DNA of 64,000 nucleotides from Sphingomonadaceae bacterium (GTDB taxonomy: Bacteria > Pseudomonadota > Alphaproteobacteria > Sphingomonadales > Sphingomonadaceae): contig JADZEQ010000010.1 of assembly GCA_020850455.1 (NCBI GenBank), forward strand, positions 62,001-126,000, in the 5' to 3' direction. Made by a program: the position numbers and the translations under genes. A model generated the notes under the pieces. It was not told the DNA's origin, made no database searches, and worked only from the letters and a program-made list of their open reading frames with translations. Position 1 is the stretch's first letter, and each line of letters opens with the position of its first letter. Below are positions 1 to 64,000 of the stretch, in pieces.

Positions 1-1
1 C

Positions 2-211
2 AAACGCATCGGTTTTCGCACCGCGCCCGGCCTTTCCGAACGCGTTATTTTCCGCGAGCTTTTCCCCTCCGGCCTCACCCTGCTCGACCGTGGGCATTTG
101 GGCGAACTGGGCACCAGCCATTTGGCGGCACGGCAGGAATTGCGCGAAATGATGGCGGCTTTGGCGCTGCCGACCAGCGGCTTTAGCCCGCAATTATCGA
201 TAGGAGTTTGA
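2..211 (+). CDS. mipZ: Division-plane positioning ATPase MipZ, C-terminal fragment
   Basis: Only the last 69 codons are inside the window; the reading frame is open to the left edge. The fragment contains [20 protein letters not shown] followed by FPSGLTLLD, which I recognise as the C-terminal part of the MipZ/ParA-like family. MipZ is a dimerising P-loop ATPase that binds ParB near the chromosome origins and inhibits FtsZ polymerisation, so division occurs away from the segregated origins. Its presence 29 kb from the proposed oriC, with parA, parB and parS also in the window, fits that role. The stop codon lies in the leader of the next gene. Assignment is from family memory of the C-terminus only; the Walker motifs are outside the window. 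Confidence 0.72.
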
Positions 212-216
212 CCAAG

Positions 217-1602
217 GTGAGCCATATTTTCCACCCGACACTGCTGCGCGAATATGACATGCGCGGGGTGGTCGGAGATACGTTGCATGCCGCCGATGCC
301 TTTGCCATCGGGCGTAGTTTCGGAACGATTGTCCGGCGCAGCGGGGGCAGCGGCCGAGTCGTCATCGGCTATGATGGGCGCTTATCGTCCCCCACGCTTG
401 CCAAGGCTTTGTCCGACGGGCTGCGCGCGAGCGGCTGCGACGTCGTCAACATCGGTCAGGCACCGACCCCGATGCTTTATTTCGCTACCCATCATCTATC
501 GGCCGATGGCGGCATAGAGGTAACCGGCAGCCATAACCCCCCCGATTATAATGGCTTCAAATTTGTATTGAACGGCGCGCCATTTTACGGGGAGCAGATC
601 AAGGCGCTGGGCAGCATGGCGGCGACGGCCGACTGGCAGGATGGCTCGGGCGGGGCAGAGGATATCGATATCCTGGATGCCTATGTCGACCGGCTGCTCC
701 AAGGGTTCGACGGCCCGGCGTTGCGCATCGGCTGGGACGCGGGCAATGGCGCGGCCGGCCCGGTGGTCGAGGCGCTGGTGCGCCGCCTGCCCGGTGAACA
801 TTTCACGCTTTTCACCGATGTTGATGGCCATTTCCCCAATCATCACCCCGACCCGACCGAGGAGAAGAATCTGGCCGATCTGCGCGCGCTCGTCGCCGAC
901 AAGCAGCTCGATTTCGGACTGGCTTTTGACGGGGATGGCGACCGGATCGGCGCGATTGACGGCGAAGGGCGCATCATCTGGGGTGATCAATTGCTGCAAA
1001 TCTTCGCCGAAATGGTGCTAAAAGACTGCCCCGGGGCGCCGATCATCGCCGATGTCAAGGCGAGCCGGGCGCTGTTCGAACGTGTCAGCGCGCTCGGCGG
1101 GCAGCCGGTGATGTGGAAGACCGGCCATAGTTTGGTCAAATCCAAGATGAAGGAAATTGGCGCGCCGCTCGCCGGGGAAATGAGCGGGCATATATTTTTC
1201 GCCCACCAATATTATGGCTTTGACGATGCGCTTTATGCCGCCGTGCAATTATTGCAGGCCCCGCAGCAATTGGGGCGTTCGGTGACGGCGTTGCGCGGCG
1301 CGATGGCGCCGATGGTCAATACGCCTGAATTGCGCTTTCAGGTGGATGAGGCGCGCAAATTCGCGGTCATCGACGAAGTGCTCGACCGGCTGAGCGCCGC
1401 CGGGGCCCGTGTCGATCGCACCGATGGTGCGCGCGTCACACAGGGGAGCGGCTGGTGGCTGCTGCGCGCTTCCAATACGCAGGATGTGCTCGTCGCCCGT
1501 GCCGAGGCGGCAGATGCTGCTGGCCTCGCCGAACTGGTGGCCGAAATCGACGCGCAGCTCGCCGCGTCGGGCATCGTGCGCGGGCCGCAAGCCGGACACT
1601 AG
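217..1602 (+). CDS. Phosphomannomutase/phosphoglucomutase (AlgC type)
   Basis: Interconverts hexose 6- and 1-phosphates (mannose or glucose) for surface polysaccharide and nucleotide-sugar synthesis in the cytoplasm. The 461-residue protein has the family's motifs in order: phosphoserine loop TGSHNP with Ser105, metal loop [10 protein letters not shown] near residue 240, sugar-binding GEMSGH, and the C-terminal phosphate loop RASNTQ. Length is normal for the bacterial PMM/PGM family. I place the start at GTG 217 because AGGAG at 202-206 lies 10 bases upstream; a TTG at 208 is in frame but sits almost on that site. It follows mipZ by a few bases and is 8 bases ahead of the helicase gene, so all three may be co-transcribed. 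Confidence 0.93.
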
Positions 1603-1610
1603 GCCGCAAA

Positions 1611-4073
1611 ATGGCCGATCCGCTGCCGCCGCGCTTTACCAAATGGTTTGCGGCGCGCGGCTGGACGTTGCGCCACCATCAGGCGGCGATGCTCGACGCG
1701 GCGGCGCGGGGCGAACATGCGCTGCTCGTCGCGCCGACCGGGGCAGGCAAGACGCTCGCCGGTTTCCTGCCCGAACTTATCCGCCTCGCGGCGCGCGGGG
1801 GGCAAGGGCTGGGCATATCGACGCTCTATATCAGCCCGCTCAAGGCGCTCGCCGCCGATATGCAGCGCAATTTATTGCAGCCGGTCAACGACATGGCACT
1901 CCCCATCCGGGTGGAAACCCGCACCGGCGACACGGGGGGTGAGGCGCGGCGACGGCAAAAATCACGCCCGCCTGATATTTTGCTGACCACCCCTGAATCG
2001 CTCAGCCTGATGCTGGCGGACAGCGACGCCGCGCATGTTTTCGCCGCGCTCGATACGATCATCATCGATGAAGTGCATAGCTTTGCCAGCACCAAGCGCG
2101 GCGATCTTTTGTCGCTGGCGATGGCGCGCCTGACCGCGCTTCGCCCCGCTTTACGCCGGGTTGCCCTGTCTGCCACCATCGCCGAGGCCGACAAATGGTG
2201 CGACTGGATCGCCCCCGATGGTGCGGGCGACAATGTCCGCCTGATAGAGGGGGAGGCAGGCGCAACCCCCGAGATTCAGATATTGCTGCCCGAAGCGCGC
2301 GTGCCATGGGCCGGGCATAGCGGTCTATATGCGGTTCAAGCGGTGATGGAGGTGATCGCCGCCCACCGCACCAGCATCATTTTCTGCAATACGCGCGGGC
2401 TGTGCGAACTGATTTTTCAGGCCTTGTGGAAGGTGAATGACAAAGGATTGCCGATCGCCATCCACCATGGTTCGCTGTCGCGCGAAGCACGTCAACGCAC
2501 CGAAGCGGCGATGGCGGCGGGGGCATTGCGCGCGCTCATCGCCACCTCGAGCGTCGACCTCGGCCTCGATTGGGGCGATGTCGATTGCGTCGTGCAAATG
2601 GGCGCGCCCAAGGGGGCGAGCCGGTTAATCCAGCGCATCGGACGCGCCAACCACCGGCTCGATGCGCCGTCCAAGGCCTTTGTGGTGCCGGGGAACCGCT
2701 TTGAATGGCTCGAAGCGCGCGCCGCGATGGACGCGATTGCGGCGGGGGAACGCGATGCAACCCCCTTTCGCCCCGGCAGCCTTGACGTCTTGGCCCAGCA
2801 TATCACCGGCTGTGCCTGCGCTGCACCATTTGGGGAGGCCGCACTGCTCAGCGAAATCCGTCGCGCTGCCCCATATAAAAACCTGTCCGATGCCAGTTTT
2901 CAGCGCACCATCGGCTTTGTGCGCGATGGTGGATATGCGCTGTCGGCCTATGACCGTTTCCACCGCCTCGCCCCTGCGGGCACCGATGGCGATGGCAGCC
3001 CGATGTGGCGGATCAGCAGCCCGGCCTTTGTCCGCCAGCACCGGATGAATGCGGGCGTTATTGTCGAGGCGCCGACCATTGCCGTGCGCTTCAAAAATGG
3101 CCGCAAATTGGGGGAGGTGGAGGAATATTTTGCATCCACCCTGCTGGCAGGCGACCGTTTTTTCTTTGCCGGGGTCGCGCTCGAAGTCATTGGCGTGGTG
3201 GACAATGATCTGCTGGTGCGCGCCACCGCCAAATCGGCGCAAATCCCCAGCTATTCGGGCACGCGCATCGCGCTCACCACCCAATTGGCAGCGCGGGTGC
3301 GTATGTTGATCGCGCGCCCTGAAAACTGGGCCGATTTTCCCGCCGATGTGCGCCAGTGGTTGCGCGTCCAACGCCGCAAATCGCACCTGCCCGCACCTGA
3401 GGAATTATTATCCGAAATATTCCCGCATGAAGGGCAATTTTATTGGCTGCTTTACCCCTTTGAAGGGTGGAATGCCCACCAATCGCTTGCCATGCTGCTG
3501 ACCCGGCGGATGGAGGCGGCGGGGCTGCAACCCTTGGGCTTTCAGGCGAGCGATTATGCACTCGCCATCTGGTCGGCCAAGCCGGTCAGCCACCCCAAAT
3601 CCTTGCTGTCCAACCAGATTTTGGAGGATGATTTTGCCGATTGGGTCGAACAATCGCACCTCCTCAAACGCGCGTTCCGTGATGTCGCGGTGATCAGCGG
3701 CCTCATCGAACGGCAATTGCCGGGCAAGCGCAAAAGCGCACGGTCGGTCACTTTTTCAACCGACCTCATCTATGATGTGCTGATGCGCTATCAAAGCGAC
3801 CATCTGCTGCTGGAGGCGGCATGGGCCGACGCGGCGGCGCGGCTGACCGATGTCGGGCGGCTGGGCGATTTGCTCGAAAATGCGGGGGCGCGGCTGGTCG
3901 ATAAAAGGCTGGAACAGGTCAGCCCCTTTGCCCTGCCCGCGATGATCGAAATTGGCCGCGAAAATGTGACGAGCAAGGCAACCGAAGATAGTCTGATCGC
4001 CGATGCAGCAAGCGACGCGCCGAACGAAGAGGCGGCGCTGATAGCACTGGCGATGGCGGACGAATTGCCATAG
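1611..4073 (+). CDS. Lhr-like ligase-associated DEXH-box DNA helicase
   Basis: An 820-residue superfamily 2 helicase of the Lhr branch found in ligase-associated DNA-damage-response clusters. Motif I is APTGAGKT (residues 41-48), motif II is DEVH (153-156), motif III is SAT in VALSATI, and motif VI is QRIGRANHR. The long C-terminal half after the RecA-like domains matches the winged-helix/beta-barrel part of Lhr cores in length. In this repair set the helicase usually sits with an ATP-dependent ligase, an exonuclease and PdeM; here PdeM is 2.4 kb downstream, behind two unrelated genes, and neither ligase nor exonuclease is in the window. Start chosen at ATG 1611, just after the mutase stop; the frame is open further upstream but only inside that gene. 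Confidence 0.88.
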   Translation: MADPLPPRFTKWFAARGWTLRHHQAAMLDAAARGEHALLVAPTGAGKTLAGFLPELIRLAARGGQGLGISTLYISPLKALAADMQRNLLQPVNDMALPIRVETRTGDTGGEARRRQKSRPPDILLTTPESLSLMLADSDAAHVFAALDTIIIDEVHSFASTKRGDLLSLAMARLTALRPALRRVALSATIAEADKWCDWIAPDGAGDNVRLIEGEAGATPEIQILLPEARVPWAGHSGLYAVQAVMEVIAAHRTSIIFCNTRGLCELIFQALWKVNDKGLPIAIHHGSLSREARQRTEAAMAAGALRALIATSSVDLGLDWGDVDCVVQMGAPKGASRLIQRIGRANHRLDAPSKAFVVPGNRFEWLEARAAMDAIAAGERDATPFRPGSLDVLAQHITGCACAAPFGEAALLSEIRRAAPYKNLSDASFQRTIGFVRDGGYALSAYDRFHRLAPAGTDGDGSPMWRISSPAFVRQHRMNAGVIVEAPTIAVRFKNGRKLGEVEEYFASTLLAGDRFFFAGVALEVIGVVDNDLLVRATAKSAQIPSYSGTRIALTTQLAARVRMLIARPENWADFPADVRQWLRVQRRKSHLPAPEELLSEIFPHEGQFYWLLYPFEGWNAHQSLAMLLTRRMEAAGLQPLGFQASDYALAIWSAKPVSHPKSLLSNQILEDDFADWVEQSHLLKRAFRDVAVISGLIERQLPGKRKSARSVTFSTDLIYDVLMRYQSDHLLLEAAWADAAARLTDVGRLGDLLENAGARLVDKRLEQVSPFALPAMIEIGRENVTSKATEDSLIADAASDAPNEEAALIALAMADELP

Positions 4074-4104
4074 CTTGGCAGGCGACGTGGGGGAGAATCC
4101 ATTG

Positions 4105-5346
4105 ATGTACGCGCCTTTTCTATCCATCCTGCCCGCTCTCGCTGCCAGTGTCGCGCTCAGCGCCTGTTCGCCGATGGCCAGTCCCGCCCCCGCGCCAACA
4201 GCAGCCCCGGCCGACCCCGCAACCGTCCATGCGCGGATATTGACGCTCGACACCCATTTGGACACGCCGGTCCATTTTGAACGGCGTGATTGGAATTTTG
4301 GCGCGCACCATGATTTTTACAGCGATATGAGCCAGGTTGACCTGCCACGGATGACCGAAGCGGGTTTGGATGGCGGCTTTTTCGTCCTCTATACATCGCA
4401 AGGGCCGCTCACACCCGATGGCTTTGCCCATGCCGCTGCCGCTGCCGAAACCCGGCTGCGCGCCATAGAATCAACGCTCAACGCACAGGGTGATGCCATC
4501 ACCCGCGTCACCAGCGCGGGCGAAGCGGCGCGGGTCGCGGCGCGCGGCGGCCATTTTGCGCTAATCTCGGTCGAGAATAGCTATCCCTTGGGCGAAAGCG
4601 TGGCGGGGTTGGCGGATTGGCGGCGGCGCGGGGTGTTGATGGCCGGGCCGGTGCATAATGGCGGCAACCAGTTCGGCGATTCGGCGAGCGGCGGGACCGC
4701 GCGCTGGGGCGGCCTCTCCCCGCTTGGTCGCGCATGGGTCGCCGAAATGAACCGGCTGGGGATGGTGATTGATGCCAGCCATGCGAGCGATGCCGCCTTG
4801 GCGCAAATGCTCGACCTGTCTGCCGCGCCGATCATCCTGTCACACAGCGGTTTCAAGGCGATTTTCGACCATCCGCGCAACATCAGCGATGATCAGGCCC
4901 GCGCCATCGCCGCCAAGGGCGGGGTGATTCAGGTCAACAGCGTCTTTCTGTCGCGCTTTAACCTCAGCGCCGCGCGCAGCCCGCTCTATGACCGGTTTGA
5001 CAATATCGGCACCCTGTCGGCGGGCGAGGTGGCGCAATTGGGGCGCGAATGGCGCGCGCTCGACCAAAGCGAGCGGGTGAATGAGGGGAATTTCGACCTG
5101 TTCATGCGCGCGCTGTTCCATTGCATCGATGTGGTGGGGGCCGACCATTGCGGCATTGGTGCGGATTGGGACGGCGGCGCAGGGATGCAGGATTTTGAGG
5201 ATATTCGCGTCGCCCCGCGCATCACCGCTGCCCTGTTGGCGCATGGACTGACCGAGGAACAGGTGGCGCAAATCTGGGGCGGCAATGTGCTGCGCCTGCT
5301 CAACGCCGCGCAAATTGTCCGTAACAGGCTGATAAACCAGCACTAA
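4105..5346 (+). CDS. Membrane dipeptidase lipoprotein, peptidase family M19
   Basis: A 413-residue zinc dipeptidase (renal-dipeptidase family, amidohydrolase-like barrel) predicted to be a lipoprotein: the N-terminus is a short hydrophobic signal ending in the lipobox LSAC with Cys21. Metal-site motifs are visible: THLD (His51, Asp53), SVENSYPLGE, VIDASHASD, ILSHSGFKA and GADHCGIGADWDGG. It would hydrolyse dipeptides in the cell envelope; the natural substrate cannot be told from sequence. The start ATG 4105 has GGGAGAA 7 bases upstream and gives a proper signal peptide; an in-frame TTG at 4075 would not. It lies between the helicase and the aspartic protease on the same strand. Confidence 0.9.
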   Translation: MYAPFLSILPALAASVALSACSPMASPAPAPTAAPADPATVHARILTLDTHLDTPVHFERRDWNFGAHHDFYSDMSQVDLPRMTEAGLDGGFFVLYTSQGPLTPDGFAHAAAAAETRLRAIESTLNAQGDAITRVTSAGEAARVAARGGHFALISVENSYPLGESVAGLADWRRRGVLMAGPVHNGGNQFGDSASGGTARWGGLSPLGRAWVAEMNRLGMVIDASHASDAALAQMLDLSAAPIILSHSGFKAIFDHPRNISDDQARAIAAKGGVIQVNSVFLSRFNLSAARSPLYDRFDNIGTLSAGEVAQLGREWRALDQSERVNEGNFDLFMRALFHCIDVVGADHCGIGADWDGGAGMQDFEDIRVAPRITAALLAHGLTEEQVAQIWGGNVLRLLNAAQIVRNRLINQH

Positions 5347-5453
5347 ATGCCGCCGCTTGCCGCTGGGCCAAGAAAGGCATAGCCTTCACCCAAATCGCCC
5401 CCTTGCCATAGAGCGCGTAACCAAAGGGGGCCTGCATGTCGGGAGAGAGGGCC

Positions 5454-6503
5454 ATGCGCCAATGGACATATGCCGCCGCCGCCGCGGCGTTGATGGTGGG
5501 GAGCGCGCTCACCGCGCAAAGCGCCCCTGCCAACCCGCCGCCACCCGCCAGCAATAATGGCCAGGTTGCGGTATCGCTGCCAACCAACCTGCCCGATGTC
5601 GGGCTGATCACCCCCATCGCGGTTGACCAGACCAGCCGGCTGATGTTGCCGGTGCGGATTAACGGGGCCGGCCCCTTTCCCTTCATCGTCGATACCGGCG
5701 CGGAACGCACCGTCCTGTCGCGGGAAGTTGCGCAGCAATTAAACCTGCCGGTCGTCGGGCGGGCGCGTGTTGTCGGCATGGCCGAAGCGGTGGAAACCAA
5801 TTTGGTCGCCCCCGGCGATTTGGGGCTGGAACATCTGACGCTCGAAACCGGTGACGTGCCCACCTTTTCCCAGTTTAACATCGGCGCGCCGGGGCTGATC
5901 GGCATCGACAGCCTGCAGGGGCATAAGGTGGTGATCGATTTTATTGCCCAGCGCATCGACATCCGCCCATCCGAAGCGCGGCGGCAACAACGGCGGGAGG
6001 AAAGCTTCGATGATGATGCCATCACCGTCATCGCGCGGTCGCGCGGCGGGCGGATGATATTGTCCAACGCCAGCATCGACGGGCATCGTGTGGATATTAT
6101 CGTCGATACCGGCGGACAGGCGAGCGTCGGCAATCTGGCGCTGCAACGCTTGGTGCAACGCACCCAGCGCCGCCCCAATGACCTGACGCCGGGCGAATTG
6201 CGCACCGTCACCGGCGGCACATTATCGGTGCAGCGCAGCCAGATCGAACGGATCAGCGTCGGCGGGGTAGATTTTACCGCGCTGCCCGTTGCCTATGCCG
6301 ATTCGCCCGCCTTTGCCGAATTGGGGCTGAGCCGTCGGCCGGCATTGCTGCTGGGCATGGATGCGCTGCGCCTGTTTGACCGGATCGCTGTCGATTTTGC
6401 CAATCGCCGCGTCACATTTGATCTGCCCGACGGGGCGCGGCGCGACAATGACCAGCGTTATGCCGCACTTGACCGGCGGGTGCTGACCATCGCCGCGCGT
6501 TGA
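5454..6503 (+). CDS. Exported retropepsin-like aspartic protease with two DTG motifs
   Basis: A 349-residue protein with a clear signal peptide (hydrophobic to about residue 22, cut near AQSAPA). It contains two aspartic-protease half-sites in a single chain: FIVDTGAERTVLS with Asp80 and IIVDTGGQASVGN near residue 211. Retropepsin-like enzymes normally need two DTG halves to build one active site, so this may be a single-chain pseudodimer acting in the periplasm. Substrate unknown. ATG 5454 is preferred over ATG 5436 because GGGAGAGAGG lies directly before it and the signal peptide then begins with a normal Met-Arg. It is 19 bases upstream of pdeM. Confidence 0.82.
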   Translation: MRQWTYAAAAAALMVGSALTAQSAPANPPPPASNNGQVAVSLPTNLPDVGLITPIAVDQTSRLMLPVRINGAGPFPFIVDTGAERTVLSREVAQQLNLPVVGRARVVGMAEAVETNLVAPGDLGLEHLTLETGDVPTFSQFNIGAPGLIGIDSLQGHKVVIDFIAQRIDIRPSEARRQQRREESFDDDAITVIARSRGGRMILSNASIDGHRVDIIVDTGGQASVGNLALQRLVQRTQRRPNDLTPGELRTVTGGTLSVQRSQIERISVGGVDFTALPVAYADSPAFAELGLSRRPALLLGMDALRLFDRIAVDFANRRVTFDLPDGARRDNDQRYAALDRRVLTIAAR

Positions 6504-6522
6504 GCGCACCCGGCAGCATGGC

Positions 6523-7245
6523 ATGAGGGGGATCGACTTTGCCGGGCAATGGCTTTGCCCGCTGGCCGAACATGCGCTGTGGTGGCCAGCCGAGCGCGCG
6601 CTGATCGTCGCCGATCTGCACCTCGAAAAGGCGAGCGCGCTTGCCGCGACCGGGCAAATGCTGCCCCCCTATGACAGTATCGATACGGTCAACCGACTGG
6701 TCGGGTTGGCGCGCCAATATGATGCGCGGCAGATTTTTGCGCTGGGCGACAGTTTCCATGACAAGGCGGGGCCAGAACGGCTGCCGCCCGCTGCGCGCGC
6801 CGCGCTCCACCAACTAGCCCAGCATGTCGCCTTTGCCTGGGTGGAGGGCAACCATGATGCCAATGCCGCCATCACCGACCATCTGCCCGGTGTGCTATGC
6901 GGGGACATGGTGGTCGGCACGCTCAATCTGGTCCATATTGCGCGCGAAACACCGCCGGATGCAGGGCGCGGCGAGATATCGGGCCATTATCATCCCAAAA
7001 TCCGGGTGCGCCACCGCGGGCAGCATATCGCCCGCCCCTGCTTTGTTTTGAGCGAACGACAAATGATTCTTCCAGCTTTTGGTACGCTGACCGGTGGGCT
7101 GGATGCCGCCAGTGCCGCGATGGCGCATCTGGGGCCGCGTGAAGCCCTGATTCCTGTGGGTTCGGCGCTGCATCGCCTGCCCATTGGGGCGGTGCGTAAC
7201 GGCCAACGCCACTATGGCAGAAATGCCGCAGTTTTGGCCAAATAA
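6523..7245 (+). CDS. pdeM: Ligase-associated DNA damage response endonuclease PdeM
   Basis: A 240-residue calcineurin-like metallophosphoesterase. The signature metal ligands appear in order: ADLHLEK (DxH), ALGDSFHD (GDxxxD variant), VEGNHDA (GNHD) and SGHYHPKIRV (GHxH). PdeM is the phosphoesterase partner of the Lhr-like helicase in ligase-associated repair clusters and is thought to process damaged DNA ends. In this window its helicase partner is present but separated by the dipeptidase and protease genes. It is the last gene of the rightward run that starts with mipZ. The name rests on overall sequence resemblance plus the nearby helicase. Confidence 0.85.
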   Translation: MRGIDFAGQWLCPLAEHALWWPAERALIVADLHLEKASALAATGQMLPPYDSIDTVNRLVGLARQYDARQIFALGDSFHDKAGPERLPPAARAALHQLAQHVAFAWVEGNHDANAAITDHLPGVLCGDMVVGTLNLVHIARETPPDAGRGEISGHYHPKIRVRHRGQHIARPCFVLSERQMILPAFGTLTGGLDAASAAMAHLGPREALIPVGSALHRLPIGAVRNGQRHYGRNAAVLAK

Positions 7246-7357
7246 TCGGTCAAAGGCGTATCGCGCTTGCTTTGGCGATTATGCTGCCTAAACCCTGACA
7301 TTCGGAAATCCGGTATCCTGACATGAGGTTGTGGAGCCGGATATTTTGGAGAGAAAT

Positions 7358-10105
7358 ATGGCATACTCCCCCACCAAGGCGCTGATGGGCGCTTTTCTTT
7401 TTTCGGCAAGCAGCCTTGCGCTGGCAAGCCCCGCCTTCGCACAAGACGCCGCACCGCAGGACGGCGCAAGCGAAGAAGCGACCGAGGGCGATATCGTCGT
7501 CGTCGCACAGGGCCGCGCACAGGCGTTGAGCGATGTGCCGGTCGCGGTTTCGGCGGTATCGTCCGAAACTTTGGCCAATAGCGGCGCCAATGACATTCGC
7601 CAGTTGAACCAAGTGGCCCCATCCTTGCTCGTTTCCTCGACCGGGACCGAAGCCAATGGTTCGGCGCGTATCCGCGGGGTCGGCACGGTTGGCGACAATC
7701 CGGGGCTGGAATCCTCGGTCTCGGTATTCATCGACGGCGTCTATCGTTCGCGTTCGGGCAGCGGCCTTAACGATCTGGGCGAAATCGACCGGATCGAAGT
7801 GCTGCGCGGACCGCAGGGGACATTGGGTGGCCGCAACAGTTCGGCCGGCCTGATTTCGATCTTTTCGCGCCGCCCCAGCTTTACCTTTGGCGGCAATGGC
7901 GAAATTTCCTATGGCAATTATGATGCGCTGCGCGCCTCCATCGGCATCACCGGGCCGATTTCCGAAACGCTCGCGGCGCGCATTGATGCGGTATATTCGC
8001 GGCGGGACGGTTTTTATTACGACCCAACCAACGACACCGACGTCAACAACCGCGACCGTTATTTCGTTCGTGGCCAATTGCTGTGGGAACCCAGCGATTC
8101 GGTCAGCGTGCGGCTGATCGGCGATTATAGCCGCAAGGATGAGGCATGCTGCGCCGCCGTTTTTGTCGACCAATCGGTCAACCCCTACATCGGCAATCTC
8201 AACAATCCGGCGACCCCGCTCAACAACCCGGCACAGAATAATATCATCAATGTGCTGCGCGATCTGGGTCAACCGCTCGCCGCTTTCAACAGTGGTTATA
8301 GCCGCATCTTGTCGGTCAGCCCGGGGCGCAGCTATGCGGGCGAAACCACTGACGGCGGCGTTTCGCTGCAGGTCGATTGGGATCTGGGCGGGGCCAACCT
8401 CACCTCCATCACCGCCTATCGCGACTATCGGTCGAGCCAGGCGTCGGACACCGACTATAGCAGCGTCGATATACTTTATAGTGCGCCCAGCGATGATGCC
8501 TATCGCCAGTTCCGCACCTTCAGTCAGGAAATTCGCCTGCAGGGTGAGGCGTTTGACGGCCATCTCGACTGGCTGATCGGCGGCTATTACGCCAATGAAC
8601 GGCTGAACCTGAATGATAATCTGCGTTTCGGTAGCCAATATGGTCGCTTTGCCAGCTGCCGCCTGATTTCAGGCGGTGGGCTTGCCGGTCTCTACGCACC
8701 GAACAACGCCGGTTGCGTTGCCAGCCAAGCGGTATTTTCGGGTGCATTCGGCGCGGCAGGCCCGGCCTTGCTTGCATCCTTGCTCCGCCTCGACAGCATG
8801 TCGGACATTGGTTCGACGCTCGACCGTTATCGGCAGAACAGCCGCAACTATGCGCTGTTCACGCATAATATCGTCCATCTGACCGACAGCCTCGATGTGA
8901 CATTGGGCCTGCGCTACACCAATGAACGCAAGCGGCTCAATGCGACCTTTGGCAATGACAATAATGTCTGCACCGCCAACCAGGCGGCGCTGGTGCCCTT
9001 CCTCTCCAACCCCGGCCTCGCCGCGGTGGCTGGCGGGATTATCGGCCTATCCTGTCAGGGGAATAGCACGGCAGAACTCAACAATGTGTCGATCAACGAC
9101 CGGCGCAGTGAGGATGAGTTCACCGGCACGGCGGTATTGTCGTGGCGGCCGACCGACGATCTGATGCTCTATGCCAGCTATTCGCATGGCTATAAGGCGG
9201 GCGGCTTCAACCTCGACCGTTCGGCATTGAAATCGCCGACGCTCCCCTTTGCCGCCACCCCGGGTGGGGCGCAGGCGCTGGTCAGCAACCTGCAATTCGA
9301 CAGCGAAACGGTCGACAGCTATGAAATTGGCGCGAAATATTCGTCGCGTGAATTCAGCCTGTCGCTTGCTGCCTTCCGTCAGGATTTCAGCAATTTCCAG
9401 CTCAACACCTTCAATGGCACCGTCTTCCTCGTCCAGACGATCAACGGCTGCGGTGGCGCGGGGCTGACCGGTGGGCCGGGGGCCGACCGTGACCTGAGCG
9501 GCGCAACCGGGGCCTGCGCACCGGGCGATGTCACTTGGGGCGTGCGGGCGCAGGGCGTTGAACTCGAAGCCGCGCTGGTACCGGTGCGCAATTTTCGCGT
9601 TGCAGCGGGCGTCACTTACACCGACACCCACTTCAACAACGACATTGTCGGCAATCGTTCGGGTGCCCCGCTCGACCCGGCGCTGCGCTATTTGCCGGGT
9701 GACAATCTGTCGAACGCGCCGCAACTGGTGACGACCGGCTCCATCACCTGGACCCCGCCGATCGGCGACAGCGGGCTGACCGGCCTAGCCTATGTCGATG
9801 CGCGTATGACCAGCGATTATAACACCGGCAGCGACCTGTTCCCGCAAAAGGGGCAGGACGGCTATGCCATCGTCAACGCACGTATCGGCATTCGTGGCGA
9901 TCAGGATCGCTGGGCAGTCGAACTTTGGGCACAAAATCTGTTCAACGTCGATTATGCACAGGTGGCATTCAACTCCCCCTTCCAAGCGGGCGGGGCGAGC
10001 GCGAATTACACCGACGCCAGCAATTATCCCGGCGGTCGGCAGATTTTCTCCATGTTCCTGGCCGAACCGCGCACCTATGGCATCACGCTGCGCGGCCGCT
10101 TCTAA
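7358..10105 (+). CDS. TonB-dependent outer-membrane receptor
   Basis: A 915-residue ligand-gated outer-membrane porin energised by TonB-ExbBD. It has a signal peptide ending near PAFAQ, a TonB-box-like segment DIVVVAQG, a plug domain starting with VPVAVSAVSSETL, and a long beta-barrel that ends in YGITLRGRF with the terminal phenylalanine typical of BAM substrates. Several predicted extracellular loops carry paired cysteines (DEACCAAV, NGCGGAG...GACAPG). Substrate is unknown; in sphingomonads such receptors import siderophores, vitamins or plant-derived compounds. ATG 7358 has TTGGAGAG close upstream. It is a single gene, closed by a strong terminator, and convergent with yggS. Confidence 0.92.
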   Translation: MAYSPTKALMGAFLFSASSLALASPAFAQDAAPQDGASEEATEGDIVVVAQGRAQALSDVPVAVSAVSSETLANSGANDIRQLNQVAPSLLVSSTGTEANGSARIRGVGTVGDNPGLESSVSVFIDGVYRSRSGSGLNDLGEIDRIEVLRGPQGTLGGRNSSAGLISIFSRRPSFTFGGNGEISYGNYDALRASIGITGPISETLAARIDAVYSRRDGFYYDPTNDTDVNNRDRYFVRGQLLWEPSDSVSVRLIGDYSRKDEACCAAVFVDQSVNPYIGNLNNPATPLNNPAQNNIINVLRDLGQPLAAFNSGYSRILSVSPGRSYAGETTDGGVSLQVDWDLGGANLTSITAYRDYRSSQASDTDYSSVDILYSAPSDDAYRQFRTFSQEIRLQGEAFDGHLDWLIGGYYANERLNLNDNLRFGSQYGRFASCRLISGGGLAGLYAPNNAGCVASQAVFSGAFGAAGPALLASLLRLDSMSDIGSTLDRYRQNSRNYALFTHNIVHLTDSLDVTLGLRYTNERKRLNATFGNDNNVCTANQAALVPFLSNPGLAAVAGGIIGLSCQGNSTAELNNVSINDRRSEDEFTGTAVLSWRPTDDLMLYASYSHGYKAGGFNLDRSALKSPTLPFAATPGGAQALVSNLQFDSETVDSYEIGAKYSSREFSLSLAAFRQDFSNFQLNTFNGTVFLVQTINGCGGAGLTGGPGADRDLSGATGACAPGDVTWGVRAQGVELEAALVPVRNFRVAAGVTYTDTHFNNDIVGNRSGAPLDPALRYLPGDNLSNAPQLVTTGSITWTPPIGDSGLTGLAYVDARMTSDYNTGSDLFPQKGQDGYAIVNARIGIRGDQDRWAVELWAQNLFNVDYAQVAFNSPFQAGGASANYTDASNYPGGRQIFSMFLAEPRTYGITLRGRF

Positions 10106-10128
10106 AGGCGATAAAAGAAACGAAAATC

Positions 10129-10157
10129 GGGGGCGGCGGCAACGTCGCCCCCTTTTT
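10129..10157 (+). terminator. Rho-independent terminator after the TonB receptor
   Basis: GGGGGCG pairs with CGCCCCC across a 10-base loop and is followed by TTTTT. It starts about 24 bases after the receptor stop and separates it from the convergent yggS gene. Confidence 0.85.
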
Positions 10158-10190
10158 CATGCCCGCTTGGCGGGCGTTTAGCATTGGCGT

Positions 10191-10883
10191 TTAGCGTTGG
10201 CGTTCGCCAAATAGCGCGCTGCCGACGCGGATATGGGTGGCGCCAATACGCACCGCGGTCGGGAAATCGCCGCTCATCCCCATCGACAAGCCGGTCAGCC
10301 CATGATCGTCGGCCAATTTGGCGGTCAGCGCAAACCATGGCGCAGGTTCAAGGCCGAGCGGCGCGACGCACATCAGCCCCGCCACCGGCACATTGGCTGC
10401 GCGCGCCGCCGCAATCAGCCCGCCAAGCGCCGCCGGTGCGCATCCCCCCTTTTGCGCCGCCCCCTCCAGATTGAGCTGGATGAAACAGGGGATGCGCCGC
10501 CCTTGTGCGTCCATCGCCTTGGCCAGCGCGTGGAGCAGGCTGGGTCGGTCGAGCGAATGGATGACATCAAACAGCGCGACCGCCTCTGCCGCCTTGTTCG
10601 ATTGCAATTGCCCGACCATGTGCAGCGTGATGTCGGGATATTCGGCGCGGAGCGCGGGCCATTTTGCCGCCGCCTCTGCCACGCGATTCTCCCCGAAATG
10701 GCGCTGTCCGGCCGCCAGCAAGGGCTGGATATGTTCCGCATCATGCGTCTTGGAAATGGCGATGCACGTCACATGTTCGCCCATGCGGCGCGCATCCGCC
10801 AGCCCCCGTGTCACCGCTGTATCGACGGCGTCCAACCGCTGACGGGCTGCCAAAATGGCATCTTCGGATAGTTTATGCTCCAT
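10191..10883 (-). CDS. yggS: YggS/PLPBP family pyridoxal-5'-phosphate homeostasis protein
   Basis: A 230-residue PLP-binding protein with the fold of the N-terminal domain of alanine racemase but no enzymatic partner domain; it buffers PLP and influences amino-acid and keto-acid pools. Family motifs are visible: AISKTH with the Schiff-base lysine, HFGENRVAEA, HMVGQLQSNKA, and the phosphate-binding SMGMSGDFPTAV plus RVGSALFG at the end. Length is normal. It is divergent from the ThiE-like gene (start codons about 23 bases apart), so both promoters must lie within or overlap the coding ends. Confidence 0.93.
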   Translation of the reverse strand: MEHKLSEDAILAARQRLDAVDTAVTRGLADARRMGEHVTCIAISKTHDAEHIQPLLAAGQRHFGENRVAEAAAKWPALRAEYPDITLHMVGQLQSNKAAEAVALFDVIHSLDRPSLLHALAKAMDAQGRRIPCFIQLNLEGAAQKGGCAPAALGGLIAAARAANVPVAGLMCVAPLGLEPAPWFALTAKLADDHGLTGLSMGMSGDFPTAVRIGATHIRVGSALFGERQR

Positions 10884-10906
10884 AAAAGGGCGCTATAGGG
10901 GGGGTG

Positions 10907-11509
10907 ATGCTGCCCCGCCACCCCCCAAAATGCCCATCAAAGCCGCCAAAGGCGACAAAGCCAACACCACAATTTTGGTTGATGGCCGATTTGCGGCTGG
11001 GGGAGGATTTGCCGGCCGCCGCACGAAAATTGCCACCCCAAGCGGCAATAATCATACGCCCGCACGCGATGACGTCCGGCCAACTGGCCCCCGCAAGTTT
11101 ACGCCAATTACGGGCAGTCGCCCGTGCGCGTCGCAGCTTGTTGCTCCACGCAAACCAAATCCCACCCGGCTTTGACGGTGCCCATGCCAGCGGCGGCAAG
11201 CGGCGCGGGCGGACCCAACCGCTCAGTTTTCCGGTGCACCAGCCCCGCGATATTGCCGCCGCACGGCGCAGCGGCGCGCGCTATGCGCTGATTTCACCCC
11301 TATATGCCAGCGCGTCACATGTCGGTGCAGCGGGCATAGGCATAGGCCGGTTCCACCAGCTCGCGCAGGCAGCAAAAAGGGCGGGGATGGTTGCCATCGC
11401 ACTGGGCGGGATGGATGCCGCGCGCTTCCGCACCGCCCGCCGCCACGGCGCAAGCGGCTGGGCAGCCATTAGCGCATGGTTACAAACAGCGGCAATAAAC
11501 GCGGATTAA
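10907..11509 (+). CDS. Thiamine-phosphate-synthase/TenI-like protein, altered active site
   Basis: A 200-residue protein whose C-terminal half follows the ThiE/TenI TIM-barrel pattern: FPVHQPRDIAAARRSGARYA, then ISPLYASASH where ThiE has GPVFPTxTK, then IALGGMDAARF and GASGWAAISAW. The central segment normally containing the Mg-binding aspartates (INDR... and DGVHLGQED) reads LLLHANQ and DGAHASGGK here, so the catalytic metal ligands appear lost. It may therefore be a TenI-like or otherwise repurposed paralogue and not a working thiamine-phosphate synthase. GTG 10904 is an alternative start. The stop overlaps the convergent neighbour by 4 bases. Confidence 0.65.
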   Translation: MLPRHPPKCPSKPPKATKPTPQFWLMADLRLGEDLPAAARKLPPQAAIIIRPHAMTSGQLAPASLRQLRAVARARRSLLLHANQIPPGFDGAHASGGKRRGRTQPLSFPVHQPRDIAAARRSGARYALISPLYASASHVGAAGIGIGRFHQLAQAAKRAGMVAIALGGMDAARFRTARRHGASGWAAISAWLQTAAINAD

Positions 11510-12201
11510 AAGCGGAATTGGGTTCCGACATAGACGGCTTGGCTGTCGCGCTGTTGGTCGGTCAGCGGGGCCAAACGGTCATTTTCGCGCTGCAAGCGGA
11601 CACCCGCCGTCACATCGACATGGCGCGACAGACGATAGCTGCCGGTCACATCGACCGAATAGGCGCGATCAGGGTCGAGCGAACGCGCCGGGGTGCCGGG
11701 CAGCGAACGCGAATCAAGCCGCATATCCGCGCCAAAGCGCGATGGGGTGCGATCGATAATTTCGCTGGGGCGGCGCGCCTGTGGCAAGGCAGCGATATTC
11801 ACCTCGGTCGGGGTTGCGGCAAAGGCTGTGTAGCCGACCGCCGAACCCAGACGATAGGTAACCGGCGTAATCTTGATCGGCGCCAGCGCCTCTTCCCCCG
11901 ATGAGCTGTTGGTGGTGATGCCGCTGGGCACCGCGCGTACAACCAGCGTTACGGCGCGATTCTCGGTACGCGGCAGGGCCGGGGTAAAACGGAAATTGGC
12001 GCGCGCTTCGTCCGACAATTGGGCATAGCGCGCCAGCAGCACCGGATCGCCGGTGGCCGGGGTGAACCGCCCGACCAATGCCGAAAGGGCGTCGGCGCGC
12101 GACATGTCGAGCGCGGCCGCGCTGATCGCCGGGGTTGCAACAAGGCCACCCGCGACGATCGCGGTCAGGCTGGCTGCAAAAAATGCCCGGTCGGACAACA
12201 T
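11506..12201 (-). CDS. Unknown exported protein, probable outer-membrane beta-barrel
   Basis: I do not recognise a family. The 231-residue product starts with a signal peptide (MLSDRAFFAASLTAIVAGG, cut near ISAAA). The final 50 residues alternate polar and hydrophobic positions (SVDVTGSYRL, VDVTAGVRLQ, AVYVGTQFRF) and end in Phe, the pattern of the last strands of an outer-membrane barrel. The middle is rich in Thr, Pro and Ala. ATG 12201 gives the signal peptide and has GGTGGAG about 12 bases upstream; the frame is open to 12330 but with a longer, unconvincing N-terminus. Divergent from the DUF3576 gene across 254 bases in which I see no clear motif. Confidence 0.6.
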   Translation of the reverse strand: MLSDRAFFAASLTAIVAGGLVATPAISAAALDMSRADALSALVGRFTPATGDPVLLARYAQLSDEARANFRFTPALPRTENRAVTLVVRAVPSGITTNSSSGEEALAPIKITPVTYRLGSAVGYTAFAATPTEVNIAALPQARRPSEIIDRTPSRFGADMRLDSRSLPGTPARSLDPDRAYSVDVTGSYRLSRHVDVTAGVRLQRENDRLAPLTDQQRDSQAVYVGTQFRF

Positions 12202-12455
12202 GGCTGCAATCGACTCCACCAAATGAGTTGGCCTGTCCATTAGCATGTTTTTCGCACCGCGCACCAGTTTTGATGGCGCAGCCCATGCCGATTTTGGTCC
12301 GATTTGTCCCAACTGTTGCACCAAGCGCACAAATATGCGCCCAACCGTGCGGTGGATTGACAGCTATTCCGGCATTTCCGCCACCGCGCGCGCTTGCCGT
12401 TGGCCACATGCGGGGTTAAGAAGCCCCGTTCAATTGGCTGAGGATATGCCCCCCG

Positions 12456-12944
12456 ATGTCGCGCACGCTTTTTCAAAACCTGTTTTCAGCCACCCTTCCC
12501 CGCTTTGCCGCGGCCTCTGTCGGGGTCGCGCTCATCAGCCTGACCGCGGCTTGCGCCAATGGCGGCAATGCGACGCCGCGCGCCGATCTGGCGGCGCGCA
12601 ACGTCACCACCATCGGGGTCAATGCCTATTTGTGGCGCGCCAGCCTTGATGCGCTGTCCTTTGCCCCGCTGCTGCAGGCCGATGCCAATAGCGGCGTCAT
12701 CATCACCGACTGGTATTCGAACCCCAATAATCCGGGCGAACGCATCAAGCTGACCGTAGCGATTCTGGATCGCGACCTGCGCGCCGATGCTTTGCGCGTT
12801 TCGGGCGCGCGCCAGACCGGGCAGGGCGGCAATTGGGTGGACGGCCCGTTACAGGCCGCCACCGTCCAGCGGGTCGAAGAAATCATCCTGACCCGTGCGC
12901 GTGACCTGCGCCGCAGCGCGATTGCCGGTTCCAACGACGATTAA
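12456..12944 (+). CDS. DUF3576 family lipoprotein
   Basis: A 162-residue protein with a signal peptide ending in the lipobox LTAAC (Cys33), hence probably a lipoprotein. The body matches DUF3576: [20 protein letters not shown], then [20 protein letters not shown] and the terminal [13 protein letters not shown]. Its function is not established; in alphaproteobacteria it commonly precedes leuS and the LPS-assembly lipoprotein gene, as here, which suggests an envelope role. A GAGGATA sequence lies upstream of ATG 12456. First gene of the leuS-lptE-holA-mmcB run. Confidence 0.85.
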
Positions 12945-12994
12945 GCCAGATCAGCCCCCGCCATATTAGGGCGTTGGGCGCAACAGGAATCATA

Positions 12995-15523
12995 ATGCAC
13001 GATACCCGGTTCAACCCGATCAAGGCCGATGCCACATGGCAGGCGGCTTGGGAAAAGGCTGCGATTTTTGCGACCCCGGCAGCGGATGATCCGCGCCCCA
13101 AAAGCTATGTGCTCGAAATGTTTCCCTATCCATCGGGGCGCATCCACATCGGTCATGTGCGCAATTATACGATGGGGGATGTGCTCGCCCGTTACAAGGC
13201 GATGACCGGCCATGCGGTGCTCCACCCCATGGGTTGGGACGCATTTGGCATGCCGGCCGAAAATGCCGCGATGGAAAAGGGGGTGCACCCCGGCACATGG
13301 ACGCGCGCCAACATCGCCGCGATGAAGGCGCAATTGCTGCGGCTCGGCCTTGCCATCGACTGGAGCCGCGAATTTGCGACCTGCGATGCCGCCTATTACG
13401 GCCATGAACAGGCGATTTTCCTCGACATGTTCGACGCAGGGATTGTGTATCGCAAGGAAAGCGCGGTAAATTGGGACCCGGTCGATATGACCGTGCTCGC
13501 CAATGAACAGGTCATCGACGGGCGCGGCTGGCGTTCGGGCGCATTGGTCGAACGCAAAAAGCTCAACCAATATTTCCTGCGCATCACCGATTTTGCCGAG
13601 GATTTGCTGGCCGGTCTGGGCGACCTCGACAAATGGCCCGACAAAGTCCGGCTGATGCAGGAAAATTGGATTGGCAAATCCGAAGGGCTGATCGCCAGTT
13701 TCCGCTTGGTCGGCAGTGAACAGGGGGTGGAGGTTTTCACCACCCGCCCCGACACCCTTTATGGCGCGAGCTTTGTCGCCATTGCCGCCGACCATCCATT
13801 GGCCCAGAGCCTTGCCGCCAACGCCCCCGAATTGGCCAGTTTCATCCAGCAATGCAAACAGGGCGGCACCACGGCGGCCGAACTGGAAACCGCTGAAAAA
13901 ATCGGCTTCAACACCGGCCTGTCGGTGCAACACCCGCTCGACCCCGATTGGCATCTGCCGGTCTGGGTCGCCAATTTTGTGCTGATGGATTATGGCACCG
14001 GCGCGGTTTTCGGCTGCCCGGCGCATGACCAACGCGACCTTGATTTCGCGCGCAAATATGAATTGCCGGTGCGCCGCGTCGTCGCCGATGGCGATATTAT
14101 CGACCCCGATTTCGATGGTGATGTCGCCTATGTCGGCCATGGCGCGATCGTCAATTCGCACTGGATGGACGGGATGAGCGTTGCGGAGGCCAAGGCAGCG
14201 GTGATCGCGCGCGCCGAACATGACGGCTGGGGCCATGCCAAGGTGCAATATCGCCTGCGCGACTGGGGGATCAGCCGTCAGCGTTATTGGGGCACCCCCA
14301 TCCCCATTATCCATTGCGATGCTTGCGGTGTCGTTGGCGTGCCGCGCAACCAATTGCCGGTAACCCTGCCCGACGATGTCGATTTTGCGAGCCCGGGCAA
14401 CCCGCTCGACCGGCACCCGACATGGCGCGACACCACTTGCCCCAAATGTCAGCGCCCGGCGCGGCGCGAAACCGACACGCTCGACACTTTTGCCGATTCA
14501 AGCTGGTATTTCATCCGCTTTGCCAGCCAGCCTGATAATGCCCCCTTTGACCGGGCAGAGGCGGAAAGCTGGCTGCCGGTCGGCCAATATATCGGCGGGA
14601 TTGAACATGCGATTTTGCATTTGCTCTATGCCCGTTTCTGGACCCGCGCGCTCCACCGGATGGGCAAAATATCGATAACCGAACCCTTTGCCGCGCTGTT
14701 CACGCAGGGGATGGTGACCCACGAAACCTATCGCGATGGTACGGGCAATTGGTTGTCGCCCGACGAAGTGCGCGAAAATGCCGGGGTGCTGACGACAATC
14801 GACGGGGCGGCGGTGACGCGCGGCCGGGTCGAAAAAATGTCCAAGTCAAAAAAGAATGTCGTCGATCCCGATGGCATCATCGACCAATATGGGGCCGACG
14901 CGGTGCGCTGGTTCATGTTGTCGGACAGCCCGCCCGAACGCGATTTATTGTGGACCGATGCGGGGATTGAGGGGTGCTGGCGCTTTGTCCAGCGGCTGTG
15001 GCGCCTGTTCGACAGCGCATCGGATGCCGCCAATCCGGGCGATGGCACGCGCGATGTGGCGCTCGACAAAATCTGTCACCGCGCGATTGCGGGCGTCGCC
15101 GCCGACATTGAATCGCTGACCTTTAACAAGGCGGTGGCCAAAATATATGAACTGGTGAACGCCATCGAAAAATCTCGCGCGCCCGCTTCGCGCCATGACG
15201 CCATTCACATATTGCCGCGACTGGTTTCGCCGATGCTGCCGCATCTGGCCGAAGAAGGCTGGCAGGCGCTGGGGGGCAGCGGCCTTGTCGCCCAGCAAAG
15301 CTGGCCCGAACATGACCCGGCGATGCTCGTCGATGATGAAGTGACGATTGCGGTCCAGATCAACGGCAAATTGCGCGACACCATCACCATCGCGCGCGAT
15401 GCCCCGCGCGAAACGGTGGAGGCAGCGGCGCTCACCAATGCCAGGGTACAGGCGGCGCTTGCCGGGGGTGCGCCCAAGAAAATCATCGTGGTGCCGGGGC
15501 GACTGGTCAATCTGGTCGTCTAA
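12995..15523 (+). CDS. leuS: Leucyl-tRNA synthetase
   Basis: An 842-residue class Ia aminoacyl-tRNA synthetase that charges tRNA-Leu; one cognate tRNA gene lies at 46.2 kb. HIGH is at residues 51-54 ([15 protein letters not shown]) and KMSKS at 614-618. Between them the CP1 editing domain is present ([28 protein letters not shown]), followed by a zinc-binding-like CDACGV...CPKC segment. Length is typical for bacterial LeuRS. ATG 12995 has ACAGGA immediately upstream; an in-frame TTG at 12974 is less likely. It is followed by lptE after 42 bases. Confidence 0.97.
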
Positions 15524-15565
15524 ATAATCGTTGAGCATGGCGACGCTTTGGCGGATAGGGGGGCG

Positions 15566-16063
15566 ATGATCCGCCGCCTTGCATATCTCTTGCCGCTGCT
15601 GCTGCTCGCCGGTTGCGGATTTAGCCCGCTTTATAGCGGCGGCAGCCACGGCCCCGTCGCCGCGACACTGGCCGGTGTCGATGTTGCGCCAATTTCCGGC
15701 GAAGCGGGCTGGCTGGTGCGCGGTGCCATCCGCGACCGTCTGGCCGTCGCGGGGGCGGGCGAGCCGCGTTACCGCTTGCAGGTCGTGCTCGACGATCAAA
15801 TCAGCGGATTTGGCGTGCGCCGCGACGATTCGGTGACGCGCGAACGGCGCAGCCTGCGCGCGCGCTGGCAATTGGTCGATATCGCCAGCGGGCAGAATCT
15901 GATCGACGATGTTGCGGCATCGGACATGGGGATTGACGTTACCGCCAGCGAATATGCGACGATTGCGGCGGAGCGCACCGCGCTCGAACGGCTGGCCGAA
16001 GCGATTGCCGAACAGATCATCCAGCGCGTCGCCCAATATGGGGATGCGGCGGCGGCGCGCTGA
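15566..16063 (+). CDS. lptE: LPS-assembly lipoprotein LptE
   Basis: A 165-residue outer-membrane lipoprotein that plugs LptD and helps insert lipopolysaccharide into the outer leaflet. The signal peptide ends in the lipobox LAGC (Cys17), followed by GFSPLY, the typical start of mature LptE ('CGFxPLY'). The rest is weakly conserved, as usual for this family: a central RYRLQVVLDDQ strand and a C-terminal amphipathic helix ERLAEAIAEQIIQRV. Position between leuS and holA is the standard one. AGGGGGG precedes ATG 15566. Confidence 0.9.
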   Translation: MIRRLAYLLPLLLLAGCGFSPLYSGGSHGPVAATLAGVDVAPISGEAGWLVRGAIRDRLAVAGAGEPRYRLQVVLDDQISGFGVRRDDSVTRERRSLRARWQLVDIASGQNLIDDVAASDMGIDVTASEYATIAAERTALERLAEAIAEQIIQRVAQYGDAAAAR

Positions 16064-16066
16064 ACC

Positions 16067-17131
16067 ATGGCGCTGGTCAAAGCCTATGCCGCGGCGACTG
16101 TCTTTACCAAAATCAACCCCGACATCCGCCTCTACCTCTTGGGTGGGGAGGGGGAGGGGCAGTGCCGCCATCTGCGCGACACTTTGGTGGCATCGCTGGG
16201 CGCTGATGCCGAAGCAATCGACCTGAAAGGCGATGTGCTGCGCGCCGACCCTGCCCGGCTGAGCGATGAGGCCGCCGCGGTTTCGATGTTCGGCGGCCCA
16301 CGGTGGATTTCGATCCACCTCACCAGCGGTAGCGGGGAGGAGATTTTGCCCGCGGTTGAGGCGCTGCTCAGCGCGCCCGCCGCCGGCAATCCGGTGGTTG
16401 CAATCGTCGCGGGGCTGACCGCGCGGTCGAAACTGACCCAATTGGCCGAAAAGAGCGCGGCGGCGATAGCGGTCATTTGCTATGCGCCCGAAGCGCGCGA
16501 TGGTGCGCGGCTGGTCGAACAATTTGCCGATAATGCCGGGTTGCGGCTGGCGCGCGAATTGCCCGCGATGATTAGCGAGAGCGCGGGGCATGACCCCGCC
16601 ATCATCGCGCAGGAGGTGGAGCGGCTCGCCCTCTACCTCGATGCTAGTCCGCAGGAACCAAAGCGCGCCGACATTGCCGAATGGCAGGCGATTGCCCCCG
16701 CGCGCGGGGATGAGGATATGGGCGATGCCATCGACATCATCCTTGGCGGGCGACTCAACCTCTTGCCCGATACGCTGGCGCGGCTCGAAAATGGGGGGAT
16801 GCTGGGCATCAACATGGTGCGCATGCTGGCGCTGCGTATCCAGACATTGGCACGGCTGCGCGTCGCGGTGGATGCGGGGCAGAGCGCCGATGCCGTTGTG
16901 CGCGCACCATCGAGCGGCATTTTCTTTAAGGCGCAGGGGGCGGTTGCGGCACAATTGATGCGCTGGAACGGCGAACGGCTGGCGCGCGCGATGGTCGCGC
17001 TGCACGGTGTTGAACGGCAACTCAAAGACACACGCCAACCGGGCGAATTATTGCTGCGTCATGCGCTGCTCGCGCTCACCCAATCTGCGGCACAGGCGGC
17101 TGCACAGATGGGCCGACGGCGCGAGCGATGA
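16067..17131 (+). CDS. holA: DNA polymerase III delta subunit
   Basis: A 354-residue clamp-loader subunit that opens the beta sliding clamp. It begins with the delta-specific domain (FTKINPDIRLYLLGGEGEG) and continues with AAA+-like segments such as FGGPRWISIHL and NPVVAIVAGLTARSKL, then the collar domain (LPDTLARLENGGMLGINMVR). The nucleotide-binding residues of true AAA+ subunits are absent, as expected for delta. It begins 3 bases after lptE and shares ATGA with mmcB, so the genes are translationally coupled. Confidence 0.93.
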   Translation: MALVKAYAAATVFTKINPDIRLYLLGGEGEGQCRHLRDTLVASLGADAEAIDLKGDVLRADPARLSDEAAAVSMFGGPRWISIHLTSGSGEEILPAVEALLSAPAAGNPVVAIVAGLTARSKLTQLAEKSAAAIAVICYAPEARDGARLVEQFADNAGLRLARELPAMISESAGHDPAIIAQEVERLALYLDASPQEPKRADIAEWQAIAPARGDEDMGDAIDIILGGRLNLLPDTLARLENGGMLGINMVRMLALRIQTLARLRVAVDAGQSADAVVRAPSSGIFFKAQGAVAAQLMRWNGERLARAMVALHGVERQLKDTRQPGELLLRHALLALTQSAAQAAAQMGRRRER

Positions 17132-17610
17132 GCATCACCGCACTGACCGCCGCCGACGTGCTGCGCAGCCTGACGCGCTATTTCCACCGTCAGGGCGCGA
17201 TGGTGCTGCACGAAGTGCCGCTGCCCAATGGTCGGCGGGCGGACCTTATCGCGCTCGGCGCAAAGGGGGATGTGGCGTTGGTGGAGGTAAAGGTGGCGCG
17301 CGCCGACCTCCTCGCCGACCAGAAATGGGCCGAATATTTGCCCTGGTGCGACCAATTTTACTGGGCGCTGGCCGACGGTTTGGACGATGCCATACTCGAT
17401 AGTCCCGAACGCTTGCCCGAACGCTGCGGCCGGTTGATTGCCGACCGTTATGATGTCGCCATGATCCGCGAAGCCGCGCATCACCCCATGCCACCCGCGC
17501 GGCGGAAGGCCGAACATCTGCGCCTGTCGCGCATGGCGATGTGGCGTTGGATGCTGCTCTTTGACCCCGACCTCGCCGCGCATGCGGGGTCGGGCGATAT
17601 AGCTATTTAG
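17128..17610 (+). CDS. mmcB: MmcB family DNA repair protein
   Basis: A 160-residue protein of the MmcB family, a PD-(D/E)XK-like nuclease-fold group known from alphaproteobacteria and linked to DNA-damage tolerance. The putative active site is GRRADLIALGAKGDVALVEV followed by K: Asp39, then Glu53-x-Lys55. Overlaps holA by 4 bases. Its last codon overlaps the stop of the convergent ankyrin gene. I see no obvious LexA operator, since its start lies within holA. Confidence 0.88.
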   Translation: MSITALTAADVLRSLTRYFHRQGAMVLHEVPLPNGRRADLIALGAKGDVALVEVKVARADLLADQKWAEYLPWCDQFYWALADGLDDAILDSPERLPERCGRLIADRYDVAMIREAAHHPMPPARRKAEHLRLSRMAMWRWMLLFDPDLAAHAGSGDIAI

Positions 17611-18215
17611 TTCGGCCCGGCAACCGCGCGCGGCGGGGCGGCGGGCCGCTCATCGAGCGCGGCCAAAATCGCGGGGGTGCGCCGGTCTTCTGTCGCCAGA
17701 TCGCGCGGGGTCTTGCCGGTGATATTATCGCTAAGGTCGGGGTTAGCCCCCGCCGCAACCAACGCGCGCACCATTGCAATGTCGCGGCGCTGCACCGCGA
17801 AATGGAGCGCGGTTTCCCCGCTCGACCCGCTGTCATTGATGCGCGCCCCATGGCGGGCGAGATAGGGGACAGCCTCTGCCCAGCCCAATTGCACCACCCG
17901 GCGCAGTGGGGTTTCGCCATCCCGGTTGGCAATATTGGCATCCGCCCCGCGGCCGAGCAGCATATTGAGCCAAGGCAGGTCGCGCCGTTCAATAACGATC
18001 AGCAATGCCGTGTCCCCCGACTGGACTTCACGCGTGTTAATGACCGTCGAACTGTCGGCAATAAATTGATTCGCGGCATTATAATCACGCGCGCGCACCG
18101 CCTCCAGAAAACGAAAGCCCGGTGAGCCAAATTGCGCCAGCGCCGGAACCGAGAGGGTGATCGCCGCCGCAAATATCAGGGCAGCGCGGCGCAGGGGGGA
18201 GAGGGTCGAGGCCAT
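17607..18215 (-). CDS. Exported ankyrin-repeat protein
   Basis: A 202-residue protein with a 28-residue signal peptide (cut after PALAQ). Residues about 70-185 contain at least three ankyrin repeats, recognisable by GDTALLIVIERRDLPWLNML, GETPLRRVVQLGWAEAVPYL and GETALHFAVQRRDIAMVRAL, each followed by a GADAN- or GANPD-like turn. Such periplasmic ankyrin proteins mediate protein-protein contacts; the partner is unknown. ATG 18215 has GGAAGGA 7 bases upstream. It is divergent from the SCO gene, with start codons 73 bases apart. Confidence 0.85.
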   Translation of the reverse strand: MASTLSPLRRAALIFAAAITLSVPALAQFGSPGFRFLEAVRARDYNAANQFIADSSTVINTREVQSGDTALLIVIERRDLPWLNMLLGRGADANIANRDGETPLRRVVQLGWAEAVPYLARHGARINDSGSSGETALHFAVQRRDIAMVRALVAAGANPDLSDNITGKTPRDLATEDRRTPAILAALDERPAAPPRAVAGPN

Positions 18216-18287
18216 CAAAAATCCTTCCAACATCGGCAGGCGGGGGCAACTTGCCTTTGCGCGGCAATCGGCGCAAGGCTGATGCCC

Positions 18288-18917
18288 ATGCAATTACCCC
18301 CCATTACCGCCCTTTTTATGGGCTGCGCAAGCGTGCTGCTTGCCGCCTGCCAGCCCGCCGCCCCAACCCCGCCTGCCGAACCGCCGCTCGCCGGTGCGCG
18401 CATCGGCGGGCCATTTACCCTGACGGCGATGGACGGAACAGCGATCAACGCGGCAAGCTTTCCCGGGCAATATCGGCTGATTTATTTCGGCTATAGCTTT
18501 TGCCCCGATGTTTGCCCGGTTGATTTGCAATGGCTGATGGCCGGTTTGCGCCGGGCAGAGGCGACGGACCCCGCACGGGCCGCGCGTGTCCAGCCATTGT
18601 TCATCACGCTCGACCCGGCGCGCGACACGGCAGAGGTTTTGCGCCGATACACCGCCGCCTTTCACCCCCGCCTGATCGGCCTACGCGGGACAGAGGCGGA
18701 AACGCGCGATGCAGCCGCCAAATTTCTGGTGCAATATCAAAAGGTCGCGGGCAGCACGCCGGGCAGCTATTTAATCAGCCATACCCAGCTTGCCTATCTG
18801 ATGGAGCCCGATGGCAAGCCGTTGGCGCTAATTCCGCTTGATGACATCCGCACCCCCGACGTCAATGAGGGCGACCCTGCGCTGGTAGCGCGCGAAATAT
18901 TGCGCTGGGTGCGTTGA
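18288..18917 (+). CDS. SCO1/SenC family copper-binding lipoprotein
   Basis: A 209-residue thioredoxin-fold protein that helps deliver copper to cytochrome c oxidase or acts in envelope thiol chemistry. It has a lipobox LAAC (Cys21), the copper motif FCPDVCP (Cys72, Cys76) and the third ligand His165 in YLISHTQLAYLM. ATG 18288 is chosen because AAGG lies 9 bases upstream; ATG 18282 would be too close. It shares TTGA with the next gene, so translation is coupled. No oxidase gene is in the window. Confidence 0.92.
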   Translation: MQLPPITALFMGCASVLLAACQPAAPTPPAEPPLAGARIGGPFTLTAMDGTAINAASFPGQYRLIYFGYSFCPDVCPVDLQWLMAGLRRAEATDPARAARVQPLFITLDPARDTAEVLRRYTAAFHPRLIGLRGTEAETRDAAAKFLVQYQKVAGSTPGSYLISHTQLAYLMEPDGKPLALIPLDDIRTPDVNEGDPALVAREILRWVR

Positions 18918-19360
18918 GCGCGGCTGCCCCCCCTTTCTGGGAAAGGCCGCTCGCCACACTCAACCGCGCGGAGTGGGAGGCATTGTGCGATGGCTGCGGC
19001 AAATGCTGCCTCCACAAGCTGGAGGTGGAGGAGGATGGGGAAACCCGCATCTACCCGACCAATGTTGCCTGCCGCCTGCTCGACCGCGAAACGGGGCGCT
19101 GCGCCAATTACCGCCAGCGCCGCCGCTTTGTTCCCGACTGCACGCAATTGACCAAAGATAATGTCGGCCAATTGGCGTGGTTGCCGCTGACCTGCGCCTA
19201 TCGCTTGCGCGCTGCCGATGAACCCTTGCCGCCATGGCATTATCTTGTCTGTGGGGATCGCGAAGCGGTCCACCGCGCGGGCGCGTCGGTGCGCGGCTGG
19301 ACGGTCAGCGAAGTGGCAGCGGGCGATCTGGAAAACCATCTGGTGACCCACCCTGTCTGA
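18914..19360 (+). CDS. ycgN: YcgN/UPF0260 cysteine-cluster protein
   Basis: A 148-residue cytoplasmic protein of the CxxCxxCC family. Cys25, Cys28, Cys31 and Cys32 (CDGCGKCC) with later cysteines in GRCANY, PDCTQL, LTCAY and YLVCGD make a metal- or Fe-S-binding set. The function of the family is not established. The start is TTG 18914, overlapping the stop of the SCO gene by 4 bases; no ATG is available near the conserved N-terminus, so the rare start is required. Confidence 0.9.
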   Translation: MSAAAPPFWERPLATLNRAEWEALCDGCGKCCLHKLEVEEDGETRIYPTNVACRLLDRETGRCANYRQRRRFVPDCTQLTKDNVGQLAWLPLTCAYRLRAADEPLPPWHYLVCGDREAVHRAGASVRGWTVSEVAAGDLENHLVTHPV

Positions 19361-19367
19361 CCATATT

Positions 19368-20069
19368 TTGTCATTGGCCGACGGCAGCGTGCTTGTGATT
19401 ACCGCGCGCCATCACCCCCGCGCGCGCCGTTGGAAATTGCGTTATGACGGGGTGCGCGATGCACTACACCTCACCATGCCGCCGCGCGCCAATGCCCGGG
19501 CAGGTCTGCAATGGGCGGGCGAACAGATGGCGTGGATTACCGCACAGCGCGCCAAAAACCATGCCCAAAACCATGGTGCGCAGCCGGTCGACCATGGCAG
19601 CGTCCTGCCCTTTGGCGACGCGACATTGACCATAGATTGGGCGGAAAGTCGCGCGCGCCGCGCCGAACATATCGGCGATCGGCTATATGTTGGGGGGCCG
19701 CGCGCGGGGTTGGCGCGGCGGGTCGAAAAATGGTTGCGGACGGCGGCCATCGAATGTCTGACCCGCGAAACCATGGCGCTTGCCGCATCAGCAGCCCTTG
19801 CCTGTCATGGCGTCAGCATTGGCGACCCGCGCGGGCGATGGGGCAGTTGCAGCGCGCGCGGCACCATCCGTTATAATTGGCGGCTGATTATGGCACCCAC
19901 AGCGGTGCGCCGCGCGATTGTCGCGCATGAAGTCGCGCATTTGCGCCACATGCACCATGGCGCAGATTTTCATGCACTGGTCACCCAATTGGCCGATGGG
20001 ACAGAGGCTGCGGCCTATCGCTGGTTAAAGGCGCATGGCCGCGAACTGCACCGCTGGCAATTTTCCTGA
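19368..20069 (+). CDS. YgjP-like zinc metallopeptidase (DUF45 family)
   Basis: A roughly 233-residue protein with the DUF45/YgjP pattern: WKLRYDGVRDALHLTMPPRA near the N-terminus, GRWGSCSARGTIRYNWRL, then the zinc motif HEVAH (residues 187-191) with a further His-rich HMHHGADF. It is probably a cytoplasmic zinc peptidase of uncertain substrate. The first usable codon is TTG 19368; a GTG at 19389 is possible. It follows ycgN closely and is convergent with the PBP1A gene. Confidence 0.85.
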   Translation: MSLADGSVLVITARHHPRARRWKLRYDGVRDALHLTMPPRANARAGLQWAGEQMAWITAQRAKNHAQNHGAQPVDHGSVLPFGDATLTIDWAESRARRAEHIGDRLYVGGPRAGLARRVEKWLRTAAIECLTRETMALAASAALACHGVSIGDPRGRWGSCSARGTIRYNWRLIMAPTAVRRAIVAHEVAHLRHMHHGADFHALVTQLADGTEAAAYRWLKAHGRELHRWQFS

Positions 20070-20107
20070 GCCAGTCCTCAACGCACCGAGCACGCAATTC
20101 GGCTGAT

Positions 20108-22198
20108 TCAACCCCCCGGCGCGCCCGTCCTTTTGGGTGGGGTGGAACGCTGCGGCGGGGCGGCACGCTGCGGCGCTTCATTTGCGCCGGTTACCTGATC
20201 AATCCATTCGCGGCCCAAGGTCGGCGGCGGGGCGCGGTCATCGGGTTCGGCGGGCACATCCCCCCCTTCACCTCCCATGCCCTCACTCCCTTCAAATGCG
20301 CCGGTTCCATCCCCCTCGGTGCCCGGTTCCCCAAAATAGGCTGAATCATCATCCTCCAACTGCCATTGGGGCAATTCCACTTCGGTATTAAAGGCTTCGA
20401 TGGGCCGCCCCTCCACCGCGACGCGCATGAACTGGGCAAAGGCGCGTGCAGGTGCGGTGCCGCCCTGTAACCCGGGAACCGCGCGCGAATCGTCGCGCCC
20501 CATCCATACGCCCGTGGTAATCCCGCTCGAAAAGCCGAGGAACCAGCCATCCTTGTTGCTCGACGTTGTGCCGGTCTTGCCCGCCACCGGGCGGCCAATC
20601 TGCGCCGCGCGGCCGGTGCCAATATTGACGGCGGTTTGCAGCAAATCGGTTATTCCGCCAGCCACCCAAGGGTCAATCAACTGTCGGGCCGGTGGCGCCT
20701 GACGTCGATATAATTCCCGCCCGTCGGCCGTGGTAATGCGCGAAATGCCATAGGGGTCAATGCCATGCCCCTGCGCCGAAACCGCGGCAAAGGCCGCCGT
20801 CATGTCGATTACCCGCACCTCTGCGCTGCCCAGCACCATCGACGGGTGGGTGTTGAGGGGGGAGGTTATGCCAAAACGCCGCGCCATATTGGCGATCGTC
20901 GAAAATCCAATTTGTTCGCCGATACGTGCGGCCACCGTATTGACCGAATAGGCAAAGGCGGTGCGAATATCCATCGCGCCGGCAAAGCGCCCGCTGCTGT
21001 TCCGCGGGCTCCACCCGTTGATGGTGATCGGTTCATCGACCACCGGATCATTGACCTTAAACCCCGATTCGAGCGCCGCCATATAAACGAATAATTTCCA
21101 CGCCGAACCGGGCTGGCGCTGGGCCACCGTCGCGCGATTATAGTTGGAGGTGACATAATCACGCCCGCCAACCATCGCGCGCACCGCCCCGTCACGGTCG
21201 AGCGCGACGAGCGCGCCCTGCGCCCCACCCGGCGTATTGGCCTGTATCGCGGCTGTCGCTGCCCGCTGCATGTCGAGGTCGAGTGTCGTCCATACGTCGA
21301 GCGGTTCATTGGGTTCATCCACCAACCCGTCCAATTGCGGCAACACCCAGTCGGTAAAATAGCGCGCGCTATTCTGATTGGGTTCGATTGCCATCTGTAC
21401 CGATGCGGGCGCGGCGGCACGACGCTGCGCCGGGGTGATGAACCCGGCATCCTCCATCACATTAAGGACGACACCGGCGCGACCAATGGCGGCAGCGGCA
21501 TCGGCAGTGGGCGAATATTGCGACGGCGCCTTTACCAGCCCGGCGATCACCGCCGCTTCGGAAAGGTTCAGCGTTTCCGCGCCATGGCCGAAAAATCGGC
21601 GCGATGCGGCATCCACGCCATAGCTGCCGCCACCGAAATAAACTTTGTTGAGATAGAGTTCGAGTATCTGGTCTTTGGAAAATTTCCATTCGAGCGCCAT
21701 CGCCAAAATAGCCTCCCGCGCTTTGCGAGAGAGCGAATAGCTGTTCGACAGAAACAGGTTGCGCGCCAATTGCTGGGTGATGGTCGATGCACCCTGCATC
21801 CGCCGCCCGCTGCCGCGCCGTTCAACCGCGATGGCCACCGAACGGGCAAGGCCGACCGGGTCAATCCCGAAATGGTAGCGAAAGCGCCGATCCTCCACCG
21901 CCACCATCGCATCGCGCATCACCTCTGGCGTTTGGGCGAGCGGCAGCCAGCGGCCATAATTGGGGCCCATCGACACGATAACCGCGCCATTGACGTCATG
22001 AAAACGGATGGTTTGGGCCGAAGATGTCCGGCGCAACGATTCAAAATCGGGCAAATTACTGACCGCGACGCCGACGGCAACGCCGATGCCGACCATCGCA
22101 AGCAGGCTGAGCGCCAGCCCCCAACGGAAAATGCGCGTCGCAATGCGGCGAAATCGCCCTGCTTCGGGTTTGGCGGCAAGCTGGGGGCGACGGGCCAT
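20108..22198 (-). CDS. Penicillin-binding protein 1A, bifunctional
   Basis: A 696-residue class A PBP that polymerises and cross-links peptidoglycan. Residues 26-47 form the single membrane anchor. The GT51 glycosyltransferase has catalytic Glu102 in EDRRFRYHFG and the motif GASTITQQLARNLFL. The transpeptidase has SAWK (Ser365, Lys368), SVN (418-420) and KTG (541-543). A C-terminal extension of about 70 residues is acidic and rich in Gly, Pro and Ala and ends in RSTPPKRTGAPGG. The ATG at 22198 gives a normal basic cytoplasmic tail; a TTG at 22234 is the alternative. No strong ribosome site is visible for either. Confidence 0.94.
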   Translation of the reverse strand: MARRPQLAAKPEAGRFRRIATRIFRWGLALSLLAMVGIGVAVGVAVSNLPDFESLRRTSSAQTIRFHDVNGAVIVSMGPNYGRWLPLAQTPEVMRDAMVAVEDRRFRYHFGIDPVGLARSVAIAVERRGSGRRMQGASTITQQLARNLFLSNSYSLSRKAREAILAMALEWKFSKDQILELYLNKVYFGGGSYGVDAASRRFFGHGAETLNLSEAAVIAGLVKAPSQYSPTADAAAAIGRAGVVLNVMEDAGFITPAQRRAAAPASVQMAIEPNQNSARYFTDWVLPQLDGLVDEPNEPLDVWTTLDLDMQRAATAAIQANTPGGAQGALVALDRDGAVRAMVGGRDYVTSNYNRATVAQRQPGSAWKLFVYMAALESGFKVNDPVVDEPITINGWSPRNSSGRFAGAMDIRTAFAYSVNTVAARIGEQIGFSTIANMARRFGITSPLNTHPSMVLGSAEVRVIDMTAAFAAVSAQGHGIDPYGISRITTADGRELYRRQAPPARQLIDPWVAGGITDLLQTAVNIGTGRAAQIGRPVAGKTGTTSSNKDGWFLGFSSGITTGVWMGRDDSRAVPGLQGGTAPARAFAQFMRVAVEGRPIEAFNTEVELPQWQLEDDDSAYFGEPGTEGDGTGAFEGSEGMGGEGGDVPAEPDDRAPPPTLGREWIDQVTGANEAPQRAAPPQRSTPPKRTGAPGG

Positions 22199-22348
22199 GG
22201 CCGCATGGTTAGGGGGCCATGATGGGGAGAGCAAGCCCCGTCACCATGTCGAGCGCCAAGGTGCGGAAAATCCTGCACTAAACCCGGCCATTTACCGCTG
22301 CTTTACCATATTCGCGCTAATGGATGGCGCATGGTCAGGTGGCAAAAT

Positions 22349-22897
22349 ATGCGCCGTGCGTCGTTCGGGCGCGCGCTTGCCCTGCGCCCTATATGCGCGG
22401 CGGCCGCGCTTGGCGGCTTGTCATTGGCCATTCCTGCTACGCCTGCCCACGCGCAATGCCTGTTGTGCGCATCCACCCCGGCTGACGGTGCGGCCATGCC
22501 CAGCACCAGCCGCCCGTTGCGCGTCGAAGTCATCACCAATCTGGATTTTGCGCGGCTGGTTGCCGGAAGCGGCGGCGGCACGCTGACCATCGATGGTAAT
22601 TCGGGCACACATGCGGTCGGCGATGTGCGGCCGTTGGGCGGTTTTGTCCTTTCCGGACGCATATTGATAGAGGGGGAACCGGGGCGGATGGTGCGCATCA
22701 CCATCCCCCAAGAGGCGAGCATGAACGGCACCAATGGCCGCATCCTCATCAGCAATATCGCCAGCGATGTCGCGCCGGTCTTGCCGCTCGGCCCCGATGG
22801 GCGGTTGGAGGTGCGATTTGGCGCCGAATTACGGCTGATCGGCACGATCAGCGGCAATTTCCGTGGGCGAATTCCGGTTACCGTCGATTATGAATGA
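22349..22897 (+). CDS. Exported DUF4402 protein, orphan
   Basis: A 182-residue secreted protein with a long signal peptide ending in ATPAHA. The mature part begins QCLLCAS, with two cysteines three apart, and shows the DUF4402 layout: LRVEVITNLDFARLVAGSGG, a central LGGFVLSGRILIEGEPGR turn, and the end FRGRIPVTVDYE, nearly identical in form to the VSVDYQ end of the pilin-like protein at 41.7 kb. It therefore resembles a structural or minor fimbrial subunit but has no chaperone or usher beside it. ATG 22349 has AGGTGG 7 bases upstream and is preferred to ATG 22331. Confidence 0.75.
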   Translation: MRRASFGRALALRPICAAAALGGLSLAIPATPAHAQCLLCASTPADGAAMPSTSRPLRVEVITNLDFARLVAGSGGGTLTIDGNSGTHAVGDVRPLGGFVLSGRILIEGEPGRMVRITIPQEASMNGTNGRILISNIASDVAPVLPLGPDGRLEVRFGAELRLIGTISGNFRGRIPVTVDYE

Positions 22898-22954
22898 CCG
22901 CCGCCGCCCGCGCGGTGAACGCGGGGGGCAGCGGCCCAATCAACCAGCCGAATT

Positions 22955-23602
22955 TCAGCGATAGAAGATATGATTGCCGAGCCGCGCGAGGCGCGGACGG
23001 TTCCAGCCGGGGGACACGCGCGCAGCGTGGAAATAGAGCGCGCCCGGCACCGGGCTGGCCCAGCTATCATCCATCGCGACGCTGGCAACCGCCACGGCTG
23101 TGCGCCATTGCGCATTTTCCGGTGGCGTCGGGATAACACCGCCGCGAACAAAGGAAAATTGGCTGCGCTGGCGCAACACGCCGCAAATGCTGGGTGCAAA
23201 GCGGCCCGATTCGGCGCGGTTCATCACGACATTGGCGACCGCCAATTGCCCTTCGAGCGATTCGGCGCGCGCTTCATAATAAATGGCGGTGGCGAGGCAG
23301 CGATGTTCCGCGTCATCAACGCTGGCATCGGCCAGTGCGACGGTTTCACGCAATGTGTCGCCGCGCGGGGAGTCCACATCTTCATCCGCCGTCGGCGCAC
23401 TGACGGCAGCATCTGCATCTTGATTTTGGGGAATCGGCAGCGCGGTTGCGGGGGCCGGTTCAAAAATGACATCGCCGGGCTGATTTGCATCTTGCAAGGC
23501 GCTGGAAACTTCCTGCGCGGCACCGGGAACGGTCAATATTACCGCCGTGGCGATGGTGGCACAAATGGCCGCCGCGCTGGCGGTACGAAATAATCGACTC
23601 AT
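22955..23602 (-). CDS. Cell wall hydrolase, SleB/CwlJ family
   Basis: A 215-residue exported peptidoglycan hydrolase. After a signal peptide (VILTVPGAAQ) and an acidic linker rich in Asp and Ala, the Hydrolase_2 domain starts with CLATAIYYEARAESLEGQLA, containing the catalytic glutamate region, and continues VVMNRAESGRFAPSICGVL and SQFSFVRGG. It would cleave the peptidoglycan backbone or cross-links during growth. It is convergent with the DUF4402 orphan, with 57 bases between the two genes and no clear terminator. Confidence 0.88.
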   Translation of the reverse strand: MSRLFRTASAAAICATIATAVILTVPGAAQEVSSALQDANQPGDVIFEPAPATALPIPQNQDADAAVSAPTADEDVDSPRGDTLRETVALADASVDDAEHRCLATAIYYEARAESLEGQLAVANVVMNRAESGRFAPSICGVLRQRSQFSFVRGGVIPTPPENAQWRTAVAVASVAMDDSWASPVPGALYFHAARVSPGWNRPRLARLGNHIFYR

Positions 23603-23810
23603 TGGGTCTTCAAAATATGCGCCAAGGTCATGAAACTGCCGCGCTATCGCCGAAACGATTTGCGGCGCATGGCCCCCGCGTCTGCGTGTCCACCCCCTGC
23701 CATCCTATGGCTAGATGCCGGCCAATCCCCATCAAAGATGAACAAATGGCAGCATCGGGGCAACCTACGCCTCTAGCTGGCGGGCCCTTTGTTGCAGTGC
23801 AGCGCAAAAA

Positions 23811-24146
23811 TCAAGCAGCGGACAATATTTCAGCGGCGAACCGCCCTGCATCCGCGATATCCAGTTCAATTATCCAGATATCCGGGTCAGCGCGCCGCCG
23901 CTTGGCAAGCATTTCGGCATGCGCGGCGCCATCTGCTGCCATCGGCATTTCGCGCCAAATTTGCTGTCCAGCCATGTCACGCGCCTGTTCGAGCAGCATT
24001 TGCCGCTGCCCCCTGTCGCTACATTCGATTAAAATCGCCCCGGCATCGGCATCGCCGCGTTGCAAGACATATGCAAAACCACCCGCCGCCTGCACCCGGC
24101 GCACCAAGGCTGCAACCAGCAGATGCGCTGGCATGCGCGCGCTCAT
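23811..24146 (-). CDS. DUF1491 family protein
   Basis: A 111-residue cytoplasmic protein matching DUF1491, a small alphaproteobacterial family of unknown function: VRRVQAAGGFAYVLQRGDAD, then GAILIECSDRGQRQMLLEQA and DPDIWIIELDIADAGRF. It overlaps the thioesterase gene by 4 bases (ATGA) and is the last gene of the leftward operon that includes hpf and ptsN. The following 208 bases up to the cell wall hydrolase show no feature I can name. Confidence 0.8.
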   Translation of the reverse strand: MSARMPAHLLVAALVRRVQAAGGFAYVLQRGDADAGAILIECSDRGQRQMLLEQARDMAGQQIWREMPMAADGAAHAEMLAKRRRADPDIWIIELDIADAGRFAAEILSAA

Positions 24147-24652
24147 CCGCCCTGCACGCCATTGTCACCCTTGTTGGCATCGGCACAATAACCGGGCAGG
24201 GAGGATAGGGGAAAGCCCGACCGCATGAAGGTGCCGGTGCCGCGTGCCACCTCCTCCCCCGTTGCATCGACCAGCCGCGCATCGGCGACGAACACCCGGC
24301 GACGCCCGCTGATCCAACGACCATAGGCGCTGACCGGCCCCGCCTTTAATGGACGGGTGAAGAGCAGGTTGAACGCGGTGGTCAGCAAAAATCGGTCGTT
24401 GACCAAGCTGTTGGTCGCGTAAAAGGCCGCATCGTCGAGCATTTTGAAATAGATGGTGCCATGCGCGGCACCGGCGGCATGAAAATGTGCGTCGCTTACG
24501 TCAAAATCGATGCGCGATTCACCGGCGGCCAAAATATGCAGGGTGGAGGGAAAGCTCCGGTTAATCGCGGCATGGGCGTAGAGTGATTCGAGCGCGCGGA
24601 AATGGACATTTTCGCCCGCTTCGCCTGCCGGATCCGCCACCCCATCTGCCAT
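24143..24652 (-). CDS. PaaI-like hotdog thioesterase
   Basis: A 169-residue single-domain hotdog protein. Typical elements are GTIYFKMLDDAAFYATNSLV (the central helix with Asp) and FNLLFTRPLKAGPVSAYGRW, which resemble acyl-CoA thioesterases of the PaaI/YbgC-like group. The substrate cannot be told. Its ATG overlaps the ptsN stop (TGATG) and its end overlaps DUF1491, which points to tight co-translation. Confidence 0.78.
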   Translation of the reverse strand: MADGVADPAGEAGENVHFRALESLYAHAAINRSFPSTLHILAAGESRIDFDVSDAHFHAAGAAHGTIYFKMLDDAAFYATNSLVNDRFLLTTAFNLLFTRPLKAGPVSAYGRWISGRRRVFVADARLVDATGEEVARGTGTFMRSGFPLSSLPGYCADANKGDNGVQGG

Positions 24653-25119
24653 CAGGCGGCGTCGCGCGTTTCTTCGCCGGTCAAAATCGCGTAAATCGCC
24701 TCTGTCGTGCGCGCACCGCGCAGCCGCGCCACCGCCGCATCGTCGCGGAAAAAGCGCGAAACCTGCGCCAATGCCTTCAGATGGTCAGCCCCTGCATCAA
24801 TGGGGGAGAGTAGGACAAAGATGAGGTCAACCGGCAGCGCATCAATCGCGTCAAATTCCACCGGGCGCGCCAATTGCAGGAACATGCCCTTGACCCCGTT
24901 CAGTCCGGCGAGCCGCGCGTGCGGCGTCGCCATCCCCCGGCCAAAGGCGGTTGAACCCAGCCGTTCGCGTTCGAGCAGTGCGTCGGCCACTTCGCCCGCG
25001 TCAAGGCCAAGCGCGCTCGCCGCCAATTGTCCAGCCGTGGTGAAAAAGGCACGTTTGGAATCAAGCGTGACTTGCGCGCGCACCGTTGCAGGGTAAATCA
25101 GATTGGCAAGGTTGGTCAT
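24652..25119 (-). CDS. ptsN: PTS IIA-like nitrogen regulatory protein PtsN
   Basis: A 155-residue EIIA-Ntr protein, the last phosphoacceptor of the nitrogen-related PTS, which controls potassium transport, carbon storage and other pathways through its phosphorylation state. The phosphorylated histidine lies in GRGMATPHARL, and LIFVLLSPIDAGADHLKAL is the usual family segment. ATG 25119 gives the normal N-terminus MTNLANLIYP; GTG 25140 is in frame but adds eight unusual residues. It follows hpf in the usual order, but rpoN, the common upstream partner, is not here. Confidence 0.9.
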   Translation of the reverse strand: MTNLANLIYPATVRAQVTLDSKRAFFTTAGQLAASALGLDAGEVADALLERERLGSTAFGRGMATPHARLAGLNGVKGMFLQLARPVEFDAIDALPVDLIFVLLSPIDAGADHLKALAQVSRFFRDDAAVARLRGARTTEAIYAILTGEETRDAA

Positions 25120-25252
25120 TTTATATCGTAAAATCTGCACATTGGGGGGTATGTGGCGCGACGCGGGTCGAAAATCGGCACGGGCAACGCGGCATAGTTT
25201 GGCGGCCCCTTAGTCCCCTCTGGCACAAAATGCCAGCCCTTTCGGGCAAGGG

Positions 25253-25271
25253 GGGCGGCGGGCCGCCGCCC
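25253..25271. repeat. GC-rich perfect inverted repeat between hpf and ptsN
   Basis: GGGCGGCGG and CCGCCGCCC flank a single G. On the leftward transcript it lies 14 bases after the hpf stop, followed by a small GCCC-GAAA-GGGC hairpin and ATTTT. It may attenuate or stabilise the hpf-ptsN message; it is not a classic terminator because no T-tract follows the larger hairpin directly. Confidence 0.45.
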
Positions 25272-25284
25272 TATTGCCTGCACA

Positions 25285-25860
25285 TTATCCGCGCGCCGGT
25301 TCGACCCAGCCGATCATGCCATCGTTACGGCGATAGACCATATTATGGATGCCGGTTGCGACATTGACGAACAGCAGCGCATTGGTGTTGCGCAGGTCGA
25401 GCATCATCACCGCATCAGACACGCTGGCGCTGGGCACATCGACCCGTGTTTCGGCGATGATTGCCGGGGCGTCGCTGTCCGGTTCCTCCGCCTCATTGGC
25501 TTCGAACAGCGTATAGCCCGCGTCAAAGGGCAGATCATCAATCGGTGCCGGTTCCGCCGCGCCGCCGCGCGATTTCAAACGATTGGTGTATCGGCGCAAT
25601 TGTTTTTCAACCCGCTCTGCCGCTTGTTCAAAGGCGACATGCGCATCCTGCGCCTGGCCGCGCCCTTTCAGCAGCACACCCTGCATGACGTGCGCAACAA
25701 TATCGCAGGCGAGCGACCCGTGTGGCCCACGGCCAAAGGTGACGTGGCTGGAAATCGCGCGCGAAAAATATTTATCGGCGATGGCGTGCAGTCGGTCGGT
25801 CACATGCGTTTGCAAAGCGGTGCCGGTAGCAATCTGGTGGCCAGAAACACGAATATCCAT
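25285..25860 (-). CDS. hpf: Ribosome hibernation promoting factor, long form
   Basis: A 191-residue protein that dimerises 70S ribosomes in stationary phase. The N-terminal domain has MDIRVSGHQIATGTALQTHV and the YFSRAISSHVTFGRG segment; the C-terminal dimerisation domain carries AVMMLDLRNTNALLFVNVAT and NMVYRRNDGMIGWVEP. The length identifies the long form. AAAGGAGATGGACG precedes the ATG, one of the best ribosome sites in the window, consistent with strong expression. It lies 38 bases downstream of dnaQ. Confidence 0.95.
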   Translation of the reverse strand: MDIRVSGHQIATGTALQTHVTDRLHAIADKYFSRAISSHVTFGRGPHGSLACDIVAHVMQGVLLKGRGQAQDAHVAFEQAAERVEKQLRRYTNRLKSRGGAAEPAPIDDLPFDAGYTLFEANEAEEPDSDAPAIIAETRVDVPSASVSDAVMMLDLRNTNALLFVNVATGIHNMVYRRNDGMIGWVEPARG

Positions 25861-25898
25861 CGTCCATCTCCTTTATTTTTAACGACAAACTCAAAAAC

Positions 25899-26663
25899 TC
25901 ACGCTGCTTCGCCTGTACCTCCTTTCGCATGTGCGTCCGCATCCATGGGGGCATCCCCCCACAAACAATCCTGTATATCTGCGATAAAGGCGCGATGGTT
26001 GGCGAGGTCCGCCGCCGACACCTGAAAGACGCGCGGCGCGCGAAAGGGACGTTCGATGCGCTTTAACATCGCGGTCGCCGCGATGGCCGACACCTCTGCA
26101 TCCATCGCTGCGGCATCGGCATCGGTAACCAGATGCAGGCCAATCTGCCGCCCGCCAATTAATTCAACATATAGCTGCGCCAACAATTCGGCATCGAGCA
26201 GCGCGCCATGTTTGACCCGGCGACTGCGGTCGATTCCATAACGGGTGCACAGGGCATCGAGGCTGAGTTTAGCCCCCGGGTGGCGCTTGCGCGCGATAGC
26301 AAGCGTATCAACCATCCGATCGCGGTGAAGCGGCGGGTGCCCGGCCCGCACCAATTCGGCATCGATAAAGCCGAAATCAAAGCTGGCATTATGCGCGACC
26401 AGCCGTGCGTCATCGCCAATGAAGGTCAGGAATTCTTCGACAATCGCACCGAACAAGGGCTTGTCGGACAGAAAGGCGTCCGACAAGCCATGCACCGCCT
26501 GCGCGTCGGGCGGCATGGGCCGCTCAGGGTTTATATAGCAATGATAATAGCGCCCGGTTTCAACCCGATTGACCAGTTCGATGGCGCCAATTTCAACAAT
26601 GCGGTCACCATCATCTGGCCGGAGACCGGTGGTTTCAGTGTCAAAAATAATCTCACGCAACAT
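25899..26663 (-). CDS. dnaQ: DNA polymerase III epsilon subunit (3'-5' proofreading exonuclease)
   Basis: A 254-residue DEDD exonuclease of the replicase. Exo I is FDTETTGL (Asp8, Glu10), Exo II is VAHNASFDFGFID, and Exo III is VKHGALLDAELLA with the catalytic His and Asp. The C-terminal 70 residues are the polymerase-binding tail. The start at 26663 (MLREIIFDTETTG) is the family's usual N-terminus, with GAAGG upstream; the frame is open to 26753 but the extra residues are not family-like. It belongs to the ppsR-maf-aroE-coaE-dnaQ group typical beside alphaproteobacterial origins. Confidence 0.95.
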   Translation of the reverse strand: MLREIIFDTETTGLRPDDGDRIVEIGAIELVNRVETGRYYHCYINPERPMPPDAQAVHGLSDAFLSDKPLFGAIVEEFLTFIGDDARLVAHNASFDFGFIDAELVRAGHPPLHRDRMVDTLAIARKRHPGAKLSLDALCTRYGIDRSRRVKHGALLDAELLAQLYVELIGGRQIGLHLVTDADAAAMDAEVSAIAATAMLKRIERPFRAPRVFQVSAADLANHRAFIADIQDCLWGDAPMDADAHAKGGTGEAA

Positions 26664-26725
26664 CAGTAACTTAACCTTCGCCTGCGGCGCAATGATTCGG
26701 ACATTGGCAGCAGGATATGCCCGGA

Positions 26726-27346
26726 CTATGCGCCCGCCCGGGCGCTTAGGCAAGCGATGAGCGCCAATATTTGCGCACGCGTTGCAGCCGGTGAAACCGC
26801 CGTATCAATGACGTGGTCGGCGCGTGCGCGCTTTTCGGCATCGGGCATTTGATGCGCGCGGATCGCCGCGAATTTTTCGGCGTGCATCCCGGGTCGTGCG
26901 AGGACGCGGTGCGCTTGCTCTGCCTCCCCACACGAGACGACGAGTATGACATCGACCGCGTCCGCCCCGCCCTTTTCAAAAAGCAGCGGTATGTCAAAAA
27001 CCAGCATCGGCGCATCGGCATGCGCGCGGACAAAATCGGCGCGCGCTGCCGCTACCGCGGGATGCACAATCGCCTCCAGCCGCGCCAATGCTGCTTTGTC
27101 ACCGAGGACCGCCGCCCCCAATTTGCCGCGATCAACGCCTGCGGCACCTGTCGTGCCGGGAAAGGCCGCGGCAATGGCGCCGACCAGCGCGCCGCCCGGC
27201 CCCTGCAGGCGGTGGACTTCGGCATCGGCATCAAAAACCGGTATGCCCGCATCGCGAAACATCGCCGCGACGGTCGATTTGCCCATGCCGATGGAGCCGG
27301 TAAGCCCCAGAATCAGCGGCTTTTTGGCGGGCCGTTCTGACGTCAT
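26726..27346 (-). CDS. coaE: Dephospho-CoA kinase
   Basis: A 206-residue P-loop kinase that carries out the last step of coenzyme A synthesis. The P-loop is LTGSIGMGKST (residues about 15-24), followed by GIPVFDADAEVHRLQ, IVHPAV and the DIPLLFEKG motif. Its start overlaps the aroE stop by 4 bases. Placement between aroE and dnaQ is the common alphaproteobacterial order. Confidence 0.95.
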   Translation of the reverse strand: MTSERPAKKPLILGLTGSIGMGKSTVAAMFRDAGIPVFDADAEVHRLQGPGGALVGAIAAAFPGTTGAAGVDRGKLGAAVLGDKAALARLEAIVHPAVAAARADFVRAHADAPMLVFDIPLLFEKGGADAVDVILVVSCGEAEQAHRVLARPGMHAEKFAAIRAHQMPDAEKRARADHVIDTAVSPAATRAQILALIACLSARAGA

Positions 27347-28185
27347 GCCAGCAACGTGGCGCGTAAGTCGCCATCCAGATCGCGCGGCGGCGCAGCCCCA
27401 AAAAACAGTTCAAAGGCAACCGCCGCCTGACCAATCAACATGTCCAGCCCATCAATCGTCTCCAACCCCCGTGCCTCCGCCGCGGCGAGCAAGGGCGTCA
27501 CCAAGGGCGCATAGACAATGTCATATACCCATGCATCGTCGGGCAAGGGCGCTAGGTCTATGTCGAGCGGCGGCTGGCCGACCATGCCCAGCACGGATGT
27601 ATTGACGCACAGGCGCGCATCAACGGGCAGGCGTGCATCCAGCGCCAGCGCATGGCCAGCAAGGCCAAAATGGGCAAGGAGTGCGCTTGCTTTGAGCACA
27701 TTGCGGTTCAAAATCGTCACTTTGGCGATGCCCGCCTGCTTCAGCGCAAAAAGCACCGCGCGCGCCGCACCGCCCGCGCCGATGACAATGGCATGTTCGC
27801 CGGTCCAATCCCGATCGGCAATCGGCGCGAAAAAGCCCGCCGCATCCGAATTGCTGGCGACGAGCTGCCCAACGCCATCGCGCACGATGATATTCGCGGC
27901 GCCCAGGCTCTCCCCCACCCCGCCAGGGTCCGCCACATGGCCGAGCACCGCCAATTTGTGCGGCACGGTGACATTGCAGCCACGAAAATGGGGGTCGGCG
28001 GCGCGCGCGCCAAGATATTCGCCCAGCGCATCGGGGCGGACATGCAGCGCACGATATTGCGCATCAATCCCCAATTTTTCGAGCCAAAAACCGTGGATAG
28101 CCGGCGATTTGCTGTGCGCAATCGGATCGCCAATCACCTCTGCATAAGGGCCGTTGGGGGTGGGGCTATCGGGGGTCGCGAGCAT
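27343..28185 (-). CDS. aroE: Shikimate dehydrogenase
   Basis: A 280-residue NADP-dependent enzyme that reduces 3-dehydroshikimate in aromatic amino acid synthesis. Motifs: GDPIAHSKSPAIHGFWLEKL, the catalytic lysine in GCNVTVPHKL, the aspartate in SNSDAAGFF, and the nucleotide-binding GAGGAARAVLFAL. The ATG at 28185 overlaps the maf stop as TGATG, so translation is coupled. The frame is open further upstream inside maf, but those residues are not family-like. Confidence 0.94.
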   Translation of the reverse strand: MLATPDSPTPNGPYAEVIGDPIAHSKSPAIHGFWLEKLGIDAQYRALHVRPDALGEYLGARAADPHFRGCNVTVPHKLAVLGHVADPGGVGESLGAANIIVRDGVGQLVASNSDAAGFFAPIADRDWTGEHAIVIGAGGAARAVLFALKQAGIAKVTILNRNVLKASALLAHFGLAGHALALDARLPVDARLCVNTSVLGMVGQPPLDIDLAPLPDDAWVYDIVYAPLVTPLLAAAEARGLETIDGLDMLIGQAAVAFELFFGAAPPRDLDGDLRATLLA

Positions 28186-28775
28186 CAGGGCACCATCGCT
28201 TGGACGCGCAGCCAACGCAACAGGGGGAGGAGCGGCATACCCAAAATGGTGAAATAATCCCCCTCTATCTTGTCGAACAAATTTACCCCGCGACCTTCGA
28301 TACGAAAACAGCCGACACAGCCAGATATCGCAGGCCATTCGGCATCGAGATAGGTCTGAATTTCCGCCCGATCGAGCGGGCGCACATATAATTTGGCGAT
28401 ACCGATATGCCGCCAGATGGGTGCCCCCCCCTCGCAGGCTACAATCGCACTGATCAGCGTCATGACCTGCCCCGAAAATGCGGCAAGGTGGGCGGCGGCA
28501 TCGTCCCTAGATGTCGGCTTATCATATATTTTGCCATCAACGACGACGATGGAATCAACCCCGAGGCACAGCGCAGCCGGGTCTGCCAAGCTTGCCTTCA
28601 GCGCCTTCATCTGGGCCAGCGCATCGGCAATATCGCGCGGGTGGGCACCCGCCATCGCGGTCTTTAGCGCTGCCTCGTCGGCATGGACGGGGCGGGCGAC
28701 AAAATCGACCCCCGCCCCCTCGAGCATGGCGCGGCGCGACGCGCTGGCGCTCGCCAATATCAATTGGCGCGTCAT
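28185..28775 (-). CDS. maf: Maf-like nucleoside triphosphate pyrophosphatase
   Basis: A 196-residue house-cleaning pyrophosphatase acting on non-canonical or modified dTTP/UTP-like nucleotides. It opens with ILASASASRRAMLEGAG, the Maf phosphate-binding loop, and has GVDSIVVVDGKIYDKP with the conserved Asp, and GCFRIEGRGVNLFDKIEGDY. It overlaps ppsR by 4 bases upstream and aroE downstream. Confidence 0.94.
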   Translation of the reverse strand: MTRQLILASASASRRAMLEGAGVDFVARPVHADEAALKTAMAGAHPRDIADALAQMKALKASLADPAALCLGVDSIVVVDGKIYDKPTSRDDAAAHLAAFSGQVMTLISAIVACEGGAPIWRHIGIAKLYVRPLDRAEIQTYLDAEWPAISGCVGCFRIEGRGVNLFDKIEGDYFTILGMPLLPLLRWLRVQAMVP

Positions 28776-29587
28776 GCCGCCCCTTCGGCCCGGTCGGCAT
28801 GGAGTTTTAAGATCGCCGCTGCGCTTTCCTCTATCGACCGGCGGGTCACATCAATCACCGGCCAGCCATGGTCGGCGAACATTCGCCGGGCAAAGGCAAT
28901 TTCGCGCGCCACCGCCTCTGCATCGGCATAGGGGCTGGCCCGGTCTTCGCCGAGCGCGCTCAGCCGGTTGCGCCGCACCGCGACCAACCGGTCGGCGCTG
29001 GTCGTCAGCCCGACGATCAACGGTTTTTGGAGGGTGAAGAGGCTATCGGGCGGCGGCGCTTCGGGGATGATCGGGATATTGGCGGTCTTATAACCGCGAT
29101 TGGCCAAATAAATGCTCGTCGGCGTCTTTGACGAACGCGATACACCGGCAAGGATGATGTCGGCATCCTCCCACCCATCTGGCTGCAGCCCGTCATCATG
29201 CGCCATCGTATAATGGATTGCCTCCACCCGCGCGAAATAGGCGGCATCCAGGCTATGTTGCCGCCCGGGGCGGGCCTTTGCCTCTTGGCCGAGCATTTGC
29301 GACAGGGCAAAGGTCACGCTGTCGAGCGCGGCGACGGCAGGCAGGTTCAAGCTTTGCGCCCGTTGTTCGAGCAAAGCGCGCAATTCGCGATTGACCAAGG
29401 TAAAGAGGATAAGGCCGGGGTTATCCGCCACCTCGACCAAAATACGTTCCAAATGGCCCGATGAGCGCACCATCGGCCAGAAATGACGGGTAACCGCGAC
29501 ATCGTCGAACTGGGCAAGCGCCGCCTTGGCCAGATTTTCCAGCGTTTCGCCGGTGGAATCCGATACAAGGTGGAGGTGGAGTTGCAT
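28772..29587 (-). CDS. ppsR: Pyruvate, phosphate/water dikinase regulatory kinase-phosphorylase (DUF299)
   Basis: A 271-residue bifunctional kinase/pyrophosphorylase that switches phosphoenolpyruvate synthase or PPDK on and off. It starts MQLHLHLVSDSTGETLENLA, has the P-loop GVSRSSKTPTSIYLA, and ends with the DVTRRSIEESAAAI motif. DUF299 (RP001 in Rickettsia) is the gene that flanks the replication origin opposite hemE in Caulobacter and Rickettsia, exactly as here. I chose ATG 29587 because it gives the family's N-terminus; the open frame to 29845 runs through the proposed origin and encodes nothing recognisable. Confidence 0.94.
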   Translation of the reverse strand: MQLHLHLVSDSTGETLENLAKAALAQFDDVAVTRHFWPMVRSSGHLERILVEVADNPGLILFTLVNRELRALLEQRAQSLNLPAVAALDSVTFALSQMLGQEAKARPGRQHSLDAAYFARVEAIHYTMAHDDGLQPDGWEDADIILAGVSRSSKTPTSIYLANRGYKTANIPIIPEAPPPDSLFTLQKPLIVGLTTSADRLVAVRRNRLSALGEDRASPYADAEAVAREIAFARRMFADHGWPVIDVTRRSIEESAAAILKLHADRAEGAA

Positions 29588-29608
29588 CGCGCTGTCATGT
29601 GGCGCGCC

Positions 29609-29617
29609 TGTGGATAA
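29609..29617 (-). promoter_or_regulatory. DnaA box, perfect
   Basis: TGTGGATAA, the reverse complement of the consensus TTATCCACA, 22 bases upstream of the ppsR start codon. Confidence 0.75.
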
Positions 29618-29720
29618 GGCAAGGGATGAAATGGAGGATAAGTTTGGGGATGGTGCGCGGGTGCAGACCCCTGCCGCACTTTGCCGATTCCATCCACAGC
29701 CACTTCCCCAGCCCGCCATA

Positions 29721-29741
29721 TTGTCCACAAGCTGTGGATAA
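29721..29741. promoter_or_regulatory. Inverted pair of DnaA boxes
   Basis: TTGTCCACA (one mismatch from TTATCCACA) and a perfect TGTGGATAA face each other across a 3-base spacer (AGC). A further weak match CCATCCACA is at 29690-29698. Such closely spaced opposed boxes favour cooperative DnaA loading. Confidence 0.75.
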
Positions 29742-29756
29742 TGGGGATGATTTGCG

Positions 29757-29781
29757 CGACTCGTGACCGCTTGGCGAGTCG
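29757..29781. repeat. Inverted repeat inside the proposed origin
   Basis: CGACTCG and CGAGTCG are separated by 11 bases (TGACCGCTTGG). It lies between the DnaA boxes and the A/T tract. Its role is unknown; it might bind a regulator of initiation. Confidence 0.5.
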
Positions 29782-29858
29782 TTTTGGCCTTGGTCGGGAT
29801 GAAACGGGCAGGGCGCGGCTGTCCCCGGCTTTCGCCCGCCATCAACTATCATCAACCC

Positions 29859-29877
29859 TATTATAAATATATATTTT
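29859..29877. other. 19-base pure A/T tract, likely DNA unwinding element
   Basis: An uninterrupted run of 19 A/T bases, containing TATAAATATATATTTT, in otherwise GC-rich DNA. It ends 17 bases before the hemE start codon. It could also contribute to a hemE promoter. Confidence 0.65.
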
Positions 29878-29894
29878 GGCTAAGAGGGGCGGCG

Positions 29895-30986
29895 ATGCAG
29901 TCTTCGCCTTCCACCCCCACCGCTCTCTCGCCCGCACCCATGCAAACCCGTCGGGATGCGCCGATATTGCGCGTGCTGGATGGCGAGATGCTCGATCCCC
30001 CACCCTTATGGTTGATGCGCCAGGCGGGGCGTTACCTGCCCGAATATCGCGCCTTGCGTGCGGATAAGGGGGGGTTCCTCGACCTTTGCTATGACCCGAT
30101 GGCGGCGGCGGAAATTACGCTGCAACCCATCCGTCGCTTTGGCTTCGATGCGGCAATTCTTTTTTCCGATATTTTGGTCATCCCCCATGCCTTGGGCCAA
30201 AATCTATGGTTTGAAGTGGGCGAGGGGCCACGGCTTGCCCCGCCGCTCGTTGATGGCGCGTTGACTGCGCTCAGCGCTGCTCCCCAGCGGCTCGGCCCGG
30301 TCATCGAAACGGTGCGCCGCGTGCGCGCCTTGTTGCCACCGGCTTGCGCCTTTTTGGGCTTTGCCGGTTCGCCTTGGACGGTCGCCACCTATATGGTGGC
30401 AGGCGCTGGCAGCCGCGATCAGGCGGCGGCGCGGCGGCTGGCCTATAGTGACCCCATTGCTTTTGGCGCGCTGATCGATGCGATTATTGCAGCGACCATC
30501 GATTATCTTGCCGACCAAATTGCCGCAGGGGTTGATGCGGTGCAATTATTCGACAGTTGGGCGGGTAGCCTGTCACCCGCACAGTTTGAACGCTGGGTGA
30601 TTGCGCCCAATGCCGCGATCGTCGATGGGCTGCGCGCCCGTTGTCCCGGCGCGCGCATCATCGGCTTTCCCAAGGGGGCAGGCGGTAAATTGGCTGCCTA
30701 TGCCCGCGAAACGGGCGTTGATGCGCTGGGGATTGATGAAAGCGTCGATCCTGTTTGGGCCAATGCGGTGTTGCCGGAACATATGCCGGTGCAAGGGAAT
30801 TTGGACCCGCTGGCGCTGATCGCCGGGGGTGATGCGCTGACAAGCGCGATCGACAATATCCGCGCCGCCTTTGCGGGACGGCCGCATATTTTCAATCTGG
30901 GGCACGGCATTTTGCCCGACACCCCAATTGCCCATGTCGAAGAATTAATCGCGCGGCTACGCACGCCGCATGCGGCGGTGCGATGA
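29895..30986 (+). CDS. hemE: Uroporphyrinogen decarboxylase
   Basis: A 363-residue heme-pathway enzyme converting uroporphyrinogen III to coproporphyrinogen III. It has the substrate-binding MRQAGRYLPEYRALR, the FSDILVIPHALG segment with catalytic Asp, GFAGSPWTVATYM, and FNLGHGILPDTP near the C-terminus. ATG 29895 has AAGAGG upstream; an in-frame GTG at 29763 would start inside the proposed origin. The first 25 residues (SSPSTPTALSPAP) are a low-complexity extension, so ATG 29940 is a possible shorter start. Shares ATGA with hemJ. Confidence 0.95.
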   Translation: MQSSPSTPTALSPAPMQTRRDAPILRVLDGEMLDPPPLWLMRQAGRYLPEYRALRADKGGFLDLCYDPMAAAEITLQPIRRFGFDAAILFSDILVIPHALGQNLWFEVGEGPRLAPPLVDGALTALSAAPQRLGPVIETVRRVRALLPPACAFLGFAGSPWTVATYMVAGAGSRDQAAARRLAYSDPIAFGALIDAIIAATIDYLADQIAAGVDAVQLFDSWAGSLSPAQFERWVIAPNAAIVDGLRARCPGARIIGFPKGAGGKLAAYARETGVDALGIDESVDPVWANAVLPEHMPVQGNLDPLALIAGGDALTSAIDNIRAAFAGRPHIFNLGHGILPDTPIAHVEELIARLRTPHAAVR

Positions 30987-31426
30987 TCGGCTTTCTGGGC
31001 AATGCCTATCTGTGGGTGGTGGCGGCGCACGTCATTTTCGTCATCTTCCTGATGGCGAGCCTCTTCATGATGCCGCGCTTTTTCATCTATCATCAAGAAG
31101 CCGAAGTCGGATCGGCCGAGGCTGCACGCTGGGTCGATCGCGAATCCAAATTACGCCGCATCATCATGAACCCGTCGATCTGCATGGTTTGGATTTTGGG
31201 GCTGATGCTGGCGGCCAATGGCGATTTTTGGCTGCAAGGCTGGTTTTTGGCCAAATTGGCGCTGGTGACCCTGCTTTCGGCCTATCATGGCTGGCTGGTC
31301 GGCTATGCCAAGGCGCTGGCGCGCGGCGAACAGCGGATGAGCGGCAAAAAATTGCGCCTGTTCAATGAAATCCCCGGCCTGATCGTCATTCCGGTGGTGC
31401 TGCTGGTTTTTGCCAAACCTTTTTAA
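30983..31426 (+). CDS. hemJ: Protoporphyrinogen oxidase HemJ
   Basis: A 147-residue integral membrane protein with four predicted transmembrane helices. Conserved features are the early His in VVAAHVIFVIFLM, the MPRFFIYH motif, and KLALVTLLSAYHGWLVGYAK. HemJ oxidises protoporphyrinogen IX to protoporphyrin IX in many bacteria that lack HemY/HemG. It overlaps hemE by 4 bases, so two heme-synthesis steps are co-expressed beside the origin. Confidence 0.93.
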   Translation: MIGFLGNAYLWVVAAHVIFVIFLMASLFMMPRFFIYHQEAEVGSAEAARWVDRESKLRRIIMNPSICMVWILGLMLAANGDFWLQGWFLAKLALVTLLSAYHGWLVGYAKALARGEQRMSGKKLRLFNEIPGLIVIPVVLLVFAKPF

Positions 31427-31503
31427 CGGGTTATGCCCAACCTTGTCGCCCAACAGCGGCGCGGTGTTTTCATTGCCTTTCCCGCCGCTAAAGCGCCGCG
31501 GCG

Positions 31504-31532
31504 TTGACAGCCCCGCAGCGTCTGCTTAGAGC
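31504..31532 (+). promoter_or_regulatory. Possible sigma-70 promoter upstream of rho
   Basis: TTGACA and TAGAGC separated by 17 bases, in the 231-base gap between hemJ and rho. Transcription from it would give a leader of about 120 bases before rho. The -35 element is perfect; the -10 matches only partly. Confidence 0.4.
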
Positions 31533-31657
31533 ATGGGTGCGCGGCAGATGCTGCCGCCTTTTCCCAAACCAACGCGCCGGATTCTCCATCCCCTCAATGA
31601 CCCATATCCAGCCATGATGCTGCGGGCCCAAGCGCGAATTTCCACCGGAACCATTTT

Positions 31658-32914
31658 ATGCATTTGAAAGACTTAAAGAAAAAGGCCCCCGCCGAACTGG
31701 TGGAAATGGCCGAAGAATTGGGGGTTGAGGGGGCATCGACCCTGCGCAAGCAGGATCTGATGTTCTCCATCCTCAAGGCGATGGCCGAAGATGGCGAAGA
31801 AATCGTCGGTTCGGGAACGATCGAGGTTTTGCCCGACGGCTTCGGCTTTTTGCGTTCAGCAGAGGCCAATTATCTTGCTGGGCCCGATGACATCTACCTT
31901 TCCCCCAACCAGGTGCGCCGTTTTGGCCTGCGCACCGGTGACACGGTGGAGGGCGAAATTCGCGCGCCCAAGGATGGGGAGCGTTATTTTGCGCTGACCC
32001 GCCTCATCAAGGTCAATTATGACGAACCCGAAGCGGTGCGCCACCGCGTCAATTTCGACAATCTGACCCCGCTCTATCCCGATGAACGCTTGCGGCTCGA
32101 CACGCTCGACCCGACGCAAAAGGATATGTCGGCCCGCGTCATTGACATCATCTCGCCGCAGGGCAAGGGGCAGCGCGCATTGATCGTCGCGCCGCCGCGC
32201 ACCGGCAAGACGGTGCTGCTGCAAAATATTGCCAAGGCGATCACCGATAATCATCCAGAAGTGTTTCTGATCGTCCTCTTGGTCGATGAACGCCCCGAAG
32301 AAGTCACCGACATGCAACGTAGCGTCAAGGGGGAGGTTATTTCCTCCACCTTTGACGAACCGGCGAGCCGACATGTGCAAGTCGCTGAAATGGTTATCGA
32401 AAAGGCAAAGCGACTGGTCGAACATAAAAAGGATGTCGTCATCCTGCTCGACAGCATCACCCGGCTTGGCCGCGCCTATAACACTGTCGTCCCCTCCTCC
32501 GGCAAGGTGCTGACCGGCGGGGTTGATGCCAATGCGCTGCAACGGCCCAAGCGCTTTTTCGGCGCGGCGCGCAACATAGAAGAAGGCGGGTCTTTATCGA
32601 TCATCGCCACCGCGCTGATCGATACCGGGTCCAAGATGGACGAGGTTATTTTCGAAGAATTTAAGGGCACGGGTAACAGCGAAATCGTCCTCGACCGCAA
32701 GGTGTCGGACAAGCGTATCTTCCCGTCGATCGACGTCGGCAAATCGGGCACCCGCAAGGAAGAATTGCTGGTCGAGAAGGACAAGCTCTCCAAAATGTGG
32801 GTGCTCCGCCGCATTTTGATGCAGATGGGCACCGTCGATGCGATGGAATTCCTGCTCGACAAGATGAAGAACAGCAAAACCAACGAAGATTTCTTCGACA
32901 CGATGAACCAATAG
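31658..32914 (+). CDS. rho: Transcription termination factor Rho
   Basis: A 418-residue hexameric RNA-dependent ATPase. It has the N-terminal helical domain ([20 protein letters not shown]), the RNA-binding cold-shock-like domain ([20 protein letters not shown]), Walker [11 protein letters not shown], Walker [17 protein letters not shown], and the Q/R-loop regions. Length is standard. The preceding 231-base leader contains a possible promoter; rho is often autoregulated through its leader. Confidence 0.97.
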
Positions 32915-32924
32915 GATCCGTCCG

Positions 32925-33653
32925 ATGTTTGACATGCTTGTCGTTGCTGCCCATGCCGCCGCGCCATCACTGGGCGGGCCGGCTGAAATTTGGGCCGCAA
33001 TCGTCCATGATTTTGCCAATATCACCGAGCCTGCGGCCTTTGCCGCCTTTATGCAGGTTTTGCTGATCGATCTGGTGCTGGCTGGCGATAATGCGATTGT
33101 CGTCGGCGCGCTGGCCGCTGGCCTCCCCGCCAAACAGCGCAAACAGGTTATTTTGATCGGCGTGCTCGCCGCGCTGGTGCTGCGCATCATCTTTGCGCTG
33201 ATGGTCACCTGGTTGCTTGGCATCGTCGGGCTGGTGCTCGCGGGCGGTTTGCTGCTGCTTTGGGTGGCGTGGCGCATGTACCGCGACATCCGTGGGCATG
33301 GCGCGGGCGATTCGCCCGGTTCGCCCGAAATATCGGGCGATGAACATTCGGGCCTGCCCGCGGGCAAGAGCTTTGCCGCCGCTGCTTGGGGGGTTGCGGT
33401 CGCCGACGTGTCGATGAGCTTGGATAATGTGCTCGCGGTGGCCGGTGCGGCGCGCGAACACCCCGGCATTTTGATCGTCGGGTTGATTTTTGCGGTCGCG
33501 CTGATGGGCATCGCCGCCAATATCATCGCGCAATATATTGAACGTTATCGCTGGATTGCGTGGATCGGTCTGGCGGTCATCCTCTATGTCGCGCTCAAAA
33601 TGGTGTGGGAGGGCTGGCATGAGGTGCAGCCGCTGATGCTGGCGATGCTATAG
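32925..33653 (+). CDS. TerC family membrane protein, probable metal transporter
   Basis: A 242-residue inner-membrane protein with about seven hydrophobic helices. It carries the two TerC hallmarks, VLAGDNAIVVGALAAGLP and MSLDNVLAVAGAAREHP, with membrane-embedded acidic and Asn residues. A hydrophilic loop (SPGSPEISGDEHSGLPAG) divides the two halves. Members of the TerC/YjbE/Alx group export Mn or other metals; the exact ion is not known here. It starts 10 bases after rho and is convergent with the next gene (11-base gap). Confidence 0.87.
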   Translation: MFDMLVVAAHAAAPSLGGPAEIWAAIVHDFANITEPAAFAAFMQVLLIDLVLAGDNAIVVGALAAGLPAKQRKQVILIGVLAALVLRIIFALMVTWLLGIVGLVLAGGLLLLWVAWRMYRDIRGHGAGDSPGSPEISGDEHSGLPAGKSFAAAAWGVAVADVSMSLDNVLAVAGAAREHPGILIVGLIFAVALMGIAANIIAQYIERYRWIAWIGLAVILYVALKMVWEGWHEVQPLMLAML

Positions 33654-33664
33654 GGTGCCACGGG

Positions 33665-34078
33665 CTATGGGCTGGGCGGTGATGCAGCAGACAGCATCGC
33701 CGCCATCCCCTCCCAAACCTTGTTCACCGCCTTGAGCGGGCGGATCATCACCTTGAAATCGCTGATTTCCCCCGCATCATTCCAGCGAATAATATCGACC
33801 CCGTTGATGTGGATGCCATCGAGCGTCAGGGTGAATTCCAGCATCGCCTGATCGCCGTCGATGATTTCACGAACATAAGTGAAATCGCGCTGTCCGCCCA
33901 AAACCCGCGATGCCGCGTCGAGATAGGCAAAGACTTTGCCCCGCCCCACCTGCGGCGTGTGGACGACCGGCGAATGAAAAACCGCATCCTCGGCCAGCAT
34001 TGTCATCAACGCCTCTGCACCCTTGCCGTCTGCCATATATTGGTGCCAGCGGGCGGTGCCTTTGCGGGCGCGGCTCAT
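33665..34078 (-). CDS. SnoaL-like/NTF2-fold protein
   Basis: A 137-residue single-domain cone-fold protein: WHQYMADGKGAEALMTMLAE, then DAVFHSPVVHTPQVGRGKVF and MLEFTLTLDGIHINGVDIIR. It resembles nuclear-transport-factor-2-like enzymes such as SnoaL and limonene-epoxide-hydrolase relatives; no catalytic assignment can be made. It overlaps the dienelactone hydrolase by 4 bases, suggesting a shared pathway. Confidence 0.8.
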   Translation of the reverse strand: MSRARKGTARWHQYMADGKGAEALMTMLAEDAVFHSPVVHTPQVGRGKVFAYLDAASRVLGGQRDFTYVREIIDGDQAMLEFTLTLDGIHINGVDIIRWNDAGEISDFKVMIRPLKAVNKVWEGMAAMLSAASPPSP

Positions 34079-34764
34079 GCCAAATGCTCGGCAAAAAAGG
34101 CGCTGGTGCGCGCGTCTGCCAGTTCGGCACCCGCCGCATCGCGCCGCGCGCCATGCTGGGTGGCAAAACCATGGTCGAGCCCCGGATAATCGTGGAGCGT
34201 GACGCGGGGATGCGCGCCCAGCCCGGCATGCATCGCCGCCTGCGCCGCCTTATCAACAAAACCATCTTCGCCCGCGATATGGAGCATCAATGGTCGCGCA
34301 ATCGCATGCGATTCGTCGAGCATCGCATCGACCCCCACCGCATAATAGCCAACCGATACGTCGATATCGGTGCGACAGGCGGCGAGGTAGGCGAGCTTGC
34401 CGCCCAGACAATAGCCGACCAGCCCGACCTTGGCGATCGGCGCATGCCCCGCCACCCCGGCGCGGATCGCCTTGATCGACGCCTCTGTGTCATAGACGCC
34501 GTCGGTCGCATCATATTGGCCGAAATAGCCGAACGCCTGTTGCAATTCGGCCGCGACATCGGGGTTGAGTTCAACCCCCGGGGCAAAGCGCCAGAATATT
34601 TCGGGCGCGAGCGCGAGATAGCCCGCTGCGGCCAGTTGATCGCATTTTTCGGCAATGCCTGCGTTAATGCCAAAGATTTCGGGGACGACGATGATCGCCG
34701 CCTTGGGGTGGGCGGGCGCGGCAATATAGACGGACATATCGCCAATTTTTCCATTGGTGGGCAT
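34075..34764 (-). CDS. Dienelactone hydrolase family protein
   Basis: A 229-residue alpha/beta hydrolase with the DLH triad: Cys in VGYCLGGKLAYLAA, Asp in GEDGFVD and His in LDHGFA. It starts with VPEIFGINAGIAEKCDQLAA, also typical. It could hydrolyse dienelactone-type intermediates of aromatic ring cleavage or other esters; no other ring-cleavage genes are nearby. It is 12 bases downstream of ogt. Confidence 0.88.
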   Translation of the reverse strand: MPTNGKIGDMSVYIAAPAHPKAAIIVVPEIFGINAGIAEKCDQLAAAGYLALAPEIFWRFAPGVELNPDVAAELQQAFGYFGQYDATDGVYDTEASIKAIRAGVAGHAPIAKVGLVGYCLGGKLAYLAACRTDIDVSVGYYAVGVDAMLDESHAIARPLMLHIAGEDGFVDKAAQAAMHAGLGAHPRVTLHDYPGLDHGFATQHGARRDAAGAELADARTSAFFAEHLA

Positions 34765-34776
34765 GGATGCTTCCTT

Positions 34777-35328
34777 TTAGATCAATATCTTGCCGCAAAT
34801 GCGCGCTTCATGGGTCAAGAGCCAGCTTTTTGTTGCAACCCCGCGCCCGGCGGAATAATTTTCATCTGCGCCCGCTGCCAGAACACGGTGACAGGGGATG
34901 AGGATGGGAAAGGGGTTGTGCGCGCATGCCCCGCCAATCGCCCGCGCGCTGCTGGCGCAGCTATGGGCGAGCGCGCCATAGGTCATGGTGCTGCCATAAG
35001 GGATGGCGGCAATGGCATTGCGCAGCACTTCGCCGCGCACGCTCTTGGCGGTGCGCAACGGCAGGTCGAAACTTTGCCGTTGCCCATCAAAATATTCAGC
35101 CAATTGCTGCGCAGCGGCGGTGATTGGCGCGCTGGTCGCCGCGCTCGCCATCCAATTTTCACACAGCGGCGCGATTTGCACCGCCCACAGACTGTCCGCA
35201 TCGCCCGCAAGCCAAATCTCACCGATCGGGCTTTCTATTTGACGGACAAAGGGGGCAGTATTTTCCACCGCGCCATCGTGCCGTAAAGCTGCCGTGGTAT
35301 CAATATCGGGGCAACATCGGGGCAACAT
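34777..35328 (-). CDS. ogt: Methylated-DNA-protein cysteine methyltransferase
   Basis: A 183-residue suicide repair protein that removes alkyl groups from O6-alkylguanine. The active-site motif is IPCHRVLAAG with the acceptor cysteine, preceded by the helix-turn-helix IPYGSTMTYGALA and followed by GRGVATKSWLLTHEA. The N-terminus is uncertain: ATG 35328 has AGGA nearby but lies inside an 11-base tandem repeat that also supplies an out-of-frame ATG; GTG 35268 is an alternative with no clear ribosome site. Confidence 0.88.
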   Translation of the reverse strand: MLPRCCPDIDTTAALRHDGAVENTAPFVRQIESPIGEIWLAGDADSLWAVQIAPLCENWMASAATSAPITAAAQQLAEYFDGQRQSFDLPLRTAKSVRGEVLRNAIAAIPYGSTMTYGALAHSCASSARAIGGACAHNPFPILIPCHRVLAAGADENYSAGRGVATKSWLLTHEARICGKILI

Positions 35329-35331
35329 CGG
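35305..35331. repeat. 11-base tandem repeat covering the ogt start codon
   Basis: ATCGGGGCAAC is present twice in tandem plus a 5-base partial copy. Each copy boundary supplies a CAT (ATG on the minus strand), the two lying 11 bases apart and so in different frames. Loss or gain of one unit would change the ogt reading frame relative to the upstream ribosome site. Confidence 0.6.
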
Positions 35332-35449
35332 CGCGTTTTCCTGCCCATTTGCTCTGGCGCGCGCTTCGCCCTATGCATGGCGACCAAGCTAGAGAAAGCC
35401 TTGCATTTGCGCCATTTTTGCGCCGCAACCGGGCAGGAGGGATGACGTC

Positions 35450-35683
35450 ATGAAGATAAATATCGACATTGACTGCACACCGGCGGAGGCGCGCGCCTTC
35501 CTCGGCCTGCCCGATGTTACCCCGCTCCACGCGCTCTATATCGCGCGGATGGAGGAAATGGTGAAGGAAGGGGTGACCCCCGATATGGTGGCCGCGATGG
35601 TCAAAAGCTGGTCAACGCTGGGCGATGCGGGGATGGGCATGTTCCAGAATTTTCTCAGCCAAATGGGCAGTGCAAAGCGCTAA
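35450..35683 (+). CDS. DUF6489-like small protein
   Basis: A 77-residue soluble protein, MKINIDIDCTPAEARAFLGL then PDVTPLHALYIARMEEMVKE, of a small family I associate with DUF6489 in sphingomonads and relatives. Function unknown. A GGAGG sequence lies 9 bases before the ATG. It starts six bases ahead of mnmE in the same operon, which hints at a link with tRNA modification, but this is only positional. Confidence 0.78.
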   Translation: MKINIDIDCTPAEARAFLGLPDVTPLHALYIARMEEMVKEGVTPDMVAAMVKSWSTLGDAGMGMFQNFLSQMGSAKR

Positions 35684-35689
35684 GCCATT

Positions 35690-36991
35690 ATGAAAGATAC
35701 GATTTTTGCGCTGTCATCGGGCATGCCACCCGCCGCGCTCGCCCTGGTGCGGATCAGCGGGCCACAAGCAGCATCGGCATTGGCGGCGCTTGGCGGCAAA
35801 TTGCCCGCGCCGCGCCGCGCGACGCTGCGCGACCTATATTGGGATGGGATTTTGCTCGATTCGGCGCTGATCCTCCATTTTCCGGCACCGCATAGCGCGA
35901 CGGGGGAGGATGTGGTCGAACTCCACCTTCATGGTTCGATAGGTGTCGTGCGCGCGGTGGAGCGAGCTTTGGCAGCCATGCCGGGGTTGCGTGCGGCACA
36001 GGCGGGCGAATTCACCCGCCGCGCGCTCGAAAATGGGCGGCTCGACCTGACCGAGGCGGAGGGGTTGAGCGATTTGCTGGCGGCGGAGAGCGAAAACCAG
36101 CGCCGCGCCGCCATGCTGCTCGCCGGGGGGGCATTATCGCGCGCGGTGGGCGAATGGCAGGGGCAATTATTGACGCTTTCGGCGCGGGTGGAGGCGCTGC
36201 TCGATTTCGCCGATGAGGAGGATGTGGGCAGCGACGCCGCTGAAATAGATAATATAAACAAAGATATAGCTGGTCTCGCGACGTCATGGCAGCAATGGCT
36301 GGCGCGTCCGCGCGGCGAAAGATTGCGCGATGGAATATTGGTTGCCATCGCCGGGCCGCCCAATGCCGGGAAATCGACCTTGCTCAATGGCTTGGCGGCG
36401 CGGGATGCGGCCATCGTCTCCCCCATAGCGGGGACGACGCGCGATATTATCGAAGTACCGCTCGCGCTTTGTGGCATCGCCTTTCGCTTTGCCGACACGG
36501 CGGGACTGCACAGCGGCAGCGACGATGCGATTGAGGCAGAGGGGATGGCGCGCGCCCGCACGCTGATCGATCAGGCCGATATTTTGCTGTGGCTGGGTAA
36601 TGCCGCCGATGCGCCCGAACATCGCGCGCGGGCGATTGTTGCGGCCAAGGCCGATGTGCGCGGGAATGATGCGGATTGGCCGGATGCGGCGGGGGCAGCC
36701 GACATCATCCTTTCGGCGCAAACCGGCGATGGGATGGTGGCATTGGTCGATTGGCTGGTGGCGCAAGCGGGCGAAATATTGCCGCGCGCGGGCGAAGTCG
36801 CACTGAATGCCCGCCACCATGCGGCGCTGACCATGGCATTGGACGCTTTGGGTGATGCGCGGCAGGATGACCCTTTGTTGCTCGCCGAGTCGTTGCGCGC
36901 CGCGCGTGTGGCGATTGATGCGATAACCGGACAGGCCGGGACGGAAAATATGCTCGATGCGCTATTTTCCCGCTTTTGCATTGGAAAATAA
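35690..36991 (+). CDS. mnmE: tRNA modification GTPase MnmE
   Basis: A 433-residue GTPase that with MnmG forms the cmnm5 group on U34 of certain tRNAs. It has the N-terminal folate-binding dimerisation domain ([28 protein letters not shown]), the G domain with [14 protein letters not shown] and [23 protein letters not shown], and the C-terminal CIGK with the essential cysteine. It is followed by a parS site and mnmG, the usual order near alphaproteobacterial origins. Confidence 0.96.
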
Positions 36992-37024
36992 GGGGAATTG
37001 TTGGATTTGGCGGCGTGCTGCCGC

Positions 37025-37040
37025 TGTTCCACGTGAAACA
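37025..37040. promoter_or_regulatory. parS: parS centromere site, one mismatch
   Basis: TGTTCCACGTGAAACA differs from the consensus TGTTTCACGTGAAACA at one position. It lies in the gap between mnmE and the mnmG start, about 7 kb from the proposed origin. ParB, encoded 3.5 kb downstream, would load here. Confidence 0.85.
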
Positions 37041-37086
37041 ATCATCCCGTCGGGATAGTCGTTTGGTGGCGCGGCCGCTTTGCGCT

Positions 37087-38985
37087 ATGGGCGCGCCCAT
37101 GCAGGAAGGCGCGCAAGATTTTGACATCATCGTCGTTGGCGGTGGCCATGCGGGCGTGGAAGCGGCGATGGTCGCCGCCCGCGTGGGGCAGCGCGCGCCC
37201 ACGCCGCTGCGCGTTGGTCTGATCAGTTTCGATCCGGCAATGATTGGCGCCATGTCGTGCAATCCGGCGATTGGGGGGCTGGGCAAGGGCCATTTGGTGC
37301 GGGAGGTGGATGCCTTTGACGGGGTGATTGCCCGCGCCGCCGACGCCGGGGCGATTCACCACCGGATGCTCAACGCCAGCAAGGGGGCGGCGGTGCAGGG
37401 GCCACGCGTCCAGGCTGATCGTCGCCTGTTCGGCGCGGCGGTGCGCGCGATGGTGGCGGGGCAGGCCGGATTGCAAGTGGTGGCGGGGGAAGTTGCGGCG
37501 CTCCGCCACGATGGAAATGGTGCAATTTCGGGCGTCTCCCTCGCCGATGGGCGTGAAATCAGCGCCCGCGCGCTAATATTGGCAACGGGCACATTTTTGG
37601 GCGGCCGATTGTTTCGCGGCGAAGAAGTGCGCGAAGGGGGCCGCATCGACGAAGCGGGGGCAACGCGTCTTGCCGCGCAAATGCGCGAAGCGGCGCTGCC
37701 GATGGCGCGGCTCAAGACCGGAACGCCGCCGCGGCTCGACGCGCGCAGCATCGATTGGGCGATGCTCGACGAACAGCCAAGCGATGCACTTGGCTGGACC
37801 ATGTCGGCAGCGAGCGGCGTGCGCGCGAACCCCCAAGTGAGCTGCTTTATCACGCGCACCAATGCGGCAGCGCACGACCATATTCGCGCCAATTTGCACC
37901 GTTCGCCGATGTTTACTGGTGCGATTGGCGCGCGTGGCCCGCGCTATTGCCCCTCCATCGAGGATAAGATTCACCGATTCGCCGACAAGGACGGCCACCA
38001 GATATTTTTGGAGCCAGAGGGGCTCGACACGCATTTCATCTATCCCAACGGGCTTTCAACCTCCCTCCCCGCCGATGTGCAACTCGCGATGTTGCGCGAA
38101 ATGCCCGGATTGGCCGCAGTGGAAATGTTGGTCGCGGGCTATGCCGTCGAATATGACCATATTGACCCGCGCGCGCTCGACTCGGGGCTGATGCTGCGCG
38201 AAATGCCGGGAATTTGGTGTGCCGGGCAGATTAACGGTACGACCGGCTATGAAGAAGCCGCCGCGCAGGGGTTGGTTGCGGGGATCAACGCTGCACGTTG
38301 GTGTGCGGGCGACGCGCCCTTGGTGCTCAGCCGCTGGGATAGCTATTTGGGCGTGATGATCGACGATTTGGTGTTGCAGGGGGTCAGCGAACCCTATCGC
38401 ATGCTCACCGCGCGCGCCGAGCACCGCTTGCGGCTGCGCGCCGACAATGGTGAAGCGCGGCTGAGCGATATTGCCGAAAGTGTCGGGGCATTGGGTGACG
38501 GGCGGCGCGCGGCAGTCGAAAAACGTCAGGCTATGCGCGCCAAAGGCCGCAGAATGCTCGACGCGCCGGTGTCGAGCGCGATGCTGCGGAACGCTGACCT
38601 GCCGCTTCCCGCCGATGGGGTGGTGCGCAGCCTTGGTAATTGGTTGGCGATTGGCGGGGCCGATGCGCTGATCGACCAATTTGCCGATTTTGCCGCGCTG
38701 CCGCCGCAGATCCGCACCGAACTCGTCGAAGATGTGCGCTATGCCCCCTATATTGCGCGGCATGAGAGTGAGTTGCGCGCGCTTGCCGCCAATGAAGCGG
38801 TGCCGCTGGCGCGCGACCTCAATTATGCAGCCATCGGTGGGCTTTCCGCTGAAATGGTCGAACGATTGAGCCGCGCGGCGCCCGAAAACCTCGGCCAAGC
38901 AGCGCGAATCGCCGGTATCACGCCCGCCGCCTTGACCGCCATTTTGGTCCACAGCCGCCAATCGCGCACGAAAAGCGCGGCATGA
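37087..38985 (+). CDS. mnmG: tRNA modification FAD enzyme MnmG (GidA)
   Basis: A 632-residue FAD protein, partner of MnmE. The dinucleotide-binding motif is [20 protein letters not shown], followed by [20 protein letters not shown] and the conserved tail region [20 protein letters not shown] 37087 (or 37099) gives the family's N-terminus; the longer open frame from 36976 would include the parS site and is not family-like. Overlaps rsmG by 4 bases. Confidence 0.95.
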
Positions 38986-39650
38986 GCGCGATGAACAGCG
39001 AATCGGCGGCGCGCGCATGGATTGCCGGTCTGCCCGATGTTTCACGTGAAACATTTGCATCGCTCGACACCTATATCGGCCTGCTCCGCGCCGAATCGGC
39101 ACGACAAAATCTCGTCGCCGCCTCCACACTCGCCGATGATATATTATGGTGTCGCCATATTCTCGATTCGGCACAATGTTTGGCGCATGCGCCGTCTGCG
39201 GGCCGCTGGGTCGATCTGGGTAGCGGGCCGGGCTTGCCGGGCCTGATCGTTGCGATTCTGGCGCCCCGATTTCATGTGACCTTGGTTGAATCGCGGCGCC
39301 TCAGGGTCGAGTTTTTGCAACATTGCGTTACAGAAATTGGCCTGAATCAAAATGTTAGCGTGATTCAGGCGCGGGTCGAAACGCTGCCCGCCCGCGCTTA
39401 TGACGTTATTTCCGCGCGCGCCTTTGCCCCGCTCGCGCGGCTCATCCCGCTCGCGCGCCACCTTGCTGGCCCCAATAGTCGCTGGATTTTGCCGATGGGG
39501 CAGGGGGCAAAAACGGCCCTTTCCACGCTGCCCGCGCCATGGCAAAGATGTTTTGCGCTGCACACCAGCCTGACCGATGCTGCATCGGGCATTTTGGTGG
39601 GGGAAGGCACGTTCAATGAAGTTAAATCATTGAACAAACGTAATAAATAG
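38982..39650 (+). CDS. rsmG: 16S rRNA (guanine-527-N7) methyltransferase RsmG (GidB)
   Basis: A 222-residue SAM-dependent methyltransferase of the 530 loop of 16S rRNA. The SAM site is [17 protein letters not shown], with [15 protein letters not shown] and [14 protein letters not shown]. Residues 19-24 (DVSRET) are encoded by a perfect parS site, so the same bases serve as codons and as a centromere sequence. It overlaps mnmG by 4 bases and precedes parA by 75 bases. Confidence 0.95.
39038..39053. promoter_or_regulatory. parS: parS centromere site, perfect, inside rsmG
   Basis: TGTTTCACGTGAAACA, an exact match to the 16-base parS palindrome, within the 5' part of the rsmG coding sequence and about 9 kb from the proposed origin. 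Confidence 0.93.
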
Positions 39651-39725
39651 AGAATATTCGATATCCAACATCGGCTATGGCTTGGGCCATTTTGCGACAA
39701 ATGGGATGCAAAGATTCAGGGTGCC

Positions 39726-40508
39726 ATGATCAAAATCGCCATTGCCAATCAAAAAGGCGGCGTCGGCAAGACAACGAGCGCCATCAACCTTGCCACCGCA
39801 TTGGCGGCGAGCGGTTGGCGCACCTTGCTGATCGATATGGACCCGCAGGGTAATGCCTCGACCGGTTTGGGCGTTGCCAGCGCCCAGCGCCACACTTCGT
39901 CGTACGATCTTTTGCTCGGCGAAGCGGATGTGATCGCCGCTGCGCAGTCGACACGTATTCCCCGACTGGACCTTGTCCCCGCCACCGTCGATTTATCGGG
40001 GGCAGAGGTTGAAATGGTGGCGCTGCCCGACCGCACCCACCGATTGGCGCAGATTTTGGCCGCCGCGCCCGCCGGGCAATGGGATATCTGCCTGATTGAC
40101 TGCCCACCCTCGCTCGGCCTCCTGACGCTCAACGCGCTGTGCAGCGCCGATTCGCTACTCGTCCCGCTGCAATGCGAATTTTTCGCGCTCGAGGGACTTA
40201 GCCAATTGCTGCAGACGGTCGAGCGGGTGCGCGCGCGTTTCAACCCCGGCCTGTCGATATTGGGCGTCGTCCTCACCATGTTCGACCGGCGCAATCGGCT
40301 GACCGATGCGGTGTCTGCCGATGTGCGCGAATGTTTGGGGCCGATTGTTTTTGACAGCGTCATTCCGCGCAATGTCCGCCTGTCCGAAGCGCCCAGCCAC
40401 GGGCTGCCGGCGCTGGTTTATGACCATAAATGTTCGGGTTCGATTGCCTATATGGCGCTGGCGCGGGAGGTGATTTCGCGCCTGCCCGCCCTGCAAGTGG
40501 CGGCTTGA
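39726..40508 (+). CDS. parA: Chromosome partitioning ATPase ParA
   Basis: A 260-residue deviant Walker ATPase that forms the gradient moving ParB-bound origins apart. It has the signature IAIANQKGGVGKTTSAINLA (KGGVGKT at residues 10-16), LIDMDPQGNASTGLG, and LIDCPPSLGLLTLNAL. ParB follows after one base. With parS sites upstream and mipZ elsewhere in the window, this is the chromosomal partition system. Confidence 0.96.
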   Translation: MIKIAIANQKGGVGKTTSAINLATALAASGWRTLLIDMDPQGNASTGLGVASAQRHTSSYDLLLGEADVIAAAQSTRIPRLDLVPATVDLSGAEVEMVALPDRTHRLAQILAAAPAGQWDICLIDCPPSLGLLTLNALCSADSLLVPLQCEFFALEGLSQLLQTVERVRARFNPGLSILGVVLTMFDRRNRLTDAVSADVRECLGPIVFDSVIPRNVRLSEAPSHGLPALVYDHKCSGSIAYMALAREVISRLPALQVAA

Positions 40509-40509
40509 T

Positions 40510-41499
40510 ATGGCAGACGACAAGGAAAAAGGCGAAGCGAAGGGGCCGGAAAGTGGCCAGATAGCGCCGCTTGGCGGCCTCGTGCGGGCCAAACGGCCGG
40601 GGGGGCTCGGGCGGGGGCTTTCGGCGCTGCTCGGCGATATGGAGGGGGAGGCGCCGCTCGCCGCAACGATCAGCGGCGGCGCCCCGCGTGAGGGGTTGAC
40701 CAATTTGCCCATCGCGCAAATCCACCCCCACCCCGATCAGCCCCGCCGCCACTTTGACGAAGGCGCGCTCACCGAACTTGCCGCCTCCATCCGTACGCGC
40801 GGGCTGGTGCAGCCGATATTGGTGCGCCCCGCGCCCGACGGGCAAGGGTGGCAATTGGTGGCGGGCGAACGGCGCTGGCGCGCGGCGCAGCGCGCCGGCT
40901 TGCATGAAGTGCCGGCGTTGGTGCGTAGCCTCGATGACCGCGAAACCTTTACCATCGCGCTCGTCGAAAATATCCAGCGGAAGGATCTGACCGCGATCGA
41001 AGAAGCGGAGGCCTATGCCCGCCTACGCGACAATCTGGGCCATAATGCCGAGGAAATCGGCCAAATGACCGGCAAATCGCGCAGCCATGTCACCAATATA
41101 TTGCGCCTGCTCGACTTACCCGATGGGGTGCGGGCGATGGTCGCCGATGGCAGCTTGGGCATGGGACATGCCCGTGCGCTGATCGGCCATGCAGATGCGT
41201 TGGGCATCGCGCGTAAAGCCGCTAAGCAGGGCTGGTCGGTGCGCAAGGTGGAGGCTTTGGTCCGGCAGGATGGCACGTCGCGCCGGGCGGCATCGGGCCG
41301 GACAGCTGCCCGCACCAACGGGGGCGATAGCGGCGGGGATGCCGATATTGCGGCGCTCGAATCGCACCTCGCCGCGCTGCTCGGTGTTGCGGTGCGAATC
41401 AACTATAACGCCGACGGCAGCGGGCAATTGACGCTGGATTACGCCAGTCTCGACACGCTCGACATGCTGTGTCAGCGGCTAAGTGGCGGACAATTTTAG
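40510..41499 (+). CDS. parB: Chromosome partitioning protein ParB
   Basis: A 329-residue CTP-dependent clamp that loads at parS. An N-terminal basic region with GGLGRGLSALLGD (the ParA-contacting segment) is followed by the CTPase domain (HPDQPRRHFDEGALTELAAS, VAGERRWRAAQRAG, VENIQRKDLTAIEEA) and the HTH region GQMTGKSRSHVTNILRLLDL. The C-terminal dimerisation domain (AALLGVAVRINYNADGSGQL) completes it. Unlike in Caulobacter, holA does not follow; the locus borders the chaperone-usher genes. Confidence 0.96.
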   Translation: MADDKEKGEAKGPESGQIAPLGGLVRAKRPGGLGRGLSALLGDMEGEAPLAATISGGAPREGLTNLPIAQIHPHPDQPRRHFDEGALTELAASIRTRGLVQPILVRPAPDGQGWQLVAGERRWRAAQRAGLHEVPALVRSLDDRETFTIALVENIQRKDLTAIEEAEAYARLRDNLGHNAEEIGQMTGKSRSHVTNILRLLDLPDGVRAMVADGSLGMGHARALIGHADALGIARKAAKQGWSVRKVEALVRQDGTSRRAASGRTAARTNGGDSGGDADIAALESHLAALLGVAVRINYNADGSGQLTLDYASLDTLDMLCQRLSGGQF

Positions 41500-41555
41500 C
41501 GCAAAATCCGCGCAAAACCGCCATTTTCAAACCTTGTAGCCCTGTTAACCACAAT

Positions 41556-41644
41556 CGATTCCGATTTGGGAAGGCCCCATGCGCCATTTGGCATGTGTGA
41601 TCGGCGGGGGGCCGTCGAACACGACGACCAACCGATTGCGATTT
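41556..41644. repeat. Pair of direct repeats in the pilin gene leader
   Basis: CGATTCCGATTT (41556-41567) and CGATTGCGATTT (41633-41644) differ at one base and flank 65 bases of leader before the DUF4402 gene. The second copy overlaps the region just ahead of its ribosome site. They may bind a regulator; I see no clear sigma-70 promoter. Confidence 0.35.
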
Positions 41645-41661
41645 ACAAGGGACCATATTTT

Positions 41662-42168
41662 ATGACCAAGATGCTTTCGCGTGCCCTCGCTGGCTCGCTC
41701 CTCATCGCCGCTGGCATGACCGCTGGCACCGCTTATGCCGCACCGGTGACTGCCGATGCGACCGCCAGCGCCACGATTTTGGCACCGGTGACCGTTTCCA
41801 ATACCGCTGACCTCGACTTCGGCACGATCGTGTCGGGTGCGTCGGCTGCGACCGTCAACGTGTCGACCGCTGGTACGCGTACCTGCGGCACCGGCCTGAC
41901 CTGCACCGGCACCACGACCGCTGCTGCTTTCTCGATCACGGGGAGCGCGAGCAAGGTTGTGACCGTTTCGGTTCCGGCCAGCGTTTCGCTGTCGAACGGC
42001 ACCGATTCGATGACCGCAACCCTGTCGAGCACCGCTGGTTCGGGCACGCTGACGCTCAGCGCGACCGGCACCGGTTCGCTCAACGTGGGTGGCTTGCTGT
42101 CGGTGGCTGCTGGCCAGGCGGATGGTGCCTATACCGGCACCTTCACGGTCAGCGTTGATTATCAATAA
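41662..42168 (+). CDS. DUF4402 pilin-like secreted protein
   Basis: A 168-residue exported protein, signal peptide cut after GTAYA. The mature protein is Thr/Ser/Ala/Gly-rich and beta-strand-like: ATASATILAPVTVSNTADLD, FGTIVSGAS, two cysteines in TRTCGTGLTCTG, and the end GTFTVSVDYQ. DUF4402 proteins are Ig-like fimbrial-type subunits often found with chaperone-usher genes, and here a chaperone and usher follow. About 13 of roughly 30 alanine codons are GCT, whereas neighbours mostly use GCG/GCC, suggesting strong expression. AAGGGA precedes the ATG. Confidence 0.82.
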   Translation: MTKMLSRALAGSLLIAAGMTAGTAYAAPVTADATASATILAPVTVSNTADLDFGTIVSGASAATVNVSTAGTRTCGTGLTCTGTTTAAAFSITGSASKVVTVSVPASVSLSNGTDSMTATLSSTAGSGTLTLSATGTGSLNVGGLLSVAAGQADGAYTGTFTVSVDYQ

Positions 42169-42242
42169 TCGACACTGATTTGGGGCACATGCGGGGCGGG
42201 TCACCCCCCGACACGCACCCCATGTTCCAGACAATCCACTTG

Positions 42243-42279
42243 GGGGTCGCCGATGATATCGGCGGCCCCTTTGGCTTTT
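42243..42279 (+). terminator. Strong hairpin terminator between pilin and chaperone genes
   Basis: GGGGTCGCCGAT pairs with ATCGGCGGCCCC over 12 positions (one G-U) with a 3-base loop, followed by TTTGGCTTTT. It lies 75 bases after the pilin stop. Partial read-through would give high pilin and low chaperone/usher levels. A second small hairpin (GGGGCG-CATCAC-CGCCCC, 42387-42404) precedes the chaperone ribosome site. Confidence 0.8.
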
Positions 42280-42428
42280 GGCGCAAATTTGTCGAAAATT
42301 GGCGGCTTTGCTGCCCCCGGCGCGCTTATGGTTAGCAAAGTTGCAACCATGTTTCCCCTAGCCATTTCGGGTCAATCCACCCGGAAGGGGCGCATCACCG
42401 CCCCCTCGTGACCAGCGGGAGAATATTC

Positions 42429-43259
42429 ATGATCCAGAAATTGCTGCGACGCGCCGGCGTCGCACTGGCGGCAAGCGGCCTGTTCCTGACTCTGGGAACC
42501 GCCCATGCAGGGGGTGGCGATTTGCTCGTCGCACCGACGCGTGTGGTGCTCGACGGACCGCGTGGGGCCGAAATCGTCCTCAACAATATTGGTGAGGCGA
42601 CCGCAACCTATCGCATCTCGCTCGAAATCAAGCGGATGACGGCTGAAGGTGCGCTCGAAGAAATTGACCCGAACGCGGTCAATGATGCCGAACGGCAGGC
42701 GCTCGCCATGCTGCTCTATAGCCCGCGCCGGGTGACCTTGCCGCCAAACCAGCCGCAAACCATTCGGCTGAGCGTGCGTCCGCCCGCCGGACTGCCCGAC
42801 GGCGAATATCGTGCGCATATGCTGTTTCGCGCGGTGCCGGAATCGCGCTCGATCAGCGCGCCTGCAACCGCGACGAGCGGAGTTTCCATATCGCTCACCC
42901 CGATTTACGGTGTCTCCATCCCCATCATTGTGCGCCAGGGGCGGCTGGAAGCGACCGCCGCAATCGCCAATGCGCGGTTGGAAGCACCGGGCACCGAACG
43001 GCTGTTGCGCTTTGACCTTAGCAAAGTGGGCAATCGTTCGGTCTATGGCGAAGTTATCGTTACACGGCCGGGCGTTGCCGAACCCTTGGTTGCTGCGCGC
43101 GGGGTCGCCATCTACCCCGAAATCAACCAGCGCGTCGTCACCCTGCCGCTCAGCCAGGAACAATATGACGCGCTGCATGGGCCGGTGACCATCCGCTTTG
43201 TCGAAGATCGGGAGGTGGGTAACGCCACGCTCGCGGAATTGAGCACGGTGCTGCGCTGA
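42429..43259 (+). CDS. Periplasmic fimbrial-type chaperone
   Basis: A 276-residue exported protein with signal peptide ending GTAHAGG. The first Ig-like domain has LLVAPTRVVLDGPRGAEIVL and the typical chaperone motif YSPRRVTLPPNQPQTIRLSV, which contains the basic residue cluster that anchors subunit C-termini; YRAHMLFRAVP follows. The second domain runs from about residue 140. It resembles PapD-like chaperones in layout but is longer. It would hold DUF4402 subunits for the adjacent usher. GGGAGA precedes ATG 42429. Confidence 0.82.
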   Translation: MIQKLLRRAGVALAASGLFLTLGTAHAGGGDLLVAPTRVVLDGPRGAEIVLNNIGEATATYRISLEIKRMTAEGALEEIDPNAVNDAERQALAMLLYSPRRVTLPPNQPQTIRLSVRPPAGLPDGEYRAHMLFRAVPESRSISAPATATSGVSISLTPIYGVSIPIIVRQGRLEATAAIANARLEAPGTERLLRFDLSKVGNRSVYGEVIVTRPGVAEPLVAARGVAIYPEINQRVVTLPLSQEQYDALHGPVTIRFVEDREVGNATLAELSTVLR

Positions 43260-43309
43260 TCGGTGCTGCGGGCAGGCATGTGATGCCCGCTCGGCCCGGT
43301 TAGGATGTG

Positions 43310-46135
43310 ATGCGCAAGCTCACCCGCCTTTGTTCGTTGGTCATGGCCCTGTGGGCTGCGGCGCTGCCGGGGATTATCCCCGGCGGCGTTGACGCATCTG
43401 TGGCGCATGCACAAAGCAGCGGACAATGGACACCAACTGCCGAAGAACAATGGCTTTTTGAGCTGCGCACCAGCCGGTATCGCATCGGCGATGGTGTGCG
43501 CGGCTATGCCAATGGTGACAAAAGCTGCGTCATTTTTACCGATGTCGTCCAGCAGCTCGACCTGCCGATCCGCATCAATGAACAGTTGCGCCGCGCAACT
43601 GGCTGGGCATTTGACGAACGGCGCACGCTGACCATCGATCGGGAGGCTGGTCGGGTAACGCTCGCCAGTTCCAGCCGCGCGCTGCGCCCTGTCGAAATCC
43701 TCGATACGCCAGAGGGGTGGTGCGTCGATGCGGCATCCTTGGGCGAATGGCTGGGCGTTACGATGCGCGCGGACACCGCCAATTCGGTGCTCAGCCTCAG
43801 TTCTGAAAGCCCGCTCCCCTTTGAACGTGCGGCGCAACGGCGCGAGCGCGCAGCCAATGCGCGCCCCGATGCGCCATTTTCGCTGGCCGATTTGCCGCAA
43901 GCCCGCCGACCCTATGCAATGTGGCAGACCCCGGCGGTGGATGTCGTCGCTTCGGTCAATTATATTCGCGATGCCGGCGCTGGAACCAGCCGCTTGCAGC
44001 GCCGTTATGAACTTTTTGCCGCGGGTGAGATGTTCGGCGCATCCTTTGACGCGCGGCTGGCCAGCGATGATCGCGGGATTCCGCAAAGCTTGCGCATGCG
44101 GCTCTATCGTTCTGACCCGTCGGGGCAGCTGTTCGGCCCGTTACAGGCAACCCATGTGGCGGTTGGCGACATCAACGGTATGACGTCGCCCATCGGCAGC
44201 CAGCCGGTGCCCGGCCGCGGCGCGATGGTCACCAACCGTCCGCTCGACCTGCCCGATGGTTTCGACCGCATCACCTTTCGCGGCGATTTGCCGAGCGGCT
44301 GGGATGCCGAACTATACCGCAATGGTCAGCTGATCGGCTTTGCCGAACAAGGGGCCGATGGGCGTTATCAATTCACCGATGTCCGCCTGCAATTTGGGGC
44401 GAACCAGTTTGAGATTGTCCTCTACGGCCCGCAGGGTCAGGTGCGCCGCGAAGTGCGCAATATCCCCGTTGGGATAGACGCCATCCCGGCGGGAAAAACT
44501 TATTATTGGGCCGGGGTCTTGCAGGAAGATCATGACCTCATCACCCTGTTCGACCGCAATATGCCGCGCCCGTTCCGACGCGGGTGGCGATATATGTTCG
44601 GCATTGAACATGGCATCGACCGCCGGACGACGGTCGGCGGATGGCTGACCAATTTGATGATTGAAAACCGCCGCTATTCGATGGTGGAGGCTTCGGTGCG
44701 GCGTGCAATTGGCCCCACCTTGGTCGAATTGACCGGCAGCGCGCAAAATGGCGGCGGCACTGCGGCACGCATCGCCATGTTGGCGACGCTGGGCAATAGT
44801 GGTTCGATCCAGTTTGAAAGCGTACGTGCCTTTGGCGGCTATCGTTCGGACCGTATCGCCCAGGGGGTGACCGGCCTGTCGGTCATCAGCCTTGACCATG
44901 TTTTGCGTTTTGGCAGCACCGCTTTGCCCATCCATGTAGAGGCGAATTGGCGCGAACGTGCCGATGGCAGCAACCGGGCGCAGGTTGGAACCCGCATTTC
45001 CGGCAATTGGCGTAATATTTCGTTAACCGGTCAAATCGACTGGACCAAAAATTATGCCGCAGGCTTTGGTGCGGACCCTGCCAGCGTCAACGCCGCCTTG
45101 CTTGTGAACGCGCGTTTTGGCCGTTTGCGCCTGCGGGGGGAGGCGCGCATGGCCGTCGCCGGGCCATCGGATAATGACGAAGTGGCGCTGACCGCCGAAT
45201 GGAACCAGTCCGAACGCAGCGATTGGCGGGTGGAACTGGGTTATCAGGCAGCCGTCGGGCGCGCGCGCGTCGGTGTTGGCTATACGCGGCGTTTTGACCG
45301 GCTGGCGTTAGGCGGTGTCATCGAAGCCGCCAGCGATGGTTCGGTTGCCGCATCGCTCAACCTCAGCTTTGCATTCGGCCCCGATCCGCGCGGCGGCGGC
45401 ATCCGCTTTGCGCGGGAGCGATTGGCCGCACAGGGGCAGGCGCTGGCCGAAGTTTTCTACGATAATAATGGTGACGGGCATCGGCAGGCCAATGAACCGC
45501 TGGCAGAGGGGGTTACGATTACCGCGGGCAATGCGGTTGCCGAAGCGCCGACCGGTGCGGATGGTCAGGCGATTGTCGATGCGCTGGTGCCGTTCCGCCC
45601 GATTTTGATCGGGATCGACGAATCCAGCCTGCCCGACCCGCTGATTCGACCCGCACTGCCCGGCGTTGTCGTCACGCCCCGACCCGGCGTCGCGACGCGG
45701 GTCGAATTGCCACTGACGCAAGCGGGCGAAGTGGATGGCAGTTTGGTGCGTGAAGGGGGTTCGGGGATCGAGGGGGTCGATCTGGAACTGGTTGACGCGC
45801 AAAATATTGTACGCGCGCATGCCCGCACCGACTATGATGGATATTTTCTTTTAGAATCCGTGCCTTATGGGCGTTATACGCTGCGCATCGCCGCGCTGTC
45901 GGCGCAGGTTTTGGCGGTCGATGCGCGGCTGACATCGCTGAGTGTTGATGCGGATAATCCACGCGTCAATTTGGGCGGGTTGCGCCTGCATGCACGCGCT
46001 AGCTTGGCGCGTGCACCGCCGCAGGGGGATGCAGGGGCAGCACCACAGGATGGCCATAGTGCAACGACGACAGCGGCTGCGGCGACAGCTACGCCGGTCG
46101 ATGCTGCTGTGACGAATATGCGCGATAGCCATTAG
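43310..46135 (+). CDS. Atypical outer-membrane usher with C-terminal Ig-like repeat modules
   Basis: A 941-residue exported protein. After the signal peptide (SVAHAQ) comes an N-terminal domain with two cysteines (KSCVIFTDVVQQL, EGWCVDAAS), then barrel-like strands. Residues about 320-390 have the usher segment PSGWDAELYRNGQLIGFAEQ and GANQFEIVLYGPQGQVRREV. After the barrel, an SdrD_B-like module (AEVFYDNNGDGHRQANEPLA) and a carboxypeptidase-regulatory-like module (GSGIEGVDLELVDAQNIVRA...YDGYFLLESVPYGRYTLRI) follow, ending in an Ala/Thr-rich tail. Classical FimD/PapC ushers lack these modules. It would export DUF4402 subunits; this is inferred from context and weak similarity. GTG 43307 is an alternative start. 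Confidence 0.7.
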   Translation: MRKLTRLCSLVMALWAAALPGIIPGGVDASVAHAQSSGQWTPTAEEQWLFELRTSRYRIGDGVRGYANGDKSCVIFTDVVQQLDLPIRINEQLRRATGWAFDERRTLTIDREAGRVTLASSSRALRPVEILDTPEGWCVDAASLGEWLGVTMRADTANSVLSLSSESPLPFERAAQRRERAANARPDAPFSLADLPQARRPYAMWQTPAVDVVASVNYIRDAGAGTSRLQRRYELFAAGEMFGASFDARLASDDRGIPQSLRMRLYRSDPSGQLFGPLQATHVAVGDINGMTSPIGSQPVPGRGAMVTNRPLDLPDGFDRITFRGDLPSGWDAELYRNGQLIGFAEQGADGRYQFTDVRLQFGANQFEIVLYGPQGQVRREVRNIPVGIDAIPAGKTYYWAGVLQEDHDLITLFDRNMPRPFRRGWRYMFGIEHGIDRRTTVGGWLTNLMIENRRYSMVEASVRRAIGPTLVELTGSAQNGGGTAARIAMLATLGNSGSIQFESVRAFGGYRSDRIAQGVTGLSVISLDHVLRFGSTALPIHVEANWRERADGSNRAQVGTRISGNWRNISLTGQIDWTKNYAAGFGADPASVNAALLVNARFGRLRLRGEARMAVAGPSDNDEVALTAEWNQSERSDWRVELGYQAAVGRARVGVGYTRRFDRLALGGVIEAASDGSVAASLNLSFAFGPDPRGGGIRFARERLAAQGQALAEVFYDNNGDGHRQANEPLAEGVTITAGNAVAEAPTGADGQAIVDALVPFRPILIGIDESSLPDPLIRPALPGVVVTPRPGVATRVELPLTQAGEVDGSLVREGGSGIEGVDLELVDAQNIVRAHARTDYDGYFLLESVPYGRYTLRIAALSAQVLAVDARLTSLSVDADNPRVNLGGLRLHARASLARAPPQGDAGAAPQDGHSATTTAAAATATPVDAAVTNMRDSH

Positions 46136-46182
46136 GCGGGCCTGCGCCCAGCCCATGCCCCGCATGGATAATCCGAAAAAAA

Positions 46183-46269
46183 TGGTGCGGTCGAGAAGAC
46201 TCGAACTTCCACGGGCTTTCGCCCACAACGACCTCAACGTTGCGCGTCTACCAATTCCGCCACGACCGC
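46183..46269 (-). tRNA. tRNA-Leu (anticodon GAG)
   Basis: An 87-base class II tRNA including an encoded CCA. The acceptor stem GCGGTCG pairs with CGACCGC, followed by discriminator A. The anticodon stem CAACG/CGTTG encloses TTGAGGT, giving anticodon GAG, which reads CUC/CUU codons. A long variable arm (TGGGCGAAAGCCCGT) and the T-arm GTTCGAGTC are present. Its 3' end faces the usher gene, 48 bases away. Confidence 0.97.
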
Positions 46270-46376
46270 GACCATTTGGTGCCGACGAAGCGGCAGGCGC
46301 GGCGCTTAGCAAAGCCACCTGCCCGGCGCAAGCTGCGAAGGTGGTAAACGCATAAACGACGCGTATTTGCGCCGAT

Positions 46377-47258
46377 TTAGCGTTCAATAGCCCAGCTGGC
46401 GGTCATATTTTGTGCGCGGCGCGGGATGTCGGCGCGCGCCTCGCTGAAATTGACCTGTTCACCTGCGGGCAGGACGGCGACCGGCGGGGTAATGATCCAC
46501 TCATAGACAATATCCCCACGACCATCGCGCAATTCGGCGCGAATCGGTGGCACGCGCTGCGCCCGGTCGGTCGGGTTGATGATGCTGCCATTGGCGGCGA
46601 AATAGACGGTGCCATTGGCCAGAACGCGGTAATCCTGTGCGGCGCGCGGCAGTTCGATGACCAAATCAGGCTCATCACTCGGCCGGATAACAAAAATATC
46701 CTCCGCCCAGCGCGGCAGGCCAAAGGTGGCGATAGCACCCCATAAGGCGGCGACAGCCAGCGCAAAGCCGATGGCAAGCGCGGTCCAGAATTTGGCTGGG
46801 TTGCGCCGTGGGCGTCGTGCGCCGGGGCCAAAGGGCGGCGGCGGCAGGTCGCGCGCGCCGTCAACGTCAAAATCCTCCCCCTGCGGCAATGGCGGCGGGG
46901 TTTCGGCAAAATCAACGGCTTCGCGTGGCGCGACCAGCGCGGAAAAGGGCGGTGCCGCAATCGTCGGCGTTGCAACAGCTTCGTCTGCTGTCACTTCTGG
47001 CGCAGCGGGTGCTGTTGGCGGTGCAGCAACGACAGGAGGGGCAACGGGTGGCGGGGCAGCAACAGGTGGCGGTGCGGGGGGCACAATTTGTTCGGGCGGC
47101 GCGGGCTGTTCGGCAGCTTTTGGCGGTTCAGCAGCGATGGCGGGCGGTTGAAACCATTTATGCCCGCATGCGGCGCAATGCACCTGCCGTCCGCGCGCGC
47201 CAATGGCGCTGTCGGGCACAACATAACGCGTATGGCAGGCAGGGCAGCTCAGGATCAT
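46377..47258 (-). CDS. Zinc-ribbon DUF3426 membrane protein
   Basis: A 293-residue protein with an N-terminal MJ0042-type zinc ribbon (CPACHTRY...CAACGHKW), a long Pro/Ala-rich linker, one transmembrane helix ([20 protein letters not shown]) and a C-terminal DUF3426 domain facing the periplasm ([20 protein letters not shown]). Function unknown; the gene commonly precedes ftsEX in alphaproteobacteria, here divergently. ATG 47258 gives the usual start [15 protein letters not shown] 47276 is an alternative. Confidence 0.85.
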
Positions 47259-47432
47259 GTGCCGCCGTCTAAACACAAGCGCCCGCCACTATGCAAGCAC
47301 GACGATGCAAGCGCCACCTTGTCGTGGCGGCAAAAGCCGTGCATGAACCGCTGCCAGCCGATGCCCCCATCCCCCCCGCCGGGATGCGTTGAACCGGGCA
47401 AATAATTGCTTCTGGCGGTGTGGAGCGCAGCT

Positions 47433-48188
47433 TTGGACCATATTTCCGGCGCGCCGTCCCCCTCGGGCAAGGATCTGGTACGTTTCGACAATGTCGGGCT
47501 GCGCTATGACAATAGCGGTGAGGTGCTAAGCGATGTCAGCTTTGCACTGGCGCGCGGCGGATTTTATTTTGTGGCCGGGCCATCGGGCGCGGGCAAGACG
47601 TCACTACTCAAACTACTCTATCTTGCGCGGCGGCCATCGCGCGGCAAAATCACCATGTTCGATGCCGATGTCGGCATGTTGGAACGGCGGCGATTGCCGG
47701 GGTTTCGGCGGCGTATTGGCGTTGTATTTCAAGACTTTAGATTAATTCCCCACCTCTCCGCCTTTGATAATGTGGCGTTACCGCTGCGTATTGCGGGGCT
47801 GAACGAACAGGATATTTTGGGGCCGGTCAGCGAAATGCTCGACTGGGTAAAATTGGGGCCACGCATGCATGCGCTGCCATCCAGCCTGTCGGGCGGGGAA
47901 CAGCAGCGCGTGGCGATCGCCCGGGCGGTGATTGCGCGCCCGCTGCTGCTTATTGCCGATGAACCGACGGGCAATGTCGACCCGGACATGGCGGTGCGGT
48001 TGCTGCAATTATTTGAAGGGTTGAACAATAGCGGGACGACGGTGGTGGTGGCGACCCACGATCTTCACCTTATGAACCGTATCCCCGGCGCGCATTTGAT
48101 GCGTGTCGCCAAGGGGCGATTGGCCGACCCGACCGGCGCGCTGCGATATCCCCCGGCGAGCCGCCGGGCATCGGCGGGGCTGGCATGA
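47433..48188 (+). CDS. ftsE: Cell division ATP-binding protein FtsE
   Basis: A 251-residue ABC ATPase that with FtsX controls septal peptidoglycan hydrolases at division. Walker A GPSGAGKT (residues 49-56), Q-loop VVFQDFRLIPHLSAFDNVAL, signature LSGGEQQRVAIARAV, Walker B LLIADEPTGNVD, and the H-loop ATHDLHLM. The start is not ATG: TTG 47433 has GGAG 7 bases upstream; GTG 47418 and TTG 47406 are also in frame. It overlaps ftsX by 4 bases. Confidence 0.93.
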   Translation: MDHISGAPSPSGKDLVRFDNVGLRYDNSGEVLSDVSFALARGGFYFVAGPSGAGKTSLLKLLYLARRPSRGKITMFDADVGMLERRRLPGFRRRIGVVFQDFRLIPHLSAFDNVALPLRIAGLNEQDILGPVSEMLDWVKLGPRMHALPSSLSGGEQQRVAIARAVIARPLLLIADEPTGNVDPDMAVRLLQLFEGLNNSGTTVVVATHDLHLMNRIPGAHLMRVAKGRLADPTGALRYPPASRRASAGLA

Positions 48189-49057
48189 GCCGGGCGGAGC
48201 AAATGCCGACCCCCTTGCTCCCCGCACAGGGGCTGCGTGGGCCGGTGCCATGGATGGTGGCGGTGATGACGATGCTGGCCATGCTCGCGCTCGCGGGGGC
48301 ACTGGCGCTAACCCCGGCGGCGCGCAGCCTGTCGGGGCAGATTGTCGATCGTGTGAGCATCCAAATACCGATTGCCGACCCCTTGCAGCGGCGCATGGCG
48401 GTGCGCCAATTGCGCGAAAATCTGACCGATGCCCCCTATGTTCGCGATGTGCGGGTGCTGAGCGAAAGCGAATTGCGCGCCATGGCCGATCAATGGTTGG
48501 GCGACGTGGGGGAGGATGCGGCGCTGACCCTGCCCGCGATCATAGATGTCGATTTGGTATCGGCAGATGGCTATGATCGGCTGGTGCGCGATGTTCGACA
48601 GATTTCAGCCGATGCCGAAGTGGTGCCGCATGCAACCTATCTTGGGCCGGTTGCATCGCTGATGCGCTCGCTCGGCTGGATTGCCGCGGCCATCGCATTG
48701 CTGACCGCGCTGGTTGCCGGCGCGATTGCCGTCTTGTCGGCGCGCAGCCGGCTGGAGGGGGAGCGCGATACCATCGATATTCTGCACCTTGTCGGCGCAA
48801 CCGATGTCCAGATTGCCCGCATGTTTCAACGCCAGGTCGCGCGCGATACAATTTGGGGGGTGACAATCGGCGGTGGCACGGGGTTGCTGCTTACCTTGCT
48901 CTTATTCTGGCAGTTGCGCGGGGTGGCGAGCGGCTTGGCAGCGGGTGGCTCGGCATGGTCGATGCTGCTTTTGCTGCTCATTCCGCCGATCATTCTTGCC
49001 ATAGCGGTTTTTTCGGCGCGCCGCGCGGTGCTGACCGCGCTGGGGAATATGTTGTGA
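48185..49057 (+). CDS. ftsX: Cell division protein FtsX
   Basis: A 290-residue membrane partner of FtsE with four predicted transmembrane helices: one near residue 30, one near 165-185 (LGWIAAAIALLTALVAGAIA) and two near the C-terminus. The large periplasmic loop between TM1 and TM2 is where FtsX contacts septal activators. DTIDILHLVGATDVQIARMF is the family's cytoplasmic coupling segment. Overlaps both neighbours by 4 bases. Confidence 0.92.
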   Translation: MSRAEQMPTPLLPAQGLRGPVPWMVAVMTMLAMLALAGALALTPAARSLSGQIVDRVSIQIPIADPLQRRMAVRQLRENLTDAPYVRDVRVLSESELRAMADQWLGDVGEDAALTLPAIIDVDLVSADGYDRLVRDVRQISADAEVVPHATYLGPVASLMRSLGWIAAAIALLTALVAGAIAVLSARSRLEGERDTIDILHLVGATDVQIARMFQRQVARDTIWGVTIGGGTGLLLTLLLFWQLRGVASGLAAGGSAWSMLLLLLIPPIILAIAVFSARRAVLTALGNML

Positions 49058-49596
49058 AACGGCGGATTGCATGGCGTTTGGGTTCGGCGCTGCTGCTTGC
49101 ATGGTTGCTCGGCTTTATCTGGTTTGCGCTTTTTTTGCCGCAACCTCTGGGTGATTGGCGCACCGATGGCGTTGTCGTGCTGACCGGCGGCCCGCACCGT
49201 ATCGACCGCGGGTTGGACTTGCTGGAAAAGGGTCAGGCGCAACGGATGCTGATTTCGGGGGTGGACCGCAGCGTTACCGCCGCCGCGCTCGCCCAAACAT
49301 ATCACCGGCCGCGTGCGCTCTTTGATTGTTGCGTCGTCTTGGGGCGGGAGGCAGCGGATACGCGCGGTAATGGGCAGGAAGTGGCGGCATGGGTGCGCCG
49401 CCGTGGCTATCATTCGATCCGCCTTGTCACCACCGACTGGCATATGCGCCGCGCGCGCTTTGAATTGCAGCAAAGCCTGCCTGCGGATGTCATTGTCGTC
49501 GCGGACGCCGTGCCGTCACGCCCGCGATTTCAAACCTTGCTGCGCGAATATAATAAATTGCTGCTGCGCATCGCCGGTTCCGTGGTCGGATTATAG
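49054..49596 (+). CDS. YdcF/SanA-like DUF218 protein
   Basis: A 180-residue membrane-anchored protein. An N-terminal transmembrane helix (LLLAWLLGFIWFALFL) is followed by a DUF218 domain: DGVVVLTGGPHRIDRGLDLL, RMLISGVD, and VTTDWHMRRARFELQ. Relatives (ElyC, SanA) take part in envelope and lipid-carrier homeostasis. The start is GTG 49054 in a GTGA overlap with ftsX. It sits between ftsX and plsC, consistent with an envelope role. Confidence 0.85.
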   Translation: MKRRIAWRLGSALLLAWLLGFIWFALFLPQPLGDWRTDGVVVLTGGPHRIDRGLDLLEKGQAQRMLISGVDRSVTAAALAQTYHRPRALFDCCVVLGREAADTRGNGQEVAAWVRRRGYHSIRLVTTDWHMRRARFELQQSLPADVIVVADAVPSRPRFQTLLREYNKLLLRIAGSVVGL

Positions 49597-49608
49597 GGTC
49601 AACGCCGC

Positions 49609-50328
49609 GTGCAACAGCTTTTCCCGTTGATTTCTGCCATGCGCACCTTGGTATGGAGCCTGTTTTTCTACACCGGCAGCCTGATATTGGTGGTGCTGGC
49701 GGCAATTTTTGCACCCTTTTCGCTGGGTGCGCTTATCCGTATCACGCGTTGGTGGAGCCGGTGGCATCGTGGCTGCGCAAGGGTAATTCTGGGCCAGCAG
49801 ATCCGCGTCGAAGGTGCGCTGCCAAGCGGCGCGGCGTTCATCATCATGAAGCATGAAGCGATGTTTGAAACCATCGACATGCCGGTGCTGTTCCATCTGC
49901 CGGTGGTATTTGCCAAGGCAGAATTGTTCGAAATCCCCCTGTGGGGGCGGTTGGCCCGCCGTTACGGCCTGTTGCCCATCGAACGTAGCGCGGGGGCCAA
50001 GGCATTGCGGAACATGCGGGCCAGCGCGCTCGACGTCATGGCAAAGGGCAGGCCGCTGATCCTTTTTCCAGAGGGGACGCGCGTGCCCCATGGCGAAAGC
50101 CCCTCCATCCGCAGCGGATTTGCCGGGCTATATGCGCTATTGGGGGTGGATGTGACCCCGATCGCGGTCAACAGCGGTGCATTGCGCCATGCGCGCTGGC
50201 GCTGGATACGCCTGCCGGGCACCATATCCTATCTGGTCGGTGCCAATATCCCCGCCGGATTACCGCGTGCCGAGGCAGAAGGCTTGGCGCATCGGGCGAT
50301 TAATGCGCTGAACGGGCCAGTAAATTAG
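49609..50328 (+). CDS. plsC: 1-acyl-sn-glycerol-3-phosphate acyltransferase
   Basis: A 239-residue membrane acyltransferase making phosphatidic acid for phospholipids. The N-terminal hydrophobic segment is SLILVVLAAIFAPF. Motif I reads KHEAMFETID, i.e. H-x4-E in place of the usual H-x4-D; motif III is FPEGTR. The E variant is known in related proteins and need not abolish activity. Start GTG 49609 (AGGG upstream) or ATG 49639. Its stop overlaps the convergent tyrA stop by 4 bases. Confidence 0.9.
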   Translation: MQQLFPLISAMRTLVWSLFFYTGSLILVVLAAIFAPFSLGALIRITRWWSRWHRGCARVILGQQIRVEGALPSGAAFIIMKHEAMFETIDMPVLFHLPVVFAKAELFEIPLWGRLARRYGLLPIERSAGAKALRNMRASALDVMAKGRPLILFPEGTRVPHGESPSIRSGFAGLYALLGVDVTPIAVNSGALRHARWRWIRLPGTISYLVGANIPAGLPRAEAEGLAHRAINALNGPVN

Positions 50329-51251
50329 TCGTGGCGGCGGCCAAAATCGGGCGCAGCATCATCCTGCCCCTCTTGGATGATGCTTTGGCGGATCGCGCGG
50401 GTGCGGGTGAAATGGTCGAACAAGGCATCGCCATCACCAATGCGGATGGCGCGCTGTAATGCGGTCAGATCCTCGGTAAATCGTTGCAGCATCGTCAAAA
50501 CTGCATCGCGATTATGCAGGAAAACGTCGCGCCACATGGTGGGGTCGGATGCGGCGATCCGGGTAAAATCGCGAAATCCCCCGGCAGAATATTTGATGAC
50601 CTCGCCCTCACTCACTTGTTCGAGGTCGGACGCGGTGCCGACAATCGTATAAGCGATTAAGTGGGGCAAATGGCTGGTGACCGCGAGCACCATGTCATGG
50701 TGTGCGGCATCCATAAGTTCGACATGCGCACCGAGCGCGCGCCAAAAATCGCTGACCAATGCCACCGCCGCCGCGCGGGCATCGGCGGGCGGGGTTAAAA
50801 TGCACCAGCGCTGGTGGAACAAGCTGGCAAAGCCAGCTTCCGGGCCGCTTTTTTCGGTCCCGGCGACGGGGTGGGCGGGGATGACGTCATGCTGTGGCAG
50901 CGCGGCCTGCAATTGCGCGAGCACGCTCGCCTTGGATGACCCGACATCGGAAATAATCGCATGGGGCGGGATATCCGCCGCAATGGCGCGCGCCGCATCC
51001 CCCATCGCACCAACCGGCACGCACAGCAGCACCAAATCTGCGTCCGCGACCGCCGCCGCTGGCGTATCGTGCAATTGATCGCACAGGTGGATCGCCGCGC
51101 AACGTGCGCGCACGTCGGCATCAGCGTCAAAACCGCTGACGATCACGTCGGGCAGGTGGGCGGCAATCGCCCGCGCCAGCGATGATCCGAGCAGCCCCAG
51201 CCCAATAATGGCAACGCGTTCGGGCGCTAAATGGGTGCCGGGCGCGGTCAT
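50325..51251 (-). CDS. Prephenate/arogenate dehydrogenase
   Basis: A 308-residue NAD(P)-dependent dehydrogenase for tyrosine synthesis (TyrA/TyrC type). It has the nucleotide-binding VAIIGLGLLGSSLARAI, the VLLCVPVG segment, and the substrate region PAHPVAGTEKSGPEAGFASL with the conserved His and Arg-rich tail SAGGFRDFTRIAASDPTMW. Whether prephenate or arogenate is used cannot be told. ATG 51251 starts 16 bases after the hisC stop, so the two form an operon. Confidence 0.92.
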   Translation of the reverse strand: MTAPGTHLAPERVAIIGLGLLGSSLARAIAAHLPDVIVSGFDADADVRARCAAIHLCDQLHDTPAAAVADADLVLLCVPVGAMGDAARAIAADIPPHAIISDVGSSKASVLAQLQAALPQHDVIPAHPVAGTEKSGPEAGFASLFHQRWCILTPPADARAAAVALVSDFWRALGAHVELMDAAHHDMVLAVTSHLPHLIAYTIVGTASDLEQVSEGEVIKYSAGGFRDFTRIAASDPTMWRDVFLHNRDAVLTMLQRFTEDLTALQRAIRIGDGDALFDHFTRTRAIRQSIIQEGQDDAAPDFGRRHD

Positions 51252-51267
51252 CGGGCGCGATTTTGAA

Positions 51268-52380
51268 TCATTCGCCGGTGACAATCCGCCGCAGTGCGGC
51301 GGCAAGGCCCTGCATTTCCTCCGCAGTGCCAATGGAAATGCGCAGCGCGTGGGGCAGGCCCTGGTTGGGCAGCCAGCGCGTCATAAATCCTGCCATGGCC
51401 AGCGCCTTATAGGCGTCTTCGGCGCTCAGCGCGCCTTCAAACAGGATCAGCAGGAAATTGGTCGCCGATGGGACGACGCTGATTCCATGATTGCCCAGCC
51501 CCTCGACTTCCTTGGTCAGCCATTGGCGCCAATGGGCGTTATGTGTGCGGCTTTGGTCCACAAAAGCCTTGTCGGCCAAGGCGGCAAGCGCCGCGCGTTG
51601 CCCGGCATTGGTGACGTTGAACGGGGCACGGATGCGGTGCAGTGCATCGATAATCGCGGGCGCTGCATAGCCCCAGCCGATACGTTCGGCGGCAAGGCCA
51701 TAGATTTTGGAAAAGGTGCGGGTGACGAATATGTTGTTCGCGCCCCGGGCAATTGCGATGCCGCCATCATCCTCCCCCGGTTCGAGATATTCGGCATAGG
51801 CCTGATCGAGCACCAGCAAAATGTCGCTGCGCATTCCGCTATGGAGCCGCGCCACCTCTGCCGCTGTCATCAGCGTGCCGGTCGGGTTATTGGGGTTGGC
51901 GACATAAATGACGCGCGTTTTTTCGGTAATCGCCGCCAAAATGGCATCGACATCGGTGCCATAAGCGGCATCGGGCGCGATAACCGGGGTCGCGCCAACG
52001 CGCCGCGCGGCAATATCATAAACCGCAAAGCCATAGCGGACATAGATTATTTCATCGCCCGGCCCCGCAAAAGCCCCCGCCGCAAGGTGGAGCAATTCGT
52101 CCGAGCCTGTGCCACAGATAATCCGCGCCGGGTCCAGTCCATGCGCATCCGCCAGCGCTTCGCGCAGCGCCGTCGATGACGGGTCGGGGTAGCGCGACAG
52201 GTCGCGTGCCAGCACAAAGGCATCGCGCGCCTGTGGGCTGCACCCCAGCGGATTTTCATTTGAGGATAGTTTTGCGACCGGGCGGCCATCATCCCCGCTG
52301 GCGCGGCCGGGGACATAGGGGGCGATGCCCATCACCCATGCATTGGGTTGCGGGCCATTTTCTTGGGGAGAGTTGGTCAT
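51268..52380 (-). CDS. hisC: Histidinol-phosphate/aromatic aminotransferase
   Basis: A 370-residue fold-type I PLP enzyme. Features: [31 protein letters not shown], the PLP lysine in [17 protein letters not shown], and the C-terminal [13 protein letters not shown]. It matches HisC; because it is coupled to the prephenate/arogenate dehydrogenase it may also transaminate aromatic keto acids, as in other alphaproteobacteria. Start ATG 52380 or 52395; neither has a strong ribosome site. Divergent from metX. Confidence 0.91.
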
Positions 52381-52508
52381 AATGGCATGGCGCATAGTCT
52401 TTTCATGGGAATGCGGCAAGCGGGGGGCATGCAGTAACGGCAAGCATGTTGTATGGCGGCCATCACCCCCTTGCCGATATGGCGGCTTGCCCCTATCCAC
52501 CCGCAGCG

Positions 52509-53630
52509 ATGCCCGATGATGCCCGCTTTGGCCTTGATCGACAGGTGACCCTCCCCGCCCAGCTCAAGCTGGATTGCGGGCAGATTTTGTCGCCGGTGAC
52601 GCTGGCTTATGAAAGCTACGGCAGCCTCAACCCCGACAAAAGCAATGCGATTTTAATTTGTCATGCGCTGACCGGCGACCAGCATGTCGCCTCTACCCAC
52701 CCAAAGACCGGCAAACCCGGTTGGTGGGCGCGGATGGTCGGGCCGGGCAAGCCGATTGATACCGACCGTTTTTGTGTCATCGCCGCCAATGCGATCGGCG
52801 GATGCATGGGTAGCAGCGGGCCGGAAACCCCCGCCCCGGATGGCGCGCCATGGGCGATGCGTTTTCCGGTGGTGACCATCGCCGACATGGCGCGCAGCCA
52901 AGCATTGTTGATGGATCATTTGGGCATCGAAAAACTCTACGCCGTGGTTGGCGGGTCAATGGGGGGGATGCAGGCGCTCGCCTGGGCGGCGCATTTTCCG
53001 ACGCGGGTCGGGGCGGCGCTGATCATCGCATCGACCGCACGGCATAGCGCGCAAAACATCGCCTTTCATGAGGTGGGACGACAGGCGATCATGGCTGATC
53101 CCCATTGGCGTCATGGCAATTATTATGAGGATGGGCAGGCGCCGGATGCTGGGCTGGCGGTGGCGCGGATGGCGGCGCACATCACCTATTTATCCGAACA
53201 TGGACTGACCGAAAAGTTTGGTCGCCGCTTGCAGGGGCGCGATGCCAAAAGCTTTGGTTTTGATGCAGATTTTCAGGTCGAATCCTATCTGCGCCATCAG
53301 GGCCTCAGCTTTACCGATCGTTTTGATGCCAACAGCTATCTCTATATCACCCGCGCCATCGATTATTTCGACTTGGCGGAGGAATTTGGCGGGCACCTCG
53401 CCCATGCGTTTCGCGGCACGCGCACGCGATTTTGCCTCGTCAGTTTTGACAGCGACTGGCTCTATCCCACCAGCGACAGCCGCACCATTGCCCATGCGCT
53501 CAACGCTGCAGGGGCGGAGGTGAGCGCGGTCGAATTGTCCAGCCCCTTTGGCCATGATGCCTTTTTCCTCGACCTGCCCGAATTCGACCGGGTGGTGGCA
53601 GGCTTCCTGAACATGGGGGCGGTTGGATGA
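52509..53630 (+). CDS. metX: Homoserine O-acyltransferase MetX
   Basis: A 373-residue alpha/beta hydrolase-fold enzyme activating homoserine for methionine synthesis. The nucleophile is in [16 protein letters not shown], the Asp in FDSDWLYP, and the His in [10 protein letters not shown]. Sequence alone does not separate acetyl- from succinyl-CoA use in this family. It shares ATGA with metW. The start is uncertain: ATG 52509 gives a normal N-terminus; 52479 and 52446 are in frame and none has a good ribosome site. No SAM riboswitch is apparent upstream. Confidence 0.92.
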
Positions 53631-54232
53631 GCGGCATGCTGCTGCGCCCCGACCTTGCGGTAATTGCCGATGCGGTGCGCGCGGGCAGCCGCGTTCTGGA
53701 TGTCGGTTGCGGCGATGGGGCGCTGCTCGACCATTTGCGCCGTGCCAAGGGGGTGGATGCGCGCGGGCTGGAAATTGACCCTGCCAATGTGTCGGCCTGC
53801 GTCGCGCGTGGCCTGTCGGTCATTCAGGGTGATGCCGACAGCGATTTGACCGATTACCCGCACGCCGCCTTTGACTATGCGATCCTGTCACAAACGCTGC
53901 AAACCACCAAAAGACCCGATCTGGTGGTCGATTCGCTGTTACGCATTGCGCGCCAAGCATTTGTTTCTTTTCCAAATTTTGCCCAATGGCGCATCCGGCT
54001 TGCGCTGGCCTTTGGTGGGCGGATGCCGGTGACACGGCAATTGCCCGCGCGTTGGTATGACACGCCCAATATCCACCATGTGACGATTGATGATTTTCGC
54101 AGCCTACTCGCCGAACGCGATATTGCGATTGATGGTCAATGGTTTTTGAGTGGTGAGCGACGGCGCAGCGCCGCGGCGGCCAATTTATTTGCCGACCATG
54201 GGGTGTTTCTGCTGCGGCGGAACGGCGAATAG
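53627..54232 (+). CDS. metW: Methionine biosynthesis protein MetW
   Basis: A 201-residue class I methyltransferase-fold protein that activates MetX. It has [28 protein letters not shown], and [20 protein letters not shown], typical of MetW. Overlaps metX by 4 bases, the standard metXW pair. It is convergent with the aldehyde dehydrogenase; a terminator lies between them. Confidence 0.92.
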
Positions 54233-54236
54233 CAGC

Positions 54237-54263
54237 AAAAAGGGGGCGGTTGTGGCCGCCCCC
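54237..54263 (-). terminator. Terminator of the aldehyde dehydrogenase gene
   Basis: An 8-bp stem (GGGGGCGG/CCGCCCCC) with a 6-base loop; read leftward it ends in TTTTT. It lies 28 bases after the dehydrogenase stop and just after metW, so it may also slow metW read-through. Confidence 0.82.
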
Positions 54264-54290
54264 GATGTGCCTGAAACCCGATTCTCCGTT

Positions 54291-55709
54291 CTAAAGGCCG
54301 GAAATTGATTTCACTTCCATAAAATCCTTGAGGCCGTGGAGCCCCCCTTCGCGCCCATTGCCCGATTGCTTGTAACCGCCAAAGGGCGCGCCGGGGGCAG
54401 GCCCCCAATTATTGACCGCAACCATACCGGCGCGCAGCCGTGGTGCAACGCTTGCTGCCTTGGCAGGGTCGCCCGAAATCACCGCTGACAGGCCATAGGC
54501 GGTGTCATTGGCAATCTCGATCCCCTGTTCCAGATCATCATAAGCCATGACCGTGGCGACGGGGCCAAAAATCTCCTCCTGCGCGATGCGCATGTCGGGT
54601 GTGACGCCCGAAAAGACGGTCGGCTGGATATAATAGCCGCGATTGACGTTGGCCGGCAGGTCGGTGCCGCCGCATTCCAGCTTTGCGCCTTCGTCGATCG
54701 CCGATTGGATGAGGCTGCGGATCTTGTCATATTGTGCCTTGTTGACCACCGGCCCCAAATGCCCCCCTTCGGTCAGCGGGTCGCCCACCGGGGTTGCGCC
54801 ATACATGGCGGCAAGGAAACCGGCGGCTTCGGCTTCGCGTTCGCGCGGGACCAAGATGCGCGTCGGCGCGATGCAGCTTTGGCCGGTGTTGACCAATGGG
54901 CCCATGGCGGTCGGGGTCAGATGCTGGGCAAAATCGGCATCGGGCAGCACCAAATTGGGGGATTTGCCGCCCAATTCCTGATGGACGCGCTTTACCGTGT
55001 CGGCCGCCGCCTTGGCGACGAGGATGCCCGCGCGCGTCGAACCGGTAAAGCTGACCATTTCGACATCGCTGTGGGCCGAAATCGCCGCGCCGACCCCCGG
55101 CCCATCGCCCAGAACCAGATTGAATACCCCCGGCGGCACCCCGGCAGCGTCCAAAATCTCGGCAAAAATCACCGCATTGCCGGGACATTCTTCGGATGGT
55201 TTCAGCACCATCGTATTACCTGCGGCCAAAGCGGGCGCGACTTTGAGCGCAATTTGATTCAGCGGCCAGTTCCACGGCGTAATCATGCCGACAACGCCGA
55301 TCGGTTCATAATGGGTGCTATAGCCACCATGATTTTCGCTGAATTCAAAATTCTTGAGCGCTTCCATCGTCCCCAGAAAGCCGCCCATGCCCGCACCAAC
55401 CTGTGCGGTCATCGCGAAACTGACCGGCGCGCCCATTTCCTCTGCCATCGACCGACCAAGGTCGGCGGCACGTTTCTTATATTCCTCGACAATCCGCCCC
55501 ATCAGCGCCAGCCGTTCTTCGCGGCTGGTTTGCGAAAAGCTGGCAAAGGCGGCGCGCGCGGCGGCCACCGCTGCATCCACATCGGCGCTGGTGCCATAAA
55601 CGACGCGGCTGCACGCCTCCTCCGTTGAGGGGCTGATGACGTCATGGACGCTGCCGCCGATGCTATCGACCCATTGGCCGCCGATATAATGTCGCAGATA
55701 ATCGCCCAT
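54291..55709 (-). CDS. Aldehyde dehydrogenase family protein
   Basis: A 472-residue NAD(P)-dependent aldehyde dehydrogenase. The substrate/cofactor motifs are GMITPWNWPLNQIALKVAPA, FTGSTRAG, the general base Glu in HQELGGKSPNLVL, and the catalytic cysteine in NTGQSCIAPTRI; EEIFGPVATVMAYDD and GYKQSGNGREGG follow. Substrate unknown. ATG 55709 has GGGAGT 7 bases upstream. It stands alone, with a terminator downstream. Confidence 0.93.
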   Translation of the reverse strand: MGDYLRHYIGGQWVDSIGGSVHDVISPSTEEACSRVVYGTSADVDAAVAAARAAFASFSQTSREERLALMGRIVEEYKKRAADLGRSMAEEMGAPVSFAMTAQVGAGMGGFLGTMEALKNFEFSENHGGYSTHYEPIGVVGMITPWNWPLNQIALKVAPALAAGNTMVLKPSEECPGNAVIFAEILDAAGVPPGVFNLVLGDGPGVGAAISAHSDVEMVSFTGSTRAGILVAKAAADTVKRVHQELGGKSPNLVLPDADFAQHLTPTAMGPLVNTGQSCIAPTRILVPREREAEAAGFLAAMYGATPVGDPLTEGGHLGPVVNKAQYDKIRSLIQSAIDEGAKLECGGTDLPANVNRGYYIQPTVFSGVTPDMRIAQEEIFGPVATVMAYDDLEQGIEIANDTAYGLSAVISGDPAKAASVAPRLRAGMVAVNNWGPAPGAPFGGYKQSGNGREGGLHGLKDFMEVKSISGL

Positions 55710-55758
55710 CACATACTCCCGTCAAAAAGCTGATTCTGAATGGACAGGTTGCGGCAAT

Positions 55759-55777
55759 GGGTTGCGAGGTGCAACCC
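55759..55777. repeat. Hairpin downstream of the M20 peptidase gene
   Basis: GGGTTGC and GCAACCC separated by 5 bases. It lies 45 bases past the M20 stop on the leftward transcript and ahead of the aldehyde dehydrogenase promoter region. There is no T-tract leftward; it may be a factor-dependent stop or an RNA-stabilising element. Confidence 0.35.
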
Positions 55778-55821
55778 TTATTCACGCAAAATCGCCGATA
55801 TTTCAGCGTGCTGCCATATTC

Positions 55822-57138
55822 TCAATTGGCTGGACGTGCTTGGCGCGACAGGCGGCTGATCAATACCGCCGAACGCAGCGCCATCAGCGGGATGGTATCG
55901 AGCTCGAGCGTTTCGCCAATCGCATGGCTGCCGTTCGCCGACGGGCCAAGCCCGCCAAGCGTATCGACATAGGGGGCGGCAAAGCCCGAATCCGCCGCGC
56001 CCCGCCGGATCGGTGGCAGTGCAGGCATTTCGGCAAGTCGCATATCCCGATTGACGAGATTGAGCTGGTCGAGCAGCGCCTGATTGCCCGCGGTCGGGGA
56101 CATGGGCGGATAGCCATCGTCAAACACAATCTCTCCGCTGGTGCCGGGCAGATGCTGGGCGACGATTTCGGTCATCCGTGCGCGCACCCGGGCATCTTGT
56201 TCGACCGTCAGGCTGCGCAAATCACCGCGCGCCACCGCATCGGCGGGGATGATGTTGGTCTTGCCGCGCCCGTCGGCGCGTTCGAGCGTCGTGTCGAACT
56301 GGGCAGGCGTGCCGCCCGCGACCAAGGACACATTATAGGTTAAATTGGGCTCGCGCAGTTCGCGGCGAAATGCGTCCAAAATCCGCGCCATTTCATAAAT
56401 CGCGCCATAGCCGACGCCGTCGGAAAAAATGCCGCTGCTATGCCCGCTTTCGCTGTGGATATTGATCTGCCAATTGCTCGACGAGCGGCGGGCGATGGTG
56501 CCATAATCATGGCTGTCGTCGCGGACGAGATTTTCATATTCGAGCGCGACATCCGCCCATTGCGCCGCTGCAACCAAATCGCCGCGCGACAGCGCAACCG
56601 GTGAACCCATGCGTTCCTCATCCCCGGTCAACACCACCTTGATATCGGCATTGGTCAAGGTGCCAGCGTCGCGCATCGCACGCAAAATGGCGATGATGAC
56701 GACCAGTCCACCCTTGTCATCGCCAACGCCGGGGCCGGTCGCGATATTGCCCGCGACGCTATAGTGTTGAAAGGGGGAATCGGCTTCAAATACGGTGTCG
56801 AGGTGGCCGATCATCAGCACGCGTTTGCCGCGCCCATTGCCAACGTGGGTCGCAATAATATGTCCGGCGCGGTGGAACGGCGTGCCATCGACCCACTGGA
56901 CATCAAAGCCCAATGCTTCGAGTTCGCTGCGCATCATCTGCCCGACGATGCGTACCCCTTCGCTGTTGAGCGTGCCGCTGTTCTGATTGACCAGTCGCTC
57001 GAGCAATGTCGTCCCATAAGCGCGGTCGCTTTCGACAAAGCGCGCCATGCGGTTTTCCGCCGGGGTTGCGGCCGCCTGCGCGGCGCAACTGATGGGGACA
57101 AGGGTGAAGAGCGCGATTGCGCGAAGCCAGTTCCACAT
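55822..57138 (-). CDS. Exported M20 family metallopeptidase
   Basis: A 438-residue secreted zinc peptidase related to glutamate carboxypeptidases. After a signal peptide (ISCAAQAAA) the metal motifs appear: IGHLDTVFE, GPGVGDDKGGL, and TGDEERMGS with the catalytic Glu pair; the dimerisation domain contains SESGHSSGIF and the distal histidine is in NGSHAIGETLE. It probably trims peptides or folate-like conjugates in the periplasm. It stands between aldehyde dehydrogenase and glnA, leftward. Confidence 0.9.
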   Translation of the reverse strand: MWNWLRAIALFTLVPISCAAQAAATPAENRMARFVESDRAYGTTLLERLVNQNSGTLNSEGVRIVGQMMRSELEALGFDVQWVDGTPFHRAGHIIATHVGNGRGKRVLMIGHLDTVFEADSPFQHYSVAGNIATGPGVGDDKGGLVVIIAILRAMRDAGTLTNADIKVVLTGDEERMGSPVALSRGDLVAAAQWADVALEYENLVRDDSHDYGTIARRSSSNWQINIHSESGHSSGIFSDGVGYGAIYEMARILDAFRRELREPNLTYNVSLVAGGTPAQFDTTLERADGRGKTNIIPADAVARGDLRSLTVEQDARVRARMTEIVAQHLPGTSGEIVFDDGYPPMSPTAGNQALLDQLNLVNRDMRLAEMPALPPIRRGAADSGFAAPYVDTLGGLGPSANGSHAIGETLELDTIPLMALRSAVLISRLSRQARPAN

Positions 57139-57207
57139 GCGCCAAAGCTATGGCGCGCGGCGCATTGCGGCAAGCAAAATTGACGTCATGCTGCCGATAT
57201 CGGGCGC

Positions 57208-57240
57208 AAAAAGGGGCGCATGGCCTGTCGCCTGCGCCCC
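57208..57240 (-). terminator. Terminator of the glnBA operon
   Basis: Read leftward, GGGGCGCA pairs with TGCGCCCC and is followed by TTTTT, 32 bases after the glnA stop. Confidence 0.87.
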
Positions 57241-57271
57241 CATATTGCTTTTGTCGTCGGATCGGTGGCGA

Positions 57272-58684
57272 TCAGGCGCTGTAATACATGTCGAATTCGA
57301 CCGCGCTCGGCGTCATTTCCCAACGGTAAACTTCTGCCCATTTCAGTTCGACATAGGCTTCGATTTGATCCTTGGAAAAGACATCACCTTTGAGGAGAAA
57401 TTGGTGGTCGGCGCTGAGTGCTTCCAACGCTTCGCGCAGCGAACCACAGACGGTCGGCACATCCTTTAATTCTTCGGGCGGCAGATCATAGAGATTCTTG
57501 TCCATCGCATCGCCGGGGTGGATGCGGTTCTCAATCCCGTCGAGCCCGGCCATCAGCAAAGCGGCATAGGCAAGATAGGGGTTGGCCATGGCGTCGGGGA
57601 AACGGAATTCGACGCGTTTTGCCTTGGCCCCTGCGCCATAAGGAATACGGCAGGAGGCGGAGCGATTGCGGCTCGAATAAGCGAGCAGCACCGGTGCCTC
57701 AAAACCCGGCACCAGCCGTTTGTAGCTGTTGGTTGACGGGTTGGTAAAGGCGTTCAGCGCCTTGGCATGTTTGATGACGCCGCCGATGAAATAAAGACAG
57801 GTGTCCGACAGCCCGGCATAGCCATTGCCCGCGAACAGCGGGCTGCCCTTGGCCCATAGCGACATATGGGTGTGCATGCCCGAACCATTATCATCCTTGA
57901 TCGGCTTGGGCATGAAGGTTGCCGTCTTGCCATAGGCTTGGGCAACCTGATGGACGACATATTTATAGACCTGCATATTATCGGCGGTCTTGACCAGCGT
58001 ATCAAAGGTCAGGCCCAATTCATGCTGCGCGGCGGCCACCTCATGATGGTGCTTGTCCATGTTGAGGCCCATTTCGCGCATCGTCGATACCATTTCGGCG
58101 CGGATATCGACCGCGCTGTCCACCGGCGCGACCGGGAAATAGCCGCCCTTGGCGCGCGGACGGTGCGCCAGATTGCCGCCTTCATATTGCCGACCGCTGT
58201 TCGTCGGCAGTTCGATGTCATCGATGCTATAGCCCGAACCGGCATAGCCATTTTCAAAGCGGACATCGTCGAACATGAAAAATTCGGCTTCGGGGCCGAC
58301 ATAGATGGTGTCGGCAATACCGCTCGCCTGCACATAGGCTTCGGCGCGCTTAGCGGTCGAACGCGGGTCACGCGCATAAAGTTCGCCGGTCGATGGTTCG
58401 ACGATATCGCAGAAAATGACCAGCATCGGCGTCGCGCTGAACGGGTCGATATGGACGGCGTCCAGATCGGGCTTCAGAATCATGTCGGATTCGTTGATCG
58501 CCTTCCATCCTTCGATCGACGAACCGTCGAACATCAAGCCATCTTCGAGCTGGTCTTCGTCGATCAACGCGGCGGTCATCGTCAGATGCTGCCACTTGCC
58601 CTTGGGGTCGGTGAAGCGCAGATCGACCCACTCCACCTCTTTCTCGGCGATCAGGTTCAAAATGTCCTTGGGGCTGTTGGCCAT
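57272..58684 (-). CDS. glnA: Glutamine synthetase type I
   Basis: A 470-residue enzyme that forms glutamine from glutamate, ammonia and ATP. It has the N-terminal [20 protein letters not shown], the Glu-containing [14 protein letters not shown], the ATP-site segment [12 protein letters not shown], and the adenylylation site [10 protein letters not shown] with Tyr399. The adenylylated tyrosine marks the regulated GSI-beta form controlled by GlnE and PII. AAGGA lies 9 bases before the ATG. It follows glnB by 60 bases. Confidence 0.97.
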
Positions 58685-58744
58685 GCGTGCTGTTCCTTAT
58701 GTCTTGCGAATATTATTTTTTGGTGGTGGTGGTTGGGGCGGGGG

Positions 58745-59095
<351 letters not shown>

Positions 59096-59148
59096 TCACG
59101 GGAAAGGGGGCACGCATGGCCGAACCATGGCGCGTCAACCATCTGTTA

Positions 59149-59164
59149 TGCAGAAATTGTGCCA
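59149..59164 (-). promoter_or_regulatory. Sigma-54 (RpoN) promoter of glnBA
   Basis: Read leftward: TGGCACAATTTCTGCA. The -24 GG and -12 GC dinucleotides are exactly 10 bases apart, as in the RpoN consensus TGGCACN5TTGCA; only the first T of the -12 element differs. Transcription would start about 50-55 bases before the glnB start codon. No clear NtrC site pair was found upstream by eye. Confidence 0.72.
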
Positions 59165-59235
59165 GTTCGCTCGGGGCTAGGATATGCGGGGGCCAGCAGT
59201 GGGTTGCGGGCAATTTCACCACCTTTTGCTGCCAC

Positions 59236-59256
59236 AAAAACGGGCAATTGCGCCCG
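59236..59256 (-). terminator. Terminator of map
   Basis: Read leftward: CGGGC, a 6-base loop GCAATT, GCCCG, then TTTTT; it lies 30 bases after the map stop and upstream of the glnBA promoter. Confidence 0.75.
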
Positions 59257-59285
59257 GCCTGCCCATTTTTGGGGCAGCGGGCGGT

Positions 59286-60104
59286 TCAATAGGGCGGGTG
59301 GTCAAACCCACCGGGGCTGCGCGTGAAAATCTCACACCCATCCTCGGTAATGCCGATGCTATGTTCAAACTGGGCCGACAGGCTGCGGTCGCGGGTGACC
59401 GCGGTCCACCCATCGTCGAGCAATTTTACCCCCGGCTTGCCCAGATTAATCATCGGTTCGATGGTGAAAAACATCCCGGGGCGCAGTTCCGGCCCGGTGC
59501 CGGGGCGACCAAAATGGACGATTTCGGGGGCATCATGGAATAATTTGCCAAGCCCATGGCCGCAAAAATCGCGCACCACGCCATAACGCTGCCGTTCGGC
59601 ATGTGCCTGAATCGCGGCACCAATATCCCCCACATGCTTGCCCGGACGCGCCTGTTCGATGCCCAGCCACAGACATTCATACGTCACATCGACCAGTCGC
59701 CGTGCGCGCAGCGGCACATCGCCGATCAGGAACATGCGGCTGGTGTCGCCGTGCCAGCCATCGACGATGACAGTGATGTCGATGTTGACGATATCGCCGT
59801 CTTTTAGCGTTTTTTCGGACGGAATGCCGTGACAGACGACATGGTTGATCGAAATGCAACTGGCATGGGCATAGCCGCGATAGCCGACGGTTGCCGGTAC
59901 CGCGCCTGCCGCCAAGACGAAATCGAGCACCAATTTGTCGAGTTCGGCGGTAATCGCGCCGGGCACCACATGGGGGATGAGCATGTCGAGCGCGGCGGCG
60001 GCGAGCGCCCCGGCGCGCCGCATTCCGGCAAAGCCGTCCGCTCCATGCAGCTTGATGCTGCCGTCGCGCAGCATATTTTCCTGATCGGCGATGACATATT
60101 GCAT
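59286..60104 (-). CDS. map: Methionine aminopeptidase type I
   Basis: A 272-residue dinuclear metal peptidase that removes N-terminal methionine from new proteins. Metal ligands are recognisable: Asp pair in VNIDITVIVDGWHGDTSRMF, His in GHGLGKLFHDAPEI, Glu in FTIEPMINLG and Glu in QFEHSIGITEDG. Residue CHGIPS also matches. Length is slightly above the minimal type I enzyme. It is closed by a terminator. Confidence 0.96.
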   Translation of the reverse strand: MQYVIADQENMLRDGSIKLHGADGFAGMRRAGALAAAALDMLIPHVVPGAITAELDKLVLDFVLAAGAVPATVGYRGYAHASCISINHVVCHGIPSEKTLKDGDIVNIDITVIVDGWHGDTSRMFLIGDVPLRARRLVDVTYECLWLGIEQARPGKHVGDIGAAIQAHAERQRYGVVRDFCGHGLGKLFHDAPEIVHFGRPGTGPELRPGMFFTIEPMINLGKPGVKLLDDGWTAVTRDRSLSAQFEHSIGITEDGCEIFTRSPGGFDHPPY

Positions 60105-60176
60105 GGCCGGGGGCTATAGCAGCGCCGGATGGATAAGGCGAGGGGGCGTCTGTGCCGTGCGCGCCCGCTTGCCCGA

Positions 60177-61286
60177 TTAGCGCAGCGCCGCCGCCGCATC
60201 GACAATGTCGCTATCGACCATCATGCCCAGATAGGCATCGAAATAGGGTTTGTGCGATGCGCCAACGATATTGAGCACGCGTGCGCCCGGCTGCGCGGTC
60301 ATCGCCGCACGTATATTGGCAACCATGCGCAAATTGCGCGTTTCCCACCAACCGATATAGCGCCGGACAATCAGCGGATCCTGCGCTGCGCGCACCGCTG
60401 CATGATGGTCGGCATCCATCGCATTGCGCAGCGTCGCCGGGTCATTGAGCCAGCGGAAATAGTCGAGCGCGCTCCCGCCATGGCCGATGCGGTCCAGCTG
60501 CTGTGCATCGGCTGCCCGATTGGCGGCATTGATCGGTTGCGACCAAAGGGCTTGGAGCGCGGATTCGAGCGCCGCCATATCCGCCTGCGGAATTGCGCCG
60601 TCGGCACTGTGGTCATCAATCGGATATACACGGTTCAGGCCCAGCCGTGCGGCAACGACGGCGGCCACCTCATAGCTTTCGTTCATCCGCCCGGTACGGG
60701 TCATCAGGCGGAGCAAAACATCATCCACCCCGTCGCCCGCATGGCGTTCACTTTCGGGCAGTTGCAGCCATTGGACATAGGCCGATGGCCGGTCGTTCGC
60801 CGCATAGAATAGGCTGGCCAAGTGGCGGCGCTGCGCGGGGCTCGGGTCGGCTGGCCAATTGGCAAGCGTGGTTTCGATGGCGACCCGCGCGGCGGCGACG
60901 TCCATACCGGTTGCCCGTTCCGCCTCTGCCGTATCGTTGCAATATTGGCTGGCAACATCGACATAGATGGCTGGATTGGCGCTGAGCAGCGCGCATTGTT
61001 CGCCCGAAATCCCTTCGTAGGTGATGATATTGGGGGCAAAGCTGCGCAATTTTTCGATCAGCGGTTCCAAATCGGCCCGGCTCAGCCGATCCGACAGACC
61101 GGACAGATGCGCCATGCCCAGCGTCAATATCTGGTTGGGCGCGCTGGTCAGTTCGCCGCGCCAACTATGTGGTTCGACGGCTGGCGGGGCAGTGGCGATA
61201 TCCGCGCGCACGGCCTGCTCGGCTTGGAGCGGCGTGGTCGCGGCAACCAGCAGCGCGATGATCGACAATTTGATGGAATGGCGCAT
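60177..61286 (-). CDS. Exported DUF5694-like protein
   Basis: A 369-residue secreted protein (signal peptide LVAATTPLQA). The mature N-terminus, ILTLGMAHLSGLSDRLSRAD then FAPNIITYEGISGEQCALL, and the end ARVLNIVGASHKPYFDAYLG, resemble DUF5694 and the wider TraB/erythromycin-esterase-like fold, which carries conserved His and Glu residues at these places. The middle is helical. Function unknown. ATG 61286 has GTGAGA just upstream and lies behind an AT-rich palindrome. Confidence 0.72.
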   Translation of the reverse strand: MRHSIKLSIIALLVAATTPLQAEQAVRADIATAPPAVEPHSWRGELTSAPNQILTLGMAHLSGLSDRLSRADLEPLIEKLRSFAPNIITYEGISGEQCALLSANPAIYVDVASQYCNDTAEAERATGMDVAAARVAIETTLANWPADPSPAQRRHLASLFYAANDRPSAYVQWLQLPESERHAGDGVDDVLLRLMTRTGRMNESYEVAAVVAARLGLNRVYPIDDHSADGAIPQADMAALESALQALWSQPINAANRAADAQQLDRIGHGGSALDYFRWLNDPATLRNAMDADHHAAVRAAQDPLIVRRYIGWWETRNLRMVANIRAAMTAQPGARVLNIVGASHKPYFDAYLGMMVDSDIVDAAAALR

Positions 61287-61298
61287 AATTCTCACTGT

Positions 61299-61320
61299 AT
61301 TATGTGTATCATACAATAAT
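61299..61320. promoter_or_regulatory. AT-rich palindrome between divergent genes, possible operator
   Basis: TGTAT-C-ATACA (61305-61315) is a perfect 11-base palindrome, flanked by ATTAT on one side and ATAAT on the other, offset by one base. Read leftward it contains TATGAT, a good -10-like hexamer for the DUF5694-like gene. It may bind a dimeric repressor. Confidence 0.45.
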
Positions 61321-61382
61321 CAATATGCCGCAGCTTGCGCAAGCCCCTTTTCATCGCGGGCAATGCGGTTATGGCTTGCACC

Positions 61383-62141
61383 ATGTCAGCAGCACGCATC
61401 TGGACCGCCGCCCTCATCATCATCGGGGATGAGATTTTGTCCGGCCGGACAGAGGATAAGAATATCGGGCAGATCGCCCGCTGGCTCAATGTACAGGGCA
61501 TTCGCCTCGCCGAAGTGCGTGTCGTCGGTGATGTGGAGGATGCGATTGTCGATGCGGTGCGCCGCTTGTCTGCCGCGCATGATTATCTTTTTACCACCGG
61601 CGGGATCGGCCCGACGCATGATGACATCACGGTCGACGCAATCGCCAAGGCGCTGGGTGTGGGGGTGGAACATCATCCCGATGCGGTGGCGGTGCTCACC
61701 CGCTATTACGCCAATAAGGGCGGGGTGAATGATGCGCGACTGCGCATGGCGCGGGTTCCCGCTGGCGCGGAATTGATCGCCAACCGTATGTCGGGCGCGC
61801 CGGGTATTCGCCATGGCAATATCTTCATCATGGCGGGGGTGCCCGCGATTACCGCCGGGATGCTCGACGCGTTGACCGGCAGTTTGCAGGGCGGTGCGCC
61901 CTTGCTGTCGACCAGCATTGGTTGCTGGGTGCAGGAAAGCGAAATTGCCGATCTGCTGCGCGAACAGGAACGGGTGCATGATGGCTGCCAGATCGGCAGC
62001 TACCCCTTTTTCCGCGAAGGGCGTGTCGGCTGCAATTTCATCATTCGCAGCGTCGATCCGGCGCAACTCGACGCGTGCAGCGGCGCGCTTTCTGCGGCGC
62101 TCGACGCCATGGGCTATCCGCCAATTGCTGGCGGCATTTAG
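61383..62141 (+). CDS. CinA-like molybdopterin-binding domain protein
   Basis: A 252-residue protein of the MoCF-biosynthesis/CinA N-terminal family: ALIIIGDEILSGRTEDKNIG, then VGDVEDAIVDAVRRLSAAHD and FTTGGIGPTHDDITVDAIAK, the phosphate-binding signature. The C-terminal deamidase domain of full CinA is absent, so it is the short form annotated as competence/damage-inducible or molybdopterin-binding protein. Possible activity on pyridine nucleotide derivatives is only inferred. ATG 61371 is an alternative start. Confidence 0.87.
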   Translation: MSAARIWTAALIIIGDEILSGRTEDKNIGQIARWLNVQGIRLAEVRVVGDVEDAIVDAVRRLSAAHDYLFTTGGIGPTHDDITVDAIAKALGVGVEHHPDAVAVLTRYYANKGGVNDARLRMARVPAGAELIANRMSGAPGIRHGNIFIMAGVPAITAGMLDALTGSLQGGAPLLSTSIGCWVQESEIADLLREQERVHDGCQIGSYPFFREGRVGCNFIIRSVDPAQLDACSGALSAALDAMGYPPIAGGI

Positions 62142-62153
62142 CCTTAAAAAAAT

Positions 62154-62203
62154 GCCCCCGCCGCGCCACCCAATCCGAATGGGATGATGCAGCGGGGGCT
62201 TTT
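62154..62203. terminator. Bidirectional terminator between cinA-like and TonB receptor genes
   Basis: GCCCCCGC and GCGGGGGC form a stem around a 30-base loop, with a run of A before it and TTTT after it, so it can act on both convergent genes. Confidence 0.75.
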
Positions 62204-62232
62204 CGGCGCCGACCGAACCCTTGTTATCGCGT

Positions 62233-64000
62233 TTAGAAGCGATAGGCGATCGTTGCCGACCAGCGGCGCGGATCGTTGAAATAGGCTTCGACAAAGCCAA
62301 AGGCGGCGCTGCCGTCATATCCGGCAACCGGCACGCGCTGGTTGGTGACATTGTCGACCGCCAGACGCAGCGACCAACCGCTTTGCGGCAGGGTGAAGCT
62401 GGTCGAAATATTCATCAGCACATGGCGCGGTGCGCGCAGCAGCGGCGTATTTTCAACGTCGATGAAGTTGGCGCTGCGGTAATTGGCATCGACACGGAAA
62501 CCCCATGCCAATTGTTCGCTAAGGTCAGTGTCGTACGCGATGCTCGCCGCCGCCGTCACTTCGGGCGCTTGCTTGGGGGTGCGGTTCGACACATCGGTCG
62601 GCACCCCTGCAATGACCGAGACGAATTGCTGATATTTGGCGTCGAGCAGGCCGATCGCCCCGCTCAGCGTCAGTTCCGGCGTCACGCGGGCGACGGTTTC
62701 CACTTCCACCCCCTGGATGCGCGAGCGGCCGGCATTTTCGGTGCGGACGACAAGCAGGCCGGTCGACGCCGAAACCGTCGTAATCAGCAATTGCTGATTA
62801 CGATAATTGTTGCGGAAGGCCGACACGTTAAAGGTAAAGCCGTGGCTCGGCTCCGTCTTGATGCCCATTTCCCACGCGGTCAGCGTTTCAGGGTCATAGC
62901 TGCCCACTTCCTCGAGCGAGGTCGGGCGCCCGTTAAAGCCACCCGAGCGGAAACCGCGTGTCCAGCTCGCATAAACCATCGCATTGTCGGCAAGATCATA
63001 GGAGAGCGAAACGCGTGGGGAGAAATTGTTCCAGCTTTCGGCCAGACGATAGCTCGGCGTCCCGGCGAGCAAGGGGGCACCCGATTCATTGCGGATGGCC
63101 TGCTGGAAAAAGCGCTTGCGCTCATGCGTGTAGCGCCCGCCCAGTTCGATGGTCAGCGCATCGGTCACGTCAAAGGTGACGTTGCCGAACAGGGCATAGT
63201 TGGTGGTCACCTGTCGGTTCAAAAAGTCGATGTTGAAATCGAGCGCGGTGGCAACCGGCGGCGGAAAGCCAGCGTTGAGCAACGCCTGATACAATCCCTC
63301 GGCCACGATCAACTGCGTCGCGTCGGTCGAATGTTCCCGGAAATAATAGGCCCCGACCAGCAAATTGCCGCGATCTTCGGCAAACGGCGTATTATATTGC
63401 AATTCCTGCGAAAATTGCCGGGTGCGTTCGTCGTGAATATCGCCGGCATAATTGATGGTGGACGATGCATCACCATCGCGACCAAAGATCATATGGAGCC
63501 AGCGATAGGCGGTGATGGAGGTGAGCCGCCCTGCACCAATGTCATAGGTGAGCTTCAAATTGCCGTTGAGCGCGTCACCATCATCGCGGTTGAGAAAGGG
63601 GGTGCTGTCGGTCTGGTTGATGCTCGGCGGTACGGTGCAGCACGGCCCCAAAAAGGCGCTTTGCAGGCCGGAAAAAAAGCTCGGCGTAAAGGACAGCATC
63701 GAGTGGGCGGCGCTATTTTGTCGGCGACGCAGTCCATCGACCGACAATGTCATGTCGAGCAGTTCGCCATCATGGTGCAAAGTCGCGCGCCCGGCGATGA
63801 CGTTGCGATTGCCCAGATTCTTGCCCGAGGGAATGCGCTGCCAGCCTTCGCCAAAATTGCCCAGCGCGCTCAGCCCCAGCGACCAGCCATCGCTGAGCGG
63901 CAGGTCAACCCGCGCGCGCACGCGCACATCGTTGAACCGGCCATAACGCAGGTCCGCTTCGCCATTCAGATAATTTTCGGGCGTGTGGGTGGTGATGTTG
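62233..64000 (-). CDS. TonB-dependent outer-membrane receptor, N-terminus outside the window
   Basis: The frame is open to the right edge; 588 residues of the beta-barrel part are present. It includes repeated barrel strands such as LGGRYTHERKRFFQQ, NAMVYASWTRGFRSGGFNGR and FNVSAFRNNYRNQQLLITTV, and ends in WSATIAYRF with the terminal Phe required for outer-membrane insertion. GPCCTVPPSINQ shows an adjacent cysteine pair in a predicted loop, as in the first receptor. Plug, TonB box and substrate evidence are outside the window. A GTG at 63927 is only an internal codon, not the start. Confidence 0.92.
   Translation of the reverse strand, partial: NITTHTPENYLNGEADLRYGRFNDVRVRARVDLPLSDGWSLGLSALGNFGEGWQRIPSGKNLGNRNVIAGRATLHHDGELLDMTLSVDGLRRRQNSAAHSMLSFTPSFFSGLQSAFLGPCCTVPPSINQTDSTPFLNRDDGDALNGNLKLTYDIGAGRLTSITAYRWLHMIFGRDGDASSTINYAGDIHDERTRQFSQELQYNTPFAEDRGNLLVGAYYFREHSTDATQLIVAEGLYQALLNAGFPPPVATALDFNIDFLNRQVTTNYALFGNVTFDVTDALTIELGGRYTHERKRFFQQAIRNESGAPLLAGTPSYRLAESWNNFSPRVSLSYDLADNAMVYASWTRGFRSGGFNGRPTSLEEVGSYDPETLTAWEMGIKTEPSHGFTFNVSAFRNNYRNQQLLITTVSASTGLLVVRTENAGRSRIQGVEVETVARVTPELTLSGAIGLLDAKYQQFVSVIAGVPTDVSNRTPKQAPEVTAAASIAYDTDLSEQLAWGFRVDANYRSANFIDVENTPLLRAPRHVLMNISTSFTLPQSGWSLRLAVDNVTNQRVPVAGYDGSAAFGFVEAYFNDPRRWSATIAYRF

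Follow-up and report, generated by a model that had tools for sequence, protein, structure and literature searches.

A predicted replication origin in the ppsR-hemE gap of a Sphingomonadaceae chromosome

Introduction

Does the short gap between ppsR and hemE in this Sphingomonadaceae bacterium hold the replication origin of its chromosome, or is the gap a promoter region, with replication starting elsewhere? The initial annotation of the locus inferred an oriC and took as its precedent the origins of Caulobacter and Rickettsia, which lie between hemE and the DUF299 gene, as is indeed stated in PMC1914354. Within the family, an oriC beside hemE with DnaA boxes and a duplex unwinding element (DUE) was described in 2016 for Sphingopyxis, and according to the same work DoriC predicts this placement for most Sphingomonadaceae, and one database entry should be moved to it (PMC4741004). 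The gap is a further instance of this known kind.

Results

The gap and its surroundings

The window, that is, the whole 64-kb stretch of DNA that was analysed, contains the gap between two divergent genes that both read outward from it:

28772..29587, minus strand: ppsR, left boundary gene, kinase/pyrophosphorylase (PF03618, DUF299/COG1806; E 1.2e-93)
29588..29894, no strand: predicted oriC, the 307-bp ppsR-hemE gap, called on boxes, A/T run, conservation, skew and dif distance
29895..30986, plus strand: hemE, right boundary gene, uroporphyrinogen decarboxylase (PF01208; E 1.6e-108)

The limits of the gap are exactly the ppsR start and the hemE ATG used here. Because similarity of hemE to its relatives begins mostly at residues 19 to 24, this start is perhaps too early; with a further ATG at 29940 (in the region 29895-30008), the true start may lie downstream, for example at that ATG, and the gap may be slightly longer.

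The gap had been described as the sole gene-free stretch of more than 300 bases, and no counter-example was met in the window. With a crude ORF caller, seven further gaps above 300 remained, and a plausible ORF shrinks each of them, including 35329-35689, below that length; Maf is the only one of these ORFs confirmed by Pfam, and spurious ORFs may mask further gaps. A search of the whole window with Rfam at gathering thresholds returned nothing except one tRNA, and a promoter and terminator scan found neither a sigma-70 promoter nor a terminator in the gap. A plasmid origin was considered and rejected, with no match among 72,556 plasmid records at E 1e-5. Elsewhere in the window, shortly after parB (41566-46135), lie genes judged by eye to code for a secreted coat-U-like protein, a pilus-type chaperone and an usher-like protein. 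The genome itself measures 2.35 Mb at 99.98% completeness; most of its 35 congeners are far larger (up to 5.1 Mb) and only one, G015 (2.3 Mb), is similar in size.

DnaA boxes and an easily melted stretch

The following elements were located in the gap:

29609..29617, minus strand: DnaA box 1, TTATCCACA, exact
29686..29690, no strand: GANTC (GATTC), CcrM-type methylation site
29690..29698, plus strand: weak DnaA-like box 2, CCATCCACA, two mismatches
29721..29729, plus strand: DnaA box 3, TTGTCCACA, one mismatch, facing box 4
29733..29741, minus strand: DnaA box 4, TTATCCACA, exact
29758..29762, no strand: GANTC (GACTC), first of a conserved pair
29776..29780, no strand: GANTC (GAGTC), second of the pair
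29844..29883, no strand: A/T-rich stretch, presumed duplex unwinding element, holding a 19-nt pure A/T run at 29859-29877

The two perfect boxes and one near-perfect box reported initially are boxes 1, 4 and 3, and the inverted repeat reported with them is the facing pair of boxes 3 and 4, whose 10-nt arms (29720-29729 and 29733-29742) are 90% complementary across a 3-nt spacer. Three more two-mismatch sites lie in the gap besides box 2. Boxes with at most one mismatch number 12 in the window, against a mean of 5.78 in shuffled sequence, and this number was reached in one of 100 shuffles; three of the 12, both exact ones included, cluster inside the gap in a stretch of 133 bp. The cluster is beyond chance, and it is conserved in relatives. 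With at most one mismatch, the facing pair occurs at a single place in the 12-contig genome, which is the gap, and with two mismatches at one other place.

The 19-base A/T run is the longest in the window, as had been noted, the next having 13 bases. By nearest-neighbour energy, the 20- and 30-bp stretches at this run are the least stable of the window, and at 40 bp the stretch ranks second. An easily melted A/T-rich stretch thus lies beside the boxes. Other known origin motifs were sought in the gap. CtrA sites (TTAA-N7-TTAA) were not found, nor were they in the looser TTWW form, and their mean was 0.00 across 35 genus gaps and 21 gaps of other families. The IHF site WATCAN5WTR had no match on either strand. 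DnaA-trios have the looser form 3'-[GA]A[TA]-5', and no run of three was present anywhere in the gap when at least three such trios were sought within 16 bp of a box. The trio consensus 3'-GAT-5' and the 16-bp spacer limit are those of PMC8287927. The CtrA brake known from Caulobacter is probably absent here.

Conservation of the locus in relatives

A search for hemE in 60 genomes (the bacterium's own, 35 of the same genus and 24 of other families of the order) gave a match in all 60, and 59 loci were examined, G018 being left out with hemE split over contigs. In relatives the gap was measured between the first residues of ppsR and of hemE that aligned, and includes some codons of the hemE end; the gap counts omit L050 (ppsR start unaligned), L047 (at a contig end) and L065 (without ppsR). 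A divergent ppsR stands beside hemE in 57 of the 59 loci, the exceptions being L047, cut by a contig end, and L065, which has none, so that the position between divergent hemE and the DUF299 gene is common to nearly all of them. Among the named alphaproteobacterial hemE loci listed, a divergent ppsR was found within 1.5 kb in 57 of 80. The 23 others include seven of Bradyrhizobium, one of Sphingomonas (L113), several of rhodobacteria and some on short contigs; L126-L130 and L132-L135 are among them. The 14 best named loci (L107-L120) have hemE 60-77% identical to that of the window and are labelled Sphingomonas, Novosphingobium, Erythrobacter, Sphingomonadaceae, Sphingomonadales and once just Alphaproteobacteria.

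Boxes with at most one mismatch average 3.09 per gap in the genome's own gap and those of 34 congeners, against 0.03 in coding controls of equal length. At least two boxes are present in all 35 genus gaps, in 17 of 21 gaps of the order's other families (4 have fewer) and in 9 of 17 named loci from L107-L124 (8 have fewer), with none among the controls in each case, and in 31 of 40 further named alphaproteobacterial loci, with one among the controls. The alignment of the 35 genus gaps shows conserved islands at box 1, GATTC, the forward boxes, the facing box, GACTC, GAGTC, CTGTTGGCA and the A/T-rich end; TGTGGA[TC]AA (box 1), GATTC and GACTC-N-GAGTC are each found in 35/35, and the facing box pair in its strict form in 29/35. 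Among the alignment rows shown, box 2 is aligned to a box with at most one mismatch in seven congeners outside the window's subclade. The start-to-start distance from box 2 to box 3 is 31 nt in the window and 31-32 nt in the window, L041 and L042 taken together; it is 20 nt in three other congeners shown.

The GACTC/GAGTC pair is kept in all 35 genus gaps, and the DNA between its two sites drifts. The window, L041 and L042 share a spacer of 13 nt; it measures 23 nt in 30 others and 24 nt in one, and L031 has 15 nt plus a further GAGTC in register. The shifts of this spacer and of the distance between boxes 2 and 3 run in opposite directions, and each is close to one helical turn. GANTC density in the genus gaps is 12.3 per kb and no gap has fewer than three sites, compared with 1.63 per kb in 28 origin-free control stretches of 20 kb from two congeners; within these stretches, runs of 80 nt or more that contain no ORF numbered 30; their density was 2.16 per kb, and one run of the 30 had three sites. 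The window's gap, with three sites, has 9.8 per kb, compared with about 1.3 in other intergenic DNA as delimited by the crude caller. GcrA (PF07750) and a protein with a RAMA domain (PF18755), which we take to be the tail domain of CcrM and hence its mark, were found in the own genome and in all eight relatives tested. In 14 control genomes the RAMA match occurred only in Caulobacter, and GcrA in Caulobacter and, oddly, in Sulfolobus acidocaldarius. In the literature searched, which stops short of the supplement of PMC4741004, no fixed GANTC pair at sphingomonad origins was met.

GC skew

The own genome is a 12-contig draft, and skew was drawn on contig C10 only, of which all but 2 kb was used (147,671 bp, about 148 kb; gap at 91588-91894). 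Cumulative skew is lowest at 90989, and the contig is best divided at 91000, a single change point some 0.7 kb away from the gap, with a skew of -0.010 to its left and +0.026 to its right. This change point was equalled in none of 2000 permutations of 1-kb blocks, a comparison that slightly favours the observed value, which was sought in 100-base steps while the permuted ones were sought in 1-kb steps. A skew minimum beside dnaA had been named initially as the sign of an origin elsewhere; the C10 minimum lies instead near the gap, and dnaA is on another contig. The skew of C10 alone would not settle the origin, since the curve dips again near 46 kb to nearly the same depth (-532, compared with -562).

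In G039, from another family, the cumulative minimum of a 40-kb stretch falls 0.2 kb from the gap, and the sampled skew is negative in 5/5 pieces on one side and positive in 5/5 on the other. No sign change at the gap was seen in G007 or G017, the only two congeners sampled: in G007 the skew is +0.015 on the left and +0.048 on the right with a local minimum 13 kb from the gap, and in G017 it is -0.002 and -0.007 with a local minimum at 38 kb, the sampled skew being negative out to +316 kb on one side and mixed on the other. Sampled skew in both genomes (L067-L086 in G017, L087-L096 in G007) is weak or changes sign several times. Inversions are perhaps the cause of this irregularity, and skew has been reported as insufficient in several alphaproteobacteria (PMC1914354). 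Skew was accordingly dropped as the deciding test in complete congeners, and dif and parS were used. K-mer polarity learned on G039 was also tried and transferred poorly (GGGNAGGG occurs 16 vs 2 times in G039 and 17 vs 14 times in the own contig).

The unclear skew of G007 and G017, together with the altered box and GANTC spacing in the window's genome, L041 and L042, could be taken to mean that a second origin is active besides the gap, or that the gap is an ancestral origin which has been replaced in part. We find this scarcely credible, given that the skew of the own contig still changes at the gap and that no other place in the genome has the facing box pair with at most one mismatch.

Position relative to dif, parABS and dnaA

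Partitioning elements lie 7-12 kb from the gap, the parS sites at 7-9.5 kb:

37025..37040, no strand: parS-type site, TGTTCCACGTGAAACA
39038..39053, no strand: parS-type site, TGTTTCACGTGAAACA
39726..40508, plus strand: parA-type ATPase
40510..41499, plus strand: parB (PF02195, PF17762, PF23552)

Geometry was measured in 13 relatives with a one-piece chromosome, eight of them congeners, all treated as circles; G013 and G040 have a second contig, and C1 was taken as the chromosome. Where several dif matches were found (G020, G039, G048, G053 and G058), the choice followed the A/T palindromic core of the single-match genomes. The probable dif site CCGATAATATATATTATGTTAA is identical in the eight congeners searched (G001, G005, G007, G013, G016, G017, G020 and G024), and the best-looking candidate in the own genome is GATAATATATATTATGTAAT at C5:649939-649958. 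In all 13 relatives the gap lies 0.405-0.494 of the circle from dif, that is, opposite the terminus. Twelve of the 13, all but G040, have exact parS sites, and every one of these sites is 6.6-12.7 kb from the gap.

These distances bear on the possibility that replication starts at or near dnaA, as is common among bacteria and as the numbering of many deposited records would suggest. The distance from dnaA to the gap ranges from 0.02 to 0.36 of the chromosome in the 13 relatives, and from dnaA to dif from 0.124 to 0.491. It is dnaA that lies nearer the antipode of dif in G013 (0.491 vs 0.405 for the gap) and G016 (0.487 vs 0.434), and in G007 dnaA lies within the span from -490 to -190 kb over which the sampled skew changes sign. 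In the other 11 relatives (6 of 8 in the genus) the gap is the nearer of the two. With dnaA only 0.124 of the circle from dif in G017 and 0.165 in G040, the arms would be grossly unequal, and in the 12 relatives with an exact site parS lies 71-1060 kb from dnaA, compared with less than 13 kb from the gap. In Sphingomonadales, a position of dnaA close to ori has also been reported not to be conserved (PMC8116508). An origin at dnaA is, in our judgement, extremely improbable.

A promoter-like element beside the GANTC pair

Downstream of the GANTC pair, CTGTTGGCA forms part of a promoter-like element in 32 of the 35 genus gaps and is missing in the window. The consensus of the 32 congener gaps after the pair reads TTGGCA-17 nt-TAAAGC (spacing counted by eye) and looks like a promoter directed through the A/T stretch towards hemE. 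This element would suit a reading in which the gap is a mere divergent promoter region of ppsR and hemE, at which DnaA serves as a transcription factor, and the origin lies elsewhere; DnaA boxes are also known in Caulobacter promoters (PMC4468827), and GANTC sites in the promoters of several Caulobacter cell-cycle genes (PMC2217572). Such a reading accounts neither for the A/T stretch and the change point in skew nor for the linkage to par, the distance from dif and the position shared with the experimentally mapped Caulobacter origin (Cori), and the promoter scan gave no sigma-70-type site in the gap. We therefore regard it as very unlikely.

Discussion

Our results indicate that the ppsR-hemE gap is almost certainly the DnaA-dependent origin of the chromosome. 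The earlier oriC assignment is supported by the gene context, the boxes, the A/T stretch and the skew change point of the own contig, and is strengthened by the proximity of parABS, the replichore balance relative to dif in relatives and the conservation of the boxes. The boxes, the A/T stretch, their conservation, the own-contig change point and the par and dif geometry in relatives were computed here. Counted against the assignment were the unclear skew in G007 and G017, the position of dnaA nearer the dif antipode in two of eight congeners (G013 and G016), the second dip of C10, the lack of IHF sites, CtrA sites and DnaA-trios in the gap, the lack of ppsR beside hemE in L065 (another family) and L113 (Sphingomonas), and the occurrence of gaps with fewer than two boxes.

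By analogy with E. coli and Caulobacter, whose sequence of initiation steps (DnaA, then melting, then the helicase) is adopted here, DnaA would load first on the strong boxes, namely the one at 29609 and the facing pair at 29721 and 29733, and its oligomer would then grow in the direction of hemE. DnaA would next melt the A/T-rich stretch at 29844-29883, where the helicase would be loaded and from where two forks would set out, after which the new origins would be separated by ParB at the parS sites, 7-9.5 kb from the gap.

Compared with known systems, the gap shares with the oriC of Sphingopyxis granuli TFA and other Sphingomonadaceae the position at hemE, several boxes, a putative DUE and the gene order (Ori-Finder/DoriC, PMC4741004); the Sphingopyxis oriC is likewise a computed prediction. 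Like Cori of Caulobacter crescentus, the gap lies between hemE and the COG1806/DUF299 gene and has DnaA sites, an A/T-rich region and linkage to parABS (PMC1914354, PMC4468827), and the own genome also resembles Caulobacter in having GcrA and a RAMA-domain protein. Cori differs in its five CtrA sites, its IHF site and its weak G/W DnaA boxes (PMC1914354, PMC4468827), whereas the gap has no CtrA or IHF consensus and two of its boxes match the E. coli consensus exactly; a further difference from Caulobacter is that dnaA is not on the contig of the gap. The Rickettsia origins have the same boundary genes, hemE and COG1806, but are far richer in A+T (82.6% in R. prowazekii, compared with a mean of 43% in the 35 genus gaps) and have reported CtrA and IHF sites (PMC1914354), none of which were found in the gap.

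Our guess is that CcrM methylation of the conserved GANTC sites is a candidate timing signal. A role of methylation at the origin has already been assumed for Caulobacter (PMC2217572), hemE transcription is said to matter for replication in that species (PMC8959179), and loss of ctrA was reported to have no negative effect on growth of Sphingomonas melonis (PMC8116508). One rather unlikely scenario is that, in this clade, CcrM methylation takes the place of CtrA in gating the firing of the origin, the GANTC pair sensing full versus half methylation. Lying between the boxes and the unwinding stretch, the pair might in that case act on DnaA directly or through GcrA-dependent transcription across the unwinding stretch, a suggestion that we hold just as tentatively.

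Seven of 14 relatives are numbered from dnaA, and the assignment of the gap fixes the likely start of replication where such numbering would mislead. It also provides a small alphaproteobacterial origin without CtrA sites, and with it a setting in which the conserved CcrM-type sites can be tested.
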